Source: Bacteroidales bacterium
GTDB taxonomy: Bacteria; Bacteroidota; Bacteroidia; Bacteroidales; Marinilabiliaceae
Reading direction: 5' to 3'
Assembly (NCBI GenBank): GCA_024401355.1
Contig: JAKSLF010000013.1
Coordinates: forward strand, 1 to 64,000
Length of the DNA stretch: 64,000 bases
Shown here one piece after another: positions 1 to 64,000 of this stretch. Below the pieces are notes generated by a model, which saw only the letters and a program-made list of their open reading frames with translations, was not told the origin of the DNA and ran no database searches. The translations under genes and the position numbers were made by a program. The stretch's first letter is position 1. Each line of letters begins with the position of its first letter.

Positions 1-284
1 ATGGCATCCAGATTGTAGAACTGAACGTTGTATGGTTTGCCGTCTGTGGCAGTTCGTCGGAATTTCCGACATACTGAATCTTTGTCCAATTCTCCTTCCT
101 TGAAAATATTGGAAAGATGCTCTGTTATAGTGGTACGGCTTTTATCGAACAACGTTGCAATCGCTTCTTGTGTGCACCAAATGGTTCCATCTGCATACAT
201 CACCTCGACTCCGTCCTCCTTGCCCTCGGCAATGAAGGTGAGGAACTCTGCCGTGCTATTTCGTATCTCAAATTTCTTTGCCAT
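1..284 (-). CDS. RhuM-family protein, N-terminal part (runs off left edge)
   Basis: Partial gene read leftward from an ATG at 284. The 94 visible codons begin MAKKFEIRNSTAEFLTFIAE and include VMYADGTIWCTQEAIATLF, DKSRTTITEHLSNIF and a SVCRKFRRTATDGKPYNVQF stretch. This order (a Trp-containing helix-turn-helix-like start, then 'TDGK.Y.V.FYNLD') is that of the RhuM / virulence-protein family. Members are often found on genomic islands, sometimes fused to Fic/DOC domains. Their biochemical role is not settled, so none is assigned. A good promoter lies at 351-382 on the same strand. The rest of the gene is outside the window, so fusions cannot be judged. Confidence 0.85.
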   Translation of the reverse strand, partial: MAKKFEIRNSTAEFLTFIAEGKEDGVEVMYADGTIWCTQEAIATLFDKSRTTITEHLSNIFKEGELDKDSVCRKFRRTATDGKPYNVQFYNLDA

Positions 285-350
285 AATCGTTTCGGTCCTA
301 TTATGCCGTGTGCGAAGCTTTGAAATTAGTTTCAATTACTCCGTTTATTG

Positions 351-382
351 CAAAGGTATGCTAAATAATGCCAATAAGCAAA
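351..382 (-). promoter_or_regulatory. Bacteroidetes-type promoter of the RhuM-family gene
   Basis: On the minus strand TTTG (379-382 complement) is followed after 20 bp by TACCTTTG (351-358 complement). This fits the TTTG-N19-21-TAnnTTTG sigma-ABfr consensus. It lies about 65 bp upstream of the RhuM ATG. Confidence 0.6.
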
Positions 383-543
383 AGTCAAACGCATTAAATA
401 TGCTACTATCTGGCACGCCATTTCCCCCGATATAACTGAAAAGTTGCGATGAAAGATGTTAAATGTGAGGAGGAGGTGGGCAAATGGTGCGATGTGGATG
501 TTAAATATTGTTTTGAAAATGGGGGTGAAAGGCCCAAAATCGA

Positions 544-702
544 CTTTGACAATTTTGACCATGACCATTGTTAACGTAAGTTAAAGAGATGCCTTTTTTA
601 ATGGTGTCACAAAGGTATGGTAAGGGTACGGTAAGGTACCGTTATCCCTCCGAGAGAAGTGTCTGAAGTCGAGGCGGCTTTTTTTGTGAAAGATTATTAA
701 AT
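544..702 (+). repeat. Dispersed non-coding repeat, copy 1
   Basis: About 158 bp matches the reverse complement of 46532-46689. By eye roughly 140 positions are identical, with no gaps. The longest identical blocks cover AGTTAAAGAGATGCC with the following T-run, and the core from GGTATGGTAAGGG through ATCCCTCCGAG to AAGTGTCTGAAGTCGAGGC. The 25-nt segment 624-648 folds as a hairpin (GGG, ACGGTA, loop AGG, TACCGT, CCC) and is identical in both copies. The copy lies about 200 bp upstream of the plus-strand gene at 899 and reads in the same direction. Confidence 0.85.
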
Positions 703-795
703 GTTATTAAACAAAGAGTGCTTAAATTAACATAGGGGATTGGTGTTTTAACTAATATGAACACAAACTATTTGGAGTATAATGCAGAAAATGTG

Positions 796-824
796 GAATG
801 GTCGCGGTCAAACGGTCAAAGTTG
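796..824 (-). repeat. Inverted copy of the outer end of the dispersed repeat
   Basis: AATGGTCGCGGTCAAA followed by GGTCAAAGTTG matches, with one gap, the reverse complement of 541-570. It also matches the end of copy 2 on the plus strand (46665-46694). Together with 541-570 it makes copy 1 look like a 284-bp element with about 30-bp imperfect terminal inverted repeats. Copy 2 shows no second end, so this reading is tentative. Confidence 0.45.
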
Positions 825-898
825 TTTTTTTGACCTTCGTTGATGACAATATGAGGCAACCAATATATTAGGTATTCGTATATGTAATATAAAAGTAT

Positions 899-1918
899 AT
901 GAATATGAAGATGAGAAATATAATTGCTGTGTTGTCGATGCTGTTGCTGCCTTTGTCGATGGTTGGGCAGATGTATGTGTGGAAAGATGGTCGCATAATA
1001 TATATGATGGATAAGGGAATAGCAGACAGCATAACCTTTGAGAAGCCGTATGATCCGCTAAAGGAGTATGCTTTTAGTGTTGGTGTGGGCAAGCAGGTGA
1101 GATTTTCGAAAGGCAACCTCCAGTATTGTGACCTTTATTATGAGTGGCGCTTTGCAGAAAATCAGTATGACATCATAGGTGGCATGAACTCGAAAATTGG
1201 AGACTATGACAATGAAGTGTGGATAGATTTGTTCGGGTGGGGAACATTTGGTGCGTGCTTCAATCTAGACAATGGGAAAGATGAGTGTCATGTGGCGACA
1301 GAGGCGTCGACAGATTATCGGGATTATCTTATCAATGGTCTGTGGAGCAATGACCTTTATACACCTAAATATATATCGGATTGGGGATTTTGGAATTCGA
1401 AATATATACTTAATGGTAATAAGGAGCAGTGGAGGACATTGTCGGGAGAGGAGTGGAACTATCTGTTGACGGGTCGTGCAGATGCTGCGAGAAAGTTTGC
1501 TCTTGCGACGGTCAATGGTCGAAGTGGTCTGGTGGTGCTTGCTGATGACTTCCAGATGCCGGACGACATTTCATTTGTTCCTGCTGTAGACGACAATGTA
1601 ACATTTGACAAGGGACTGTATGTAGACGATGGATTCGTTGATGACCACTTTTTATCGAACTGTTATAACGTGGAGCAGTGGCGGATACTGGAGAGTGCTG
1701 GTGCCTTGTTTTTGCCAGTTACAGGTCGTCGTTGGGGTTATGAAGTAAGGAATCAGAACTGGGGTTTCTACTGGTCGACATCAGTTGGGGCGCAGGAACG
1801 TGAGGGCAACTGCATAGCGTTGTCGTTCTACATGAGTGGTGTGACGCCGATGCAGGAGACGAGTCGAGCATACGGCTGTTCGGTGCGTCTTGTTCAGGAT
1901 ATAAAGGACAAACAGTAA
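899..1918 (+). CDS. Exported Bacteroidales protein of unknown function (FISUMP/SUMF-like)
   Basis: A 339-aa protein with a signal peptide (MRNIIAVLSMLLLPLSMVGQ). A short strand resembling 'VWKDGRIIYMMDKGIADSIT' follows, then motifs common in a large Bacteroidales exported family: RFSKGNLQY, WRFAENQYDIIGG, DLFGWGTFG, EQWRTLSGEEWNYLLTGR, LPVTGRRWG, GFYWSTSV and SVRLVQD. The second half has the C-type-lectin/SUMF1-like look of Fibrobacter-type paralogous domains (W.YLL..R, fLPa.G.r, G.YWSS, vRlV). Surface or periplasmic placement is inferred. Three in-frame ATGs (899, 905, 911) are possible starts; 911 gives the shortest n-region. It is not part of the his operon, which has its own promoter. Confidence 0.6.
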   Translation: MNMKMRNIIAVLSMLLLPLSMVGQMYVWKDGRIIYMMDKGIADSITFEKPYDPLKEYAFSVGVGKQVRFSKGNLQYCDLYYEWRFAENQYDIIGGMNSKIGDYDNEVWIDLFGWGTFGACFNLDNGKDECHVATEASTDYRDYLINGLWSNDLYTPKYISDWGFWNSKYILNGNKEQWRTLSGEEWNYLLTGRADAARKFALATVNGRSGLVVLADDFQMPDDISFVPAVDDNVTFDKGLYVDDGFVDDHFLSNCYNVEQWRILESAGALFLPVTGRRWGYEVRNQNWGFYWSTSVGAQEREGNCIALSFYMSGVTPMQETSRAYGCSVRLVQDIKDKQ

Positions 1919-1934
1919 ATTTTGTTGTTTTTAT

Positions 1935-1965
1935 TTTGTCTTTTGTGACCTATTTAGTACTTTTG
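1935..1965 (+). promoter_or_regulatory. Promoter of the his operon
   Basis: TTTG (1935-1938), 19-bp spacer, TACTTTTG (1958-1965), matching the Bacteroidetes housekeeping consensus. Transcription would begin about 1972, just before the leader-peptide ATG at 1986. Confidence 0.65.
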
Positions 1966-1985
1966 CAGCAAAATAACGAAGAAAT

Positions 1986-2030
1986 ATGAATAACTTGCAT
2001 CAACATCATCATCACCATACAGACGACTAA
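1986..2030 (+). CDS. hisL: His operon leader peptide
   Basis: A 14-residue open frame, MNNLHQHHHHHTDD, with six His codons (five consecutive), lies between the his promoter and hisG. Ribosome stalling at the His run when charged tRNA-His is scarce is the classical sensing step of his attenuation. Here the stalled ribosome would leave the segment just after the stop codon (2031 onward) free to disrupt the terminator at 2077-2106. The peptide itself is expected to have no other function. The assignment rests on codon content plus the matching downstream structure. Confidence 0.85.
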   Translation: MNNLHQHHHHHTDD

Positions 2031-2076
2031 GGGCGGCTGCGATGAGGTTGTGCAATGATATCAACGATAAACTCAT

Positions 2077-2106
2077 AAGGCTTGCCCGAAAAGGCGAGCC
2101 TTTTTT
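2077..2106 (+). terminator. His attenuator (rho-independent terminator in the leader)
   Basis: AAGGCTTGCC / loop / GGCGAGCCTT forms a 10-bp stem with one G-U pair, directly followed by six T. It ends 33 bp before hisG. A competing pairing is visible: GGGCGG (2031-2036, immediately after the leader stop codon) with TTGCCC (2082-2087) inside the terminator's left arm. A ribosome resting at the stop codon would cover the first partner and allow termination; one stalled on the His codons would not. Confidence 0.85.
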
Positions 2107-2139
2107 ATTGACTTGGAAAAATAAAAAAAGAATATATAT

Positions 2140-3006
2140 ATGTTACTTAGAATTGCAGTACAGGCAAAAGGACGTCTCTTTGATGAGACGATGACAATGC
2201 TCTCAGAATCGAGCATCAAGATAGAATCGAGCAAGCGCACACTTTTGGTGCCAGCGAAGAACTTTCCAGTAGAGATATTGTATCTCCGCGACGATGATAT
2301 TCCACAGGCAGTAGCGAGCGGAATTGCTGATGTAGGCATTGTAGGCGAGAACGAATATGAGGAGCGACAGGAAGAGGCAGACATCATCAAGCGTCTTGAC
2401 TTCAGCAAGTGCCGCATATCGCTTGCCATACCCAACGCCAAAGTGCCAGAGTATGACCAGATGGGTTTGAAGTGGTTTGACGGCAAGAAGATAGCTACAT
2501 CGTATCCGGGAATACTCAAGAAATTCCTTGACAAGAATGGCATCAAGAGTGACATACACGTAATCACAGGATCGGTAGAGATAGCGCCGGGCATTGGTTT
2601 GGCTGACTGCATCTTTGATATCGTAAGTTCAGGTTCTACTCTTGTGAGCAACAACCTCAAGGAAGTAGAGATAGTGATGAAGAGCGAGGCCGTTCTGATA
2701 GGCAACAAGAACATCTGTGCGGAGAAGAAAGAGATACTGAACGAGTTGTTGTTCCGTTTTGATTCGTACAAGAACGCAGAGGGCAAGAAATATGTAGTGT
2801 TGAACATCCCTAACGACAAGATAGCAGCCGCTACAGAATTGCTTCCAGGCATGAAAGCACCAACAGTGACAAAGTTGGAAACAGAAGGATGGTCGTCATT
2901 GGCATCGGTACTTGAGGAGAAGCACTTCTGGGAAATCATTGGCAAGCTCAAGCAGCTTGGTGCAGAGGGCATACTTGTCATGCCAATAGAGAAGATGATA
3001 TTGTAA
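2140..3006 (+). CDS. hisG: ATP phosphoribosyltransferase, long form
   Basis: Catalyses the first step of histidine synthesis, ATP + PRPP to N1-(5-phosphoribosyl)-ATP, in the cytoplasm. The 288-aa length is that of the long HisG form: catalytic domain about 1-210 and an ACT-like regulatory domain about 215-288 that binds histidine for feedback control. Visible family motifs are RIAVQAKGRL at the start, GIADVGIVGENEYEE, the substrate-binding region GSVEIAPGIGLADCIFDIVSSGSTL and the C-terminal domain LNIPNDKIAAATELLPGMKAPTV. It is the first structural gene behind the His-rich leader and attenuator, and hisD follows after 24 bp. Confidence 0.97.
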   Translation: MLLRIAVQAKGRLFDETMTMLSESSIKIESSKRTLLVPAKNFPVEILYLRDDDIPQAVASGIADVGIVGENEYEERQEEADIIKRLDFSKCRISLAIPNAKVPEYDQMGLKWFDGKKIATSYPGILKKFLDKNGIKSDIHVITGSVEIAPGIGLADCIFDIVSSGSTLVSNNLKEVEIVMKSEAVLIGNKNICAEKKEILNELLFRFDSYKNAEGKKYVVLNIPNDKIAAATELLPGMKAPTVTKLETEGWSSLASVLEEKHFWEIIGKLKQLGAEGILVMPIEKMIL

Positions 3007-3007
3007 G

Positions 3008-3024
3008 AATTGATAATTGACAAT
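3008..3024 (+). repeat. 17-bp intergenic repeat, copy in hisG-hisD spacer
   Basis: AATTGATAATTGACAAT is found here and again at 4315-4331 in the hisD-hisC junction. Function unknown; see findings. Confidence 0.7.
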
Positions 3025-3030
3025 TGAATC

Positions 3031-4320
3031 ATGAAGATTGTTAAGTATCCAGATAAGAAGCAGTGGGCAGAGCTTTTGGCTCGTCCATCATTTGACAACT
3101 CGAGCCTGATGGCAACGGTGCAGGGTGTGTTGAACGACATCAAGGCACGTGGTGACGAGGCGGTGAAGGAGTATGAACTCAAATTTGACAAAGTAGAGCT
3201 CAAGAACCTTGCTGTAACAGAAGCCGAAATAGCAAAGGCAGAGTCGATATTGAGTGACGAGCTCAAGAGTGCGATACGTCAGGCGAAAGAGAATATAGCA
3301 AAGTTTCATGCAGCCCAGGACACGCCGCTGCCATGCATAGAGACCATGGAAGGTGTAAAATGCTGGCAGAAAGCAGTTGCCATACAGAAAGTGGGACTTT
3401 ATATTCCGGGTGGTACAGCGCCATTGTTCTCGACGGTGTTGATGCTTGCTGTACCGGCACAGATAGCGGGATGCAAAGAGATAGTGCTCTGTACACCTCC
3501 GAACAAAGAAGGAGAAGTGCATCCGGCAGTATTGTTTGCGGCGAAAGTGGCAGGTGTGAACAAGATATACAAGATTGGTGGAGTGCAGGCCATAGGAGCC
3601 ATGGCATACGGAACAGAGTCGGTACCTAAAGTATATAAGATATTTGGTCCGGGCAACCAGTATGTGACAGCAGCCAAGCAGAGTGTAAGTCTGAAAGACG
3701 TAGCAATAGACATGCCAGCTGGTCCGTCGGAAGTAGAAGTGATAGCCGATGATACAGCGAACCCAGCATTTGTGGCAGCGGACCTATTGTCGCAAGCAGA
3801 GCATGGTGCTGACTCACAGGCAATATGCATCACATCGAGTGAGATATTGGCCGAGCAGGTATTGGCAGAAGTGGAGAAGCAAGTAGCAGAGTTGCCACGT
3901 CAGGCCTTGGCAGAGAAATCGCTTGACCACAGTAGAATCATTGTCGTGCATGACTTTGAGGAAGTGATAGACATCACCAACGAATATGCGCCAGAGCACC
4001 TTATCATACAGACCAAAGACTATATGAAGATAGCAGAGCGCATACATAGTGCAGGATCGTTGTTCCTTGGTCATCTGACACCTGAGAGTGCTGGTGACTA
4101 TGCGAGTGGCACGAATCACACATTGCCTACAAGTGGATATGCTCATGCATATAGCGGTGTGAACCTCGACAGCTTCCGCAAGAAGATGACCTATCAGGAG
4201 ATAAGCCCGGCAGGCATCAAGAACATAGGTCGCATAGTTGAAGTCATGGCAGAGAACGAGAGTCTGTTTGCGCACAAGAATGCGATGACATTGAGAATTC
4301 GCGTGGCGAATACTAATTGA
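3031..4320 (+). CDS. hisD: Histidinol dehydrogenase
   Basis: Performs the last two oxidations of the pathway, L-histidinol to L-histidine with two NAD+, as a zinc enzyme. The 429-aa length is normal. Visible are the GGTAPLFSTVLM loop (127-138), FGPGNQYVTAAK (205-216), DMPAGPSEV (228-235), the zinc/substrate segment SQAEHGADSQA (254-264), the catalytic Glu-His pair in NEYAPEHL (E322/H323) and SAGDYASGTNHTLPTSG (353-369). All key residues expected for the family appear present. It is second in the his operon; its stop codon overlaps a repeated AATTGATAATTGACAAT element and hisC follows 37 bp later. Confidence 0.97.
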   Translation: MKIVKYPDKKQWAELLARPSFDNSSLMATVQGVLNDIKARGDEAVKEYELKFDKVELKNLAVTEAEIAKAESILSDELKSAIRQAKENIAKFHAAQDTPLPCIETMEGVKCWQKAVAIQKVGLYIPGGTAPLFSTVLMLAVPAQIAGCKEIVLCTPPNKEGEVHPAVLFAAKVAGVNKIYKIGGVQAIGAMAYGTESVPKVYKIFGPGNQYVTAAKQSVSLKDVAIDMPAGPSEVEVIADDTANPAFVAADLLSQAEHGADSQAICITSSEILAEQVLAEVEKQVAELPRQALAEKSLDHSRIIVVHDFEEVIDITNEYAPEHLIIQTKDYMKIAERIHSAGSLFLGHLTPESAGDYASGTNHTLPTSGYAHAYSGVNLDSFRKKMTYQEISPAGIKNIGRIVEVMAENESLFAHKNAMTLRIRVANTN

Positions 4321-4331
4321 TAATTGACAAT
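4315..4331 (+). repeat. 17-bp intergenic repeat, copy in hisD-hisC spacer
   Basis: Second exact copy of AATTGATAATTGACAAT (first at 3008-3024). Here it includes the hisD stop codon. A partial continuation (CAATTGACAG) follows. Confidence 0.7.
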
Positions 4332-4357
4332 GTGCAATTGACAGTTTAATTACAATT

Positions 4358-5389
4358 ATGAGAACACTTCAAGAATTAGTTCGTCCAAACATATTTGCCC
4401 TTAAGCCATACTCTTGCGCACGCAATGAGTTTACTGGCGAGGCATCTGTATTCCTTGACGCCAACGAGAATCCTCTCAATGGTCCATACAACCGTTATCC
4501 GGATCCGCTGCAGCTTGAGCTCAAGGCCAAGATAGCCAAGATGAAGGGTGTTAAGGTTGAGCAGATAATGCTTGGTAACGGCAGTGACGAGCCTATAGAC
4601 CTCATAGTTCGCATCTTTTGCGAACCCAAGGAAGACAATATTGTAGCAATAGCTCCTTCGTATGGCATGTATGAAGTGTGTGCTGACGTGAATAACGTAG
4701 AATATCGCAAAGTGTTGCTCAATGAGGATTATTCGCTTGATGCGGACAAGCTTCTTGCTGCGACCGACAAAAACACTAAAGTGATATTCCTGTGTTCGCC
4801 AAACAACCCAACAGGCAACCTTTTGAACCGAGGAGAGATGCTCAAAGTAGTTAATGGGTTTGACGGCATAGTAGTGGTAGACGAAGCATATATAGACTTT
4901 GCCTCGGAGCAATCGTGGCTTGCGGAGCTTGACAAGCATGAGAACCTCATAGTGCTGCAGACATTCTCGAAAGCGTGGGGTTTGGCAGCGGTTCGATGTG
5001 GCATGGCATTTGCGTCGGAAGAGATAATGGGATACTTCAACAAAGTGAAATATCCATACAACATCAATCTTCTCACACAGCAATTTGTCAATGAGCAGAT
5101 CGAGATGGAGCAGCGTAAGCAGGATTGGGTGAAGATGCTCTTGGCACAGCGAGACAGATTGGCAAAGGAATTTGCAGCTATGCCGCTGATTAAGAAAGTG
5201 TATCCAACAGATGCGAACTTCATACTTGTCAAAGTAGACGACGCCAATGCGGTGTATAAATACCTCATGGAGAAGGGAGTCATCGTGCGCAACAGGAATA
5301 GTGTGTCACTTTGTGGTGGATGTTTGAGAATAACAGTCGGCACAGCAGAGGAAAACACGGAATTGCTTGATCGTCTCAAGGAGATCTAA
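4358..5389 (+). CDS. hisC: Histidinol-phosphate aminotransferase
   Basis: Transfers an amino group from glutamate to imidazole-acetol phosphate, giving histidinol phosphate. A fold-type I PLP enzyme of 343 aa. Visible features are [10 protein letters not shown] near the start, [11 protein letters not shown] (72-82), SPNNPTGN (147-154), [10 protein letters not shown] (172-181) and the Schiff-base lysine in [14 protein letters not shown] (K205). The C-terminus has [19 protein letters not shown] with the phosphate-binding Arg. It closes the hisG-hisD-hisC cluster; the next gene, a CPBP protease, is unrelated and starts 33 bp later on the same strand, so readthrough is possible. Confidence 0.96.
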
Positions 5390-5422
5390 ACCTGCCTCGG
5401 TATAGTTCAAGTCATTATAGCT

Positions 5423-6232
5423 ATGAAAAACAAGTTCATAAAAGTTCTACTGATAATCATAGGATATGTAGCATACTACATCCTGCTGAGGTGTAGGTTT
5501 GTCCCTTGGTCAGATGGTGAACTGCACACGTTTTACGGGACACTATTGCCGGATGCCCTAGAAGGGTTATGGAATGAGAGCCAGATATTTCGCAATATTG
5601 GGGCGCATAGCATTGCTGCCATACCAATCATAGGTGTGATGTTCATTCTCCATAAGGCGAAGGATATCATCAGTGAGTGGGGTCTAGCAGGTCGTGGTTT
5701 TGTACTTGGCATGTTGATAGGTTTGTTGATGACGGTGCCAATGTTTATCACTAACGCCATTTGTGGCACATATGTCTTCTCGTCAGACAATCTAATGAGT
5801 GCGTTGTGGGCAGGTTTGTCAGAGGAGATAATCTTCAGAGGATATCTGTTTGGTCAGCTTCACCGCAAGTGCAACTGGGGATTTATATGGGCTTCGCTAC
5901 CGGCAGCAATATTGTTTAGCCTGCTTCATCTTTATCAGAGTGAGCAGGGAGCACTATCTGCATTATCAGTATTGGCAGTCACGGCGTTTGGCAGTTTCTA
6001 CTTCGGATGGCTTTATCGCGAATGGAACTTCAACCTTTGGGTTCCAATATCATTACATGCCTTCATGGACGTAGCCTGGATGTTGTTCCCATTGAGCGAC
6101 GAATACTATGGTGCTGTGGGTACTATCGCCGGTAACGTCGGTCGAGTATTGACCATCATATTGTCGGTAGTCATAACGATAATATACAAACGTCGAAGGG
6201 GTGAAAAACTCTTCGACTACAAGATTGTATAA
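5423..6232 (+). CDS. CPBP-family intramembrane glutamic protease (CAAX-like)
   Basis: A 269-aa multi-pass membrane protein with about seven hydrophobic segments. The catalytic signature of the CPBP/Rce1 superfamily is present: EEIIFRG (E134, E135, R139), then SLLHL with the second motif histidine, and HAFMDVAW with the third. Bacterial relatives are intramembrane proteases, sometimes linked to bacteriocin self-immunity; the substrate cannot be told. It is placed directly after hisC in the same direction and ends in a basic cytoplasmic tail (YKRRRGEK). Nothing links it to histidine synthesis. Confidence 0.85.
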   Translation: MKNKFIKVLLIIIGYVAYYILLRCRFVPWSDGELHTFYGTLLPDALEGLWNESQIFRNIGAHSIAAIPIIGVMFILHKAKDIISEWGLAGRGFVLGMLIGLLMTVPMFITNAICGTYVFSSDNLMSALWAGLSEEIIFRGYLFGQLHRKCNWGFIWASLPAAILFSLLHLYQSEQGALSALSVLAVTAFGSFYFGWLYREWNFNLWVPISLHAFMDVAWMLFPLSDEYYGAVGTIAGNVGRVLTIILSVVITIIYKRRRGEKLFDYKIV

Positions 6233-6349
6233 CGAGCAATTGTGACGAACGACATTGTCTTGATTTTATCAGCAATTTGCTGAATTGACGTTGGCATTGG
6301 TATGAAGTTTGTGGGGAAAAATGCATAGAAGACATTAAGTGATGGAACT

Positions 6350-6793
6350 ATGAAACATTTAGCATTATTGATATTCGCCATGGTATCAATGGCAGTATCG
6401 GCACAGACTTATATTTATCAGTCGGAAGACTCTTTGTTTACGCTCAAGTATGATGCTCAGCAGCAAAGAGTGAAAGTGCATTCGCCACAGAACTTTTTCA
6501 TGATGGTTAAAAACAATTCGGGTTCGACGGAAGCAAATGATTTGACACCGGCATCTGTGCATAATGGCCTTATGCCAAACCAGAAAGTGTGTGTCATAGT
6601 ATTGTGGAATGATGGACGAAACGAGCGAGACTTGTATTTTGAACCGCGCACCTATCGCGATGCATTTTATGAATCAGGAATATTTGATGGCAAATTCATG
6701 AAATATATGAAATCGTTGCCAGATACAATAACATTGACATTGCCATTGGAGACAATGATGGTTGATGTGACATTCAAGAGGCAGATGCCATGA
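6350..6793 (+). CDS. Small exported hypothetical protein
   Basis: A 147-aa protein with a clear signal peptide (MKHLALLIFAMVSMAVSAQ, cleavage after AQ). The mature part of about 128 aa contains FTLKYDAQQQRVKVHSP, WNDGRNERDLYFEPRTYRDAFYESG and a C-terminal beta-rich stretch. I do not recognise the family. Its stop codon overlaps the start of the exported nuclease (ATGA), so the two are very probably co-translated. This suggests a partner, inhibitor or helper of that nuclease, but that is inference from position only. Confidence 0.7.
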   Translation: MKHLALLIFAMVSMAVSAQTYIYQSEDSLFTLKYDAQQQRVKVHSPQNFFMMVKNNSGSTEANDLTPASVHNGLMPNQKVCVIVLWNDGRNERDLYFEPRTYRDAFYESGIFDGKFMKYMKSLPDTITLTLPLETMMVDVTFKRQMP

Positions 6794-7581
6794 GAAAGTC
6801 ATTGTCCATATTGCTTTCGGTAATAGTAGCCCTTGTCGGTTTGTCGTTTAGTGCGAGGAGCACTACATCGGAACTTATAGAAGTGCCAGCTCCGCGAACA
6901 GACATTCCGGAGCAGATACTTTATCGGCGCGGATATGTCGTGTCTTACAACAAAGAGACAATGCAGCCCAACTGGGTGGCGTGGCATCTGACAGCAGAGC
7001 ATACCGACGGACCATGGGATAGAAGTGGAAATGGCTTTCATGAAGACGAGGACGTAGCAATGCCACGGGCGACACCATGGGACTACAAAGGATGCGGGAA
7101 GATGAAACTATCGAGAGGGCACATGTGTCCGGCAGCAGACTGCAAATGGGATTCGCTGGCGATGGCGGAATCCTTTCTGCTGACAAACTGCTGTCCGCAA
7201 AGTGGGCGTCTGAACTCGGGGCTATGGAACCAGATGGAGATAGAGACACGACGTTGGGCTGAATATTATGGGGACGTGTATGTAGTGTGTGGTCCGATGT
7301 TTCCGCGTCAGAATCAGGAATACATGAATGGGATACCGATACCATCGGCATTCTTCAAAGTGATGCTTCACTTGGGGGAGGCTCCAGCAGCGATAGGTTT
7401 CGTCTGCAAGAATGACACAGGAGCAGTTCAACCAAAGAAGCGAAACATGTACATTAACTCTGTTGATGAAATAGAGAGAATGACGGGATATGACTTTTTT
7501 CCGGCACTACCAGATGAAATAGAAGAAAGAGTGGAGGCGATAGGTGACAGAGACCTATTTGTCAGCAACGGCAAAAGATGA
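6790..7581 (+). CDS. Exported DNA/RNA non-specific endonuclease (beta-beta-alpha metal, NUC1 family)
   Basis: A 263-aa protein with an N-terminal signal segment (about 1-24), then the NUC1-type core: YRRGYVVSYNKETMQPNWVAWHL (45-67), the active-site loop SRGHMCPAADCKW (H111 as general base; family consensus DRGH, here Ser replaces Asp) and TNCCPQSGRLNSGLWNQME with the metal-binding Asn. VYVVCGPMF and IPSAFFKVML complete the fold. Such enzymes cut DNA and RNA without sequence preference and serve in nutrient acquisition or extracellular DNA turnover. The start overlaps the stop of the upstream 147-aa gene. Confidence 0.92.
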   Translation: MRKSLSILLSVIVALVGLSFSARSTTSELIEVPAPRTDIPEQILYRRGYVVSYNKETMQPNWVAWHLTAEHTDGPWDRSGNGFHEDEDVAMPRATPWDYKGCGKMKLSRGHMCPAADCKWDSLAMAESFLLTNCCPQSGRLNSGLWNQMEIETRRWAEYYGDVYVVCGPMFPRQNQEYMNGIPIPSAFFKVMLHLGEAPAAIGFVCKNDTGAVQPKKRNMYINSVDEIERMTGYDFFPALPDEIEERVEAIGDRDLFVSNGKR

Positions 7582-7633
7582 GAGAAAGCCTTGAAACTGG
7601 CGTGCAAATATCATATATTGAGAGGCTTAGTTT

Positions 7634-7665
7634 TTTGCATAAGTGAAAAGAATGCAGTAATTTTG
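7634..7665 (+). promoter_or_regulatory. Promoter upstream of the lipoprotein gene
   Basis: TTTG (7634-7637), 20-bp spacer, TAATTTTG (7658-7665). Predicted start of transcription is about 35 bp before the ATG at 7708. Confidence 0.6.
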
Positions 7666-7707
7666 CCGAATAATTTAATATTCTTATAAATAGAAATTCT
7701 ATAGACA

Positions 7708-8667
7708 ATGAAGAAGTTACTCTTGGTTGCGTTGTCTGTGACGTTTTTGGCATCGTGTGGTGGCAAAAATAGTTCGAGCAGCAATGGACAGACTACAGAT
7801 TCGACAGGCGTAGAAAACGGTGCCGTCGTAGAGGATGGGTCATTCTCATATATACTTGACGAGAATGTGATTGAAAAAGTGGTTAAGCTCTTGGGTGAGA
7901 ATGTACTTGTAGATTATGAGGCTCAGTCAGTGGAGCTAGAGGCTGGTGAGGTGTCTGCAGTGGGCCAGAATGAGGACGGCAGTTATTGTGATGTGCTTGA
8001 CGCAAGATGGGCGAGCTTCAATGGCGATGTGTACATGGGTTATTATATTGTCTGCCTCAAGCGTACTGATGGCAAGTATGCGGTAATTCACCAGAACATG
8101 ACAACGCTTGACGGTTTTTCTTCAGTTTACATGACAGATTTCTATCTCCTTGATGGCGATAAGCTTGTACAGACGGAATCATTCCTTCCAGAACTTTCTG
8201 CAGCAGACATAGTTGATGAATATGACAACTGGATGTTTGATTGGGTCTCTGGTGGTGCGCCTGCAGAATTTGAGTCGTACAGTCCTGACACATATATGTA
8301 CAATGTAAGGCGTAATGCGAACAATTCTCGCAACGTTGCTGTGACAATAATGAACTATGGTGGCAAGTGGTTGAAGTGGGATGGTGAGAAACTTGAAAAG
8401 AGTGACGAACTGTACACACGCAGCTATGTGTTTGGCAACTCGCTAGCCAGCTTTGAATTTGATGCGCCGGTTCCTGAAATACCTGAGATGAAGCATTATG
8501 CACTTGACAATGACGGCAACGGAAACGTGATGTTGAAGAAAGATGGGACACCTGTTCTCAAAATGCTTTATAAAGAAGATGCACTTGTGGAAATAACGGC
8601 ATTGACAAAGGAATTTTCAGAAGTTGCACCTAAAACATACAAATCAAACGAGCTATTGGGCGAATAG
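7708..8667 (+). CDS. Lipoprotein of unknown function
   Basis: A 319-aa protein with a lipoprotein signal: hydrophobic MKKLLLVALSVTFLASC with the lipobox LASC and Cys17, followed by the low-complexity linker GGKNSSSSNGQTTDST. No Bacteroidetes surface-export motif (acidic residues right after Cys) is seen, so a periplasm-facing location is more likely. The mature body is acidic (DENVIEKVVKLLGENVLVDYEAQSVELEAGE) and has no catalytic motif I recognise. It has its own promoter and is followed 9 bp later by a MATE transporter, so the two may be one transcript. Confidence 0.75.
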   Translation: MKKLLLVALSVTFLASCGGKNSSSSNGQTTDSTGVENGAVVEDGSFSYILDENVIEKVVKLLGENVLVDYEAQSVELEAGEVSAVGQNEDGSYCDVLDARWASFNGDVYMGYYIVCLKRTDGKYAVIHQNMTTLDGFSSVYMTDFYLLDGDKLVQTESFLPELSAADIVDEYDNWMFDWVSGGAPAEFESYSPDTYMYNVRRNANNSRNVAVTIMNYGGKWLKWDGEKLEKSDELYTRSYVFGNSLASFEFDAPVPEIPEMKHYALDNDGNGNVMLKKDGTPVLKMLYKEDALVEITALTKEFSEVAPKTYKSNELLGE

Positions 8668-8676
8668 TAGACAGAA

Positions 8677-10044
8677 ATGGCTATAGCGGAAACATCGGTA
8701 AGTGTCAATCTGCGAGGGCAGGTACGCAAGCTTACGATACCTATATTTATAGAGATGCTGTTGGTGACCATGATGGGTGCAACGGACACCTTCATGTTGT
8801 CGCAGTATGCAGATGATGCTGTAGCCGCCGTGGGTGTGGCCAACCAGCTTATAACCTTTGCGTTTCTAGTATTTCAGATAATAAACATAGGAACGACAGT
8901 GTTGTGCTCGCAGTATCTGGGAGCAGGGAAGAGAGACAAGATGGTGCAGGTGACCGCCATGGCCTTGTTGTTGAACCTTGCCAGTGGCTTCCTGTTGTCT
9001 GCGTTATTATCCTTGGGTGCCTCGACATTGTTGTCGATCATGGGACTCAAAGACGACCTGATGGTGTATGGATTGCCGTATATGAGACTTGTTGGAGCCT
9101 TTGCATTCTTCCAGGCATTGCATATGACAATCTCGGCATCGTTGAGAGCGGATAACAAAGCGATATATCCGATGATGGTAGTATTGCTGGTCAACATAGT
9201 GAACATCATAGGAAACTACGCCTTGATATTTGGTAACTTTGGAATGCCAGCGATGGGTGTAGAGGGAGCTGCTTGGGCGACTAACATATCGAGAGGAGTG
9301 GCAATGGTCACACTATTTATAGTGCTGTTTACACGTCACGTGCCATTCGGAAAACTTGTAGAGGCATATCATTCGCCGATTGCGGAACTGAAGCATGAGA
9401 TGCACAATCTGTTGAGGATAGGACTGCCTTCGGCAGGTGAAAACATGTCGTATAATGCCCAGCAGGTAGTGATAACATACTTCATCAACATGCTAGGTAA
9501 CGAAGCATTGACGACAAGAATGTATGTAGTGAATGCAGTAATCTTTGTCTATGTATTCTGCATTTGTGTATCGCAGGGTGCAAGTATAGTCATAGGTCAT
9601 CTTGTCGGGGACAACAGATACTATGCTAGCTACAAGCTAGGGTGGTATTCGTTGAAACTAGGTATAGTGGCGACGATGGTGATGAGCGTAGTCTTTGCGT
9701 GCATAGGAGGAGAGATATTGTCGTTGTTGACAGAGAATCCGGAAATCATAGCCTTGGGTAGCACCATATTTATAATAGACATAGCAGTAGAAGTGGGTAA
9801 AGTGTGCAACATCTTCTATACTACCGTGCTTAGATCGGTGGGCGACGTCAACTTCCCATTCTATGTAGGAGTGACCGTGCAGTGGATAGCTGGAGTGTTC
9901 TGTGGATGGTTGTTTGGATTGGCCTTTGGATGGGGATTGATAGGCATGTGGGTAGCATTTATCCTTGATGAAGGTATACGTGGCGCCATATTTATCTGGA
10001 GATGGCATAGCAAGAGGTGGCAGCAGAGATCGTTTGTGAAGTAG
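8677..10044 (+). CDS. MATE-family multidrug/cation antiporter
   Basis: A 455-aa inner-membrane protein with about 12 membrane segments in two pseudo-repeats. The family opening is seen in RKLTIPIFIEMLLVTMMGATDTFMLSQYADDAVAAVGVANQL, shared by NorM/DinF-like antiporters. The second repeat begins around LLRIGLPSAGENMSYNAQQVV and includes a GAS.VIGHLVGD loop. MATE proteins export cationic compounds using Na+ or H+ gradients; the substrate cannot be read from the sequence. It starts 9 bp after the lipoprotein gene and is followed 22 bp later by a secreted glycosidase. Confidence 0.93.
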   Translation: MAIAETSVSVNLRGQVRKLTIPIFIEMLLVTMMGATDTFMLSQYADDAVAAVGVANQLITFAFLVFQIINIGTTVLCSQYLGAGKRDKMVQVTAMALLLNLASGFLLSALLSLGASTLLSIMGLKDDLMVYGLPYMRLVGAFAFFQALHMTISASLRADNKAIYPMMVVLLVNIVNIIGNYALIFGNFGMPAMGVEGAAWATNISRGVAMVTLFIVLFTRHVPFGKLVEAYHSPIAELKHEMHNLLRIGLPSAGENMSYNAQQVVITYFINMLGNEALTTRMYVVNAVIFVYVFCICVSQGASIVIGHLVGDNRYYASYKLGWYSLKLGIVATMVMSVVFACIGGEILSLLTENPEIIALGSTIFIIDIAVEVGKVCNIFYTTVLRSVGDVNFPFYVGVTVQWIAGVFCGWLFGLAFGWGLIGMWVAFILDEGIRGAIFIWRWHSKRWQQRSFVK

Positions 10045-10066
10045 AAAACAGAAAAAGAGGAAAGAG

Positions 10067-11857
10067 ATGAAGAAACTGGCAGTTACAGTCGTGATGCTGA
10101 TAGTGGCGTGTCTGACACTTGTTGCTGAAGAAGTGGGGCAAGTGACGAACATATATGGCCGAGAGAACGTGACATCGTTGAATGGCATGTGGCGATACAT
10201 AGTGGACGTTCAGGAGCGAGGCTTCTATGACTACAGAATGAATGAGACACCATGGGGATTCTTTCTTGATGCTCATCAGAAAAGTCCGATGGACCTTGTG
10301 GAATATAACTTTGATACAAGCAGCCAGATGCATGTCCCAGGGGACTGGAATACGCAGTCGGAGAGACTGTTCTTCTATGAGGGAACAGTATGGTTCAGGA
10401 GAACGTTTGACTATGTGCCTAAGGAAGGAAAGAGGGCGATACTCTATTTTGGTGCGGTGAATTATGAAGCAATAGTATATGTCAATGGAAAGAAGATGGG
10501 CAGGCACATTGGTGGGTTTACATCGTTCAACTTTGACGTGACAGACGCATTGAAAGAGGGGAAAAACAACGTGATAGTTAAAGTTGACAACAAGAGACAT
10601 AAAGAAGACATACCGACAAATATCTATGACTGGTGGAACTATGGAGGCATTACACGAGACGTGATGCTACTGGAAGTAGATGAGACCTATATAGAAGACT
10701 ATTCGTTGGAACTGGACAAGAAAGATTGGCAGCATCTGAAAGGATGGGTGAAGCTGAACAAGCGAGAAGCGGGTGTTGAAGTGACAGTGAGTATACCGGA
10801 ATTGAAAGTGGAGAAGAGAGTGAAGACCAATGCGGACGGAGAGGCAGAACTATCGATAAAAGCAAAACCGTCATTGTGGAGTTCGGAGAATCCTAAGCTA
10901 TATGACATCAGAATAGAGAAGGGAGAAGAGAAGATAAGAGACGAGATAGGATTCAGATGTATAGAGACAGACGGGAAAAAGATAAAGCTGAACGGGAAAC
11001 AGATATTTCTGAAAGGCGTAAGTATGCATGAAGAAGCTCCCTTTTCGGGTGGCAGGGCAAACAATGCATCGCAGGCGCACACCATGTTATCGTGGGCCAA
11101 AGAGATGGGTTGCAACTACGTTAGGATGGCGCATTATCCTCATAACGAGCATGCAGTAAGAGAAGCGGAAAGAATGGGAGTGATGGTATGGAGTGAGATA
11201 CCGGTATACTGGACAATAGACTGGAAAAATGAAGAGACATACGCCAATGCACAGCGTCAGTTACATGACATGATAACTCGAGACAAGAATCGTGCGGCAG
11301 TAGTGATATGGAGCATAGCCAACGAGACACCGCATAGTGATGCCCGAGATGAATTCCTAAGTAAATTGGCGACATACGCGAAAGGAATGGACGGGACGCG
11401 TCTGATATCGATGGCGATGGAAGTGACATCGGCAAGCAACTATCATAATAGATTGAGCGACAACATGAACAAATATGTGGATGTAGTAAGTTTCAATCAG
11501 TATGTAGGGTGGTATAGAGACGTTAACGACGCATCGAAAATGACATGGGAGATACCTTATAACAAGCCGGTTATCATCAGTGAATTTGGTGGTGGAGCCT
11601 TAGCAGGCTGGCATGCTGACAAAGAAACACGGTTCAGCGAGGAATTTCAGGAGAACATGTATGTGGAGAACCTGAAAATGTTGGACAAGATAGACGGATT
11701 GTCGGGAATGTCGCCATGGATACTAGTAGACTTCCGCTCTCCGGCGCGTTATTTGCCAGATGTTCAGGACTTCTATAACAGGAAGGGATTGATATCAAAT
11801 GAGGGGCAGAAAAAGCTGGCATATTATATAATGAAGAAGTATTATAGCGAAAGATGA
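10067..11857 (+). CDS. Exported glycoside hydrolase family 2, beta-glucuronidase-like
   Basis: A 596-aa protein with a signal peptide (MKKLAVTVVMLIVACLTLVA), so periplasmic or surface placed. It has a GH2 jelly-roll (about 35-200, with VPGDWNTQ, YEGTVWFRR and LYFGAVNYEAIVYVNGK), an immunoglobulin-like domain (about 200-290) and a TIM barrel opening with IKLNGKQIFLKGVSMHEE. The acid/base Glu lies in WSIANETPHS (E420) and the nucleophile in ISEFGGGALAG (E506). NYVRMAHYPH and the overall order are those of beta-glucuronidases rather than beta-galactosidases (about 1000 aa). No SusC/SusD pair is nearby, so it is not in a classical polysaccharide locus. Confidence 0.9.
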   Translation: MKKLAVTVVMLIVACLTLVAEEVGQVTNIYGRENVTSLNGMWRYIVDVQERGFYDYRMNETPWGFFLDAHQKSPMDLVEYNFDTSSQMHVPGDWNTQSERLFFYEGTVWFRRTFDYVPKEGKRAILYFGAVNYEAIVYVNGKKMGRHIGGFTSFNFDVTDALKEGKNNVIVKVDNKRHKEDIPTNIYDWWNYGGITRDVMLLEVDETYIEDYSLELDKKDWQHLKGWVKLNKREAGVEVTVSIPELKVEKRVKTNADGEAELSIKAKPSLWSSENPKLYDIRIEKGEEKIRDEIGFRCIETDGKKIKLNGKQIFLKGVSMHEEAPFSGGRANNASQAHTMLSWAKEMGCNYVRMAHYPHNEHAVREAERMGVMVWSEIPVYWTIDWKNEETYANAQRQLHDMITRDKNRAAVVIWSIANETPHSDARDEFLSKLATYAKGMDGTRLISMAMEVTSASNYHNRLSDNMNKYVDVVSFNQYVGWYRDVNDASKMTWEIPYNKPVIISEFGGGALAGWHADKETRFSEEFQENMYVENLKMLDKIDGLSGMSPWILVDFRSPARYLPDVQDFYNRKGLISNEGQKKLAYYIMKKYYSER

Positions 11858-11899
11858 GAAAAAAAAGGCAAAAAGAGGACTTTATTGGCAGAAAAAGAG

Positions 11900-11907
11900 T
11901 AACTTTG
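11900..11907 (+). promoter_or_regulatory. -7 promoter element inside the GH2/aldolase junction
   Basis: TAACTTTG matches TAnnTTTG and lies 22 bp before the ATG at 11929. A -33 element is not clear. It indicates that translation of the aldolase starts at 11929, not at the in-frame ATG at 11854 that overlaps the GH2 stop. Confidence 0.5.
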
Positions 11908-11928
11908 CGCCCAAAATATAATAGTAAG

Positions 11929-12894
11929 ATGAAAGAAATAGCAAACCTTATGGGTTTTAGAGACAGCATTAAAGTTGTTGACGCCACATTGCGCGATGGT
12001 GGTTTGGTCAATGACTTCTATTTTACTGATGACTTTGTAAAGGAATTATATAAGACAAACGTAGATGCAGGAGTGGACTACATGGAAGTAGGTTACCGTG
12101 CATCTAAGAAAGTCTTTGACGTCAATAAATTTGGCAAGTGGAAGTTCAGTTCAGATGACCATATCCGTGAGATAGTAGGTGAGAACAACACAGACTTGAA
12201 GTTGGCTGTTATGGCAGACATAGGTCGTCATGAACTTGATGACTTTGACCAGAAAGTGAACTCTCCAGTAGACCTTATCCGTGTGGCTACATATATCCAT
12301 CAGATGCCAGAAGCCATTGAGATGATCAATGACGCAGCAAAGAAGGGATATGAGACAAGCTGTAATATCATGGCAATTTCGGGTGCCCAGAAGGAAGACG
12401 TAGAAGTAGCGTTGAACATGTTGGCAGACACACCAGTGGACTGCATCTATGTAGTAGACAGCTTCGGTTCGCTCTTCCCAGAGCAGATCGCAAGAATAGC
12501 AGACCTTTACATGAACTTTGCTGCGAAGTATGGCAAGAAAGTGGGTATACATGCTCACAACAACCAGCAGCTTGCGTTTGCCAACACAATAGAGGCATGC
12601 AGCGACGGTGTAGATTGGCTTGACGCAACATATCTTGGAATGGGTCGTGGTGCAGGTAACTGTGCAATGGAGCTTCTTCTTGGATTCTTGAAGAACCCTA
12701 AGTATGACATCTATCCAGTATATCGATTCATCGAGAAGCAGATGATGAAGTTGAAGGACGAGGGAACAGTATGGGGCTTTGACATGCAGTATCTGATGAC
12801 AGGTCAGCTCAATCAGCATCCAAGAACAGCGATACAGTTTACGAAAGACAAGCGTCGTGACTATGCAGAATTCTACAATGAGATTTCTCAGTAG
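11929..12894 (+). CDS. HMGL/DmpG-type aldolase-family protein
   Basis: A 321-aa TIM-barrel protein of the HMG-CoA-lyase-like superfamily, which includes 4-hydroxy-2-oxovalerate aldolase and isopropylmalate synthase. Visible are the metal/catalytic start VVDATLRDGG with Asp and Arg, GVDYMEVGYR, CNIMAISGAQ, IYVVDSFGSL and the metal-binding IHAHNNQQLAFANTIEA, ending in TYLGMGRGAGN. No allosteric LeuA domain follows, so it is not an isopropylmalate synthase. The substrate is unknown. Start choice: the in-frame ATG at 11854 lies upstream of a -7 box (11900-11907) and gives a basic, unconserved-looking tail, so 11929 is preferred. A strong terminator follows. Confidence 0.85.
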   Translation: MKEIANLMGFRDSIKVVDATLRDGGLVNDFYFTDDFVKELYKTNVDAGVDYMEVGYRASKKVFDVNKFGKWKFSSDDHIREIVGENNTDLKLAVMADIGRHELDDFDQKVNSPVDLIRVATYIHQMPEAIEMINDAAKKGYETSCNIMAISGAQKEDVEVALNMLADTPVDCIYVVDSFGSLFPEQIARIADLYMNFAAKYGKKVGIHAHNNQQLAFANTIEACSDGVDWLDATYLGMGRGAGNCAMELLLGFLKNPKYDIYPVYRFIEKQMMKLKDEGTVWGFDMQYLMTGQLNQHPRTAIQFTKDKRRDYAEFYNEISQ

Positions 12895-12914
12895 TCGTTG
12901 ATGTGTGACAAGAT

Positions 12915-12960
12915 AGAGACGAGGGCAGCCTAGTGATGGTCGCCCTTGTCTTGTTTTTTT
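12915..12960 (+). terminator. Rho-independent terminator after the aldolase gene
   Basis: GACGAGGGC (12918-12926) pairs with GCCCTTGTC (12942-12950) with one G-U pair, followed by TTG and seven T. It closes the transcript that began upstream. The rest of the 260-bp gap (12961-13154) holds only the next promoter. Confidence 0.85.
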
Positions 12961-13098
12961 ACGGATTGAAAGAGAGGAACGGTTTGTGGGTGTGAGAGAA
13001 TGAAAGTTAAATAGGGGGTTGTATAGAAAAATGTTATATGCAAAATGATGTATGGAGGGTGGATAAGATGATTTATTATAAAAATTTAAGCGGAATAA

Positions 13099-13130
13099 TT
13101 GCTGTTGTGAGATTAAAATGCCTAAATTTG
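13099..13130 (+). promoter_or_regulatory. Promoter of the PCMD surface-protein cluster
   Basis: TTG (13099-13101), 21-bp spacer, TAAATTTG (13123-13130); ATG at 13155. Confidence 0.5.
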
Positions 13131-13154
13131 TGAACTCTTGTAAACAGGAAAGAG

Positions 13155-14408
13155 ATGAAAATAGCTAGAATAGCATATATTATGATGGCCGCCATGGCAT
13201 TGTGCTGTGGGTGTGATGAGAACGATTCGGCCTTTACACTTACTGATGAATCGTCGACTCCATACGAGGCCGACATACGATACATATATATAGATGACCT
13301 GTCGATATTGAAAGTGAAGTCGGACAGTGTAACGGCGGTATATAGCAACAGTCCGGAGATACGTCTGAACGTAGATGCTGACATGACGAAGATTGCTCCA
13401 CGCTTTGGCTTGACCAAGGGTGCGAAGATATATATGGTAGATGCGGACAACAAAGTGATAGGAGATGCGGACAAAGTGGCCCGTGACTTCAGCAATGGTG
13501 GTCAGAAATATATGGTTGAGTCGGCCAATGGCCAGAGCCACAAGATATATACATTGTCGTTTAACTGCAATGAGACATCGACACAGTATCACTTCAACTA
13601 TGTGGAGTTGAATGACCCTGTTAAAAAGCCACAATATTACACCTTCAGCGAATTGGACAAGAATGGTGAGTATTTGTTCGGTTGGTGTACGGCAAACGGT
13701 GGATTCGGTATAGCTAAATCGAGTTCGCTGCCATTTGACTTCCCGACATATCCATGCCGTGGTATAGAGAATGGTCCTGATACCTTGGGTGTCGCATTGA
13801 CGACAAGATTGACGGGTGCGTTTGGCAAGATGATGAAAATGCCTTTGGCGGCAGGAAACTTCTTTATGGGTGAATTCAATATTGCGACAGCGCTAAAGAA
13901 TCCTAGAGCGAGTACGCATTTTGGAATACCATTTGACAAGAAACCGATACAGTTGCGTGGCTGGATGAGTTATCAGCCAAGTGATAAATTCCAGAACGAG
14001 AAATCACTTGCACTTTATCTAGACGCGAATGGCAATGAGACAACGGAAGCCGAGGGCAATGTGGCATATCCGGACTCGTGTGACATATATGCTGTGTTGT
14101 ATCGCAACGTAGATGATGAGGGCAATCCATATTATCTTGATGGAGATAACGTGCCATATAGTGAGTATATAGTAGGTAAAGCGTCGCTCAGTGGTGAGCT
14201 AAAAGCCGGTACAAATGGCGAGTGGAGATATTTCGAGCTTGATTTTGACTATGACAATTTTGCCATGAAATTTGACAAAGAGGTATTAGCAGCAAACGGA
14301 TATAGCTTTGCCTTTGTGGCATCATCGTCGGCTCAAGGCGGATTCTTCCGTGGTGCGATAGGTTCGACACTCAAGATAGATGAAATAGAAGTGGTTTGCG
14401 AGAAATGA
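13155..14408 (+). CDS. PCMD-domain lipoprotein (putative carbohydrate-binding/metabolism)
   Basis: A 417-aa lipoprotein. The signal (MKIARIAYIMMAAMALCCGC) ends in a lipobox with Cys at about 18 or 20, followed by DENDS, an acidic stretch compatible with surface export in Bacteroidetes. The N-terminal part (about 35-130) is an Ig-like domain. The C-terminal about 250 aa has the features of the Bacteroidales putative carbohydrate metabolism domain: FGWCTANGGFG, LTTRLTGAFGKMMKMPLAAGNFFMGEF, HFGIPFDKKPIQLRGWMSYQP, DSCDIYAVLYRN, FAFVASSSAQGGFFRGAIGSTLKIDEIEV. The function of this domain is not experimentally firm. Its stop overlaps the next gene's start region (ATGA). Confidence 0.8.
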   Translation: MKIARIAYIMMAAMALCCGCDENDSAFTLTDESSTPYEADIRYIYIDDLSILKVKSDSVTAVYSNSPEIRLNVDADMTKIAPRFGLTKGAKIYMVDADNKVIGDADKVARDFSNGGQKYMVESANGQSHKIYTLSFNCNETSTQYHFNYVELNDPVKKPQYYTFSELDKNGEYLFGWCTANGGFGIAKSSSLPFDFPTYPCRGIENGPDTLGVALTTRLTGAFGKMMKMPLAAGNFFMGEFNIATALKNPRASTHFGIPFDKKPIQLRGWMSYQPSDKFQNEKSLALYLDANGNETTEAEGNVAYPDSCDIYAVLYRNVDDEGNPYYLDGDNVPYSEYIVGKASLSGELKAGTNGEWRYFELDFDYDNFAMKFDKEVLAANGYSFAFVASSSAQGGFFRGAIGSTLKIDEIEVVCEK

Positions 14409-14413
14409 AAGAA

Positions 14414-15310
14414 ATGAAGAAAATAGCAAATATAATAGTAGCGGTATTAATGTCGGGTTTTGCGTTGCAAGTAGCGGCGCAGAAAGATAGTCCGTCATGG
14501 GACTTCTCGGCACGAGTAGGCTATAACTTTGGTGGTACAGCACCGCTGGAGATACCAGAAGAGATAGAATCGTTGGACAGATATAAGGCAGGCGCGCATT
14601 TCGGTGTGAGACTCACAGCGGAGAGAAGATTCAACTACAGATGGGGTTTGATGCTTACAGCTGGCTTTGAGGAGAAAGGCATGGAAGGCTACGTGACAGT
14701 AGAGAACTTCTATACGAAGATGGAACGTAAGTCGAGTGAGACAGATGGTGAAGGTAATGTCACGGTTCAGTCGGATGTGGTGACAGGATTCTACACGGGA
14801 CGAGAGTACACGAAAGAGTCGACAACACAGATTATAGTGCCATTGACAGTTCGATTCCACTTCAACGACCGCTTTGCGATAGGAGTTGGTCCGCAGATGC
14901 ATATCAACGTGAAGAAGACCTTCAAAGGTGAGGCAGGCAATGGTTATATGAGAACTGGCGAGATAGACCCAATAAGATCGGACATGAAGCGCTTTGAAGC
15001 GATGAAAGGCGAGATAGACATGGCAAATCCGGACAGGAAGAGATTGGAGAAGAACGGTATATACCTGGTGCCAACAGGCGACAGAGTGGACCTTACTGCA
15101 GACTCGCCTGCGGAATTTGACTTCTCGGACGACATGAGGAAATTCAACTGTGGTGCGGAAGTGAACTTTGACTTCAAGCCAATGGATCATCTGCTGGTAT
15201 TTGCCAATGTAGATGCGAGTGTGGGTGGCATCATGCATTCGGACTTTAGTACCTTACCGTTTGAACTTCATCCGATATTCGTGACGGTAGGATTTGGATA
15301 TAGCTTTTAA
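14414..15310 (+). CDS. Outer-membrane beta-barrel protein (PorT/OprF-like)
   Basis: A 298-aa protein beginning with a signal peptide (MKKIANIIVAVLMSGFALQVAAQ). Alternating hydrophobic strands typical of a small outer-membrane barrel follow (WDFSARVGYNFGG, HFGVRLTAERRFNYRWGLMLTAGFEEKG, IIVPLTVRFHFNDRFAIGVGPQMHINV), ending in the outer-membrane C-terminal strand FVTVGFGYSF. Two other in-frame starts exist: TTG 14396 and ATG 14405, which overlaps the PCMD stop codon. 14414 best fits the signal peptide. It is translationally coupled to the PCMD lipoprotein, so the pair may form a surface complex; the ligand is unknown. Confidence 0.75.
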   Translation: MKKIANIIVAVLMSGFALQVAAQKDSPSWDFSARVGYNFGGTAPLEIPEEIESLDRYKAGAHFGVRLTAERRFNYRWGLMLTAGFEEKGMEGYVTVENFYTKMERKSSETDGEGNVTVQSDVVTGFYTGREYTKESTTQIIVPLTVRFHFNDRFAIGVGPQMHINVKKTFKGEAGNGYMRTGEIDPIRSDMKRFEAMKGEIDMANPDRKRLEKNGIYLVPTGDRVDLTADSPAEFDFSDDMRKFNCGAEVNFDFKPMDHLLVFANVDASVGGIMHSDFSTLPFELHPIFVTVGFGYSF

Positions 15311-15343
15311 TTCACAAATTATTAACTAATAATAGAAATTACT

Positions 15344-16024
15344 ATGGTAAAGACATTACGTAATTTGGCAGTAGTATTTGCTGCAGCAACAGTAGGCGTG
15401 TCGGCAATGGCACAGTCTGAGATTTTGAAGAGCTCGTACACAGGTACATTGGCAGTATCGTTGACGCAGGATGGCGTTAAGACAGATTGTACTCCAACAA
15501 CTGAGACAATTGCAATCGATGTGATTGATGATGAGGTTGTTGATTTTAAACTTAATAATTTTGTTCTTAACCAACCAAATGAAGATCCAATGTATGTTGG
15601 AAATGTTGTTGTGAGGTTGTCTGTCGTTGGTAGTGGTGATAATGTTGTGTTATCATGTCCACGTAAGCAGATCACAATTGCCGAAGGAAATTTGAGCGGT
15701 ATTGGCGATGAAGCTTGGGTGGGACCAAACTTAACTAAAGATGGTGATAAAATATATGTGACGGTTAATGGAACTGCAAATAAGTCAGGCGGTATAGATA
15801 TTGATATTAAGATTGAATTTGTTGGATTTGATGCTATTGACGTGAAATTTGTCAAGTCAGTTTCTACTGCAGTTGAGTCAATTACAATAGACAATGTATA
15901 CGAGATTTATTCAATCACAGGTGCATTGGTAGCAAAGGGTGAGGGAGCAGTTAATATGAATGTACTCGACAAGGGCATCTACCTAGTAAAGAAGAATGGC
16001 AAGACACAGAAGATTGTAAAATAA
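15344..16024 (+). CDS. Calycin-like beta-barrel protein with T9SS-type C-terminal tail
   Basis: A 226-aa exported protein (signal MVKTLRNLAVVFAAATVGVSAMAQ). The body (about 27-175) resembles the Bacteroidales calycin-like domain: SEILKSSYTGTLAVSL, DDEVVDFKLNNFVL, VRLSVVGSGDNVVL and DIDIKIEFVGFDAIDVKF. The last 45 residues have the form of a short type IX secretion sorting or anchoring tail: DNVYEIYSITGALVAKG, then LDKGIYLVKKNGKTQKIVK. The same tail type ends the next gene. Codons are more T-rich than in neighbours. A perfect 12-bp terminator follows at 16043, so it ends the PCMD transcript. Confidence 0.75.
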   Translation: MVKTLRNLAVVFAAATVGVSAMAQSEILKSSYTGTLAVSLTQDGVKTDCTPTTETIAIDVIDDEVVDFKLNNFVLNQPNEDPMYVGNVVVRLSVVGSGDNVVLSCPRKQITIAEGNLSGIGDEAWVGPNLTKDGDKIYVTVNGTANKSGGIDIDIKIEFVGFDAIDVKFVKSVSTAVESITIDNVYEIYSITGALVAKGEGAVNMNVLDKGIYLVKKNGKTQKIVK

Positions 16025-16042
16025 TCATCTGAGTGATATAGA

Positions 16043-16079
16043 AAAAGACGAGAATGGACGAGGTCTGTTCTCGTCTTTT
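16043..16079 (+). terminator. Rho-independent terminator after the calycin-like gene
   Basis: AAAAGACGAGAA (16043-16054) and TTCTCGTCTTTT (16068-16079) form a perfect 12-bp stem with a T-rich right arm. The A-rich left arm would let it act in both directions, but no gene converges here. Confidence 0.85.
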
Positions 16080-16134
16080 GTGTTGTTAACAACATTTATT
16101 AGACGAAATAGAGTGATATGATGCCAAAAATGTC

Positions 16135-16142
16135 TAACTTTG
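16135..16142 (+). promoter_or_regulatory. -7 promoter element of the 950-aa surface protein gene
   Basis: TAACTTTG lies 26 bp before ATG 16169. It rules out the in-frame ATG at 16118, which is upstream of the box. No clear -33 motif. Confidence 0.5.
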
Positions 16143-16168
16143 TAGCGTACAATAATATAAAGAAAAAA

Positions 16169-19021
16169 ATGAAATTGAATATAAGGAGTCTTTTTGTTGC
16201 TGCGGTATCGTTGTTGGCAATAGAGGCAAGTGCACAGAATAAATACCCTCAGATAAGTAATAGTGACTTTGAAAGTTGGGAAGGCTATAGTAATAACAAT
16301 CATGAGCCTGACAACTGGAATTCATTTGAGACAGTTACTGGTGGTTTGGCTAATACGGCACATGGTCAGCAAGTTGACCGTTCGGAGGATGTGCGTCCGG
16401 ATTCTGAGGGAAAATATAGTGTAAAAATATATTCAAGAAATATTATGAATCTGGCCAATGCTCAGGGCAACCTGACATTGGGAAGAATAAATGCTGGCTC
16501 GACAACGGCAAATAGTGCAGGAAACCATAACTTCTCGGACGTGTCGTCGGACGAATATAGCCAGGCACTTGGTGTGCAGCCAGATTCGATTGTCGCATGG
16601 GTTAAATTCGTGCCAAACAATGACACATATTTAGCGCGAATGACAGCGGTCGTACATGATAAATATAATTATATAGTGTATGGCAGTGACAAATATGATA
16701 ATGACGCGAACAGGAGCCATGTTGCTGCATCGTGTGAATTGAACTTTCCTGCAGTAAAAGATGAAGAAGAAAACTATACATGGCAGCGTTTGAGTCTTCC
16801 GTTTGTGAGGACAGACAACGATGTGAAACCAGGTTATATAATAGTGAACTTTGCAACCAACAGCGTGCCAGGTGGTGGAAGTGACAACGACGTGCTTTAT
16901 GTAGATGATGTAGAGCTCATATATAATCCAAAAGAGATAGAAGAAGGAACATATTATCTGCGAAACGTAGCTACAGGCAAGTGGCTATCGAGCGGTGGTG
17001 GAAGCAATCCAAAGGCAGCAATGACAGATACGCCATTTGGATTCAGCTTGAAATTATCAGAGGGATTGTGCTCATTTAGTACAGGCTTGACAGGTGAAAC
17101 AGCAGACAACCATTTCTTGGGTTTTGTTGCGGACGATGAAGAAGAGTTGTCGATGGTTGGCACGAAGAGCATGTGGAAGTTGGCGAACGTGTCGGGCAAT
17201 GTGTTTACATTGGCATTGGATGGCAGGTATCTCACAGCAGCAGGCATGAATGTTGCTGTAGCAGAAAATGACGGTGAGAACTCTCAGTGGGAGCTTATGA
17301 GTGAGGCAGATATGAAAGAAATATCTGCTGGTGCATGGGGAGCAAAGCCTGAAGATATCACATATCTGATAGCGAATGCTAACTTTGATAATGGTTCGAA
17401 TGGATGGGAATGTGTATATATACCAAATCAGACTTTGAGATCAGGTGTTTTGAGAAGTAAAGATGTAAAGCAAAATCTGAATATAGGTGGTGACAATCCG
17501 ATATGCGAATTATATAATGAAACACCATATTTTAAATATATGTGGTATGACGCGGCCTATGCGGACATTTCGGCAGATGTCAGCCAGACAATAAGTGTAA
17601 ACAATGGATGGTATAAAGTGACTATGCAAGGTTTTTATCGTTATGGTGAAAAATCTGCTGAATCGACGACTACAAATCCGTACTTCTATGTAAATGGAAA
17701 CAAGAAAACATTGCCAACAGTGTATGATGGTGCGACAGACGAACAATTGCATGAAAAAGCAGCAGCAATAAAGAGTGGAAAATTTGTTCCTAATGACATA
17801 GCTTCTGCATCGGCATATTTCTCTGCTGGTCTTTATACTCTGGAGTTGCTTGTAGAGGTTACTGATGGCCAGATGGTTGTCGGTGTTCATAAAGATACAT
17901 ATAAGGCTAATGTGACATCGTGGACATGTTTTGACAACTTCCAGATAACATATTATGGTGTAGAGGATCCTGTAGAGCCATCGCTCAAGATAGAGGAGCC
18001 TACAGTCAAGGAATTCTATCCAGGTGAGGAGGTTTCAGTTCCATACGAATACTTTGCAGGAATGGGCAAAGATATTGAGAGTGAAGATGCAATATCGGTA
18101 GCTCTTGTTCAGGAAAATAGCAGAATAGAACTGACGGGTGCTTCTGTTTTGGAAAATGGTGAATTGAAATTTATTATACCATCAGATACTGAGGCTGGTG
18201 AATATTCAATAGTGCTCAGTGTGAATGGTTCGGAAGTGGCAATGAAGTCATTTGATGTAACAATCAAGCGTGATGCATCATTTGTTGTAACATTCCCAGA
18301 GGAGACCAATATGGTAGCTGGAAATGAATTGTCGGTAGAATACACATTTGTTGACTCATATCCACAAAGTTCGTTGACTGATGACGCAAAAATAACTCTA
18401 TTCTTATCTCGTGTTGACAAAGAGGTTTTGTTTGAACAGACTTTTAGGGGTTCAGGAGTTATAACCGGCGTTATACCTGGGGTGAATAAATTGAAAAAGG
18501 GATATGAAATACATATAGAAACTACAACAGGATATCATAAGTATCTGGATGGTTATGTTATATATCCTCAAGCATCATTGACAGTGGAGTATCCATCGGA
18601 GATCATGGCAGGTGAGGCAGTGGAGATAGCATATACATTTGTAGACAGTTATCCAAGTGCCTTGGGAAGTGACATTAAGGTGATGTTAATTGGTGAAAAC
18701 GATAATGAGGAGATTGCGACAGCTCAGTTGGCAGCCAATGGAACCATATCGTTTACCATGCCAGAGGCAACAGAATTGGGAACCAAGACATTGCGCATAG
18801 AAGTGGATGGTTTCAGCGTCAGTGACGAGCGTAGGGTGACCGTGGTTGAAAACACTCCAGCCACAGCAGTTGACGCAATAGAAGAAACAGATGTGAAGAT
18901 GAACATCTATGACATCTCGGGCAAGAGAATAGCAACAGGAGTAGAGACACTCGAAGGATTGCCACGAGGCTTGTATATAGTGGAGCGAAATGGCAAGACG
19001 GAGAAAATAATGGTAAGATAA
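16169..19021 (+). CDS. Large multidomain exported protein with Ig-like repeats and T9SS-type tail
   Basis: A 950-aa protein with signal peptide (MKLNIRSLFVAAVSLLAIEASAQ). Order: an N-terminal galactose-binding/PCMD-like jelly-roll (SNSDFESWEGY, EPDNWNSFETV; about 25-250); a RICIN/lipocalin-like segment (YYLRNVATGKWLSSGGG; about 255-390); a CBM-like jelly-roll (NANFDNGSNGWECV to TSWTCFDNFQITYYG; about 405-600); and three Ig-like repeats (about 605-890), the last two sharing VEYTFVDSYP / IAYTFVDSYP. The end is a short sorting tail (VKMNIYDISGKRIATG, LPRGLYIVERNGKTEKIMVR). Likely a secreted, cell-surface carbohydrate-binding protein; no catalytic motif is seen. Start set by the promoter at 16135. 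Confidence 0.75.
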   Translation: MKLNIRSLFVAAVSLLAIEASAQNKYPQISNSDFESWEGYSNNNHEPDNWNSFETVTGGLANTAHGQQVDRSEDVRPDSEGKYSVKIYSRNIMNLANAQGNLTLGRINAGSTTANSAGNHNFSDVSSDEYSQALGVQPDSIVAWVKFVPNNDTYLARMTAVVHDKYNYIVYGSDKYDNDANRSHVAASCELNFPAVKDEEENYTWQRLSLPFVRTDNDVKPGYIIVNFATNSVPGGGSDNDVLYVDDVELIYNPKEIEEGTYYLRNVATGKWLSSGGGSNPKAAMTDTPFGFSLKLSEGLCSFSTGLTGETADNHFLGFVADDEEELSMVGTKSMWKLANVSGNVFTLALDGRYLTAAGMNVAVAENDGENSQWELMSEADMKEISAGAWGAKPEDITYLIANANFDNGSNGWECVYIPNQTLRSGVLRSKDVKQNLNIGGDNPICELYNETPYFKYMWYDAAYADISADVSQTISVNNGWYKVTMQGFYRYGEKSAESTTTNPYFYVNGNKKTLPTVYDGATDEQLHEKAAAIKSGKFVPNDIASASAYFSAGLYTLELLVEVTDGQMVVGVHKDTYKANVTSWTCFDNFQITYYGVEDPVEPSLKIEEPTVKEFYPGEEVSVPYEYFAGMGKDIESEDAISVALVQENSRIELTGASVLENGELKFIIPSDTEAGEYSIVLSVNGSEVAMKSFDVTIKRDASFVVTFPEETNMVAGNELSVEYTFVDSYPQSSLTDDAKITLFLSRVDKEVLFEQTFRGSGVITGVIPGVNKLKKGYEIHIETTTGYHKYLDGYVIYPQASLTVEYPSEIMAGEAVEIAYTFVDSYPSALGSDIKVMLIGENDNEEIATAQLAANGTISFTMPEATELGTKTLRIEVDGFSVSDERRVTVVENTPATAVDAIEETDVKMNIYDISGKRIATGVETLEGLPRGLYIVERNGKTEKIMVR

Positions 19022-19043
19022 CTGAAAAAAACAAATAGGCGAG

Positions 19044-19076
19044 CATAGGCAGTCGATATGGTATCGATTGCCTATG
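19044..19076 (+). terminator. Stem-loop after the 950-aa surface protein gene
   Basis: CATAGGCAGTCGAT / ATGGT / ATCGATTGCCTATG forms a 14-bp stem with one G-U pair, 23 bp after the stop codon. The downstream tract is only moderately T-rich (CCATTTATTG), so termination efficiency is uncertain. Confidence 0.55.
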
Positions 19077-19119
19077 TCCATTTATTGAAAAAAGCCGATA
19101 ATAAAAGTGAAAAAAGTAT

Positions 19120-19127
19120 TATATTTG
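19120..19127 (+). promoter_or_regulatory. -7 promoter element upstream of cstA
   Basis: TATATTTG matches TAnnTTTG, 26 bp before ATG 19154. No clear -33 motif. Confidence 0.45.
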
Positions 19128-19153
19128 CACTGATTAAATAAGATAGGCCTAAA

Positions 19154-20608
19154 ATGATAACCTTTAGTATAGCAATAGTACTGCTAGTTTGCGGATACTT
19201 GTTTTATGGCAAGTATATAGAGAAAGTGTTTGCACCTGATTATTCGCGTGTTACTCCGGCGTTGGCGCATCCGGATGGAGTAGACTATATGCCGTTGCCG
19301 GTATGGAAAGTGTTTATGATACAATTCTTGAACATAGCAGGAACGGGTCCGATATTTGGTGCGATAATGGGAGCCAAGTTTGGTCCGTCGGCATATCTAT
19401 GGATAGTATTGGGTTGCATCTTTGCAGGAGCCGTGCATGACTACCTGAGTGGTATGCTGTCGATACGTCATGATGGAGCTGGATTGCCAGAGATAATAGG
19501 CAAATATCTTGGCCAGAGGACAAAGAAAGTGATGTTGGTTTTCACAGTATTCCTGATGGTAATGGTTGGCGCTGTATTTGTGTACAGTCCGGCGCTCATC
19601 TTGGGATCGCTGACACCGTTCTTGGGCGGTGACTCGGTTTATATCTGGTGTGGAATAATCTTCGTATATTATCTGATAGCAACAATGTTGCCTATAGACA
19701 AGATTATAGGCAAGATATATCCAGTATTTGCCATAGCGATAATATTCATGGCAGTAGCCTTGTGTGTAGTGCTTGTAGGCAAATGTCCATCGTTGCCAGA
19801 GCTGTATACAGATGGCGTGATGAGTGATGCATTCAATGGGAAGACAATATTCCCAGCCTTGTTTATTACGATAGCATGTGGAGCTATCAGTGGATTCCAT
19901 GCGACACAGAGTCCGTTGATGGCAAGATGCTTGACAAACGAGAAACTTGGTCGTCCGGTGTTCTATGGCAGCATGATAACAGAAGGCATAGTAGCCTTGA
20001 TATGGGCGACGATATCGATGTATTTCTTCTATGGCGGTGGTGCGGCAGACCTTGGTCAGCCATTGACGCTTCAGGCGCCAGAAGTGGTGACAGCGGTCAG
20101 TGAAGGATGGCTTGGCACATTTGGTGGCATATTGGCCCTGCTTGGTGTAGTGGCTGCGCCAATAACAAGTGGTGACACAGCATTGAGAAGTGCTCGCCTG
20201 ATAGTGGCAGAATTTGTTCACCTTGACCAGAAGCCGATAGCAAAGAGACTATATATATGTGTTCCGATGTTCTTGGCGACAATGGCATTGTTGTGGTTCA
20301 ATATAGCGAATCCGGATGGATTTGGAGTAATCTGGAGTTATTTCGGATGGGCGAACCAGACATTGTCAGTATTCACCTTGTGGGCGATAACAGTATATCT
20401 TGTCAGAAACAAGAGGAACTATATGGTGAGTCTTCTTCCAGCGATATTGATGACAGGAGTGAGCGCTTCGTATCTTCTTGTTGCGCATTTGTTGCCAGCC
20501 ATGGGCATTGCAGCAGGAGAGTGGTCGGGCCATGTGATTGGTCTGATTGTAGCTGTTGTAGCAATGGTATTGTTTGCTGTATGGCGTAAGTCGGAAGCAA
20601 AGAATTAA
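19154..20608 (+). CDS. cstA: CstA-family peptide/pyruvate transporter (carbon starvation protein)
   Basis: A 484-aa inner-membrane protein with about 13 hydrophobic segments. Recognisable CstA features are YGKYIEKVFAPD at the start, FMIQFLNIAGTGPIFGAIMGAKFGP, GAVHDYLSGMLSIRHDGAGLPEIIGKYLG, ACGAISGFHATQSPLMARC and TSGDTALRSARLIVAEF. It belongs to the shorter form common in Bacteroidetes (E. coli CstA is about 700 aa). Family members take up pyruvate or peptides under nutrient limitation; the substrate here is not determined. It starts a plus-strand run with short gaps (SDR 11 bp later, serB 6 bp after that). Confidence 0.9.
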   Translation: MITFSIAIVLLVCGYLFYGKYIEKVFAPDYSRVTPALAHPDGVDYMPLPVWKVFMIQFLNIAGTGPIFGAIMGAKFGPSAYLWIVLGCIFAGAVHDYLSGMLSIRHDGAGLPEIIGKYLGQRTKKVMLVFTVFLMVMVGAVFVYSPALILGSLTPFLGGDSVYIWCGIIFVYYLIATMLPIDKIIGKIYPVFAIAIIFMAVALCVVLVGKCPSLPELYTDGVMSDAFNGKTIFPALFITIACGAISGFHATQSPLMARCLTNEKLGRPVFYGSMITEGIVALIWATISMYFFYGGGAADLGQPLTLQAPEVVTAVSEGWLGTFGGILALLGVVAAPITSGDTALRSARLIVAEFVHLDQKPIAKRLYICVPMFLATMALLWFNIANPDGFGVIWSYFGWANQTLSVFTLWAITVYLVRNKRNYMVSLLPAILMTGVSASYLLVAHLLPAMGIAAGEWSGHVIGLIVAVVAMVLFAVWRKSEAKN

Positions 20609-20619
20609 AGTAGTGGCAA

Positions 20620-21585
20620 GTGGCGAGTGAGCGTAAGATAGTAGTTACAGGTGCGACCGGGTTAGTCGGTGCGCATGTGGTGGCGTGTTTGCTGGCCAAA
20701 GGGAAGAAAGTGTGTGCCGTCAGACGAGAAACTTCAGATGTCGGGTATGTAGAAAGAATAGTACGATACTATGGCATAGAAGTGGCCGGCAACCTTGAAT
20801 GGGTTGTAGGTGACGTCAGGGACCGTCTGGCGATGAGTGAGATAATTAAAGGGGCTGCGGAAGTTTATAACTGTGCATCGATGATGTCGTTTGACAAGAA
20901 AGAGAGAGATTTGATGTGGAGTGTGAACGTAGATGGAACAGCAAACGTTGTTGAAGTAGCCCGGGAGAGTAATGTAGAGTCATTTTGCCATTTGAGTTAT
21001 GTTGGCGCCATAGGTCATACATCAGATGGGAGTCAGATAGACGAAATGACGGTATATCAGCCAGACGACAAGAGGACAGTATATTCTCAGAGCAAATTCC
21101 GTCAGGAGATGGAAGTGTGGCGAGGCATCGAACATGGACTCAATGCAGTGATAGTCAATCCGGGTATAGTAGTCGGTCCGTACAGTGAAAGTGAGAAAGC
21201 AATAATGGCCGGTGATATAGCGTCGGAATTGGGGATCGGCAGCATGGGATATGTAGACGTGCGTGATGTTGCGAAAGCAATGACAGAACTCGTGGAAGCC
21301 AAGAAATATGGTGAGAGATATATCCTTGTATCAGAAAACATCTCAACAACGAAGCTGAAAGAGATGTATGAGAAAGAGGGTGGAGTAGCATTGAAGCGTA
21401 ACATGTCGTCGATAGGCAAAGCATTGAAAAAAGCAATAGCAGGAAACAAAACACTGGCTGATTCTGTCAAGATAGCAGGAAGCCGGATATATGTATCGAA
21501 GAAAGTAAAAGAAGCAATAAACATAGAATTCACACCTATAGAGCAGAGCATAGCGAACGAGGTGAGATTCAGAAACAGCAAATAG
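20620..21585 (+). CDS. NAD(P)-dependent epimerase/dehydratase family protein (extended SDR)
   Basis: A 321-aa Rossmann-fold protein starting with GTG. The dinucleotide motif VVTGATGLVGAHV (GxxGxxG) is at the N-terminus. Later come the DxxD-like VVGDVRD, the active-site YSQSK (Y-x3-K), VNPGIVVGP and YVDVRDVAKAM. This is the pattern of the dihydroflavonol-reductase/3-beta-HSD branch of extended short-chain dehydrogenases. The substrate is unknown. It sits 11 bp after cstA and 6 bp before serB, so it is probably co-transcribed with them. Confidence 0.85.
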   Translation: MASERKIVVTGATGLVGAHVVACLLAKGKKVCAVRRETSDVGYVERIVRYYGIEVAGNLEWVVGDVRDRLAMSEIIKGAAEVYNCASMMSFDKKERDLMWSVNVDGTANVVEVARESNVESFCHLSYVGAIGHTSDGSQIDEMTVYQPDDKRTVYSQSKFRQEMEVWRGIEHGLNAVIVNPGIVVGPYSESEKAIMAGDIASELGIGSMGYVDVRDVAKAMTELVEAKKYGERYILVSENISTTKLKEMYEKEGGVALKRNMSSIGKALKKAIAGNKTLADSVKIAGSRIYVSKKVKEAINIEFTPIEQSIANEVRFRNSK

Positions 21586-21591
21586 GAAACT

Positions 21592-22818
21592 ATGACAGGC
21601 AAGATAAAGGAACTTATTCTGATGAATGTCCAAGGAGAGGATCATCCTGGTGTGACAGCAACGTTGACAGCAGTGCTGGCAGAGCACAATGTTGACATAC
21701 TGGATATGGGTCAGGCCACAATACACAACGACTTGGGACTTGGTATATTATTCGGTCTGTATGGTGATTCGGTATCGTCGCCTATATTAAAAGACTTGTT
21801 GTTTAAGGCATACGAGCTAGGATTGAACATTAAGTTTACCCCAATACCATTGGAAAGATATGCGGAATGGGTAGAGCAGCAGGGTAAGCAGCGCAGCATA
21901 ATCACTCTTATGGCACGAAGGCTGAAGGGTGAGCATATAGCAGCCGTGACAAAAATAATAGCAGAGCAGGGACTAAACATAGACCTTATAACACGTCTGT
22001 CGGGTCGTCGTCCGTTGGGTAATGACGGAGAGAAGATGATGGCAGTTGTAGAATTTTCGGTGCGTGGTGAACCTGTGGACAGTACAAAGCTCAAGCAGGA
22101 CTTCATTGAAGTATCGAAGACAACAGGTGTTGACATAGCATTCCAGGCAGACAACATATTCAGAAAGAACCGACGTCTGGTATGTTTCGATATGGACTCG
22201 ACGCTCATACAGACAGAAGTGATAGACGAGCTTGCTCGCAGGGCAGGAGTATATGACGAAGTAAGTGCAATTACAGAGTCGGCGATGCGAGGAGAGATAG
22301 ACTTCAAGCAGAGCTTCCAGAGGCGAGTTGCGATGCTCAAGGGTCTTGACGAATCGGTAATGAAAGAAATAGCAGAGAACCTGCCGCTGACAGAAGGAGC
22401 GGAGCGACTCTTTAGAACACTCAAGAAATATGGATATAAGACAGCCATACTTTCGGGTGGATTCAACTATTTTGGCAACTACCTGAAGAGCAAACTTGGC
22501 ATAGATTATGTATTTGCCAATGAGCTGGAGATAGTGGACGGAAAACTTACTGGACGTCATTTGGGCGACATTATGGATGGAGCAAAGAAGGCAGAAATGC
22601 TGAAACTGCTGGCATTCAAGGAAGAGATACATCTGGAGCAGGTGATAGCAGTAGGTGATGGATCGAACGACCTTCCGATGATACAGTTGGCTGGACTTGG
22701 AATAGCGTTCCATGCGAAGCCAAAGGTGAAAGCCACCGCCCAGCATGCTATATCGGAGAGCGGTCTTGACACGATACTCTATCTTATCGGGTTCAGAGAC
22801 AGAGAAATAGGAGAATAA
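21592..22818 (+). CDS. serB: Phosphoserine phosphatase with N-terminal ACT domains
   Basis: Hydrolyses O-phospho-L-serine to serine, the last step of serine synthesis. A 408-aa protein: two ACT-like regulatory domains (about 8-90 and 100-185), then a HAD phosphatase with nucleophile motif CFDMDSTL (D200, D202), the substrate-binding RRAGVYDEVSAITESAMRGEIDFKQSFQRRV, motif II ILSGGFNYF and motif III VGDGSNDLPM. The ACT domains suggest feedback sensing of serine or another amino acid. All four HAD motifs are intact. Confidence 0.95.
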   Translation: MTGKIKELILMNVQGEDHPGVTATLTAVLAEHNVDILDMGQATIHNDLGLGILFGLYGDSVSSPILKDLLFKAYELGLNIKFTPIPLERYAEWVEQQGKQRSIITLMARRLKGEHIAAVTKIIAEQGLNIDLITRLSGRRPLGNDGEKMMAVVEFSVRGEPVDSTKLKQDFIEVSKTTGVDIAFQADNIFRKNRRLVCFDMDSTLIQTEVIDELARRAGVYDEVSAITESAMRGEIDFKQSFQRRVAMLKGLDESVMKEIAENLPLTEGAERLFRTLKKYGYKTAILSGGFNYFGNYLKSKLGIDYVFANELEIVDGKLTGRHLGDIMDGAKKAEMLKLLAFKEEIHLEQVIAVGDGSNDLPMIQLAGLGIAFHAKPKVKATAQHAISESGLDTILYLIGFRDREIGE

Positions 22819-22896
22819 AAACGCAACATAGCAGTACGTTGAAACGTATTGGACAATATAGATATAAGAAGATATACTAACTAAAAAACAGATGTG

Positions 22897-23958
22897 ATGA
22901 AAGCAATAAAAGCAGTGATAATGACAGCCATGGTCTTTGCAACAACAATGGGCTATGGACAGCTTCAGCAGATAAAGCAGATGATAACAGTAGCAGAAAA
23001 CAGCAAGGAATCATCGGCAAAAGAAGTAGTGCTTGATGCTCAGTTCTGCAAAGTCAGCATAAGTCAGGCAGAAGGAACATCGACAACAGTGTCGGGTAAA
23101 CTAGAAGCACTTGAGGCGAATGATGCCTATAAAGTAGTAATAAACGAAGAGGGGACGAAAATCTCGGCAGGAATAGTAGTACCAGAGGAAGCAAAATCAT
23201 CGTATGCCGGTGAATTTCAGATAGCGGTTCCAGAAGGAGTGAAGATAAACATAGTCAGTGGTTCGGGAAATATAACAATCAATGACATGAAAGGCTGTGA
23301 CTTTGCCATTACGACAGTGAAGGGGAAAGTGACATGCAAGAACACAAACTGCTCGATGAACATAGAAACAAAAGGTGGTGCAGTGACATTCACAAAAGTG
23401 GAAGGAAAATATGACATTGTGACAGCGAGCGGAAAAGTGAACATCACTGACGCCAAGGGAACTATAAAATTTGACACATCGGATGGTGACGCAACAGTTA
23501 CAAACTTCGAGGGTGACTTGAGTGGCAAGACAATAACTGGAACACAGACATATAAGTCGTTGAATGGTGACATTCAGATATTTGGTGGAACAGGTGCGAT
23601 AAAGATATCAGATTCAGAAGGCTTGTTCAAGGGCTCGCTCAAATCGGCAACCCTCAACCTCTTTAAAGTGAAGGGTGAATTCCACATAGAGTCGGAGAAG
23701 GGATCAATAATTGGTGCTCAGTCGGCAAATGGAGTTACACTCACAGCATCGTCAGACTTCACTACAACAGAAGGTAAGATAAACATGACACTGCTCAACA
23801 AGAAAGAGGACTTGTCATTTGACCTTGAGCATTCGCACAAGGGTGACATTGGACTGATAGCAAAGGGAGAGAGGACCTCGAAGAAGACACTGAAGTGTGG
23901 CAAGGGTTCGATAATCGTGACAGGCAGGACAGTCACAGGTGCCCAGACATTCAAATAG
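22897..23958 (+). CDS. Exported DUF4097-type beta-helix protein
   Basis: A 353-aa protein with a signal peptide (MKAIKAVIMTAMVFATTMGYGQ). The rest is a long series of short strands with the look of the DUF4097/adhesin-like right-handed helix: VSGSGNITINDMKG, ITTVKGKVTCKN, IETKGGAVTFTKVEG, IVTASGKVNITDAKG, FDTSDGDATVTNFEG, KSLNGDIQIFGG, IESEKGSIIGAQ. The period is about 18-20 residues. The role is unknown; probably a periplasmic or cell-surface structural protein. The start is ATG 22897; a GTG at 22894 directly precedes it. It is followed closely by rimM. Confidence 0.75.
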   Translation: MKAIKAVIMTAMVFATTMGYGQLQQIKQMITVAENSKESSAKEVVLDAQFCKVSISQAEGTSTTVSGKLEALEANDAYKVVINEEGTKISAGIVVPEEAKSSYAGEFQIAVPEGVKINIVSGSGNITINDMKGCDFAITTVKGKVTCKNTNCSMNIETKGGAVTFTKVEGKYDIVTASGKVNITDAKGTIKFDTSDGDATVTNFEGDLSGKTITGTQTYKSLNGDIQIFGGTGAIKISDSEGLFKGSLKSATLNLFKVKGEFHIESEKGSIIGAQSANGVTLTASSDFTTTEGKINMTLLNKKEDLSFDLEHSHKGDIGLIAKGERTSKKTLKCGKGSIIVTGRTVTGAQTFK

Positions 23959-23974
23959 TGGACGGAGTAAGGCA

Positions 23975-24511
23975 ATGATAGAGAAAGACGACTGTGTCAG
24001 AGTTGGCAAGATAGCCAAATCGCATGGAGTGAATGGCGAAGTAGTCGTCAGGGCGGAATCTGGCTTTGACGTGGACGACTTGAGCTATGAATTTCTTCTT
24101 GTTGAAATAGACGGTGGATTAGTTCCTTTCTATGTGGAAGAGATCCGAGTCAAGAACAATGAAGATGCGTTGGTGAAATTTGAGTTGATAGAGACTCAGG
24201 ACGATACGCGCAGGCTAGCGGGACGCGATGTCTATATATGTCGTGAGTGGGCAGAAACCGAAGAGGGAGATTTGGAGGACGTATCGACAGGAATGCTCAT
24301 AGGCTATATGGCATTTGACAAGGAGAGTGGGAAGCTGGGAGTGATAACCGAGATAGACGACCAGGTAGGTGCCAATCCGTTGTTTGTCATAGACAACGAA
24401 GGTGAGGAGCTGCTGGTGCCTATAGCCGACGAATTCGTCAAGGAAGTGAACGATGAAAATCGTACTGTAGTCTTTGAATTGCCGGAAGGTCTTGTTGACA
24501 TGAACAAATAG
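23975..24511 (+). CDS. rimM: Ribosome maturation factor RimM
   Basis: Assists maturation of the 30S head by binding ribosomal protein uS19. A 178-aa protein with the expected opening VRVGKIAKSHGVNGEVVV, the central SRLAGR-like segment (TQDDTRRLAGRDVYICREW) and a C-terminal PRC-barrel (GMLIGYMAFDKESGKLGVITEIDD, PLFVID, LLVPIADEFVKEV). The ATG at 23975 is chosen because the frame's upstream extension overlaps the preceding gene and has no family similarity. prfB follows after 25 bp. Confidence 0.93.
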   Translation: MIEKDDCVRVGKIAKSHGVNGEVVVRAESGFDVDDLSYEFLLVEIDGGLVPFYVEEIRVKNNEDALVKFELIETQDDTRRLAGRDVYICREWAETEEGDLEDVSTGMLIGYMAFDKESGKLGVITEIDDQVGANPLFVIDNEGEELLVPIADEFVKEVNDENRTVVFELPEGLVDMNK

Positions 24512-24536
24512 AAAGAACAGAAATAACACATTAAGG

Positions 24537-25652
24537 ATGGTAACACCCGAACAGATAAAAGAAATGGCTCAGCGTGATGCTCAGCTTGAGAAGTATCTAG
24601 ACATAGAACGTCGAAAGATGGAACTTGCCGATGATGAACTTCGTTCGCAGGCACCTGGATTTTGGGATGATGCGAAGAAAGCTGAAGCCCACATGAAGAA
24701 AGTCAGGGAGAACAAGAAGTGGATAGAAGGTCAGAAAGAGTCGAGACAGGCAGTTGAAGAGCTTCAGTTGGCATTTGACTTCCTGAAAGATGGCATAGCG
24801 ACAGAAGAGGAGCTTGATGCGGCATTTGTGCATGCACAGGAAGTCATAGAGCGTCTTGAGTTAGCAAACATGTTGAGACGTGAAGAAGACCAGCTTGGTG
24901 CGGTGTTGAAGATAGTCGCAGGAGCGGGAGGTACGGAAAGCCAGGATTGGGCGTCGATGTTGTATCGAATGTATACACGATATTGTGAATCGAAGGGTTA
25001 TAAAGTGACCGTGACCAACTTCCAGGATGGTGATGAAGCAGGAATAAAGACAGTGACAATGCAGATAGAGGGCGATACGGTATATGGCTATTTGAAGAGC
25101 GAGTCGGGAGTGCATCGTCTGGTAAGAGTGTCGCCGTTCAATGCTCAGGGGAAGCGAATGACATCATTTACATCGGTATTTGTCACCCCCCTTGTAGACG
25201 ACACTATAGAAGTGCAGATAGACCCTTCGAAAATAACGTGGGACCTCTTCCGTTCGGGCGGTGCTGGTGGTCAGAACGTGAATAAAGTGGAGACAGGAGT
25301 TCGTTTGCGCTACAAATTTAAGGATCCGGACACTGGAGTGGAAGAGGAAATCCTTATAGAAAACACAGAGACACGAAGTCAGCAGGATAACAGAGAGAAT
25401 GCGATGCGTTTGCTTCGTTCGCAGCTCTATGACAGAGAGTTGAAGCGTAGGATGGCGCAAAGAGAAAAACTTGAGGCAAGCAAGAAAAAGATTGAATGGG
25501 GATCGCAGATAAGGAGTTATGTATTTGATGACCGTAGAGTAAAAGACCATCGAACAAACTATCAGACATCGAATGTGCAAGCAGTGATGGATGGTGACAT
25601 AGATGCCTTCATAAAAGCTTATCTGATGGAATTTGGTGGTGCGGAAATTTAG
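24537..25652 (+). CDS. prfB: Peptide chain release factor 2
   Basis: Recognises UGA and UAA and triggers peptide release. A 371-aa protein with the RF2 tripeptide SPF in [10 protein letters not shown] and the catalytic GGQ in [16 protein letters not shown], then the RF2-like C-terminus ([15 protein letters not shown]). The N-terminal helical domain is complete. The usual programmed +1 frameshift is absent: at the matching site (24594-24602) the sequence is TATCTAGAC, read straight through as Tyr-Leu-Asp. Autoregulation by UGA readthrough is therefore lost. Confidence 0.96.
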
Positions 25653-25663
25653 GAATTAAAGGT

Positions 25664-26524
25664 ATGAGTATATTCAGCATCTTCAAGAAAGATGACACCT
25701 CTGATGCGGCATTGGAGCGCTTGAAGACACCGGATCAGGAGCACATGGTGCTTCGCACAGAGAAACTTGTCAAGATATATGGCTCGCGCCGTGTAGTAGA
25801 TGGTCCGTCGATACAGGTGCAGCAGGGAGAGATTGTCGGTCTGCTTGGTCCAAATGGAGCAGGAAAGACAACAACCTTCTACATGACAGTAGGACTTATC
25901 GAGCCTAATGAAGGTCATGTATATCTTGATGACAAAGAAATAACAGGTTATCCGGTATACAAGAGAGCCCAACTTGGTGTCGGCTATCTTGCTCAGGAGG
26001 CTTCGGTTTTCCGTACATTGTCAGTTGAAGACAATATACTTTCGGTATTGGAGATGACAAAATTTCCAAAAGACTACCAGAAGAAGCGAGTGGAGGAACT
26101 GATAGAAGAGTTTAGTCTTGGCCATATACGAAAGAGCAAAGGCATCCAGTTGTCGGGAGGAGAGAGACGTAGAACAGAGATAGCGCGTGCATTGGCCATC
26201 AATCCACGCTTTATAATGTTGGATGAGCCATTTGCGGGTGTCGACCCTATTGCCGTATACGATATTCAGAAGATAGTGTCGAAGCTAAAAGAGAAGAACA
26301 TCGGAGTATTGATATCGGACCATAACGTAGGTGAGACATTGGCAATATGCGACCGTGGATATATACAGGTAAGTGGAAAGATGTTCAGATCGGGAACAGC
26401 AGAGGAACTTGCCGGTGATGCGGAGGTAAGGCGTGTATATCTTGGCAGTGACTTCGTGCTTAGAAGACGAAACTTCGACGAACTTGATTCGGAGATGGGA
26501 AAGAGGAAAACAGCAAACAATTAA
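25664..26524 (+). CDS. lptB: Lipopolysaccharide export ATP-binding protein LptB
   Basis: Cytoplasmic ATPase of the Lpt machine (LptB2FG) that extracts LPS from the inner membrane and drives it to the surface. A 286-aa protein: an N-terminal extension of about 28 residues, Walker [10 protein letters not shown] (62-70), Q-loop YLAQEASVF, signature [14 protein letters not shown], Walker [14 protein letters not shown], and the switch region [19 protein letters not shown]. The [10 protein letters not shown] and LSVEDNIL segments are those of LptB rather than general exporters. It lies between prfB and hisB with gaps of 11 and 3 bp. Confidence 0.93.
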
Positions 26525-26527
26525 CAG

Positions 26528-27631
26528 ATGAAAAGAGCATTATTTATAGATAGAGACGGCACACTGATAGTTGAGCCTCCAGTAACATATCAAGTAGACA
26601 CACTCGAACAGTTGGAATTCATTCCTGGAGTGTTGAGAAACATGTATTTTATACAGAAGAACCTTGATTTTGAACTTGTGATAGTTACTAATCAGGATGG
26701 TTTGGGGACACCAGTCTATCCTCAGGAGCACTTTGACAATGTTCAGAAAAAAATGTTGCAAGTGTTTAGTGGGGAGGAAATACATTTCAGTGATATATTA
26801 GTAGATACATCATTCCCTGAAGACAACAAGCCTACACGTAAGCCTGGTACAGCACTTTTGTCAAAGTATATGACGGGTGAATATGACCTTGCAAACAGTT
26901 ATGTCATAGGAGACAGGATGACAGACATGCAACTTGCACAGAATCTTGGGTGTAAAGGTCTGATGTTGTCAGATGAAGAGTCGCCAGTTGGTATCGAGAA
27001 CTGTCGACGTTGTTCGTCGTGGGACCAGATAAGTGAGATATTGTTTGCTGGTGAGCGAACTGCGACTGTCAAGAGAACAACAAAAGAAACCGACATATTT
27101 GTAGAGATAAATTTGGACGGAACAGGCAAATGTGACATCAGCACAGGACTTGGATTCTTTGATCACATGCTGGAGCAGATAGGCAAGCATTCAGGATCGG
27201 ATTTGAACATCAGGGTAAAGGGTGACTTGAATGTAGATGAGCATCACACAATAGAAGATACAGCGATAGCATTGGGTGAGGCGATACTGAAAGCTCTTGG
27301 CAACAAGCGTGGAATAGAAAGATATGGATTCTGTCTGCCAATGGATGATTGTTTGTGTCAGGTGGCATTGGATTTCGGTGGTCGTCCATGGTTAGTGTAT
27401 GATGCAAAATTCACTCGAGAGAAAATAGGTGATATGCCAACAGAGATGTTTTTGCACTTCTTTAAAAGTTTGAGTGACGCCGCAAGGATGAACCTTAATA
27501 TCAAAGCAGAAGGTGAAAACGAACATCATAAGATAGAAGGCATATTCAAGGCTCTGGCTAAAAGCATAAAAATGGCCGTCAAGCGTGATATCTATAAATA
27601 TGAGTTGCCATCAACCAAAGGTATGCTATAA
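26528..27631 (+). CDS. hisB: Bifunctional histidinol-phosphatase / imidazoleglycerol-phosphate dehydratase
   Basis: Catalyses steps 6 and 8 of histidine synthesis. A 367-aa fusion. The N-terminal HAD phosphatase (about 1-165) has the nucleophile motif [14 protein letters not shown] and a VIGDRMTDM end. The C-terminal IGP dehydratase (about 175-367) has [37 protein letters not shown] and [21 protein letters not shown], with the manganese-binding histidines. It lies about 21 kb from hisC, directly after lptB (3 bp), although relatives commonly keep hisGDCB together. The next gene, a NUDIX hydrolase, overlaps its stop (TAATG). Confidence 0.96.
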
Positions 27632-28233
27632 TGAAAAAAGTATATTTTGGAGACAGATATATTGTTATTGCAAGTGAGCCATCAGACACACTGCTGAACT
27701 ATAATTATGGTGGTGTGACAGGTGATTTGTGGGATTTTGTAGAAGAATTTGTCTCGACAGAAACTATGCCTGATGCGTGTATCTGTTTAGGTGATGAGGA
27801 GACCATTTGGAAGGATTTTTCTGGTTTGTTTCGCAATATTGATGCAGCAGGTGGTCTAATAAAGAATGGCAATAATGAATACCTTGTGATTGACCGTCGT
27901 GGGTATATAGACTTGCCGAAAGGGAAAAAAGAACAAGGCGAAACCAACGAGCAGAACGCTCTTCGTGAGGTGAATGAGGAGACAGGAGTTGAGAACGTAA
28001 GAATAACATCACATCTTGTTGATACATATCATACTTATTTGATTGGTGAGGAACGAGTGCTGAAATGTACCCATTGGTATAATATGGAAGTTGATGGATC
28101 TCCTGCGCTTATTCCTCAGACAGAAGAAGACATCGTTGTTGCCAAGTGGGTATCAAAGGAAGAGTTGAAACAACTGTCATCTAAAACATACGCATCATTG
28201 CGTGATGTGTTTAATAATGCGGTAGAAGAATAG
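27631..28233 (+). CDS. NUDIX hydrolase
   Basis: A 200-aa protein. The NUDIX box is complete: G98, then E104, R112-E113, E116-E117 and G119, in the stretch from LPKGKKEQGE to REVNEETGV. Such enzymes cleave nucleoside diphosphates linked to another group; the substrate is not determined, though short NUDIX proteins of this size in Bacteroidetes are often annotated as Ap4A- or ADP-ribose-like hydrolases. The first 80 residues form a separate alpha/beta region. Start and hisB stop overlap by one base, so translation is probably coupled. Confidence 0.88.
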   Translation: MKKVYFGDRYIVIASEPSDTLLNYNYGGVTGDLWDFVEEFVSTETMPDACICLGDEETIWKDFSGLFRNIDAAGGLIKNGNNEYLVIDRRGYIDLPKGKKEQGETNEQNALREVNEETGVENVRITSHLVDTYHTYLIGEERVLKCTHWYNMEVDGSPALIPQTEEDIVVAKWVSKEELKQLSSKTYASLRDVFNNAVEE

Positions 28234-28249
28234 ATTATTTTCACTTGAT

Positions 28250-28924
28250 ATGAAGATTACAATTGCTGATTTCAAACGTCTTGTAGTTGATGACTATAAG
28301 ACCATTGTCAGGAGCCGACGTCTTGTTACAGAGATGCATTCTGACAATAGAGATGACATCATCCTAAATTGTGATCTTGCCCAGATAGTATTATCCAAAT
28401 TTATAGGTGAGAAAGATATATTTATTTCATCTAAAATAAATATAGCTTATAATTTGGCAAAAGGGAAGCCAGAGATGGCAAAGAACTTGATGTCATATAC
28501 TGATATATTTGCAGAAGTGAACAACATAGATGTGCCAAACATAATCGTATACGCTACATCGGACATTTCATTTGACTTCGCATATCAGATAATACGCAAG
28601 AAACTGCCATTGTTATATGTCATATATAATGTGGGGAATGCTGAGACAACTGCTTCGAATAGTGATATATTGAAAATGTTAGGTGGATTTACATCGTTAT
28701 ATAAAGAGAGGGTTAGTACTGTTTCGATTAGAGGTGGTGATTATGCATCATTGTTTGGAACACTAGAAAAGCAGATAGACTATACCAGACGATATCGATG
28801 TCCATCAATTGCAATAATAGATAAATGCGAAGACTGCATAGGAGAATTTTCAGATTGGATAACGGAAAAAGGACTTGCAGAAGAAGATGAGCTCAACGCC
28901 TACTATCAACAACAGCTAAAGTGA
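28250..28924 (+). CDS. Hypothetical protein, degenerate E1-alpha (TPP dehydrogenase)-like
   Basis: A 224-aa protein, 17 bp after the NUDIX gene. By eye its layout follows the alpha subunit of 2-oxoacid dehydrogenases: an N-terminal YKTIVRSRRLVTEM helix, IFISSKINIAYNLAKGKPEMA, a central IIVYATSDISFDFAYQIIRKKLPLLYVIYN at the place of the 'GDG...N.A..LPv.fvv.N' TPP site, SIRGGDYASLFGTLEKQIDYTRRYRCPSIAIID near the 'DGnD...a...aR.g.gP.lie' region, and FSDW near the usual HS.sDd. The GDG motif is replaced by TSD and it is shorter (about 330 expected), so it is probably not catalytic. The relation is suggestive only. Its 3' end overlaps comF by 32 bp, tail to tail. Confidence 0.4.
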   Translation: MKITIADFKRLVVDDYKTIVRSRRLVTEMHSDNRDDIILNCDLAQIVLSKFIGEKDIFISSKINIAYNLAKGKPEMAKNLMSYTDIFAEVNNIDVPNIIVYATSDISFDFAYQIIRKKLPLLYVIYNVGNAETTASNSDILKMLGGFTSLYKERVSTVSIRGGDYASLFGTLEKQIDYTRRYRCPSIAIIDKCEDCIGEFSDWITEKGLAEEDELNAYYQQQLK

Positions 28925-29627
28925 CCACTCCGATACGCACGTATGGTATTTTTGCCAGTGCTTTGTAGCATACCTCAATAGTAGAGCCTGTAGTCAGAAC
29001 ATCATCAACAATCAACAGTCTTGCACCTGCATGTCTCTCTGGGGATTCGCATACATAGGTGTCTTGAATATCCGTCCATCTGTCAAACCTATTTTTCTTG
29101 GTTTGGGACTGTCCAACTTTAATGCGGAAGAGAATATCTTCTCTTACCATCATTCCTGTAATTTCGCTTATGCCTTTGGCTATTTCGGCAGTCTGGTTGT
29201 AGCCTCTTTGTCTTATTTTTTGAGGGTGAAGAGGTATCGGAATCAAGAAATCATAGTCCTTATGAAATCCACTTTGCAACATCATTAGTCCTAGTTGCCT
29301 TCCCATGAGTTGTGCTACATCTTTCCTCCCATGGTATTTGAAAGCATGGATTATTAATCTCAATCGCTCTCCTCTGCGGAAATAATACCCTGAGAAAGCA
29401 GAATATATCATGGTCAATCCCCAAAACTTTTGTTCTACGAAATTACCTCGTTGTGATTCGAAGCCAGTTCGTGGTAGTTCCTTTATACAATTTAAACAAA
29501 CATAGTCATTGTCGTTGGCCTCAAGCATATTGCCACATATTTGACATCTTGAGGGATAGACCAAATGAGCCAATCCGGATAGCATTTCAGGAAAGGATGG
29601 GATTTTTATATATTGAAACAAGGACAT
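28893..29627 (-). CDS. ComF-family phosphoribosyltransferase-like protein
   Basis: A 244-aa protein with a zinc-ribbon-like pair near the N-terminus (C28-x2-C31, C44-x2-C47) and a phosphoribosyltransferase core ending in the PRPP loop LLIVDDVLTTGST. IPIPLHPQKIRQRGYNQTAEIAKG and RFDRWTDIQDTYVC are family hallmarks. ComF proteins act in DNA uptake in naturally competent bacteria, and the family is widespread in non-competent species. It converges on and overlaps the upstream plus-strand gene by 32 bp. It is followed, upstream on the same strand, by the NatAB genes. Confidence 0.9.
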   Translation of the reverse strand: MSLFQYIKIPSFPEMLSGLAHLVYPSRCQICGNMLEANDNDYVCLNCIKELPRTGFESQRGNFVEQKFWGLTMIYSAFSGYYFRRGERLRLIIHAFKYHGRKDVAQLMGRQLGLMMLQSGFHKDYDFLIPIPLHPQKIRQRGYNQTAEIAKGISEITGMMVREDILFRIKVGQSQTKKNRFDRWTDIQDTYVCESPERHAGARLLIVDDVLTTGSTIEVCYKALAKIPYVRIGVVTLAVVDSRR

Positions 29628-29637
29628 GGTCTGAAAA

Positions 29638-30939
29638 TCAGTTAGCTAGTTTTACCCACTTCCACAATTCTTTTAAAGTCACCTTTTTTCCATGCATAAG
29701 TATTCCTACACGATAAATCCTGGCCGATACCCATGTCGTAGCAATGAATGACAGGATGAGTACGGTAATAGACGTGTATATTTGCCATAAAGAAACATTA
29801 AAAGGTAGTCTGGCTATCATTACAAATGGTGAAGAAAATGGGAAAATAGACGCAAAAACTGTAACAGGTCCATGAGGGTCGTGTACAGCATACATTGCAA
29901 GATATAGTGAAGTAATGATGAGTATGTTAATAGGCATGCTTAGCATTTGTCCATCGGTATTCGAATCAGCGGAAGCACCTATACATGCATAAAGGCTTGC
30001 GTAGAGAAGATATCCGCCTATGTAATAAGATACAAATAAAGTCAAAACGCCTACAATATCAATAGAACGTAGTGCGGAAATAATTTCCATAGCCAATTCG
30101 GACGTTACATCCTGACTCATGTCGGCAGTAACAGATGCATCTGGAGTTGGCATTATAATGCTGGTGCATATCATAATACCAGTTCCAACGACTGCCCAGA
30201 TAGCAATTTGAGTGAGAGTCATCAATGCAATGCCAATAATTTTTCCCATCATGAGGTCGAATGGCTTTACTGACGAGACAAGTATCTCGATAATCTTGTT
30301 TGTTTTCTCCTCCATCACGCTATTCATCACCATAGTTCCGCTGATGAGAACAGTCATATAGATAAGCATCATTGAGATTATTGAAATGAATTCTGTTATG
30401 AACGGTGATGATTCGCCATCAATTCCATTCTCGCTGATTGTTATATTTGATATATCTGTTTTATCATTGAGATGTGCAATGAGTGAATCTGCTTCTGGAA
30501 AATCATTACGCAATTTGTCAGTCAACTGCTGGCGGTATTCATTACGAATATCATTTCTAATCTTTGTACATGCATCGGTAGTTAGAGATGATGAAGAACA
30601 TAGCTTAACATTTCCCTTTTTGTTTGGTGTGCCATTGATTAAAAGATATGCGTCATAGCCGCAATTGATATAAATGTGTCGGATAGAATCCTCGTCAATA
30701 TCATTAGGGAAAGGAGTGTAGTGGACAATATCGTTGCTTTGTAGTGCATGTATGTATTGGTCTGTTCTGTCTGCTACGGCTACGTTATATGTAGTCTGAC
30801 TGCCAACAGAGGTCAGCAAGATAGGGAGAATCATCATGATTATCATACTGAAAGGAACCAGAAGTGAAATCACAATGAAGCTCTTTTTCTTGACTCGAGT
30901 CAGGTATTCTCTTTGAATAACTAAAAATAGATTGTTCAT
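29638..30939 (-). CDS. ABC-2 type permease (NatB-like)
   Basis: A 433-aa membrane protein. One membrane segment lies near the N-terminus (KKKSFIVISLLVPFSMIIMMILPILL), followed by a large extracytoplasmic loop (about 55-180) and five or six more segments beginning at ISIIMSMLIYMTVLISGTMVM-type residues. VMEEKTNKIIEILVSSVKPFDLMMGKIIG is the hallmark of ABC-2 permeases of the NatB/YhaP type. It pairs with the ATPase encoded immediately upstream (6 bp). Known members export Na+ or antibiotics; the substrate here is unknown. Confidence 0.9.
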   Translation of the reverse strand: MNNLFLVIQREYLTRVKKKSFIVISLLVPFSMIIMMILPILLTSVGSQTTYNVAVADRTDQYIHALQSNDIVHYTPFPNDIDEDSIRHIYINCGYDAYLLINGTPNKKGNVKLCSSSSLTTDACTKIRNDIRNEYRQQLTDKLRNDFPEADSLIAHLNDKTDISNITISENGIDGESSPFITEFISIISMMLIYMTVLISGTMVMNSVMEEKTNKIIEILVSSVKPFDLMMGKIIGIALMTLTQIAIWAVVGTGIMICTSIIMPTPDASVTADMSQDVTSELAMEIISALRSIDIVGVLTLFVSYYIGGYLLYASLYACIGASADSNTDGQMLSMPINILIITSLYLAMYAVHDPHGPVTVFASIFPFSSPFVMIARLPFNVSLWQIYTSITVLILSFIATTWVSARIYRVGILMHGKKVTLKELWKWVKLAN

Positions 30940-30945
30940 AATGGT

Positions 30946-31881
30946 TTATTTGGATGGTGTATTTGTGATGTTATTGTCGTTTACAGCGGTCAAGAAAATA
31001 TCATTCATTGATGGTAATTTTTCGTTTATACCGACAAGTTCTATATGGTTGATAAGAAACCGAATGAGATCGTTGGTACTCATTGGAGTTTTCATTTTGA
31101 CGGTTGCAGAATTTATATCATGCGATGATGACAAGTCGGCTAAAACAATAGGATTGTCATCAGAATAGAGAAAGTCTGGTGAACCCTTGAAAGTTATATT
31201 GAACTCATTCTCCTTGAATTGTTGTTTGACATCCCATACAGTGCCACTTAGAATGACATGAGACTTGTTGACAAGAGAAATAGAGTCGCATATCTCTTCT
31301 ACAGAAGCCATGTTGTGAGTTGAGAAAAGAATGGTAGCGCCATTGTCCCGCAGGTTGAGAATCTCTTTTTTTAGTAGGTTGGCATTTATAGGGTCGAAGC
31401 CGCTGAAAGGCTCGTCGAATATCAGAAGTTTCGGTTCATGAAGAACAGTTATAATAAACTGTATCTTCTGCTGCATACCTTTTGATAATTCATCGACTTT
31501 CTTGTCCCACCATTCGGTGATCTCGAACTTTTCAAACCAGTCCATTAGTCTTGACTTGGCGTCATTCTTTGAGATGCCTTTAAGCTGTGCAAAGAAGATA
31601 GCCTGTTCGCCCACCTTCATCTTTTTATATAGTCCACGCTCTTCTGGGAGGTATCCTATATTGGAAATATCATTGGGACATAGTTTGTGCCCATTGAAAA
31701 ACACCTCTCCGCTATCAGGTTGGGTTATTTGGTTTACTATGCGGATAAATGTAGTTTTCCCGGCTCCGTTAGGACCTAAAAGACCATAAATAGCACCTTC
31801 TTCGACAGATATATTGAAATTGTCGAGAGCTCTGTGGTTATAATAGTCTTTTATAATGTTATGTGCTTCTAGAAATGCCAT
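30946..31881 (-). CDS. ABC transporter ATP-binding protein (NatA-like)
   Basis: A 311-aa protein: Walker [10 protein letters not shown] (36-44), signature LSKGMQQKIQFI (the LSKG variant usual for NatA-type exporters), Walker B LLIFDEPFSGFDP and the H-loop STHNM. The C-terminal about 90 residues form the extra domain seen in exporter ATPases. It forms one unit with the permease that follows. The gene lies 22 bp downstream of the SpoIIE phosphatase gene, so it could be read from the same transcript. Confidence 0.92.
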   Translation of the reverse strand: MAFLEAHNIIKDYYNHRALDNFNISVEEGAIYGLLGPNGAGKTTFIRIVNQITQPDSGEVFFNGHKLCPNDISNIGYLPEERGLYKKMKVGEQAIFFAQLKGISKNDAKSRLMDWFEKFEITEWWDKKVDELSKGMQQKIQFIITVLHEPKLLIFDEPFSGFDPINANLLKKEILNLRDNGATILFSTHNMASVEEICDSISLVNKSHVILSGTVWDVKQQFKENEFNITFKGSPDFLYSDDNPIVLADLSSSHDINSATVKMKTPMSTNDLIRFLINHIELVGINEKLPSMNDIFLTAVNDNNITNTPSK

Positions 31882-31903
31882 ATTGGGGTGAAAAATTCAA
31901 ATG

Positions 31904-34900
31904 TTATATTTTGATACCCATGACTATAACGTCATCAATTTGTTCCCAGTTGCCCTTCCAGCGCTTAAATTCAGCTTCAAGCTTTTTCTTCTGGTCTTCC
32001 ATTGGTTCATTGACAATTTCCTCGAGGAAGCGCTTGAGAGCTCCTGCTGTATATGGTGGACGTCCTGGAGATGATGAGCCATCGAACTGGCTAGAGAAAC
32101 CGTCAGAAGAGAAATATAGTGTATCTCCCTTTCGAAGTTGTGTGATAGTTTCGGTAAACTCGTTGCTGTTTCGATGTTCACCAACACCGCGGCGTGTGCC
32201 ACGAATCTCGTTCATTTTGCCCTTGCTGAAGACATATATAGGTCGGCGTGCTGCCGCAGAAACAGCCTCGAGAGTATCGAAGTTGATTTCAATTATCGAG
32301 CAATCCATACCATCTTGTGCTTCAACATTCTGATTCTTGTTGAGAGTAGCCTTGATTTCCTTATCAAGTTTCTCGAGCAATGCGGCTGGGCGTCGGCTTT
32401 CCTCGTCATGTGTCGCATCATTGAGGAGGGCCGCACAAATCATGGACATGAAGGCACCCGGTACACCATGGCCAGTACAATCGCCGCAGCAAATGAGAAT
32501 CTTGTTGTCGTACTTGCTATACCAGTAGAAGTCTCCACTAACAACATCACGTGGCATGAACAGAATGAATGAATCTGCAAAAGGATAGTCCTGAAGGCTG
32601 TCGATAGGAGGAAGAATAGCCGTCTGTATACGCTTAGCATAGTTGATACTATCCATGATATCGTTATTCTTCTTTTCTATTTCGCCTTTCTGTTCGCGTA
32701 ATGTTATGGTTTGTCTGTCGACTTCGTCCTCAAGCTCCTTCTGTCTTTCGCGGAGTTTCTTTTCTCTCCATTTGGTTATAATTCGTACAATTACGAATAT
32801 GAGCATAAGTAATAATAGAGGGAAGAATATAGACTTCCAGAAAGGTGCATCAATATGAATCTTTATCTGGAGTGGCTTCTTGCTTACGATGCCATCACTA
32901 TTGAATGCACGTACGTGAAGAATATAGTCTCCATCAGGAAGGAAGTCGAACTCCTTATGGTTTTGAGTGCCCAGAGGCATCCATCTTTCGTTGTCATTGC
33001 CGTCCATCTGCAGCCAATATTCATATCTCACTTTTTGTGGGTCCTTCATACAGATACCTACAAAATCGAATTCGAACTTAGCGACATTGCCATCGTATGG
33101 ATAAGGCAAATCTATATCTTCACCAATAGAATGTTTACGTCCTGATATTGTAGCCTTAGTAAGGTTAATGATAGGAGCTACACTATTCCGTTTGTCAAAC
33201 TGTGAAATGTAGTGGACAACGCCAGAAGACGAAGAGAACCACAGGTCGCCAGTACCATCAGCTGTCACACCATTAAATTCCTGTCCGAGTCCGTTAGTGA
33301 GATTAAAAGCGCGAATATTTCCGGTGTTGAGATCGATACAGCTAAGACCAGGCTGATGACATACCCAAACGCGTTTGTTACCATCAATTGCGATGCCATA
33401 GCAATAATTCTTTTCGAGTCCATCGGCCACACTAATAGAAACGATAGAGTCATTGCTGGTACATATAACGCCATTGTTGACCGTAGCTAACCAAAATCTG
33501 TCTCGGTCATCTACAGCCATGCCTGCCACGTTGATAGGAACATCTGACAATCTGTGAGTTTCAAATTCTCCATCATTGGTAAACATGGTTATACCACTAT
33601 CCTTAGGACCAAACCATACTTGATTGTCGTTGTCGATGTATACGAAGTTGATGTTGTTGTGTGGAAGTCCATCCACTGTGGTGTAGCATCTGCTTTCACC
33701 GGAAGGAATGTCGTAGACAATAAATCCACCTTGACTTGCAATATAGAGTTTGTCATCAGAGATGGCCAATCCGTTGATCATTTCACTTGTGTGTGATGAT
33801 TCGTTGTAAGCCAAAGACGTGAAGTTTCTAGATTCACCCTTGCGGAAGAAAATACCAGAAGATTCAGTACCAACATACTGGACAGAACGTTTGTCATCGA
33901 AAGCGATGCTTGTTATTGATGTGCCGTTTGGTAGGCCCATAGTTGGGTCGAAGTACTCGAAATTGGCAATGCATTGCTTGTCCATCTTGATGAGACCTGT
34001 GTTTAAGCCCATCCATAGGTGTTTGTCGTCAACGGTAGCGGTTGTTATCTTGTTGCGCTGGAAACCTATTTCTGTCAAGTCATATTGAGCGAAGTAGTTA
34101 TTGACCCATGCTACAGCTCCACCACCATAAGTGCCGAACCAGAAGATGCCTTCACGATCGAGCATGATGCTTGATATGAAGTTGTTATCCATACCATTGC
34201 TTTCGTTGAGCGTGAGAGCTTCTGTATACTGCTGAGTTTCAGATGAGAACGTCCACTGACGAAGTCCTTGCCCCCATGTGCCTATGTACAGGTCACCATT
34301 GTCGGCCTCGAAGATAGTACGGATATCATAGGCGGTATTATCAGTTGAGCAAGTCTCGATACATCTGTCAAGTTTTGTCGCGCCCTTGTCAAGAGCATAT
34401 TTATATATCTCGCCATCCTCTGTGCCGATGAGGTAAGTCCCATCTTCGTGTGACTTTGTAATACAGTTTGTAGCAGAACTTGGCAGGTCTGCGATGTCTT
34501 CAGGGTCGCGGAGAGATCCGTCGACATTAAACTTGACAAGCATTGTGCCATCTGATGTGCCTACAAGGAGTGTCAGAGAGTTTACTGCCTTGACAGAGTA
34601 GTATATACGACGCCCGAATTTTTCGCGGTCGAAGTATGTCGTTACAGAATGGTCGGGAGCGATTTTTAGAATACCTTTGTTTTGCTCGACGGCCCAAATA
34701 TTGCCTTTGTCGTCGAGGCACATATCCTTGATAGGTGCAGATACATCATCGACATGAATCTTATGAAACTGGCTGTTAATGCTGTATGTGAACTGTCCAT
34801 TGCCATGTCCGCACCACAGACGTCCGTCTGTGTCGATGAGCATAGAGCTTACGAAACTGTCGGCAAGTGAGTCGCGTGTTGTGTAATTGGTGAACTTGAG

Positions 34901-35089
34901 GCCGTCGTACTTGGACAAGCCTTCGGCCATACCAATCCAGATGAAACCGTTTTTGTCCTGTGTGATGCTATAGACATAGTTCTGAGGCAAGCCAGAAACC
35001 ATGGTATATTTAGACAAGTTGAAATTCTGGGCATAAAGAGATCCTCCCCATGCGAATATCAACATTATAATTGCGAATATCTTTTTCAT
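31904..35089 (-). CDS. Two-component-propeller sensor fused to SpoIIE/PP2C phosphatase
   Basis: A 1061-aa protein. Signal peptide (MKKIFAIIMLIFAWGGSLYAQ), then two seven-bladed propellers made of Reg_prop repeats (about 25-660; repeated motifs such as GFIWIGMAEGLSKYDG, GLPQNYVYSI, IWFGTYGGG). A Y_Y_Y domain (about 690-765) and one membrane segment (about 768-790) come next, then a charged coiled coil (about 795-835) and a cytoplasmic PP2C domain (850-1061). Metal-binding residues are visible in SGDFYW (851-856) and GDCTGHG (869-875). The sensor half is that of hybrid two-component systems, with the kinase replaced by a Ser/Thr phosphatase. It is last in the T9SS-related gene set. Confidence 0.93.
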   Translation of the reverse strand: MKKIFAIIMLIFAWGGSLYAQNFNLSKYTMVSGLPQNYVYSITQDKNGFIWIGMAEGLSKYDGLKFTNYTTRDSLADSFVSSMLIDTDGRLWCGHGNGQFTYSINSQFHKIHVDDVSAPIKDMCLDDKGNIWAVEQNKGILKIAPDHSVTTYFDREKFGRRIYYSVKAVNSLTLLVGTSDGTMLVKFNVDGSLRDPEDIADLPSSATNCITKSHEDGTYLIGTEDGEIYKYALDKGATKLDRCIETCSTDNTAYDIRTIFEADNGDLYIGTWGQGLRQWTFSSETQQYTEALTLNESNGMDNNFISSIMLDREGIFWFGTYGGGAVAWVNNYFAQYDLTEIGFQRNKITTATVDDKHLWMGLNTGLIKMDKQCIANFEYFDPTMGLPNGTSITSIAFDDKRSVQYVGTESSGIFFRKGESRNFTSLAYNESSHTSEMINGLAISDDKLYIASQGGFIVYDIPSGESRCYTTVDGLPHNNINFVYIDNDNQVWFGPKDSGITMFTNDGEFETHRLSDVPINVAGMAVDDRDRFWLATVNNGVICTSNDSIVSISVADGLEKNYCYGIAIDGNKRVWVCHQPGLSCIDLNTGNIRAFNLTNGLGQEFNGVTADGTGDLWFSSSSGVVHYISQFDKRNSVAPIINLTKATISGRKHSIGEDIDLPYPYDGNVAKFEFDFVGICMKDPQKVRYEYWLQMDGNDNERWMPLGTQNHKEFDFLPDGDYILHVRAFNSDGIVSKKPLQIKIHIDAPFWKSIFFPLLLLMLIFVIVRIITKWREKKLRERQKELEDEVDRQTITLREQKGEIEKKNNDIMDSINYAKRIQTAILPPIDSLQDYPFADSFILFMPRDVVSGDFYWYSKYDNKILICCGDCTGHGVPGAFMSMICAALLNDATHDEESRRPAALLEKLDKEIKATLNKNQNVEAQDGMDCSIIEINFDTLEAVSAAARRPIYVFSKGKMNEIRGTRRGVGEHRNSNEFTETITQLRKGDTLYFSSDGFSSQFDGSSSPGRPPYTAGALKRFLEEIVNEPMEDQKKKLEAEFKRWKGNWEQIDDVIVMGIKI

Positions 35090-35164
35090 ATTATTGATAA
35101 TTCAAATGTCTCAAGACAACTCACTTTCAAAAACGGCAAAGGCGTTCGCTATGTAACGCATAAT

Positions 35165-35188
35165 GGGGGCCTGCCAAGGCAGGCTCCC
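35165..35188 (-). other. Stem-loop between the 324-aa gene and the SpoIIE gene
   Basis: GCCTGCC and GGCAGGC pair around a two-base loop, extended by GGG/CCC. It lies 20 bp after the 324-aa gene's stop on the minus strand. No T-run follows, so it may be an mRNA-stabilising or attenuating hairpin and not a simple terminator. Confidence 0.55.
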
Positions 35189-35208
35189 TATGGTTTGTAA
35201 TTACTGTA

Positions 35209-36183
35209 TTATTTTGTCTTCTGCTTAACGCCGATAGTGTACTTGTACTTTGGAATACCACCGATAGGCACACTATAGAAAGGCATCAGTTCACCATACT
35301 GGTTCTCAAGGAAGATGACCACATTATTATTCTTGAGTGGTTTGTTCTTGAATTTGACCATCTGTATATCCCATGAAGTCCCCTTTTCTGCATCATCAAC
35401 CTTGTGTGTACTTGTCTGCCACTCGTCGTTTCCGCTGACCTTCATTGGAATACCATTTTTACATACAGAGATGACTCGAATCATACCATCGTTATCCCAG
35501 TCGAAGTTAGACTGTTTGATCGATACAACCTTGCTGTCAATGTATGGATATATATGAGAAATCTCGTTGCCATTGTCATACATACGGAACTTGTATTTGA
35601 AGTAGTATGCAAAAGCTCCATCGACCTTGATGTTGTCGTCTGATTTGCGAGAGAGGAACATGCGGTACATGTTTCCGTCATCTCCACTAAGTCCTTCAAC
35701 GCATATTTTGAAAGTACGACCGCCATATTCAGGGAGGTTTTCACCTTCAGAAGGGTTGAATGGGCCAAAGGTATACCACTTGTTGTCGTATGTTGGCTCT
35801 GAACCGAAAGTCTTGGTGGCAAGCAATGTTCCACTGTCAAAGTCGCCCTTTTCGTTACACTTCTGAGCATCTTTGTTAGAGCATGAACCTACTCCGCCAT
35901 ATACTGAGAAACGAGTCTTGGTATTCCATGCGCCATTGAGCTCGTCATTCTGCCCACCAGCATCTGGGTCGAAGATGCGGATATAGATAGGCTGAGTGTA
36001 ATCGGATGGAATAGAGAAGAAAATGACCTGAAGACAGTTGTCATCACCCCATTCTGTCTGTCCATTCTTGCCGAAAGTCATAAGAAAAGGTATGTTTTCA
36101 TCGGCACCAGGAACAGGCTGCGCACCAGCAATCTCTGCCAAGCCAATAAAGGCAAGTAATGCCATAAGAACTTTCTTTTTCAT
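35209..36183 (-). CDS. Exported protein of unknown function in the T9SS type-B set
   Basis: A 324-aa protein with a signal peptide (MKKKVLMALLAFIGLAEIAGAQ). The mature part starts with a beta-rich region (VPGADENIPFLMTFGK, YTQPIYIRIFDPDAGGQNDE) and has a Gly/Asp-rich loop (TRFSVYGGVGSC, KDAQKCNEKGDFDSGT) that could bind calcium or be a disulfide pair. It ends in an Ig-like region (GMIRVISVCKNGIPMKVSGND). I do not recognise the family. It follows the PD40/PKD gene by 33 bp and precedes the SpoIIE sensor by about 119 bp, so it is likely part of the same exported or periplasmic assembly. Confidence 0.7.
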   Translation of the reverse strand: MKKKVLMALLAFIGLAEIAGAQPVPGADENIPFLMTFGKNGQTEWGDDNCLQVIFFSIPSDYTQPIYIRIFDPDAGGQNDELNGAWNTKTRFSVYGGVGSCSNKDAQKCNEKGDFDSGTLLATKTFGSEPTYDNKWYTFGPFNPSEGENLPEYGGRTFKICVEGLSGDDGNMYRMFLSRKSDDNIKVDGAFAYYFKYKFRMYDNGNEISHIYPYIDSKVVSIKQSNFDWDNDGMIRVISVCKNGIPMKVSGNDEWQTSTHKVDDAEKGTSWDIQMVKFKNKPLKNNNVVIFLENQYGELMPFYSVPIGGIPKYKYTIGVKQKTK

Positions 36184-36216
36184 ATATTCTTAAGTTTATG
36201 CGTTACAAAAAATGTT

Positions 36217-37626
36217 TTATTCAACAGTGACATCTATCCAAGTACAGATTCTCACTGATGGATCCTCATCAGCAATCGTGCCACACTTTACACGATACGT
36301 ACCTTTTTTATCAAAAGTTACATTTGCCTTCTGTCCTTTGAACTTGACTCCATTGCCAAAATTCCAGTAGTAATCCTTTGGCGTAATGTTAGTTAGATAT
36401 TTGTTGTCGGCTGTAAATGTAACTTTTTTACCAGCCTTGATTTTTTCAGGAACATGAATATTTACCTGTACAGGTCGGCGTAGCTCCATCGCATATTCGG
36501 CAATAGTGAAAAGTTCTTCACCAGATGTCTTATCGAGAACGCTAAGCGCGATTGTATAGTCTCCCGGACCCTTGAAACAGTGGTCGACCTCAAGGCCGTC
36601 GTGCTGCTGTCCATCGCTGATAGTCCATTTGAAGCTGAACATATCTGGGTCGTAATTTTCAGCAGACTCTTCAAAGAATGTATAGCAATAGTTTTCTTCA
36701 ACATATTCGTTCTCTTCATTGAATGTAGGGAACTTCTGCTTGAAGAAGTAAATCTTGTCTTTGCCATGTCGGTTGGATGTGAAATATCCCCAATCTTCAT
36801 CGTCACTATAATAGAAGCCGTAATCGTCGCCCATGCTGTTTATCTTGACATCAAAACGGACTGGTTCAGCAAAGCCTGTAGATGTGCGATAGGTATAATA
36901 GATGTCGAGTTTTTTGCTGTCTTCACGTCCGTTGCTGGCGAAGAATATCTTACCAGAAGGATGAATGAATGGAGACATTTCTGAACCTCGGGTATTGATT
37001 ACACCTCCCATGTTGGTTATCGCTCCCCAACGTCCGTTGACTTTTTCGCAGTAGTAGAGGTCTGTACCACCTTCGCCTCCAGGTACGTCAGAGACAAAAA
37101 TCATCAGATTGCCATCCTGTGAATATGTCGGGTAGCCAGCGTTGGCATAGCGCACCTTTACCTCACTTGGAATCCCGTCTGTCTCATCAGCAGTTGATGC
37201 ATAGTCGAAAATTGCAAGCGGAGCTCCCTTGATGGTTGACTCAACTCGGGTGTTCTGCGTTATATGCATCTTGTTGTCGGCGTCAAATGCGACTGCTGCT
37301 TGATTATATGGTCTGTTACTCTTGTCAAGGAAGCTCTTAGGGCGTCCGTTCGGCTTTTTGTCTTTCAGACTGACTGAGTAGAGCTGATAGAGTCGGTCGA
37401 ACTCCTGGTTGAAATAGTTTATGACGATATCATTCTTTGCATCTGAAGCAAAGATTAGTACAGAGTCATGGACAACAGGATTGATAGTGGAACTGTTGCC
37501 AAGAAGGTCTATGTTGATAACATCTATATCTTGGGCGAATGCTCCATTGGCGAAAACCAAAGCAGCGGCAATCGTGCCAAGTTGTTTTGCAAATTTCAAT
37601 ATCGTATTCATTGTATAAATCATCAT
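36217..37626 (-). CDS. Exported PD40-propeller / PKD-domain protein
   Basis: A 469-aa protein. An N-terminal signal (about 1-31, ending ANGAFAQ) is followed by a WD40/PD40-like propeller (about 45-290) with TolB-type repeats (YPTYSQDGNLMIFVSDVPGG, MSPFIHPSGKIFFASNG, DDYGFYYSDDEDWGYFTSN) and a C-terminal PKD-like domain (about 390-469; PKDYYWNFGNG, KGTYRVKCG). This is the N-terminal layout of PorE-type T9SS proteins, but the peptidoglycan-binding OmpA domain is missing. Placed 13 bp after the PorP/SprF gene, it is a probable periplasmic or outer-membrane-associated partner of that barrel. Confidence 0.8.
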   Translation of the reverse strand: MMIYTMNTILKFAKQLGTIAAALVFANGAFAQDIDVINIDLLGNSSTINPVVHDSVLIFASDAKNDIVINYFNQEFDRLYQLYSVSLKDKKPNGRPKSFLDKSNRPYNQAAVAFDADNKMHITQNTRVESTIKGAPLAIFDYASTADETDGIPSEVKVRYANAGYPTYSQDGNLMIFVSDVPGGEGGTDLYYCEKVNGRWGAITNMGGVINTRGSEMSPFIHPSGKIFFASNGREDSKKLDIYYTYRTSTGFAEPVRFDVKINSMGDDYGFYYSDDEDWGYFTSNRHGKDKIYFFKQKFPTFNEENEYVEENYCYTFFEESAENYDPDMFSFKWTISDGQQHDGLEVDHCFKGPGDYTIALSVLDKTSGEELFTIAEYAMELRRPVQVNIHVPEKIKAGKKVTFTADNKYLTNITPKDYYWNFGNGVKFKGQKANVTFDKKGTYRVKCGTIADEDPSVRICTWIDVTVE

Positions 37627-37639
37627 AACCCATTAAACA

Positions 37640-38563
37640 TTAGAAGAAACGAGGATTTACTGTTTTTACCTTATATACTAGGTCGTACTGGATAGAAATC
37701 TCGTGTGAGCCGCGGCTATATCCACTCAAGTCTCCTGTTGTAACGCCATAGTTGTAGGCAATGCGCATCTGTGGCAATGCTTGTACTGCAACGCCAGCGC
37801 TTATTTCGTTTTTTGTGCTGTATGAACCGTCGACCCAAATGAAATCCTTCCAGATGACACTGAGGGTGCCAGTGACGTCTGCTTCATATTTCTTGCTGTA
37901 TGAAGCCATGACTGATGGCTGAACTTTTATCTGGCCATTGCCTATGAGTCCACCGCCTGTCGCAATGTATTGAGCATCGGCAGGAGCGAATTCAGCATCA
38001 ACACGATCAAATTCATCGCTAATGAAGAGTGATGTTGCTGAGAGTCCAAAGAAGAATCTCTGGTTATAGACAGATGCACCGAAGCCAAGAAGAGGAGTCG
38101 TGTTACTAGTGTTTTCAGCAAAAACATCATCTCCCTCATCGATAAGTTTGACTTTAGTCCAGTCAGTACTTCTTATTGACACACCAGGAAGAAGTGCCAG
38201 TCCAACCCATGTGTTCTTGGCTACGTTGAAACGATAACCTAAGGCCAATTCAATACCTGTATTGGATGCCTGATGTATCTGTTGGTTCCATCCTTGTAGA
38301 CCAATGATTATGTTCTCCTTTTTTAGAGGTGTGTGGCAACTGAACAGGATGCTTGTTGGTGTGTTCTCGATGCCAGTCCACTGCTTTCGCCAGCTACCAA
38401 AGAATGTCAATCCTTCACGGCTACCTGCAAACGCAGGATTTATAGCAAATTGGTTGTGGATGTATTGTCCGACAATCAAATCGTTCTGCGCCTTGGCATT
38501 ACTTGTGTTCGCAAAAAGGGCAAGTACGACAAGTAGAATTGTTGATATTAATTTTTTCATCAC
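37640..38563 (-). CDS. PorP/SprF-family type IX secretion outer-membrane protein
   Basis: A 307-aa outer-membrane barrel with a signal peptide (MMKKLISTILLVVLALFANTSNAKAQ). The family opening is clear: GQYIHNQFAINPAFAGSREGLTFFGSWRKQWTGI, then LGYRFNVAKNTWVGLAL, and the final strand HEISIQYDLVY. PorP/SprF proteins work with the type IX system; those next to type-B cargo genes are thought to anchor that cargo on the surface. Here the start overlaps the stop of the type-B cargo gene by 4 bp, which supports a matched pair. Confidence 0.92.
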   Translation of the reverse strand: MMKKLISTILLVVLALFANTSNAKAQNDLIVGQYIHNQFAINPAFAGSREGLTFFGSWRKQWTGIENTPTSILFSCHTPLKKENIIIGLQGWNQQIHQASNTGIELALGYRFNVAKNTWVGLALLPGVSIRSTDWTKVKLIDEGDDVFAENTSNTTPLLGFGASVYNQRFFFGLSATSLFISDEFDRVDAEFAPADAQYIATGGGLIGNGQIKVQPSVMASYSKKYEADVTGTLSVIWKDFIWVDGSYSTKNEISAGVAVQALPQMRIAYNYGVTTGDLSGYSRGSHEISIQYDLVYKVKTVNPRFF

Positions 38564-40155
38564 TTCTTGTTTCTCTTAATCACCAAAGTGGCCTTAGTAG
38601 TCTTAATACCATCGCCTTCGAATATGTACACGTAATAGCCATCTTCAAGACCTTCAGCATTCCAATCATTGCGATAATTATCCTGCTCGAAAACAATCTT
38701 ACCCTTAGGGTCATAGACAGCAACATGATTCTCGTCTGGGATGCCTTGAATAACCAGGTAGTCGTTCTTGCCATCGATATTAGGACTGAATCCATTAGGT
38801 GCGTTCACAGGGGCATAAGTGTTGACATATTGTCGAATAGTTACTTCACAATCCTTATGGTCCTCCATCTGGTTAATCTCAGTATAGTCGATAGCCAATA
38901 GACCGGTTTTGTTTGTCGAGAAGTAATATTCGGCTGAATTGCCATTGAGGCGTGTACGTTCCTTGCTGATGATGTTGTCTACTTTTACCTTACTATTATA
39001 GTGACGGTGGAAGATTTCGGCAACTTCGTAGCGGAATGTTGTGCCCATGTCAGACATTACCCTTGATATCATGACTTCACGTCCCTCTATCTCGGTGGTG
39101 TCGACAGGTGCTGTGATTATAGGTTTGCGGTCAATAACTGTTATTGTACCACTGATTCCGTCATCATGAGTCTCACATCCGTTTTTGTCAGAGATGAGTT
39201 TAATTGTAATGTCTCCTGCTACTCTTGAATGTATGGTCTGGCTTGTTGTTCCAATAGGCAAATCGGTATATTTCTCTCCATTTGATAGGGTGACAGCAAA
39301 CGGACCATTGCCTTCAAGTGTGACGTCACCCATGAATTCGAATGCCGGATCGTCTGTGAGTGCCGAACAAATGTATTGAGCCTCGAGTCCAGTTTCTTCA
39401 TCATCGTTCAGTACGATTGATCCCTTAGGTGCCTTCTTGAAATTAAAGGTACGGCTGTCCTCACTCTTGCAAAGTCCATCAGGACCTGTTGTCTCAACAA
39501 GATAAATTGTCTCTGAACGTTCCGACTGGGTGTTGAGTTTCATGGTCGCTATGCGTTCGTCCTTGTTCTCTAGGTCGATGTTGGCTCCTGCTGACCAGTG
39601 GTAGCTCGATATGTCTGACCAGCGTCCGTCGGCTTCAAGGGTGTGAGTGTAACCGCAGATATCATCAGATACTGGAGAAATTATTTCTGCTTTTGGAATG
39701 CCCCAGACGTGGACGGTAAGTGTATCCAGGTTTCTATGCACCGTCTCGAAATCATCATGTCTCAATCCAAGTACGTATTGATAAACTACGTGTTTGCCTT
39801 CTGGGTCGTTCTTTACGTCTGCCTCTTCTGGTACCTGCAGGCTCACGCTTTTGCCATAGCCGTTATTGTCGAGTTTGCCAGCTTCTACTTTGATGTTTTC
39901 GGTTTTTATCTCCTTGCCGTTGATGATGGTCGTACAAGGTACCTCGCAGTTTTCGGCTTTGTTGAGTTTTATCTTTACGTCAAAAGAAATTTGACCGTGG
40001 CCACATATTACTGTGTCGGGCTTTGATACCAATTTGAGTGGCTTGTCGTTGTCAGCCATTGCCATGTTGCAAGATGCTGCTACGGCAAAGATGACTGCAA
40101 ATGCGTTGCGCAGTCTTTTGGCGCTTGGAAATATGGTATTAAAATAATTGTTCAT
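38560..40155 (-). CDS. T9SS type-B cargo with gliding-motility-type C-terminal domain
   Basis: A 531-aa exported protein. Signal MNNYFNTIFPSAKRLRNAFAVIFAVAASCNMAMA; several Ig/PKD-like domains (about 35-440; VSKPDTVICGHGQISFDV, GICGYTHTLEA-type and YHWSAGANIDLENKD segments). The last about 85 residues are a CHU_C / type-B CTD: APNGFSPNIDGKNDYLVIQG, VAVYDPKGKIVFEQDNYRNDWNAEGLEDGYYVYIF, IKTTKATLVIKRNKK. Such tails direct export through T9SS and are retained with SprF-like partners. It is first in the set, with its own promoter (40225-40256). The ORF is open further upstream (to 40437), but that region has no signal peptide and contains the promoter. Confidence 0.88.
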   Translation of the reverse strand: MNNYFNTIFPSAKRLRNAFAVIFAVAASCNMAMADNDKPLKLVSKPDTVICGHGQISFDVKIKLNKAENCEVPCTTIINGKEIKTENIKVEAGKLDNNGYGKSVSLQVPEEADVKNDPEGKHVVYQYVLGLRHDDFETVHRNLDTLTVHVWGIPKAEIISPVSDDICGYTHTLEADGRWSDISSYHWSAGANIDLENKDERIATMKLNTQSERSETIYLVETTGPDGLCKSEDSRTFNFKKAPKGSIVLNDDEETGLEAQYICSALTDDPAFEFMGDVTLEGNGPFAVTLSNGEKYTDLPIGTTSQTIHSRVAGDITIKLISDKNGCETHDDGISGTITVIDRKPIITAPVDTTEIEGREVMISRVMSDMGTTFRYEVAEIFHRHYNSKVKVDNIISKERTRLNGNSAEYYFSTNKTGLLAIDYTEINQMEDHKDCEVTIRQYVNTYAPVNAPNGFSPNIDGKNDYLVIQGIPDENHVAVYDPKGKIVFEQDNYRNDWNAEGLEDGYYVYIFEGDGIKTTKATLVIKRNKK

Positions 40156-40224
40156 TGATACACTGCAAAATGTTTGTCCGTTTAGGTAGATGATTACCGA
40201 TACGGAAATATCTTGTTGAATACG

Positions 40225-40256
40225 CAAAAATAGTGATTTAAGCAAAACACTCCAAA
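40225..40256 (-). promoter_or_regulatory. Promoter of the T9SS type-B set
   Basis: Minus strand: TTTG (40253-40256 complement), 20-bp spacer, TATTTTTG (40225-40232 complement), about 70 bp before the cargo ATG at 40155. It is divergent from the dgt promoter; the two overlap closely in one 170-bp intergenic region. Confidence 0.6.
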
Positions 40257-40276
40257 AAAATAGAGATATTATTTGT

Positions 40277-40305
40277 TTTGAGTCTATAAAAAGGGTGTAT
40301 ATTTG
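40277..40305 (+). promoter_or_regulatory. Promoter of dgt
   Basis: TATATTTG (40298-40305) with a TTTG either 17 bp (40277-40280) or 22 bp (40272-40275) upstream. Predicted transcription start about 40312; it supports the ATG at 40326 over the in-frame GTG at 40305. Confidence 0.55.
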
Positions 40306-40325
40306 TGGTACTAAAACGAAAGACG

Positions 40326-41648
40326 ATGAATTGGAAGGATCTATTGATACCTCAAAGGACTGGACAGTCCATTGATAACATAAACCACCGCAGAACTGAG
40401 TTTCAAAGAGACTATGACCGTTTGATCTTTTCGGCACCGTTCAGGCGCATGCAGAACAAGACACAGGTTTTCCCTCTTCCAGGTGCTGTGTTCGTGCACA
40501 ACAGGTTGACACATAGTCTTGAAGTGTCGAGTGTCGGACGTTCGCTTGGTAATATTATTGGTGCCAAAATAGTGGAAAGTGGCGAGGCTGATGAAAATAA
40601 GTATGTTGAAGAGATTGGTTCCATTGTCGCTTCAGCTTGCTTGGCTCATGATATGGGTAATCCGCCTTTTGGCCATTCGGGCGAAAGTGCCATTTCTCAC
40701 TTCTTTACCAATGGTGCCGGACAGGAATATCTCAAGGATATGAACGAACTTGAGCAGTCCGATCTTATTAATTTTGACGGTAACGCTAATGCTTTCAGAC
40801 TACTGACTCACTCGTTCAACGGACGCCGTGATGGCGGTTTCGCCTTGACTTTTCCGACGGTAGCATCTATAATTAAATATCCTCGTTCGTCACAAGGTTA
40901 TAAAAAGATAGGCTACTTCCAGCAAGATAAGGCTTCTTTTGACTATATCATGCAGCGTCTCAACATTCCCAAAGCACCCGAAGGACTTGGCTTGGAATAT
41001 GTACGCTATCCGCTTGTCTATCTTGTCGAGGCGGCCGACGATATCTGCTACCAGATAATGGACATCGAGGACGCCTATAAGCTTGGTATCCTATTCTACG
41101 ATGAGACTCGCGAACTGCTGATGTCTTTCTATGACAAGGTAGAGGACAGAGAAGTCTATGACCGTCTTGACGAGGTTTGCAAAATGGTTACAGACCGTCA
41201 TGAACAGGTGGCTTACATCCGTTCGAAGGTCATAGGTCGCCTTGTTGAACGGTGTTCGCAGATTTTCTGGGAAAACCGTGAAGCTATCTTGACCGGCACA
41301 TACAAAAACACACTTATCAAAGATCTTCCTCCGACTGAATCGGCTGCAATGGAGGCAGTAAAGAAACTGTCTGTCAATCGTATCTATAGACACCAGTCTG
41401 TACTTGAAATCGAACTTTCCGGTTTTACGATAATTGGTTCTCTGCTTGAAGTGTTCATTGAAGCGATGAAGAACCCTTCGTTGTATTATTCTAAACTTCT
41501 CAGTCCTTACGTACCAGATCAGTATAAGGTAGGTAAAGATGCTTCGACCTACGATAAACTGCTGTCGGTGGTGGACATGATTTCCGGAATGACCGACCTT
41601 TATGCCCTTGACTTATTTAAGAAAATCAAGGGCATCGGAATAGGCTAG
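40326..41648 (+). CDS. dgt: Deoxyguanosinetriphosphate triphosphohydrolase (dGTPase)
   Basis: Hydrolyses dGTP to deoxyguanosine and triphosphate, lowering the dGTP pool. A 440-aa HD-domain protein. Visible are the FSAPFRRMQNKTQVFPLP opening, the first HD histidine in HNRLTHSLEVSSVGRSLG, the HD pair in LAHDMGNPPFGHSGE and the later Asp in EAADDICYQIMDIEDA. Type-I dGTPase organisation. It is transcribed alone on the plus strand, divergent from the T9SS cargo gene and convergent with parC (17-bp gap). Third-codon-position composition is C/T-rich compared with the plus-strand genes at 2-28 kb. Confidence 0.93.
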   Translation: MNWKDLLIPQRTGQSIDNINHRRTEFQRDYDRLIFSAPFRRMQNKTQVFPLPGAVFVHNRLTHSLEVSSVGRSLGNIIGAKIVESGEADENKYVEEIGSIVASACLAHDMGNPPFGHSGESAISHFFTNGAGQEYLKDMNELEQSDLINFDGNANAFRLLTHSFNGRRDGGFALTFPTVASIIKYPRSSQGYKKIGYFQQDKASFDYIMQRLNIPKAPEGLGLEYVRYPLVYLVEAADDICYQIMDIEDAYKLGILFYDETRELLMSFYDKVEDREVYDRLDEVCKMVTDRHEQVAYIRSKVIGRLVERCSQIFWENREAILTGTYKNTLIKDLPPTESAAMEAVKKLSVNRIYRHQSVLEIELSGFTIIGSLLEVFIEAMKNPSLYYSKLLSPYVPDQYKVGKDASTYDKLLSVVDMISGMTDLYALDLFKKIKGIGIG

Positions 41649-41665
41649 TCTATGTCTTTAACTCT

Positions 41666-44332
41666 TTAGAAGAGTGTTCTCTCTGTTGGTGTAGAGTCTT
41701 CTTTGTCGTTGTCTGGTTCCTCTTCAACGACAGGCTCTTCACGTACTGTTGGGATGAGCGGCTCGAGTTCGACAATTTTGCTTACGTCGAATGTTGTGAG
41801 TCGCTTGCCCTTGGCTTTGACGCTCTTTTCTCCTATGAAGTCCATTGCGTCTACTTCCTCTTTGTTTCGCCACTTGTCGGTGCCACCATAGGTTATTTCG
41901 ATGCGTGCATGGTCTTCATCAGAGAATAGTATCATCTTCGATTTCGGTGCCTCGCTAATCATGAGCTGTGGCTTCTTCTCTGGTTCGAGCTTGAAGCGCT
42001 TGAGGTAGTACGACTTCTGTTCTCCGTCATAGTAGACTACTGACCATGTCTTGCGTTGGTCATACTTCTCTATGCGTAGTATGTTGTCTTCGAAGTGTTG
42101 TTCAAAGTCATAGCCTGTAGTGATGGCCTCGCCTTTGTTGTTGATGATAAGGATGAGGTCGTCGGCTCCGAATTCACCGAGAAGCTGTCCATGTCCGTCT
42201 GGATTGAGTCGGAGTGTTTCTGGCTCAAACCATACTTTGCGTCCGCCCAATGTTGAACCACCCTTGTGCTTCAAGACTACTTTGTGTACTTCGTGCTTTG
42301 AGAGCACGTTGCCTCGTGCAGCACGTCCCTTGACCATCAGTTCGGCCATGTTGTAGTCAAATACAAGGTTCTTCATCTTCAGTTTTGGCTTGAGGAGTAC
42401 TTTGAGCACTTCGCTCTCTCCATTAGGGTTGGCGCTGAAGTAGAATAGTTTCGACTTCTTGTGTTCGGTGATGAAGTAGTATTCTTTGTCACGTGTGATA
42501 CCTGTGACTGCAAATCGCTTGACGAATGTAGTTCCAGTTTCACCATCCAGATATGCGGCGTGGTATATCGTTCGGTTGTCGTTTTTCTTGAATATGGCGA
42601 TATGGATTACACCTGTGCCAACGTTGAGCTTTGTGTCAATCTTCTTGACTACGAAACGTCCGTCTTCATAGAAGAGTATGACGTCGTCAATGTCTGAGCA
42701 GTCGCAGATAAAGTCGCCCTTCTTAAGTCCATATCCCATGAAGCCGTCTTCGCGATCAAGGTAGAGTTTTGCGTTACGTACTGCAACTTTGGTCGAATCG
42801 ATGTTGTCAAACGAACGTATCTCGGTGAGACGTGGATGGTCTTTGCCATACTGCTTCTTGATGCGCTTGAAGTAGGCTATCGAGTAGTCGATGATATGCT
42901 CGATGTCGTTCTTCACTCGCTCCATCTCCTCTTTGAGTGCAACAAGTTTCTCTTCTGCTGCGTCTGAGTTGAAACGAAGGATGCGCGCCATCTTGATGTC
43001 AAGAAGGTGAAGAATGTCTTCCTTGGTTACTGCACGGATAAACTGAGGATAGTATGGTGTCAGTCGCTCGTCGATATACTCACATGCTTCGTCGTTGTTG
43101 TGAGCCTCTTCGAATCTCTTGTCCTTATATATACGCTCTTCGATGAATATCTTTTCGAGCGAGAGCATGTGCCACTGGTGTTCCAGCTCGTTGAGCTTTA
43201 TTTCAAGTTCCTGCTTGAGAAGATCTACGGTCTGGTCTGCGTTGTGCTTGAGAATTTCGCTGACACCCATGAAGTGAGGTTTGTTCTCATAGATGACGCA
43301 GGCGTTTGGCGAGATGTTGAGCTCGCAGTCGGTGAACGCATAGAGCGCATCGATTGTCTTGTCTGGCGAAGCACCTGGTGGAAGTGTTATGACGATGTTT
43401 GCCGTTGCGGCGGTCTTGTCATCTATCTTCTTTATCTTGATTTTCTTCTCGTTGACTTTTAGTATTGAGTCGATGAGCGATTCTGTTGTCTTGCTGAATG
43501 GTATCTCTGTTATTGCAAGTGTCTTGGCGTCAATCTTGTTGATCTTAGCACGTACACGTACTACACCACCACGCAGTCCGTCGTTGTAGCGCGATACATC
43601 GATAGAACCACCTGTAGGGAAGTCTGGATATAGTTCGAACGACTCTCCCTTGAGATATGCGATAGATGCGTCGATAAGCTCGTTGAAGTTGTGAGGCAGA
43701 ATCTTTGAAGCAAGACCTACGGCAATACCTTCAACGCCCTGTGCAAGAAGCAGAGGAAACTTAACTGGTAGAGTGACTGGCTCTTCGTTTCGTCCATCGT
43801 ACGACTGTTTCCAGATGGTAGTCTTAGGGTTAAAGACAACATCGAGAGCAAACTTAGTAAGTCGCGCTTCTATATATCGTCCAGCAGCAGCATCGTCGCC
43901 TGTGAGTATGTTACCCCAGTTACCCTGAGTGTCGACAAGTAGTTCCTTTTGTCCAAGACCGACGAGAGCTTCTTTGATTGATGCATCACCATGAGGGTGA
44001 AACTGCATGGTGTGACCCACGATGTTTGCTACTTTGTTGAAGCGTCCGTCCTCCATGCGGTTCATCGAGTGGAGCACACGTCGTTGTACTGGCTTCAGAC
44101 CATCGTTGAGATGTGGCACGGCTCGTTCGAGAATAACGTAAGAGGCATAGTCGAGAAACCACGATTTGAACATGCCGTGGAGCTGGCTGTGCTTTACAAT
44201 CTCGTCGTTCCACAATGGAGCAAGACCGTCATCTTCGACAATGTCATCAGTATTGTCGTCAAGTGGAGTGTTCTCGTCAAGGCTTTCGCTGTTTTCGAGT
44301 TCGTCCTGGCTGTCATTTATCTCGTCGCTCAT
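41666..44332 (-). CDS. parC: DNA topoisomerase IV subunit A
   Basis: Breaks and rejoins DNA within the ParC2E2 enzyme that decatenates replicated chromosomes. An 888-aa protein with an acidic N-terminal tail (about 1-45), then the gyrase-A fold: SWFLDYASYVILERAVPHLNDGLKPVQRRVLHSM, and the catalytic region RVLHSMNRMEDGRFNKVANIVGHTMQFHPHGDASI. The Tyr of AGRYIEARLTKFA is the likely DNA-linked residue. The C-terminal part carries beta-propeller-like strands and an acidic end. A few bacteria combine gyrase and topo IV names here; the pairing with a 636-aa ParE-type B subunit supports topo IV. Co-directional with parE, 37 bp downstream of it. Confidence 0.88.
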   Translation of the reverse strand: MSDEINDSQDELENSESLDENTPLDDNTDDIVEDDGLAPLWNDEIVKHSQLHGMFKSWFLDYASYVILERAVPHLNDGLKPVQRRVLHSMNRMEDGRFNKVANIVGHTMQFHPHGDASIKEALVGLGQKELLVDTQGNWGNILTGDDAAAGRYIEARLTKFALDVVFNPKTTIWKQSYDGRNEEPVTLPVKFPLLLAQGVEGIAVGLASKILPHNFNELIDASIAYLKGESFELYPDFPTGGSIDVSRYNDGLRGGVVRVRAKINKIDAKTLAITEIPFSKTTESLIDSILKVNEKKIKIKKIDDKTAATANIVITLPPGASPDKTIDALYAFTDCELNISPNACVIYENKPHFMGVSEILKHNADQTVDLLKQELEIKLNELEHQWHMLSLEKIFIEERIYKDKRFEEAHNNDEACEYIDERLTPYYPQFIRAVTKEDILHLLDIKMARILRFNSDAAEEKLVALKEEMERVKNDIEHIIDYSIAYFKRIKKQYGKDHPRLTEIRSFDNIDSTKVAVRNAKLYLDREDGFMGYGLKKGDFICDCSDIDDVILFYEDGRFVVKKIDTKLNVGTGVIHIAIFKKNDNRTIYHAAYLDGETGTTFVKRFAVTGITRDKEYYFITEHKKSKLFYFSANPNGESEVLKVLLKPKLKMKNLVFDYNMAELMVKGRAARGNVLSKHEVHKVVLKHKGGSTLGGRKVWFEPETLRLNPDGHGQLLGEFGADDLILIINNKGEAITTGYDFEQHFEDNILRIEKYDQRKTWSVVYYDGEQKSYYLKRFKLEPEKKPQLMISEAPKSKMILFSDEDHARIEITYGGTDKWRNKEEVDAMDFIGEKSVKAKGKRLTTFDVSKIVELEPLIPTVREEPVVEEEPDNDKEDSTPTERTLF

Positions 44333-44369
44333 GGTGAGTGGTTATTATCGGTTGTTGGAAATCATTTTA

Positions 44370-46280
44370 TTAATCGTATTGCTCTTCTTCGACAAGGTCT
44401 TCTTCGACCACGAGGTTGTCGATGATGAAATGCTGGCGTGAGGATGTATTCTTGCCCATGTAGAATTCCAGAAGTTCCTTGACAGCATCGTCCTTCTTCA
44501 TGTTGACAGGACTGAGTCGCATGTTTTCATTGATGAATTCACGGAACTCCTCCCAGTTGATTTCACCGAGACCCTTGAATCGTGTGATCTCTGGTTTCGC
44601 ACCAAGTTTCGATATGGCCTTGTCTCGTTCCTCCTCTGAGTAGCAATAGATTGTCTTCTGTTTGTTGCGGACGCGGAAAAGCGGCGTTTCGAGAATGAAG
44701 AGGTGACCGTTGCGGATTACTTCAGGGAAGAACTGTAGGAAGAATGTGATGACGAGCAGACGGATGTGCATTCCGTCGACATCGGCATCGGTTGCTACGA
44801 TTACCTTATTATAACGTAGATTGTCAATTCCTTCCTCAATGTCCAGAGCTGCCTGCAAGAGGTAGAACTCCTCGTTCTTGTATACGATGTCTCGCTTGAG
44901 TCCGAATGTATTGAGCGGTTTACCACGAAGTGAAAATACCGCCTGAGTGTTTGCATCGCGAGCCTTGGTGATAGAACCCGATGCAGAGTCTCCCTCGGTG
45001 ATGAAGATGCATGTGTCTTCTTTAAGGTCGCTGTTCGACGTGTAGTGTAGCGTGCAGTCACGCAGCTTCTTGTTGTGGAGGTTGGCCTTCTTGGCCTTCT
45101 CACGAGCTTGCTTCTGAATGCCGCTGATGGCTTTGCGCTCGCTTTCCGAGTCTTTTATCTTGTCTTGTAAAGCCCTGGCAGTCTCCGGATTACGATGCAG
45201 GTAGTTGTCTAGTTGCTCGGTGACAAAGTCAAGCATGAACTGACGGATTGTGACACCGGCAAGTGGATTGTCTTGTGCATCTGAAGGTGCCATCTCCTTC
45301 GAGCCGAGTTTTGTTTTTGTCTGGCTCTCGAAAATTGGTTCCTGTACCTTTATAGAGACAACTGCTGTGATGCCTGAACGTATGTCGTTGACGTCAAAGT
45401 CTTTCCCGTAGAACTCACGGACGGTTTTGACGATTGCTTCTTTGAATGCGATGAGGTGTGTGCCACCCTGTGTTGTGTTCTGGCTGTTGGCGAATGAGTA
45501 GTACTCCTCGCCATAATGGTTGGCGTGAGTGATAGCTAGTTCCAGGTCGTCACATTCTAGGTGAATGATTGGATAGACCGCATCGTCACTCATGTTCTGC
45601 TGAAGGAGGTCCACAACTCCATTGTCGCTCTTGTATGTCTCACCATTGAAGACGAGCGAGAGTCCACGGTTAAGGTATGAGTAGTTCTTCATCATTTTGA
45701 TGATGAAGTCATCGTTGTACTGATAGTTTTCGAAAAGGGTAGCGTCTGGGTCAAATGATACGCGCGTTCCATTCTTCTCCTTGGTTGGCTCGATGTCATA
45801 TTCTTTGACAACAACACCTTTTGAGAATTCCACTCTTTTCTTCTGTCCATCGCGGATTGCCTCGACAACGCATGAAGTAGAAAGAGCGTTTACGGCCTTG
45901 ATACCCACACCGTTAAGACCTATTGACTTCTTGAAGGCCGAACTGTCATACTTGCCACCTGTATTCATCTTTGAGACTACATCGACAACCTTGCCCAATG
46001 GTATTCCACGACCATAGTCACGTACAGAAACACGGGCATGATCCGTTATGGTCACTTCAATCTTGTTGCCGAATCCCATCATGAATTCGTCGATTGAGTT
46101 GTCCATTACCTCCTTGAGAAGCACGTAGATACCATCGTTATCGTATGTACCATCGCCAAGTCGTCCGATGTACATTCCAGGACGATGACGTATGTGTTCA
46201 TACCATTCGAGGGTTACGATATTGCTTTCGTCGTATGATGCGTTGGTCTTGTTGCCAGTGAGGTCTAATTCGTCAGCCAT
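44370..46280 (-). CDS. parE: DNA topoisomerase IV subunit B
   Basis: The ATPase half of topo IV. A 636-aa protein of the GHKL family. Visible are [41 protein letters not shown]-type [15 protein letters not shown] and the TOPRIM residues [12 protein letters not shown] and [14 protein letters not shown]. The C-terminus ([17 protein letters not shown]) matches the ParE/GyrB core; the enzyme is shorter than GyrB (about 650 versus 800) and lacks its insertion. A promoter (46320-46327) and a 434-bp region with the second dispersed repeat lie upstream. Confidence 0.92.
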
Positions 46281-46319
46281 AACTTACTTTCTCCTAAAAT
46301 AACTGCGTATATTCTGACG

Positions 46320-46327
46320 CAAAGATA
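46320..46327 (-). promoter_or_regulatory. -7 promoter element of parE
   Basis: TATCTTTG on the minus strand, 40 bp upstream of the parE ATG; the -33 element is weak. Confidence 0.45.
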
Positions 46328-46357
46328 ACGAATTTTTTACTTTATTAATACTCCTCA

Positions 46358-46371
46358 CGAAAATATTTTCG
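46358..46371. promoter_or_regulatory. 14-bp perfect palindrome upstream of parE
   Basis: CGAAAATATTTTCG reads the same on both strands and lies about 31 bp upstream of the parE -7 box. It could be a dimeric repressor or activator site; the binding protein is unknown. Confidence 0.35.
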
Positions 46372-46531
46372 TATCGCGAGCCGTTGCTCTCATGTTATGC
46401 GATTCTCATTAAATATATTATGTCAACATAATGACACAAAGGCGGCCGAAAAGCGAAATGTTCTTGTTAATCCATCTTTGGGTTAAAAAGCCACTTCCAT
46501 TTGTTAATTCGAGCGCAATCCCGTTGATTAT

Positions 46532-46689
46532 ATTTAATAATCTTTCACAGTTTAGGCGGCCTCGACTTCAGACACTTTTCTCGGAGGGATAACGGTACCT
46601 TACCGTACCCTTACCATACCTTCCTGACTCCATTAAAAAAGGCATCTCTTTAACTCACGTTAACGATGGTCGTGGTCAAAGTGGTCAAA
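46532..46689 (-). repeat. Dispersed non-coding repeat, copy 2 (inverted relative to copy 1)
   Basis: Reverse complement of 544-702 at roughly 89% identity by eye, without gaps. The hairpin core is 46586-46610, identical to 624-648. It lies between the nadB stop and the parE promoter and reads toward parE, so both copies sit about 200-250 bp upstream of a gene in the same orientation. Confidence 0.85.
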
Positions 46690-46714
46690 CTCGATTCCCC
46701 GATTGTTTTCTCGC

Positions 46715-48310
46715 CTAATCTATAGGATATGTGTCCAATTTCTTGTTGCGTTCCTTGTAGTCAAGAGTGTAGTGGAGGCCGCGGCTCTCATGACGCTTCT
46801 GGGCCATCTTGATGATGAGGTAGCCAATATTAATCTTGTTGCGGAGTTCGCAAAGTTTCATGGATACCTTCGATGCATTGTAGAGGTCCTCTGTCTCACG
46901 ATAGATAATCTCAAGACGATCAAGTGCTCGCTTCAGTCTGAGATTAGAGCGAACGATGCCGACATAGTTGCTCATGATTGTCTCTACTTCCTTGTTCGCC
47001 TGAGTGATGAGAATCATCTCCTCGTTGTGGACTGTTCCCTCGTCATCCCAGTCTGGTACATCCTCACGCCATTCAGTCTGACGCATTACTTCTGTTGAGT
47101 CCTTGGCTGCAACGTCTGCATATACTATCGCCTCGAGGAGTGAGTTGCTGGCCAGACGGTTGGCACCATGCAAACCTGTGCATGAACATTCGCCTGCTGC
47201 GTAGAGGTTATTGATCGAAGATCGTCCGTTGAGGTCGACCTTGATACCACCACAAAGATAATGTGCTGCTGGAACTACCGGTATCATCTCCTTAGTGATG
47301 TCGATGCCAATAGACAAGCACTTGTTATATATCATTGGGAAGTGGTGCTTTGTCTCCTCTGGGTTCTTGTGAGTAACGTCGAGGTAGACGAAGTCGTCAC
47401 CCGATATCTTCATTTCATTGTCGATAGCACGTGCTACGATATCGCGAGGTGCAAGACATCCACGTTCGTCATACTTCTCCATGAATGTCGAGCCGTCTTT
47501 GAGCTTTAGGATGGCACCATAGCCACGCATGGCTTCTGTAATGAGGAAGTTAGGACGCTCCTGCGGATTGTAGAGCGACGTTGGGTGGAACTGGATGAAC
47601 TCCATGCCCTTGATAATACCCTTCGCACGGAATACCATCGCAATGCCGTCACCTGTCGAAATCGTTGGGTTTGTTGTCACCTGGTAGACATTACCCACAC
47701 CACCAGTTGCCATCATCGTTACCTTTGAGAGGAATGTGATAATCTCATGTGTCTTCTCGTTCAGCACGTATGCACCATAGCACTTGATGTCTCTCATCCA
47801 TGGTTCGTTCGAACGACCCAGATGATGCTGGGTGATGATGTCGATGGCAAAATGATTTTCGTAGACATCGATATTTGGATGGTTCTTTATCTGTGAGATG
47901 AGAGCTCGCTGAATCTCCTCGCCAGTATTGTCAAGGTGATGGAGTATACGGAATTCTGAGTGTCCGCCTTCCTTGTGGAGGTCAAACTGACCATCAGCTT
48001 TCTTGTCGAAATCGGTTCCCCATTCCAGCAGCTGCTTTATCTGCTCTGGAGCCTTGGTGATGACGAGTCGGACTGTGTCAGGGTCGCAGATGCCTGCTCC
48101 GGCTATATGAGTGTCGATGATATGCTTCTCATAATTGTCCTTCTCGATATCGGTAACTGCAGCAATGCCGCCCTGTGCCTTCGATGTGTTGGTCACCTCA
48201 AGTGTCGTCTTTGAGACGAGGGCAACCTTTCCGTTTTCGGCCACCTTGAGTGCATAGCTCAATCCGGCAGCTCCAGAACCAATGACTAGGTAATCGTATT
48301 TCTTTCTCAT
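46715..48310 (-). CDS. nadB: L-aspartate oxidase
   Basis: FAD enzyme that oxidises L-aspartate to iminoaspartate, the first step of de novo NAD+ synthesis. A 531-aa protein with the FAD motif YLVIGSGAAGLSYAL (6-20), SKAQGGIAAV, the catalytic HKEGGHSEFRILHHLDNTGEE, QFHPTSL, LAPRDIVARAID and the C-terminal RLKRALDRLE helix. NadA and NadC are not in the window. Transcribed divergently from polA, with a -7 box at 48353-48360. Confidence 0.95.
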   Translation of the reverse strand: MRKKYDYLVIGSGAAGLSYALKVAENGKVALVSKTTLEVTNTSKAQGGIAAVTDIEKDNYEKHIIDTHIAGAGICDPDTVRLVITKAPEQIKQLLEWGTDFDKKADGQFDLHKEGGHSEFRILHHLDNTGEEIQRALISQIKNHPNIDVYENHFAIDIITQHHLGRSNEPWMRDIKCYGAYVLNEKTHEIITFLSKVTMMATGGVGNVYQVTTNPTISTGDGIAMVFRAKGIIKGMEFIQFHPTSLYNPQERPNFLITEAMRGYGAILKLKDGSTFMEKYDERGCLAPRDIVARAIDNEMKISGDDFVYLDVTHKNPEETKHHFPMIYNKCLSIGIDITKEMIPVVPAAHYLCGGIKVDLNGRSSINNLYAAGECSCTGLHGANRLASNSLLEAIVYADVAAKDSTEVMRQTEWREDVPDWDDEGTVHNEEMILITQANKEVETIMSNYVGIVRSNLRLKRALDRLEIIYRETEDLYNASKVSMKLCELRNKINIGYLIIKMAQKRHESRGLHYTLDYKERNKKLDTYPID

Positions 48311-48352
48311 CTTAATTATAATTTGAGTGGAAACATGTCGTTTCGAAATACA

Positions 48353-48360
48353 AATTTAAG
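48353..48360 (-). promoter_or_regulatory. -7 promoter element of nadB
   Basis: TAAATTTG on the minus strand, about 43 bp before the nadB ATG; -33 not clear. Confidence 0.45.
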
Positions 48361-48453
48361 AGGTATTTTTATTCATTGTCATGCTGAAGCAAGAAAAATT
48401 AGCATCTGACGAGTAAATGAAGACGTCAGAGACATAAATATGGATGTATTTTG

Positions 48454-48461
48454 TATATTTG
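48454..48461 (+). promoter_or_regulatory. -7 promoter element of polA
   Basis: TATATTTG on the plus strand, 25 bp before the polA ATG; -33 not clear. Confidence 0.5.
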
Positions 48462-48486
48462 CGAATAAAACAAAAAGAAGAAAAAC

Positions 48487-51273
48487 ATGACTACAGCATA
48501 TCTACTCGACGCATACGCTTTGATATATAGAGCTTATTATGCGTTCCTTCGAACACCACGCATGAATTCTAAAGGCATTAACACTTCGGCTGTTTTCGGA
48601 TTTGTCAATACGGTTGTCGACCTGCTGTCCAAAAGAAAGCCAGACTATATCGCCGTGGCGTTTGATGTTCATGAACCGACTTTCAGACACAAGATGTATC
48701 CCGAATATAAGGCTCAGCGCGAGGCTCAGCCTGAGGATATCAGGATTGCTGTACCTTATATACAGCAGTTTCTGCGTGCAATGAATATTACTATTGTAGA
48801 GTGCCCTGGATATGAGGCCGACGACATAATTGGTACTTTGTCTACCAGATTGAAAGACAAGGTCGATGTCGTCTATATGATGACTCCCGACAAGGATTAT
48901 GGTCAGCTGGTCAGAGACAATGTTAAAATGTACAGGCCATCTACAAGTGGTATCGAAGAGTGGGGACTTGATGAAATTAAGGAGAAGTTTGGAATCGAGC
49001 GAGCTGAACAGGTAATCGACTTGCTTGGATTATGGGGCGACTCGTCTGATAATATTCCTGGCTGTCCAGGTATCGGTGAGAAGAGAGCCAAGGAACTTCT
49101 ATCTACATACGGTTCGATTGATGGAATATACGAGCACATCGATGAACTGAAAGGAAAGCAGAAGGAGACTTTCCTAGCCAACCGCGAGCAGGTCGAGATG
49201 TCAAGGGTACTGGCTACTATAGTTACTGATGCACCTGTCGAGTTCGATTTCGAAGCAAGCAAAATGAAGGAGCCCAACATGGCTGAAATTCAGAAGCTTT
49301 TTGCCGAACTTGAGTTCAGAAGTGTCCTGCCACGCATCGCTGCCTTGTCGGGTGGTGAACCAGCTGAACTCGGCGGTCTGTTCGCTGCCGCTGATGCTAA
49401 TGAGGAAAAATCTGAACCAGTCGAAGAGGTAGTGTTAGCCAAGGCGTCGACTACAAAGCATGAATATAAGGTAATAAAGACTGACGATGAGATTAAAGCT
49501 TTGGCCAGCGAACTGAAAAAGGCAAAGGTGGTTTGCTTCGATACCGAGACGACGTCTATCGAAGCTATGGAAGCTGATATCGTCGGACTCTCTTTTTCTA
49601 CTGAACCTCATAAGGCTTATTACATTCCTTTCGATGCTAGCGAAGGTCTTTTCGCATCCGACAATTATGGTGAGGCAAAACGACGTCTCGCTCTGCTGAA
49701 AGATGTTTTCGAGTCGGAGTCTATAGCCAAGGTCGGTCAGAACATGAAATATGACATATTGGTATTGTCATATTATGGTATTGAGGTGAAGGGTGTGCTC
49801 TATGATACGATGATAGCTCATTTCTTGCTCTATCCCGGACAACGTCACAACATGGACGACATGGCAATGACTCTCTTGAAATATCAGCCAATAGAAATAG
49901 AGGAACTGATAGGCAAGGGTAGTCAGCAGAAGAATATGAGAGATGTACCACTCGACAAAATAAAGGAGTATGCAGCAGAAGATGCTGATGTGACTTTGCA
50001 GTTGTGGAACGTTCTGGAAAAGAAACTTGCAGAACAGCCAGAGATGAAGAAACTCTTCGAAGAAATAGAGATGCCTCTCATGCCAGTTTTGGCTGACATG
50101 GAAAAGACTGGCGTGAAACTCGATTCGAAGGCCATGGCCGTTTTCTCCGAGCACCTCAAGGAGAGAATCATCGAGTCAGAGAAAAAGATATATGAACTGG
50201 CTGGCGAGACTTTCAACATAGGAAGCCCAAAGCAGGTCGGAGAAGTCCTGTTTGAAAAACTCAAGGTTGATGCTTCGGCCAAGAAAACCAAAACCGGCCA
50301 ATACTCAACTAACGAAGAGACTCTTCAGAAACTCGCTCATGACCATCCAATTGCTGCTGAGATATTAAATTACAGAGGTCTCGTTAAGCTGCTCAATACT
50401 TATTCTGAGGCTTTGCCAAAACTTGTCAATGAACGAACCGGCAGAATACATACGTCTTTCAACCAGACTGTTGTTATCACCGGCAGATTGTCAAGCACAA
50501 ATCCTAACTTGCAGAACATTCCTATACGTGATGACAATGGTAAGGAGATTCGTAAGGCTTTTGTTGCGACGGATGAGAACCACGTGCTTCTGGCTGCCGA
50601 CTACTCGCAGGTCGAATTGCGTCTGATGGCTCATTTTAGTGGTGACGAGCATTTGATTGCAGCATTTAACCGTGGTGAGGATATCCATGCAGCTACTGCA
50701 GCCAAGGTGTTTAAGGTGGGTAATGATGATGTGACTAAAGATATGCGAAGGAAGGCCAAGACTGCCAACTTCGGTATAATATACGGTATCAGCGCTTTTG
50801 GTCTTGCCGAGCGACTCGACATTCCACGCAAGGAGGCTAAGGAGATCATCGATGGCTATTTTGAGAATTTCGGTGGCGTGAAACAATACATGGACAAGTG
50901 CATAGAAGACGCCAAAACTAAGGGTGCTGTCACTACACTATTCGGCCGCCGACGTGAATTGGACGATATTAATTCAAAGAATTCCGTGGTTAGGGGAGTG
51001 GCGGAGAGAAATGCCATAAATGCACCAATACAAGGAACGGCTGCTGATATCATTAAAATAGCAATGATAGAAATATTCAGAGCTCTTGGTGAAAGACAAC
51101 TGAAGACAAAGATGATCCTGCAAGTACACGACGAACTTGTGTTTGATACACCCAAGGATGAGATAGAGGAAGTGAAGAAGATTGTGACGGAAAAGATGGA
51201 GAATGCCTGCAAATTGAGTGTCCCATTGCTGGCTGAGATAGGAATAGGCGAAAATTGGCTTGAAGCACATTAA
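48487..51273 (+). CDS. polA: DNA polymerase I
   Basis: A 928-aa enzyme with all three activities. 5'-3' nuclease (about 1-290): LLDAYALIYRAYYAF, PGYEADDIIGTL, LWGDSSDNIPGCPGIGEKRA. 3'-5' exonuclease (about 335-530): the DxE of VCFDTETTS, GQNMKYDILVL and YAAEDADVTL are all present, so proofreading looks intact, unlike in some PolI relatives. Polymerase (about 545-928): FNIGSPKQ, LSSTNPNLQNIPIR, DYSQVELRLMAH, RRKAKTANFGIIYGIS and VHDELVF. It fills gaps in lagging-strand replication and repair. The gene stops 3 bp from the convergent 185-aa gene. Confidence 0.97.
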   Translation: MTTAYLLDAYALIYRAYYAFLRTPRMNSKGINTSAVFGFVNTVVDLLSKRKPDYIAVAFDVHEPTFRHKMYPEYKAQREAQPEDIRIAVPYIQQFLRAMNITIVECPGYEADDIIGTLSTRLKDKVDVVYMMTPDKDYGQLVRDNVKMYRPSTSGIEEWGLDEIKEKFGIERAEQVIDLLGLWGDSSDNIPGCPGIGEKRAKELLSTYGSIDGIYEHIDELKGKQKETFLANREQVEMSRVLATIVTDAPVEFDFEASKMKEPNMAEIQKLFAELEFRSVLPRIAALSGGEPAELGGLFAAADANEEKSEPVEEVVLAKASTTKHEYKVIKTDDEIKALASELKKAKVVCFDTETTSIEAMEADIVGLSFSTEPHKAYYIPFDASEGLFASDNYGEAKRRLALLKDVFESESIAKVGQNMKYDILVLSYYGIEVKGVLYDTMIAHFLLYPGQRHNMDDMAMTLLKYQPIEIEELIGKGSQQKNMRDVPLDKIKEYAAEDADVTLQLWNVLEKKLAEQPEMKKLFEEIEMPLMPVLADMEKTGVKLDSKAMAVFSEHLKERIIESEKKIYELAGETFNIGSPKQVGEVLFEKLKVDASAKKTKTGQYSTNEETLQKLAHDHPIAAEILNYRGLVKLLNTYSEALPKLVNERTGRIHTSFNQTVVITGRLSSTNPNLQNIPIRDDNGKEIRKAFVATDENHVLLAADYSQVELRLMAHFSGDEHLIAAFNRGEDIHAATAAKVFKVGNDDVTKDMRRKAKTANFGIIYGISAFGLAERLDIPRKEAKEIIDGYFENFGGVKQYMDKCIEDAKTKGAVTTLFGRRRELDDINSKNSVVRGVAERNAINAPIQGTAADIIKIAMIEIFRALGERQLKTKMILQVHDELVFDTPKDEIEEVKKIVTEKMENACKLSVPLLAEIGIGENWLEAH

Positions 51274-51276
51274 GCA

Positions 51277-51834
51277 TTATGCAAGAAGCATAAGGCATTC
51301 ATCGCTAAGTACATTCTTGTGGTTGTCTGCAGATGGAGTGTCATCCCATTTGCCATTGTCGATAAGTGTCTTTTTGAGAAATAGGAACTGGGTGATAGGA
51401 AATTCGTCCTTCTGCCACATTTGTGAGTAGTTCAGAAGACCCATCGCTTTGATGAATTTATCAAGTTCTACTATGACAGCATGGATGAAATCAAGGAATG
51501 AACAATCGAATTCTATGAGTTCACTTTCGGTGTCGTCTCCAAAAAAGTCGACTGATTCGGCTATTGAAATATTGCAGTGCGATTCGTCGACATGTGATAT
51601 AGTCCAATTATATGTTGACGACTCTCCATACCAGATGACACGGCACACATTCTCCTCACCCCACATCTGGGATGGTGTGGTAATCATTGTTACCAGACCT
51701 TCAAGCAAATCGCCAAGTGGGTTGCTTACATTCGTAAGTTCAAAGTCGACCTCATCGTCATTGACTTTGAGTGACGCAACCGCTTGACCTGGCTCGCGAA
51801 GGCAATAGGTGAAAGTTGGTTGTGTGTTGTACAT
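51277..51834 (-). CDS. Hypothetical cytoplasmic protein
   Basis: A 185-aa protein with no signal peptide or membrane segment. It opens MYNTQPTFTYCLREPGQAVASL, has VCRVIWYGESSTYNWTI and DFFGDDTESELIEFDCSFLDFIHAVIVEL, and is acidic. I do not recognise the family; the layout (mixed strands, one amphipathic helix) would suit a small single-domain protein. It has its own -7 box (51872-51879), supporting that it is a real gene. Tail-to-tail with polA, separated by 3 bp. Confidence 0.6.
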   Translation of the reverse strand: MYNTQPTFTYCLREPGQAVASLKVNDDEVDFELTNVSNPLGDLLEGLVTMITTPSQMWGEENVCRVIWYGESSTYNWTISHVDESHCNISIAESVDFFGDDTESELIEFDCSFLDFIHAVIVELDKFIKAMGLLNYSQMWQKDEFPITQFLFLKKTLIDNGKWDDTPSADNHKNVLSDECLMLLA

Positions 51835-51871
51835 CTTTATAAGTGCCTACTACAATAAAGTATTTGCGTGC

Positions 51872-51879
51872 CAAAGATA
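51872..51879 (-). promoter_or_regulatory. -7 promoter element of the 185-aa hypothetical gene
   Basis: TATCTTTG on the minus strand, 38 bp before the ATG at 51834. Confidence 0.45.
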
Positions 51880-51989
51880 TTAAATTAGTATAAAAACCAC
51901 TATAGTAAGAGGAAAATATTTCCCGTGACGATAGTATTTTTAACTAAAATGGCTTATATTATGCCTTCCAATTATCTAAAATAGTGGTA

Positions 51990-53156
51990 TCAGGCGATAG
52001 GACGTGCATAGGCAATCACATCATCAGCAGATATCTCCGCCCCATTTGTGAGTATTGCCAAACGTTCAATTACATTGCGGAATTCACGTATGTTACCTGT
52101 CCAATTTATCTTCTGAAGTTCGGCCACAGCTTCCTTGCTGATGGTCTTGTTCGGTATGTTGAGCTCTTGGCGGACTAAATCAAGGAAATAGTCTGCGAGG
52201 GCAGGAATATCATCCTTGCGTTCGTTGAGCGATGGTACATTTATTATGATGACACTCAGACGGTGATAAAGGTCTTCACGGAAGTTGTTGGCCTTGATTT
52301 CGTCGGCCAAGTTCTTGTTTGTCGCAGCCAGTACTCGAACGTCTACTTTGATATCTTTGTCGCTGCCGACACGTGTTATAGTGCTCTCCTGAAGGGCTCG
52401 CAGCACTTTCGCCTGGGCCGGCAAACTCATGTCACCAATCTCATCAAGGAAGATTGTTCCGCCGTTGGCTTGTTCAAATTTGCCAATGCGCTGTTTGATG
52501 GCCGATGTGAAGGCACCTTTTTCGTGTCCGAACAGTTCACTTTCGATCAATTCGGAAGGTATGGCGGCACAATTGACTTCAACAAAAGGTCCTTGTGCTC
52601 GTCGGCTGCCTTCATGCATTGCTCTGGCAACAAGTTCCTTCCCTGTGCCGTTGCTTCCAAGTATGAGTACACGGGCATCAGTAGGTGCTACTTTGTCTAT
52701 CATTTCACGCATCTTCTGCATAGGCTCTGAATTGCCTATCATTTCGTATGTGCGATTGACTTTTTTCTTGAGTGCCTTGGTCTCTACAACGAGGTCTGTT
52801 CGTTCAAGCGCATTCTTGACTGTGATGAGAAGTCTGTTGAGGTCAAGAGGCTTTTCAATGAAGTCGTATGCGCCTTTTTTTATGGCATCCACGGCTGTGT
52901 CGATGTCGCCATGTCCACTAATCATCACTACTGCAGTATCCGGACGCTGCTCCATGATCTTGGAGAGCACTTCCATGCCATCCATCTCTGGCATCTTGAT
53001 ATCAGTTATGACCATGTCGAATTTGTTGGCAGCGAATTTGTCAACGCCTTCCTGGCCGTTTTCGGCTAGTTCTACTTCGTAGCCTTCAAGCTCGAGAATA
53101 TCCTTGAGTGAAGTGCGAATAGCTCTCTGGTCGTCGATTACTAATATCTTAGCCAT
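51990..53156 (-). CDS. NtrC-type response regulator lacking a DNA-binding domain
   Basis: A 388-aa protein: receiver domain (1-120; D8/D9 and phosphoryl acceptor D52 in ITDIKMPEMDG, K102), then the sigma-54 AAA+ domain (about 135-380) with Walker A GSNGTGKE (167-174), the GAFTGA-loop replaced by GAFTSA (214-219), Walker B TIFLDEIGD (234-242) and RPIA at the very end. The usual C-terminal Fis-type HTH is absent and the reading frame stops normally, so it must act on sigma-54 promoters without its own DNA site or by protein contact. No histidine kinase is adjacent. Ppx/GppA is 14 bp upstream, so one transcript. Confidence 0.9.
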   Translation of the reverse strand: MAKILVIDDQRAIRTSLKDILELEGYEVELAENGQEGVDKFAANKFDMVITDIKMPEMDGMEVLSKIMEQRPDTAVVMISGHGDIDTAVDAIKKGAYDFIEKPLDLNRLLITVKNALERTDLVVETKALKKKVNRTYEMIGNSEPMQKMREMIDKVAPTDARVLILGSNGTGKELVARAMHEGSRRAQGPFVEVNCAAIPSELIESELFGHEKGAFTSAIKQRIGKFEQANGGTIFLDEIGDMSLPAQAKVLRALQESTITRVGSDKDIKVDVRVLAATNKNLADEIKANNFREDLYHRLSVIIINVPSLNERKDDIPALADYFLDLVRQELNIPNKTISKEAVAELQKINWTGNIREFRNVIERLAILTNGAEISADDVIAYARPIA

Positions 53157-53170
53157 AGTGATGTATATTT

Positions 53171-54103
53171 TTATTTAAGTATATTGTTTATAAACTGGTA
53201 AACTGCACCCTGCTTGAGTGCATATCCGCACTGGAAGATTTCTTCGATGCGCATTTCGCGTACGATGAAGTTGATGAACAAACTGCCGAGGATGATGAGG
53301 TCGATACGGCTTGGGTCCATTTGTTTCATCTCGCGACGCTGCTGTGCGGTAGATGCCATAATCTTGCGATGCACCTCTTCAAAGTTAGGTACACGTATGT
53401 TGTAAGATGTTGACAGTTTTACGTTGAGATAAGGATGTTTCATCGCAGCGACAATGGCAGCGATGGTGTCGAACGATCCTGACGTGCCAATAAGGGTCGT
53501 TGTTGGGTAGTTGTGAAGTGCCTCGTAGAGAGGTGTGAGCTCTGAACGAAGGTACATTTCAATCGATTTTATCTCGTTGACGTTAATGGGGTCGGATGGC
53601 TTGAACTTGTCAAGCAAACGTGCCATGCCAAGTTCGAAGCTATGCTCCCAAATGATGCCTTCTTTGTTGGCGATGATAAATTCACAACTTCCTCCACCAA
53701 TGTCGAGGATGAGCACGCGGTCGGAGCCAATAGGCATTACCTGCTTTACACCGTCGAATATCATCTGTGCTTCGTCGTCACCTGATATGATGCGAACTTC
53801 GATTCCGTGGCGCTCGGTTACCATCTTGGCAAAGTCTGGACCGTTTGAGCAGTTACGCAGAGCTGATGTGCCGATGGCAATGGTACGGTCGACATTGAAT
53901 TTCTTGATGGTGTCGATGTGTTTGCCTATTGCATCGAGTCCTCTCTGTATTGCTTCTGGGGTGATGACGCCTTCGTTGATACCTCCTTTACCCATGCGAG
54001 CAGCCTCTTTGCTCGAGTAGATAATCTGATACTGGTCAGAATCAACGGCTGCTATAGCCAAGTTGATGGTGTTGGTGCCTATGTCTATTATTGCTATGTG
54101 CAT
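53171..54103 (-). CDS. Exopolyphosphatase/guanosine pentaphosphatase family protein
   Basis: A 310-aa ASKHA-fold protein of the Ppx/GppA family, about the length of the short N-terminal catalytic form (E. coli Ppx is 513 aa with two extra C-terminal domains). Visible are the phosphate-1 loop IDIGTNTINLAIA, TSALRNCSNG, IISGDDEAQMIFDGV and phosphate-2 motif ILDIGGGSCEFI, and IGTSGSFDTIAAI. It degrades polyphosphate or pppGpp. Short Bacteroidetes members are usually annotated Ppx; which substrate is used is not known. Followed 14 bp later by the sigma-54 regulator. Confidence 0.9.
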   Translation of the reverse strand: MHIAIIDIGTNTINLAIAAVDSDQYQIIYSSKEAARMGKGGINEGVITPEAIQRGLDAIGKHIDTIKKFNVDRTIAIGTSALRNCSNGPDFAKMVTERHGIEVRIISGDDEAQMIFDGVKQVMPIGSDRVLILDIGGGSCEFIIANKEGIIWEHSFELGMARLLDKFKPSDPINVNEIKSIEMYLRSELTPLYEALHNYPTTTLIGTSGSFDTIAAIVAAMKHPYLNVKLSTSYNIRVPNFEEVHRKIMASTAQQRREMKQMDPSRIDLIILGSLFINFIVREMRIEEIFQCGYALKQGAVYQFINNILK

Positions 54104-54152
54104 AATGTTTGTCTTGCGACGTATATAGTTGTTGTTTATTGTTTCTATTATA

Positions 54153-55529
54153 TTAATGTAGAGCTTCGACTTCTTCTATTGTGATCGGAATGCGTTTGCC
54201 CAGTATTCGGCATCCGCTGTCGGTCACCAGTAGGTCGTCTTCAAGTCTTATACCACCGAACGAACGATATTGTTTCAATATGTCGTAATTAATAATGTCT
54301 TTAAATAGACCTTCGGCTTGCCACTTGTCGATCAGCTCTGGGATAAAGTATATTCCTGGCTCGTCTGTAACAACGAATCCTGGCTTCAACTCTCGTCCTA
54401 GACGTAAGGATGAAAGTCCAAACTGGCTGCTACGTTTTGTCTTTTCATCGTAGCCGACAAGGTCTTCGTTGTAGTTCTCCATGTCGTGCACGTCGAGACC
54501 CATCATGTGCCCTATGCCATGAGGAAAGAATAGCGCATGTGCTCCACGGCTGACGGCCTCTTCAGCAGTGCCTTTCATGATGCCGAGAGATATTAGTCCA
54601 TCGGCAATGGTCCGCGCTGCAAGAAGGTGCATGTCGAGGTATCTGACACCAGGTTTTGAGTTGTCTGCTACTGCGTTGTTGGCGTTGAGGACTATCTGGT
54701 ATATCTCCTTCTGCTTTTGTGTGAAGCGCCCTCCAACTGGTGTGGTACGTGTGTGGTCTGTCGCATAGTGAAGTGGCGAATCGCTTCCGGCATCGACGAG
54801 GAGCATTTGTCCGTTGCGCAGTATATTATTATAGGTATGGTTATGAAGTGTCTGACCGCTGACGCTACATATTGTAGGAAAGGCAACAGATCCACCTCCT
54901 AGCATCGACTGGTAGTCTATGGCTGCGTGAATCTCTTTCTCGGTCCGTCCTTCGGCAGCCATTTTCATGGCTGTTACATGCATGTTGTATCCTATCGTCT
55001 GATGGCGTTCGAGTTCTTCTATTTCGCATGGCTCTTTCTGCGAACGTAGAGCAACGAGTGCTTTGACAAGTTCTGCTGAATACGACTGCTTTACGTTTGC
55101 AGTAGGTATTCCCGTAAGTTCGGAAAGCTCGATGATGGTTTCACCACGATATGGTGGAATGAAATGTACTGCTCGTCCGCTACGGATGGCTTTGGCAACA
55201 TCTGTTGCTATGTCGTTGCGTCGTTTGGTGTGGCTGATGCCGGCTTCGGCTGCTTTGTCGGCTACACTTTTCTGTGGCCCCATCCAGATGATGTCGTCCA
55301 TGGTGACATCATCGGCATATATAGTTGTTTCTCCGTCAGCTATGACAGCTGCGAAGTCTGGTTCGTCAATACCAAACAAATATAGGAAAGTGCTGTCCTG
55401 ACGAAAGGCGTATTCGTTGCTTGGGTAGTTGAAAGCAGCATTGCGGTTACCTATAAAAAGTAGAAAACCGCCATCGAGAGCCTTTGATAACTTCTGACGC
55501 CTGTTGATGTATATTTCTTTAGGAAACAT
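54153..55529 (-). CDS. pepP: Aminopeptidase P family Xaa-Pro aminopeptidase
   Basis: Removes the N-terminal residue from peptides with proline in position 2. A 458-aa cytoplasmic metallopeptidase: N-terminal creatinase-like domain (about 1-170) and a C-terminal pita-bread domain with the metal residues in LVDAGSDSPLHYATDHTRTTP (two Asp), FPHGIGHMMGLDVHD (His), and Glu in TDEPGIYF and GIRLEDDLLV. All five metal ligands are visible. Start set at MFPKEIYINRR (55529), since the longer open frame (to 55622) passes through the promoter at 55591-55623. Confidence 0.93.
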   Translation of the reverse strand: MFPKEIYINRRQKLSKALDGGFLLFIGNRNAAFNYPSNEYAFRQDSTFLYLFGIDEPDFAAVIADGETTIYADDVTMDDIIWMGPQKSVADKAAEAGISHTKRRNDIATDVAKAIRSGRAVHFIPPYRGETIIELSELTGIPTANVKQSYSAELVKALVALRSQKEPCEIEELERHQTIGYNMHVTAMKMAAEGRTEKEIHAAIDYQSMLGGGSVAFPTICSVSGQTLHNHTYNNILRNGQMLLVDAGSDSPLHYATDHTRTTPVGGRFTQKQKEIYQIVLNANNAVADNSKPGVRYLDMHLLAARTIADGLISLGIMKGTAEEAVSRGAHALFFPHGIGHMMGLDVHDMENYNEDLVGYDEKTKRSSQFGLSSLRLGRELKPGFVVTDEPGIYFIPELIDKWQAEGLFKDIINYDILKQYRSFGGIRLEDDLLVTDSGCRILGKRIPITIEEVEALH

Positions 55530-55590
55530 GATATGCCGTGAATGGAGATTCTTTGTCCTGCAGTTATTGTTTGTCTGTTTTTTTACTATG

Positions 55591-55623
55591 CAAAGATAAT
55601 AAATAAATGGGAAAAACGGCAAA
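55591..55623 (-). promoter_or_regulatory. Promoter of the aminopeptidase P gene
   Basis: Minus strand: TTTG (55620-55623 complement), 21-bp spacer, TATCTTTG (55591-55598 complement). It lies 62 bp before the ATG at 55529. Confidence 0.6.
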
Positions 55624-55654
55624 ACAAATCTTCCATGTTGTTTAGATTTATTTT

Positions 55655-58600
55655 CTACTCTTCCTGTCCTTCAGTCTCACCTACCGATATATATTTTGCC
55701 TCTTTGTCAGCAATGTAATATCCGCATACTGATGCTGCCGGATTCATTCCCAATGTCTCTGTCAACTGCACACCTGTATTTTTCTCTGCTTCCAATATGT
55801 CAAACACTATGCGTTTGTGCTTATGATTAGGGTCCGCTGGATATCCTATTGCAGGACGTATTCCGACATAATTGCCTCTTATCATCTCTTTTACGTCGCA
55901 TTTCTCGTTTTCTGCATATCCCCACTTTTTTGTTCTGACTTCATAATGCAGATATTCGCTAAGAGCTTCAACTAGTCGGTCTGCCAGAAGTTTCATCATT
56001 ATAGCTTCATAGTCATTGCCTTCTGCCGTGAGTCTGTCAGTATGTTCCTTCAAGCCGATTCCTGCTGATGCGACAAACATGCCGATATGGTCTCCATATT
56101 CGCTTGGTGCTATGTAATCAGCAAGCGAATAACAATGTCCGTCACTATCTGCCTTCTGCTGACGTAGGAAATGAATCTGTGTCACTTCTTTCTGATGTCC
56201 CTCATCGGCATATAATTTCACGATGTCTCCCTCCGATGATGCTGGCATTATCTGGATGACGGCATTGGCTGTTGTCAGTTTTTGATCAATCATCTTGCCC
56301 AATATGCGTTTTGCATCAAGCAGTATTTTGACCGCTTCTTTGGCTTTTTCTGGCAATTGACCATCGTATTCGTTGAGCCATTTTTGGCCTTCTGCCTCTG
56401 TCGTTATGTCATATAGTCCTGTGAAGTCGCCGCTTATCTTCCATGCTATTAATAGCATCTTCCAGTTGATGAACGGTGCAATCTTCGTCAGGTCTATGTC
56501 GTTCATCACAATTCTCTCTGTTGTTTGTGGCTTTGCTATTTTTGCTTTCGTCCAGTCTCTCTTCGGAGCCATCTTACGTGCCTGCTCTATTGACAACAAC
56601 TCAACTACTGCATGTTTTGCCATGTTGGCTTTGCGCACGTCTTCTTGATGCTGTTTCAGTTCCTCAATGAATTTCTTGTCACCATTGATAAGTGCTGTTG
56701 CTACGTATGCATTCTGTGATGCATCTTTGACATACGCAACTGGACCACTATATTCTGGTGCAATCTTTACCGATGTGTGTATGTCCGATGTTGTGGCACC
56801 ACCAATCATTACCGGAATTTTCAGTCCTTTTGCCTCAAGAGCTTGTACTACTTTTATCATCTCGTCGAGCGATGGCGTGATAAGTCCGCTGAGTCCTATC
56901 GCATCGGCTTTCAGTTCGATGGCTTTCTCTACGATAGTCTCTGTTGGTACCATAACTCCAAGGTCTACTACGTCAAAGTTGTTGCATGCCATCACTACAC
57001 ATACTATGTTCTTGCCAATGTCATGAACGTCGCCCTTGACTGTCGCCATTATTATCTTGCCTGCCGATGAACCTTCTTTGCCACTCTTGCGTTTTTCTTC
57101 CTCAATGACAGGACGCAATATCTCAACAGCATGTTTCATGACTCGTGCTGTCTTTACCACCTGCGGCAAGAACATCTTGCCTTGTCCGAAGAGCTCGCCC
57201 ACCATGTTCATGCCGTCCATCAACGGTTTCTCTATGATGTCTATTGCCATCGGATATTTTCCCATTGCCTCCTTGAGGTCTACTTCCAAGTGTTCGGTGA
57301 TTCCTTTCTGGAGTGCATACTGCAATCGGCTCTCAACACTTCCCTGGCGCCATTCGTCATTGACTACTACTTTTGTTCCCTGTGCCTTGGCTTTTGCTAT
57401 TTCAGCATACTCCACCATTATCTCCGTCGCATCCGGACGTCGGTTGAGTATCACGTCTTCAAGTTTCTCACGCAGTTCTGGGTCGATGTCCTCATAGTTC
57501 ATCATCGTGGCTGGGTTTACAATGCCCATGTCCATTCCTTCGGCTACTGCATGATGCAGGAATATGCAATGCATGGCTTCACGTACAGGATTGTTTCCTC
57601 TGAACGAGAACGACAAGTTAGACACGCCACCGCTTATCTTGGCGTATGGCAGGTTCGCCTTTATCCATTTTACAGTCCTGATGAAGTCTACTGCATAGTT
57701 ATTGTGCTGCTCGATACCTGTAGCAATTGCTAGTACGTTAGGGTCGAATATAATGTCTTCTGGGTTGAAGCCAATTTTTCCCGTGAGCAATTTATATGCT
57801 CTTTCGCATATCTCTATTCGACGCTCATACGTGTCGGCCTGACCTTTCTCGTCAAACGCCATCACTACTGTTGCCGCACCATATTTCTTTATTGTTCTTG
57901 CGTGGTCTAGGAACTTCTCCTCGCCCTCTTTGAGGCTTATCGAGTTCACTATAGCCTTGCCTTGCATGCATTTCAGTCCCGCCTCAATGACGTTCCACTT
58001 CGATGAGTCTATCATTATAGGTAGTCGGGCCACGTCTGGTTCTGCTGCAAGCAAGTTGAGGAATGTCACCATCTCTTTCTCAGCATCAAGCATCGCATCG
58101 TCCATGTTGACATCTATGATGTCTGCTCCGGCTTCCACTTCTGCTCGTGCTATGTCAAGTGCTTCCTCATAGTTCTTCTCGGATATGAGTCTTACGAATT
58201 TTCGCGACCCGGCCACGTTGGTTCTTTCACCCACGTTATAGAATGCCTTCTTGCTCTTGTCTACTATCAGTCCGTCAAGACCCGACAGGCGCATCTCATG
58301 TGCTTTCTCCGATGGCGTATGCACTTTCAGTTCGCCTCTCTCCCTTAGCAGTTCTACAGCCTTTGCCATGGCTCCAATGTGCTGAGGTGTTGTTCCGCAA
58401 CATCCACCGAGTATGTTCACCAGTCCCTCGTTGAGATATTCCTTTATCTGTTCCGCCATCATTTCTGGCGTCTGGTCATATTGGCCAAACTGGTTTGGCA
58501 TTCCCGCATTAGGATATGCACTTATATTGAATGCCGAAATATATCCCAGTTTCTGCAGATAAGGCTTTAGGTCGCGTGCACCAAACGAACAGTTTAGTCC

Positions 58601-59329
58601 GATTGTCAAAAGGTCAATATGTGAAACACTATACAAAAGGCTGTCTACTGTCTGACCCGACAATATTCGCCCACTCTTGTCTGCTACTGTTGCCGACACC
58701 ATTATTGGGTATTTCTCAATACCTCTCGCTTCCAGTTCCTTGTTGATGGCATAGAGAGCCGCCTTGCAGTTCAAGGTGTCAAACACGGTCTCCACCAGAA
58801 GTATGTCAGCTCCTCCGTCAAGAAGTCCTCTCGCTTGCTCGCCATAGCTTTTCGCCAGGTCGTCAAATGTCACAGCTCTGTATCCTGGGTCGTTCACGTC
58901 TGGCGACATCGATGCCGTTTTGTTCGTCGGCCCCATCGAACCCGCCACAAATCGTGGTTTCTCTTCTGTCGCATACTCATCTGCCACTCTTCGTGCCAAT
59001 GCCGCCGCAGCCTTGTTCAGCTCATACACGTATGCCTCCATCTGATAGTCTGCCTGCGAGATGTCTGTTGCATTAAACGAATCTGTCTCGATGATGTCAG
59101 CACCAGCTTCAAGATACTGCCTGTGAATGTTTTCTATAACGTCCGGACGTGTGATGACCAATACATCATTGTCACCCTTGAGTGCACAAGGATGGTTCTT
59201 GAACTTCTCACCACGAAAGTCCTCTTCCGTGAGACCAAATTTCTGTATTAGTGAACCCATAGCACCATCCAAAATAAGGACGCGCTCGGCAAGTATTGCC
59301 TTCAGTTGATTGTATCTTGACTTCTGCAT
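55655..59329 (-). CDS. metH: Cobalamin-dependent methionine synthase
   Basis: Transfers the methyl group of 5-methyltetrahydrofolate to homocysteine through methylcobalamin. A full-length 1224-aa enzyme: homocysteine-binding barrel (about 1-335, zinc Cys pair in [12 protein letters not shown] and another Cys upstream), pterin-binding barrel (about 350-620; [36 protein letters not shown]), B12 domains (about 640-880; [10 protein letters not shown] with the cobalt-ligand His) and the reactivation domain (about 900-1224; [15 protein letters not shown]). The promoter region is short (56 bp to the next gene), leaving no room for a cobalamin riboswitch. Confidence 0.97.
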
Positions 59330-59352
59330 GTCGATAAGTGTGTAATGTTTTG

Positions 59353-59360
59353 CAAAGATA
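59353..59360 (-). promoter_or_regulatory. -7 promoter element of metH
   Basis: TATCTTTG on the minus strand, 24 bp before the metH ATG; no -33 motif. Confidence 0.45.
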
Positions 59361-59385
59361 GTGTATTAATTATTAAATCCGAAAT

Positions 59386-61020
59386 TTATGGGGTATATGA
59401 CTTGCCCTCAAAGAAGAGAGGTTGAGACTGAAAACGAGAGTCAGTAAGGTCTTGACTAGGGTCATAAAGGCTATATGAAATATGACAAAGGCCGAGGATG
59501 GTGTTGATGAGATTTTCTGAGGAATATAGTTTGTCGCTATTGCCTGCCATTGTGTCCCATAAATTTTGGTTGGACATGCGATATTTGTCGCTTGCCCAAA
59601 TGAACAATGGTATAGAGATTTGCATATTGCTAATAGTTGCATGACCATAGAAATCGGGGTTTGTGTCGTAGACATCATCTGTATGATCAGATATATAAAG
59701 GACAATAGATGAACGATTGAGAGCCTTCGCTTTTTGAATGACTTCGTTGATGAAAAAGTCAGAATAGAGGATGGAGTTGTCATATTGTGATATGATCTGG
59801 CGACGAGCATCATCGAGGTCGGGACGATTAATGTCGCTAGCCTTAAAATGGTCGAAAGAATCTGGGTAGCGGCTTCGGTAGATTATATGAGAACCCATAG
59901 TGTGGATGAATATGAAGTGGCGGCCTTGGTGGCTGAGCACATTGTCTATTTCAGGAAATAGAGCATTGTCTATTTTCAATTGGTCGTTATCTCCAGAACA
60001 AACTATACCAACATAGTTAGCGTAGTCAGCCGTTTCAGAAATAATTCCCGTACAACCTTGATATCCGATTTTTTCCTGGTTTGAGAGCCATGAGGTCCTG
60101 AATCCAGACTTCTTCATGAGTTGAACGATGTTTGCATACTCGTACCATTCCTTTGTGTTCGTGGATGAATTGCGAAATGTTAGAACGTTCTTGAGACATT
60201 CGGAAGTGGAGCCAAATGGTGGATAAACGTTATTGAATACAACCATGGAATCAGCCAATGAATTGATATGTGGAGATGTCGCGAGTTCATAGCCGTAGAT
60301 AGACCAATGAGTTTTGTTGGAAGATTCGCCCATAATGATTATAACGTCATCGACTAGACCATCGTTTGAGACACTTGACTCGTCTGGTAAGAATTCAGAA
60401 TACTGAGATTTCATTCGTGCGAATGTGTTGATGTCTGCGTGACTTTTGATAATGCATATTGCTGTGCGGAGGATTATGGAGACGTTTTTCTTGCCAGTGA
60501 GATTTGTTGTCCAATGGTAACCGATAAAGCAGATGCCGATGAGAGTTGCACACCATGCCATAGAGATCCAAACAGACTTGTGGATGAAGCGTGTGAGCCA
60601 AGAAAAAAGACAGATGGTAGGAACGACGAGGATGCGCCAAGAAATGATGAGGTTCAGTATGTTTGTTGAGATGGTGGAGATGAACTCGGAAACTTCACGA
60701 GGGTTTGTTTCGACAAAAAACAAAAGCATGCGTCCACTAATGCCGAAGCCCCAGAAATAGCTAGATATATAATTGACGATACTGAGTAAAATGCTCAAAG
60801 AGATGACTGCAATGCCACAATATTTTATGAAACGATTTGTGGATTGAGATAAAATGACCATAATCAAAGCATTGGCAAAACATATAAAAGCCCAGAATAT
60901 GGCTGATGAAAAATCATAATATAGGTCGTATGAACCTATGAACAAGATACTAGTCAGCAAGACGATGCTGATTCGCGAGTCAGATATACGTTCACTTATA
61001 ATGTGGAGGAAACGTCTCAA
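59386..61020 (-). CDS. EptA/CptA-like phosphoethanolamine transferase
   Basis: A 544-aa inner-membrane enzyme that transfers phosphoethanolamine, typically to lipid A or core sugars. Five membrane segments (about 1-165), then a sulfatase-fold periplasmic domain: the nucleophile motif GESSNKTHWSIYGYELATSP (231-250; the usual Thr of GET is Ser, S233), the internal metal sites including FIHTMGSHIIY and YISDHTDDVYD. The catalytic region is recognisable but the Ser at the nucleophile position is unusual. The gene is more AT-rich and T/C-ending than neighbours. It has its own promoter (61047-61077). Confidence 0.88.
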   Translation of the reverse strand: MRRFLHIISERISDSRISIVLLTSILFIGSYDLYYDFSSAIFWAFICFANALIMVILSQSTNRFIKYCGIAVISLSILLSIVNYISSYFWGFGISGRMLLFFVETNPREVSEFISTISTNILNLIISWRILVVPTICLFSWLTRFIHKSVWISMAWCATLIGICFIGYHWTTNLTGKKNVSIILRTAICIIKSHADINTFARMKSQYSEFLPDESSVSNDGLVDDVIIIMGESSNKTHWSIYGYELATSPHINSLADSMVVFNNVYPPFGSTSECLKNVLTFRNSSTNTKEWYEYANIVQLMKKSGFRTSWLSNQEKIGYQGCTGIISETADYANYVGIVCSGDNDQLKIDNALFPEIDNVLSHQGRHFIFIHTMGSHIIYRSRYPDSFDHFKASDINRPDLDDARRQIISQYDNSILYSDFFINEVIQKAKALNRSSIVLYISDHTDDVYDTNPDFYGHATISNMQISIPLFIWASDKYRMSNQNLWDTMAGNSDKLYSSENLINTILGLCHISYSLYDPSQDLTDSRFQSQPLFFEGKSYTP

Positions 61021-61046
61021 GTTTTGTGGTTTGAAAAATTGACATA

Positions 61047-61077
61047 CAAAGGTACAAATTTTTCTTGATTTATCAAA
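61047..61077 (-). promoter_or_regulatory. Promoter of the EptA-like gene
   Basis: Minus strand: TTTG (61074-61077 complement), 19-bp spacer, TACCTTTG (61047-61054 complement). About 27 bp before the ATG at 61020. Confidence 0.6.
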
Positions 61078-61103
61078 ATGGAACTTCTCCCTTCACTTTC
61101 CCA

Positions 61104-61136
61104 TAGGGATACCGTAGGGATACCATAGGAATAAAA
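61104..61136. repeat. Three 11-bp tandem units between the EptA-like gene and a small membrane protein
   Basis: TAGGGATACCG, TAGGGATACCA, TAGGAATAAAA. The ACCG-TA-n5-ACCA-TA pattern resembles the core of the dispersed repeat (46591-46620) although the spacer bases differ. Confidence 0.6.
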
Positions 61137-61152
61137 TACTTTTCTCCTCTTC

Positions 61153-61488
61153 TCAAATAAACGTAAACATCCCGTCAAAAATCTTTCCCAGCATTGGTAC
61201 ATAAAGTCGCTTGCCTTCCCTTACACCTATTATCGCATATATTAAAGTCAATACGTATATTACAGCACCAATCTGTATCAACACCCAGATATCCAAAGTC
61301 TTGAATAACAGACCCAAAACCACAAACAACATGTTTACACCAAAACTCTGGCGTAGATGGAATGTCGTAAAGTCATTCTTGTAGTTGAAGAATCGTATGA
61401 CCAAATAGGCAACAATAAAGCCTATCGGCAACAAATATGCTACAGTCGACAAATTTCGTGAGTCCTGGTCTGATGTCATTCTGTTCAT
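61153..61488 (-). CDS. Small DUF4870-like membrane protein
   Basis: A 111-aa protein with three hydrophobic segments (about 15-32, 48-68 and 72-92), opening MNRMTSDQDSRNLSTVAYLLPIGFIVAYLVI and containing FHLRQSFGVNMLFVVLG. This resembles the Tic20/DUF4870 family of small membrane proteins of unknown function. It has its own -7 box in the divergent promoter region shared with the small membrane protein at 61658. Confidence 0.7.
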   Translation of the reverse strand: MNRMTSDQDSRNLSTVAYLLPIGFIVAYLVIRFFNYKNDFTTFHLRQSFGVNMLFVVLGLLFKTLDIWVLIQIGAVIYVLTLIYAIIGVREGKRLYVPMLGKIFDGMFTFI

Positions 61489-61525
61489 TATGTCTTGATT
61501 ATTGTGGTCCGCTTTTTTCGATTCG

Positions 61526-61533
61526 CAAATTTA
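61526..61533 (-). promoter_or_regulatory. -7 promoter element of the DUF4870-like gene
   Basis: TAAATTTG on the minus strand, 38 bp before the ATG at 61488. Confidence 0.45.
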
Positions 61534-61554
61534 GCATATTTTCGTTTCCGTCGT

Positions 61555-61587
61555 TTTGTTTTTTTGCTTATTTTGTTGCTATCTTTG
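61555..61587 (+). promoter_or_regulatory. Promoter of the small membrane protein / glycosyltransferase genes
   Basis: TTTG (61555-61558), 21-bp spacer, TATCTTTG (61580-61587). Confidence 0.6.
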
Positions 61588-61657
61588 TAAAATCTTTGTC
61601 ACGATGCGGCTCTTCGTCTCCTGACATCGAATGTTTGCTTTTTTTAGAAAGAACTTA

Positions 61658-61867
61658 ATGATTAACACATTCCTAGCCATATTGCCTCTCATCGGCATCG
61701 CCGTCCTTTTTCTCGCTATCCGCGTACTGCTGAAGAAAGGTGGAACTTTCCACTCTCAGCACATCGGACAAAGCAAGGCAATGAGACAACGTGGCATCCA
61801 CTGCGTACAGGCACAAGACAAAATCGAACACGCCTCTACTCTCGATATGGAGGAAATGCAGAAATAA
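61658..61867 (+). CDS. Small conserved-type Bacteroidetes membrane protein
   Basis: A 69-aa protein with one membrane segment (MINTFLAILPLIGIAVLFLAIRVLL) and a short soluble tail with GGTFHSQHIGQSKAMRQRGIHCVQAQD. The HIG.s.AmR.rGI.C.q.QD signature recurs, as far as I recall, in short unnamed Bacteroidetes proteins. An in-frame ATG at 61631 would add nine residues (MFAFFRKNL). The role is unknown; the glycosyltransferase gene follows after 5 bp, so co-expression is likely. Confidence 0.65.
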   Translation: MINTFLAILPLIGIAVLFLAIRVLLKKGGTFHSQHIGQSKAMRQRGIHCVQAQDKIEHASTLDMEEMQK

Positions 61868-61872
61868 TAATA

Positions 61873-63576
61873 ATGAAAAACAAAACAGATAAGCCCAACG
61901 CACAGCTCGTGCCCAATGACAATCCTAACTATCTCGGCTTTTTCGAGAAGCATGCCGATGTCATTGCCTCGCTCATCATCATCGTCACGATGCTCATGGG
62001 TATGTTCCTTTTTAATATGAGGGTCGACGAAGGTGGCGACGACAGCACATACATCACTCGTGCTATCGACCTCTTCTACAATGGCACTTATCCTACCTAT
62101 CAGGGACCTCTCTATCCCATCTTCCTAGCCATGTTTGTCGGACTTTTTGGTGCCAATCTCCTCTACCTGAAGTTTACGTCACTCGCACTCATGCTAGTCT
62201 CGCAGTTCCTCTTCTATAGGATGCTCAAGGGACATGTCAACATACGTCTCGTCTTAGGTGTCATGGGTCTCATGAGCATCAACTCATGGTTTCTTTTCTT
62301 TGGCAGCATGACCTATTCCGAGGCTCTCTTTATGGTTGTCGAATATGCTTTTCTCGCTCTCCTTCTCCGCTTCGAGAATAAGGATGACAATGGCAAGGCA
62401 ACTCGAGGCATTCTCGGTTCACTTTCTCCAGCAGCACTGGCGGTCGTCGCCTTCCTCATCCGTACTGTCGGACTCGGTTTCTCCATCGTCGGCGTCGCCT
62501 ATCTCTGCATACGCAAGAAATACGCCAAGGCTCTCATGTTCCTTGGTTCCGTAATAGTCCTTTCATTAGTTTGGACGGGCATCCGTACTGTTGTTTGGGG
62601 TGACATCAAGAGCGACAACAAACAGCTCGAGTCTCTCATGCAGGTTCATCCTTACGACGAAAGTCAGGGACTCGAAACAATAAGTGGATATGCTGGACGT
62701 TTGGTCGACAATTCCAACCTCTACCTCTCCAAGCACATGATGCGTATGCTCGGATTCCGTAAGGCACAGGATCGTGGAACCAATCCTCTAGTCACGATTA
62801 TCCTATACTCATTGTTCTTCTTCGGAGCATACAAGGCATGGAAGAAAAACCGTTGTCTTCTACTCCTTGCCATCACCAGTTTCGTGATGCTTGGTCTCAC
62901 GTTTGTCGTACTCCAGTCATTATGGGATCAGGCTCGACTCATAATACCTTATTTTGCCATCTTCCTCATGATAGTCCTCTATGGCATATTCTGTCTGCTC
63001 AAGATTGTCGCAGGTAAAAAGGCACATCTCGTCTTTATGCTTGTCGTCATCCTCAGCGGACTGATGACTTTCGCACAGTCAGTAGAGAAGATGGATTTTC
63101 ATGTCCTCCGTGAGAATTTTTCTGGCGATATCCTTTATGGTTATACTCCCGATTGGTACAACTATCTTAGCATCTGCAAAGAGGTATATGCCCAGCTCCC
63201 CGAAGGTTCCTACGTCGCATGTCGCAAACCCAATATGGCACGCATCTACTCTGGTGGACATAAGTTCTATGGTATCTACAATTTCAATACAGAAGATGCC
63301 GACGAACTTGTCGACGATCTTCGCAACCATAAGGTGACTCATGTTATCCTTGCAAGTCTCCGTCGCGACCCTCTCGTTCCAAACGGACAGGTCATCAACA
63401 CCATCCACCGCTACATGAATTTCATCAACCAGAAGTATCCTAAGACGTTCATCCCTTATGGTATGTGTGGCGATGAGAATTCCGAACCAGCCTATCTCTT
63501 CGCTGTCGACTATGACTATGTCGATGCTATGCGTCAAGGCATGGCTGATAATAATGGAGGAGACGCAAATGAATGA
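61873..63576 (+). CDS. Membrane glycosyltransferase, GT39/ArnT-like
   Basis: A 567-aa membrane protein with about 11-12 hydrophobic segments. The first periplasmic loop has the acidic motif RVDEGGDDSTYITRAIDLFYNG, typical of GT-C enzymes (ArnT/PMT), followed by YPTYQGPLYPIFLAMFVGLFGANLLYLKF. The soluble C-terminal domain (about 410-567) is periplasmic. Probably transfers a sugar from a polyprenyl-phosphate donor to an envelope acceptor. Codons are strongly C-ending (GTC, CTC, ATC), unlike the A/G-ending plus-strand genes at 2-28 kb. It overlaps the next gene by 8 bp. Confidence 0.8.
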   Translation: MKNKTDKPNAQLVPNDNPNYLGFFEKHADVIASLIIIVTMLMGMFLFNMRVDEGGDDSTYITRAIDLFYNGTYPTYQGPLYPIFLAMFVGLFGANLLYLKFTSLALMLVSQFLFYRMLKGHVNIRLVLGVMGLMSINSWFLFFGSMTYSEALFMVVEYAFLALLLRFENKDDNGKATRGILGSLSPAALAVVAFLIRTVGLGFSIVGVAYLCIRKKYAKALMFLGSVIVLSLVWTGIRTVVWGDIKSDNKQLESLMQVHPYDESQGLETISGYAGRLVDNSNLYLSKHMMRMLGFRKAQDRGTNPLVTIILYSLFFFGAYKAWKKNRCLLLLAITSFVMLGLTFVVLQSLWDQARLIIPYFAIFLMIVLYGIFCLLKIVAGKKAHLVFMLVVILSGLMTFAQSVEKMDFHVLRENFSGDILYGYTPDWYNYLSICKEVYAQLPEGSYVACRKPNMARIYSGGHKFYGIYNFNTEDADELVDDLRNHKVTHVILASLRRDPLVPNGQVINTIHRYMNFINQKYPKTFIPYGMCGDENSEPAYLFAVDYDYVDAMRQGMADNNGGDANE

Positions 63577-64000
63577 TATGCACAGCTATTTCGTCGAGGC
63601 GTCCAAGAAATGGCGGCAGTATAGAAGTCATCGTTCCTATTATTGGGATTCGATAACCGACTATTGCAACTATTTTCTCCACCCTCAGAACTCTGTGCTC
63701 GAAATAGGCTGTGGCACTGGCGAACTTATCTCTAAGGTCAATGGCTCCCGAAAGGTTGGTGTCGATTTCTGCGACGAACTCATCATCCAGGCCCGGCAGG
63801 CTGCACTCGAGTCCAATGTCACCAATGTCGAGTTCTATACCATGGCTGCCGAAGATCTCTCTCAACTCCATGGACAGCAGTTCGATGTTATCATTATGTC
63901 CAACTTGATTGGCTTCCTCGACGATATCGAGACTGTCTTCAACCAAGTCTCTACTTTGTGTCACGAGAAGACTCGTATTATAGTCACTTCCTACAGTCGT
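63569..64000 (+). CDS. Class I SAM-dependent methyltransferase, N-terminal part (runs off right edge)
   Basis: 144 codons are visible, beginning MNDMHSYFVEASKKWRQYRSH. SAM-binding motif I is LEIGCGTGELI, followed by the acidic end of beta-2 (VGVDFCDELI), motif II-like VEFYTMAAEDL and FDVIIMSNLIGFLDDIE. Start ATG 63569 overlaps the end of the glycosyltransferase gene by 8 bp, so translation is coupled and the two probably act on the same envelope or glycan product. The target is unknown. The gene continues beyond 64000. Confidence 0.88.
   Translation, partial: MNDMHSYFVEASKKWRQYRSHRSYYWDSITDYCNYFLHPQNSVLEIGCGTGELISKVNGSRKVGVDFCDELIIQARQAALESNVTNVEFYTMAAEDLSQLHGQQFDVIIMSNLIGFLDDIETVFNQVSTLCHEKTRIIVTSYSR

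What the first reader, a model, noticed from the sequence alone, without database searches (positions are those of the whole stretch)
544..702. Dispersed inverted non-coding repeat with an invariant hairpin core (with 46532-46689)
Two roughly 158-bp copies, about 89% identical by eye and in opposite orientation, are unexplained by genes. The 25-nt hairpin core is identical in both. Both copies read toward a downstream gene 200-250 bp away (899 and parE). They could be a mobile non-autonomous element, a repeated regulatory RNA leader or a chromosomal landmark. I know of no named family matching this sequence.
Basis: seen in the sequence. Interest (0 to 1): 0.7.

Follow-up and report, generated by a model that had tools for sequence, protein, structure and literature searches.

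The report
Spaced, oriented 11-base DNA repeat arrays
The two repeats are copies of a gene-free element found about 41 times in one gut bacterium's draft genome, and at its heart is a small array of 11-base units that also occurs elsewhere, keeps its distance from other such arrays and tends to point along the strand-biased DNA around it, as chromosome-marking sites bound by proteins would.

Summary
The repeat is real: window 541-702 and 46532-46693 match at 90%, inverted. It is larger and commoner than seen. Copy 1 is a complete ~320-bp intergenic element (512-832) with imperfect inverted ends; copy 2 (about 46482-46722) lacks its right end. The draft genome holds 41 copies; 14 genus relatives show one end remnant. 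The "hairpin" has no covariation support; it reads as an array of 11-bp units, also found outside the element, once in this window (61100-61132, minus). A three-unit pattern gives 79 overlapping matches here (control 7), none in 99 relatives. In 20 complete contigs (1.88 Mb) I found 61 arrays: 60 intergenic, none within 6.9 kb of another (2 gaps under 9.5 kb, 12.4 expected), 50 pointing along the G-rich strand at fourfold codon sites. Between nearest copies the array and inner ends differ by 2-5%, the variable half by 20%. Best reading, inferred: polar, spaced, protein-binding chromosomal sites carried by a once-mobile element. Main rival: a MITE-like transposon with target immunity and replication-biased insertion. 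RNA-leader, REPIN/RAYT and BrickBuilt readings failed tests. Binding protein and transposase are unidentified.

The parts
512..832 (+). copy 1, complete element (boundaries approximate, about +/- 5 bp)
   Evidence: column conservation over aligned copies falls to background about 42 bp left of the left anchor and 8 bp right of the right anchor; coordinates
537..575 (+). left inverted end, AAAATCGACTTTGACAATTTTGACCATGACCATTGTTAA
   Evidence: its inner 21-mer, up to 3 mismatches, found at 37 places, all of them element copies; right end matches left ends in reverse complement
795..832 (+). right inverted end, GGAATGGTCGCGGTCAAACGGTCAAAGTTG plus T-run
46482..46722 (-). copy 2, right end missing; left edge by analogy
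46580..46623 (-). 11-bp unit array of copy 2
61100..61132 (-). array outside the element: ATTCCTATGGT ATCCCTACGGT ATCCCTATGGG (not in the finding)

Best explanation
The finding is one complete and one truncated copy of a ~320-bp intergenic element. Its working part is an array of about 3-5 direct 11-bp units (one helical turn each), flanked in the element by TTAA boxes often 10-11 or 20-21 bp apart. I think the array is a DNA-binding site: a protein oligomerises along one face of the helix, as plasmid partition proteins do on 11-bp repeats (recalled), and marks polar, spaced positions on the chromosome for segregation, repair or folding. The 320-bp form looks like a once-mobile carrier that spread the array; 29 arrays in the contigs examined lie outside it. 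Shown: copies, ends, the array, intergenic location, spacing, polarity, retention of the array. Inferred: the protein, the function, the direction of cause between array and strand bias, and that the carrier moved by transposition.
For: 41 copies. Of 18 weak model hits most share just an array with the element. 61 arrays in 20 complete contigs, 0 in an order-3 Markov copy. 60 of 61 intergenic where 91% is called coding. Spacing: 41 within-contig gaps, smallest 7.0 kb (P 5e-5), 2 under 9.5 kb against 12.4 expected (none of 20,000 random sets as low); against 11.7 when placed only in intergenic gaps (none of 5,000); element copies 0 of 15 gaps under 27 kb against 7.7; of the 20 other arrays on contigs with element copies 0 lie within 9 kb of one against 6.1 (P 0.00045). 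Polarity: 50 of 61 arrays lie on the strand with G over C at fourfold codon sites, corrected for gene strand (P 5e-7); the 29 others 26, element copies 24 of 32; fourfold GC skew +0.30 and +0.37 within 2 kb on the two sides, +0.00 and +0.08 at 15-25 kb. Constraint: among 8 mutual nearest pairs array 3.2%, inner left end 1.8%, right end 5.1%, variable part 20.2% different. TTAA spacing up to 30 bp: 115 of 181 are 10, 11, 20 or 21 bp.
Against: No binding protein identified and no binding shown. The array pattern is absent from 99 relatives, odd for a basic chromosome function. Skew strength itself is only slightly higher at arrays (63rd percentile; 0.395 against about 0.34), so arrays may merely follow existing strand domains. 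Eleven of 61 arrays point the other way; uncorrected skew over wide windows gives no clear polarity (36 of 61 at 40 kb). The non-element arrays alone are not clearly over-dispersed, and gap thresholds of 9-9.5 and 27 kb were chosen after seeing the gaps. Spacing deviates only below about 15 kb. Copies at contig ends may hide close pairs, and the array finder missed two weak hits on the contigs scanned. The constraint could be that of still-mobile lineages; the outer left end varies by 12.8%. Helical phasing is not independent between related copies (30 of 181 TTAA spacings are 17 bp) and A/T autocorrelation outside the array is mixed.
Confidence: 0.45

Rival explanations
1. A MITE-like non-autonomous transposon. 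Its inverted ends and array are transposase or accessory binding sites; target immunity spaces the copies; insertion at replication forks gives the orientation bias; arrays outside the element are old decayed copies or other subfamilies.
For: Imperfect inverted ends, 41 dispersed copies, restriction to this genome plus one end remnant in a genus relative; a second family with inverted ends around a related array (L124, L127-L129). Target immunity is known in Tn3-, Tn7- and Mu-type elements (recalled; titles and abstract starts seen in the listing).
Against: No target-site duplication in 35 copies; no other element with these ends in the assembly except one solo right end; closest two of 35 aligned copies already differ by 5.8%; the 29 arrays outside the element share little flank yet show the strongest polarity; right-truncated copies L004, L011 and L034 keep the array with 0-1 changes per copy, though L039 and L075, which lack both ends, have diverged arrays.
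Confidence: 0.35
2. The arrays do not follow strand bias but cause it: each is a polar site that sets the direction of local replication restart or of a strand-specific mutational process for about 10 kb either side.
For: Skew has the same sign on both sides and decays with distance; in 13 of 21 oppositely oriented neighbour pairs the skew sign flips, against 4 of 20 same-orientation pairs (Fisher P 0.011); gene-to-gene fourfold skew varies more here (sd 0.42 beyond sampling, 157 genes) than in 68 genes of 12 relatives (0.26).
Against: Skew strength barely peaks at arrays; the best of 30 oriented kernels explains 28% of variance; inversions that carry array and skew together would look alike; for non-element arrays the upstream skew reverses to -0.16 beyond 15 kb while for element copies it stays +0.18 at 15-25 kb; the relatives' sample is small and chosen around a few loci.
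Confidence: 0.1
3. A REPIN-like element mobilised by the RAYT transposase whose gene lies beside one copy.
For: A REP-associated tyrosine transposase gene (C52:587-1279; NF047646, E 1e-18, 67 bits, below its cut-off of 80) ends about 18 bp from the copy in L013.
Against: This RAYT and several of the relatives' RAYTs have their own palindromic REPs of the form GTAGAGACG...CGTCTCTAC next to them, unlike this element; the 29 relatives' loci from the RAYT search show no significant match to the element (best E 0.03).
Confidence: 0.03
4. A repeated regulatory RNA leader.
For: Copy 1 folds better than shuffles on both strands (z -4.3 and -3.8).
Against: No covariation, no Rfam match at threshold, gene context as background.
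Confidence: 0.04

Closest known systems
KOPS / Architecture IMparting Sequences (PMC5993296, abstract and passages read)
   Same: short motifs biased to one replication strand, thought to guide segregation, repair and replication
   Different: those are octamers, thousands per genome, and similar among related taxa; here about one array of 3-5 11-bp units per 31 kb, spaced apart and absent from relatives
matS/MatP, SBS/SlmA sites (search listing only; rest recalled)
   Same: dispersed protein-binding sites tens of kb apart
   Different: single sites of another sequence; no carrier repeat
parC/ParR partition iterons of plasmid R1 (recalled)
   Same: direct repeats of 11 bp bound by an oligomerising protein
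   Different: one plasmid locus beside parM/parR; here scattered over a chromosome
MITEs of Porphyromonas gingivalis, BrickBuilt and MITEPgRS (PMC4596501, passages read)
   Same: intergenic, inverted ends, tens of copies, internal direct repeats
   Different: ends GAGACCTTTGCA-like and internal 23/41-nt repeats are unrelated; possible TSDs of varying length reported there, none detected here
REP/BIME and REPIN-RAYT (recalled)
   Same: dispersed intergenic inverted repeats; some bind nucleoid proteins
   Different: no GTAG-palindrome; the local RAYT has its own REPs

Membership tests
MITE | terminal inverted repeats | tested here: met
   left and right ends match in reverse complement, imperfectly
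MITE | target-site duplication | tested here: not met
   no fixed-register direct repeat over 35 copies, lengths 2-10, beyond multiple testing (smallest nominal P 1e-4 in about 15,000 settings)
MITE | related autonomous transposon | tested here: inconclusive
   no other element with these ends found, but the assembly is 85% complete
MITE | empty sites in relatives | tested here: inconclusive
   parE and nadB matched on different contigs or places in the relatives, and L022 flanks had no match, so no empty site could be read
REPIN-RAYT | GTAG-palindrome REP matching that beside the RAYT gene | tested here: not met
BrickBuilt / P. gingivalis MITEs | TIR GAGACCTTTGCA and relatives | tested here: not met
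   compared by eye with the TIR table passages in PMC4596501
Structured RNA leader | compensatory base changes | tested here: not met
   1 of 29 pairs, covariation term -0.12
Structured RNA leader | match to an Rfam family | tested here: not met
   no hit at gathering; two weak sub-threshold hits, E 0.12 and 2
AIMS/KOPS-like polar sites | bias to one replication strand | tested here: inconclusive
   50 of 61 agree with local fourfold GC skew, but skew is a proxy and true fork direction is unknown
AIMS/KOPS-like polar sites | abundance and bias rise toward the terminus | not testable with these tools
   contigs of a draft genome, unordered
matS/SBS-like binding sites | bound by a dedicated protein | not testable with these tools
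   no protein identified

The most novel reading that the evidence does not exclude
A single bacterial species has built a chromosome-wide grid of polar 11-bp-unit arrays, some carried by a self-spreading element and some standing alone, that sets or reads the direction of local DNA processing. Array orientation and local strand bias flip together over distances as short as 10 kb.
Probability: 0.18. Interest if true: 0.9.

Novelty: new variant of a known kind. Interest (0 to 1): 0.66.

Why it matters
Bacterial chromosomes are known to carry polar or spaced marker motifs, but the described ones are short words shared among related taxa. Here 61 arrays in 1.88 Mb belong to a pattern absent from 99 relatives, yet they are spaced, intergenic, oriented with strand bias and kept nearly intact. 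If the reading holds, it is a young, lineage-specific chromosome-marking system, perhaps spread by a mobile element, in which the origin of such systems could be studied. If the rival holds, it is a rare case of transposon target immunity and replication-linked insertion readable from one genome.

Tried and rejected
RNA structure: alignment folding without covariation, Rfam. Small ORF in the core: an open frame exists in many copies, but by eye on the alignment the changes are not codon-like. RAYT mobilisation: rejected on its REPs. BrickBuilt: rejected on ends. Plasmid or phage origin: no match to copy 1; three viral-contig pattern scans empty. Empty sites: not readable. Broad wrapping periodicity: TTAA spacing supports 10-11 bp phasing in part, general A/T autocorrelation is mixed.

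Rows left out: alignment A1 used 35 of 40 copies then in hand (truncated L004, L011, L034, L039 and contig-edge L037 dropped); model R1 used 24 of 41; one search printed 40 of 79 places; spacing, polarity and context used 61 arrays on 20 contigs, so 9 element copies on unfetched contigs were not used. The array finder missed two weak hits on fetched contigs (C2:88202, C23:110401); an earlier, incomplete list that held them had no gap under 9.7 kb. The finder's reversed-sequence control gave 12 hits at the threshold used, 0 at a stricter threshold that still finds 53; I read the 12 as near-symmetry of real arrays because a Markov control gave 0. The pattern's reversed control gave 3 against 57 in the same contigs and 7 against 79 genome-wide. 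Polarity was looked at with several windows: uncorrected skew gave 47, 42, 39, 36 and 36 of 61 for 5, 10, 20, 40 kb and whole contig; majority gene strand gave 33 of 61.

Full report
What was checked. A search of the same draft genome (G000, 2.92 Mb, 69 contigs, 85% complete) with the first copy returned 40 matches, one more with another copy as query, and 41 strong matches with a sequence model. Aligning copies with their flanks showed that the repeat runs beyond both ends given: conserved columns start about 42 bp left of TTTGACCATGACC and stop 8 bp right of GGTCAAAGTTG, so copy 1 is about 512-832. Copy 2 loses similarity near 46482 and has no right end.

Anatomy. Left end AAATCGAGTTTGACAACTTTGACCATGACCATTGTTAA and right end GGAATGGTCRCGGTCAAATGGTCAAAGTTGATTTTTGG are imperfect inverted repeats. 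All 37 genome places that match a left-end 21-mer within 3 mismatches are element copies. The right-end pattern (69 matches, control 6) finds right ends, left ends at 3 mismatches, one solo right end (C23:30646-30689) and two poor matches elsewhere (C5:23818, C30:3381). No fixed-length target duplication shows in 35 copies. Seventeen pairs of copies share 24 to about 115 bp of left flank next to the element. Among 8 mutual nearest pairs of the 35 aligned copies the array differs by 3.2%, the inner left end 1.8%, the outer left end 12.8%, the right end 5.1%, the variable right half 20.2%; the closest pair differs by 5.8%. So there are no recent copies, and array and inner ends are kept.

The hairpin. 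Copy 1 folds better than shuffled sequence on both strands, but over 35 copies only 1 of 29 predicted pairs has a double change, Rfam has no match at threshold and divergent copies such as L038 break the inner stem (by eye). The core reads better as direct repeats: AAAGGTATGGT AAGGGTACGGT AAGGTACCGTT ATCCCTCCGAG.

Arrays beyond the element. The model search gave 18 further weak hits in this genome and one each in two relatives at E 0.06 and 0.016, which I take as chance. Most of the 18 share with the element just an array of 11-bp units; four of them (L124, L127-L129) form another family with ends TTTCATTTTGTCA/TGACAAAATGAAA. A degenerate three-unit pattern, up to 2 mismatches, matched 79 times here, overlaps included (control 7), and 0 times in 99 relatives, 14 of the same genus. 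I then took 20 complete contigs (with the window) and scanned them with a unit weight matrix: 61 arrays, none in a Markov copy of the same DNA. I classed 32 as element copies by sequence and 29 as others. At the reported cut (E up to 1e-4, over 45 bp) the others align with one another only over the array and up to about 55 bp beside it (18 alignments). One of them lies in the window at 61100-61132.

Where they sit. Sixty of 61 are intergenic though 91% of the DNA is called coding, and gene arrangement around them resembles that of intergenic gaps in general; genes within 4 kb tend to point away from the array (31-36% on the array strand upstream, 57-68% downstream). The 41 within-contig gaps are never below 6.97 kb; two are below 9.5 kb where 12.4 are expected or 11.7 with placement in intergenic gaps only; from 20 kb up the gaps are as expected. 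Element copies show no gap below 27 kb (0 of 15 against 7.7), and other arrays avoid element copies (0 of 20 within 9 kb against 6.1). The other arrays taken alone are not clearly over-dispersed (smallest gap P 0.04). The thresholds were chosen after seeing the gaps; the smallest-gap test (P 5e-5) needs none.

Which way they point. At fourfold-degenerate codon sites, with gene strand balanced, the array strand has GC skew +0.30 (upstream) and +0.37 (downstream) within 2 kb, falling to +0.00 upstream and +0.08 downstream at 15-25 kb; for non-element arrays the first values are +0.39 and +0.48, and upstream the sign reverses beyond 15 kb. Fifty of 61 arrays agree with the local corrected skew, 43 of 48 where skew exceeds 0.2. 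Neighbouring arrays of opposite orientation sit in regions of opposite skew in 13 of 21 cases, same-orientation neighbours in 4 of 20. Against a causal reading, skew strength is only slightly raised at arrays. The genome's skew is more variable between genes than in a small sample of relatives.

What was excluded. A RAYT gene lies about 18 bp from one copy, but it and several relatives' RAYTs are flanked by GTAG-palindrome REPs, and the relatives' RAYT-search loci show no significant match to the element. BrickBuilt-type ends differ. Plasmid, phage, viral-contig and species-genome searches gave nothing except one left-end remnant in a genus relative and one unfollowed 21-mer. The remnant and copy L013 share 129 bp at 81%, end plus adjoining flank, and nothing else in the stretches compared.

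Interpretation. Shown: a dispersed element with inverted ends; a conserved 11-bp-unit array inside it and elsewhere; intergenic placement, mutual spacing, strand polarity and retention of the array. Inferred: that a protein binds the array along one helical face and uses it as a polar chromosomal site, and that the 320-bp form is, or was, a mobile carrier. A transposon with target immunity and fork-biased insertion explains spacing and polarity of the element but less well the arrays outside it. Paper searches for such a system (listings only) showed none; most subscription journals are not covered.

Noticed in passing
window 42279-46235: The parE side is 96.5% identical over 3,957 bp to one genus relative (last 636 bp 100%), while nadB next door is only 82% identical to the same relative: recent exchange or a binning error.
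   Followed up: partly
window 46235-46716: parE and nadB are neighbours here, but in the relatives whose stretches I fetched only one of the two was found in each stretch, so a rearrangement probably lies at or near copy 2.
   Followed up: no
L076:587-1279: A RAYT transposase gene with GTAGAGACG-palindrome REPs upstream; related genes in 10 of 14 genus relatives at E up to 0.001, several with similar REPs.
   Followed up: partly
L124, L127, L128, L129: A second repeat family with ends TTTCATTTTGTCA / TGACAAAATGAAA around a related 11-bp array.
   Followed up: partly
L123, L125, L135, L141, L165: Several arrays outside the element are followed within about 50 bp by GTACGTGTTTCG, usually as GAGAGTACGTGTTTCG.
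   Followed up: no
G000 contigs, 1.88 Mb: Fourfold-site GC skew is strongly mosaic (mean absolute 0.35 after smoothing), more variable between genes than in 12 relatives sampled.
   Followed up: partly
L020 and L039 right flanks: The two share 374 bp at 84% identity beyond the element, another repeat.
   Followed up: no
contig ends: Eight of 41 element copies lie within 1 kb of a contig end (positions, contig lengths); copies may break the assembly.
   Followed up: no
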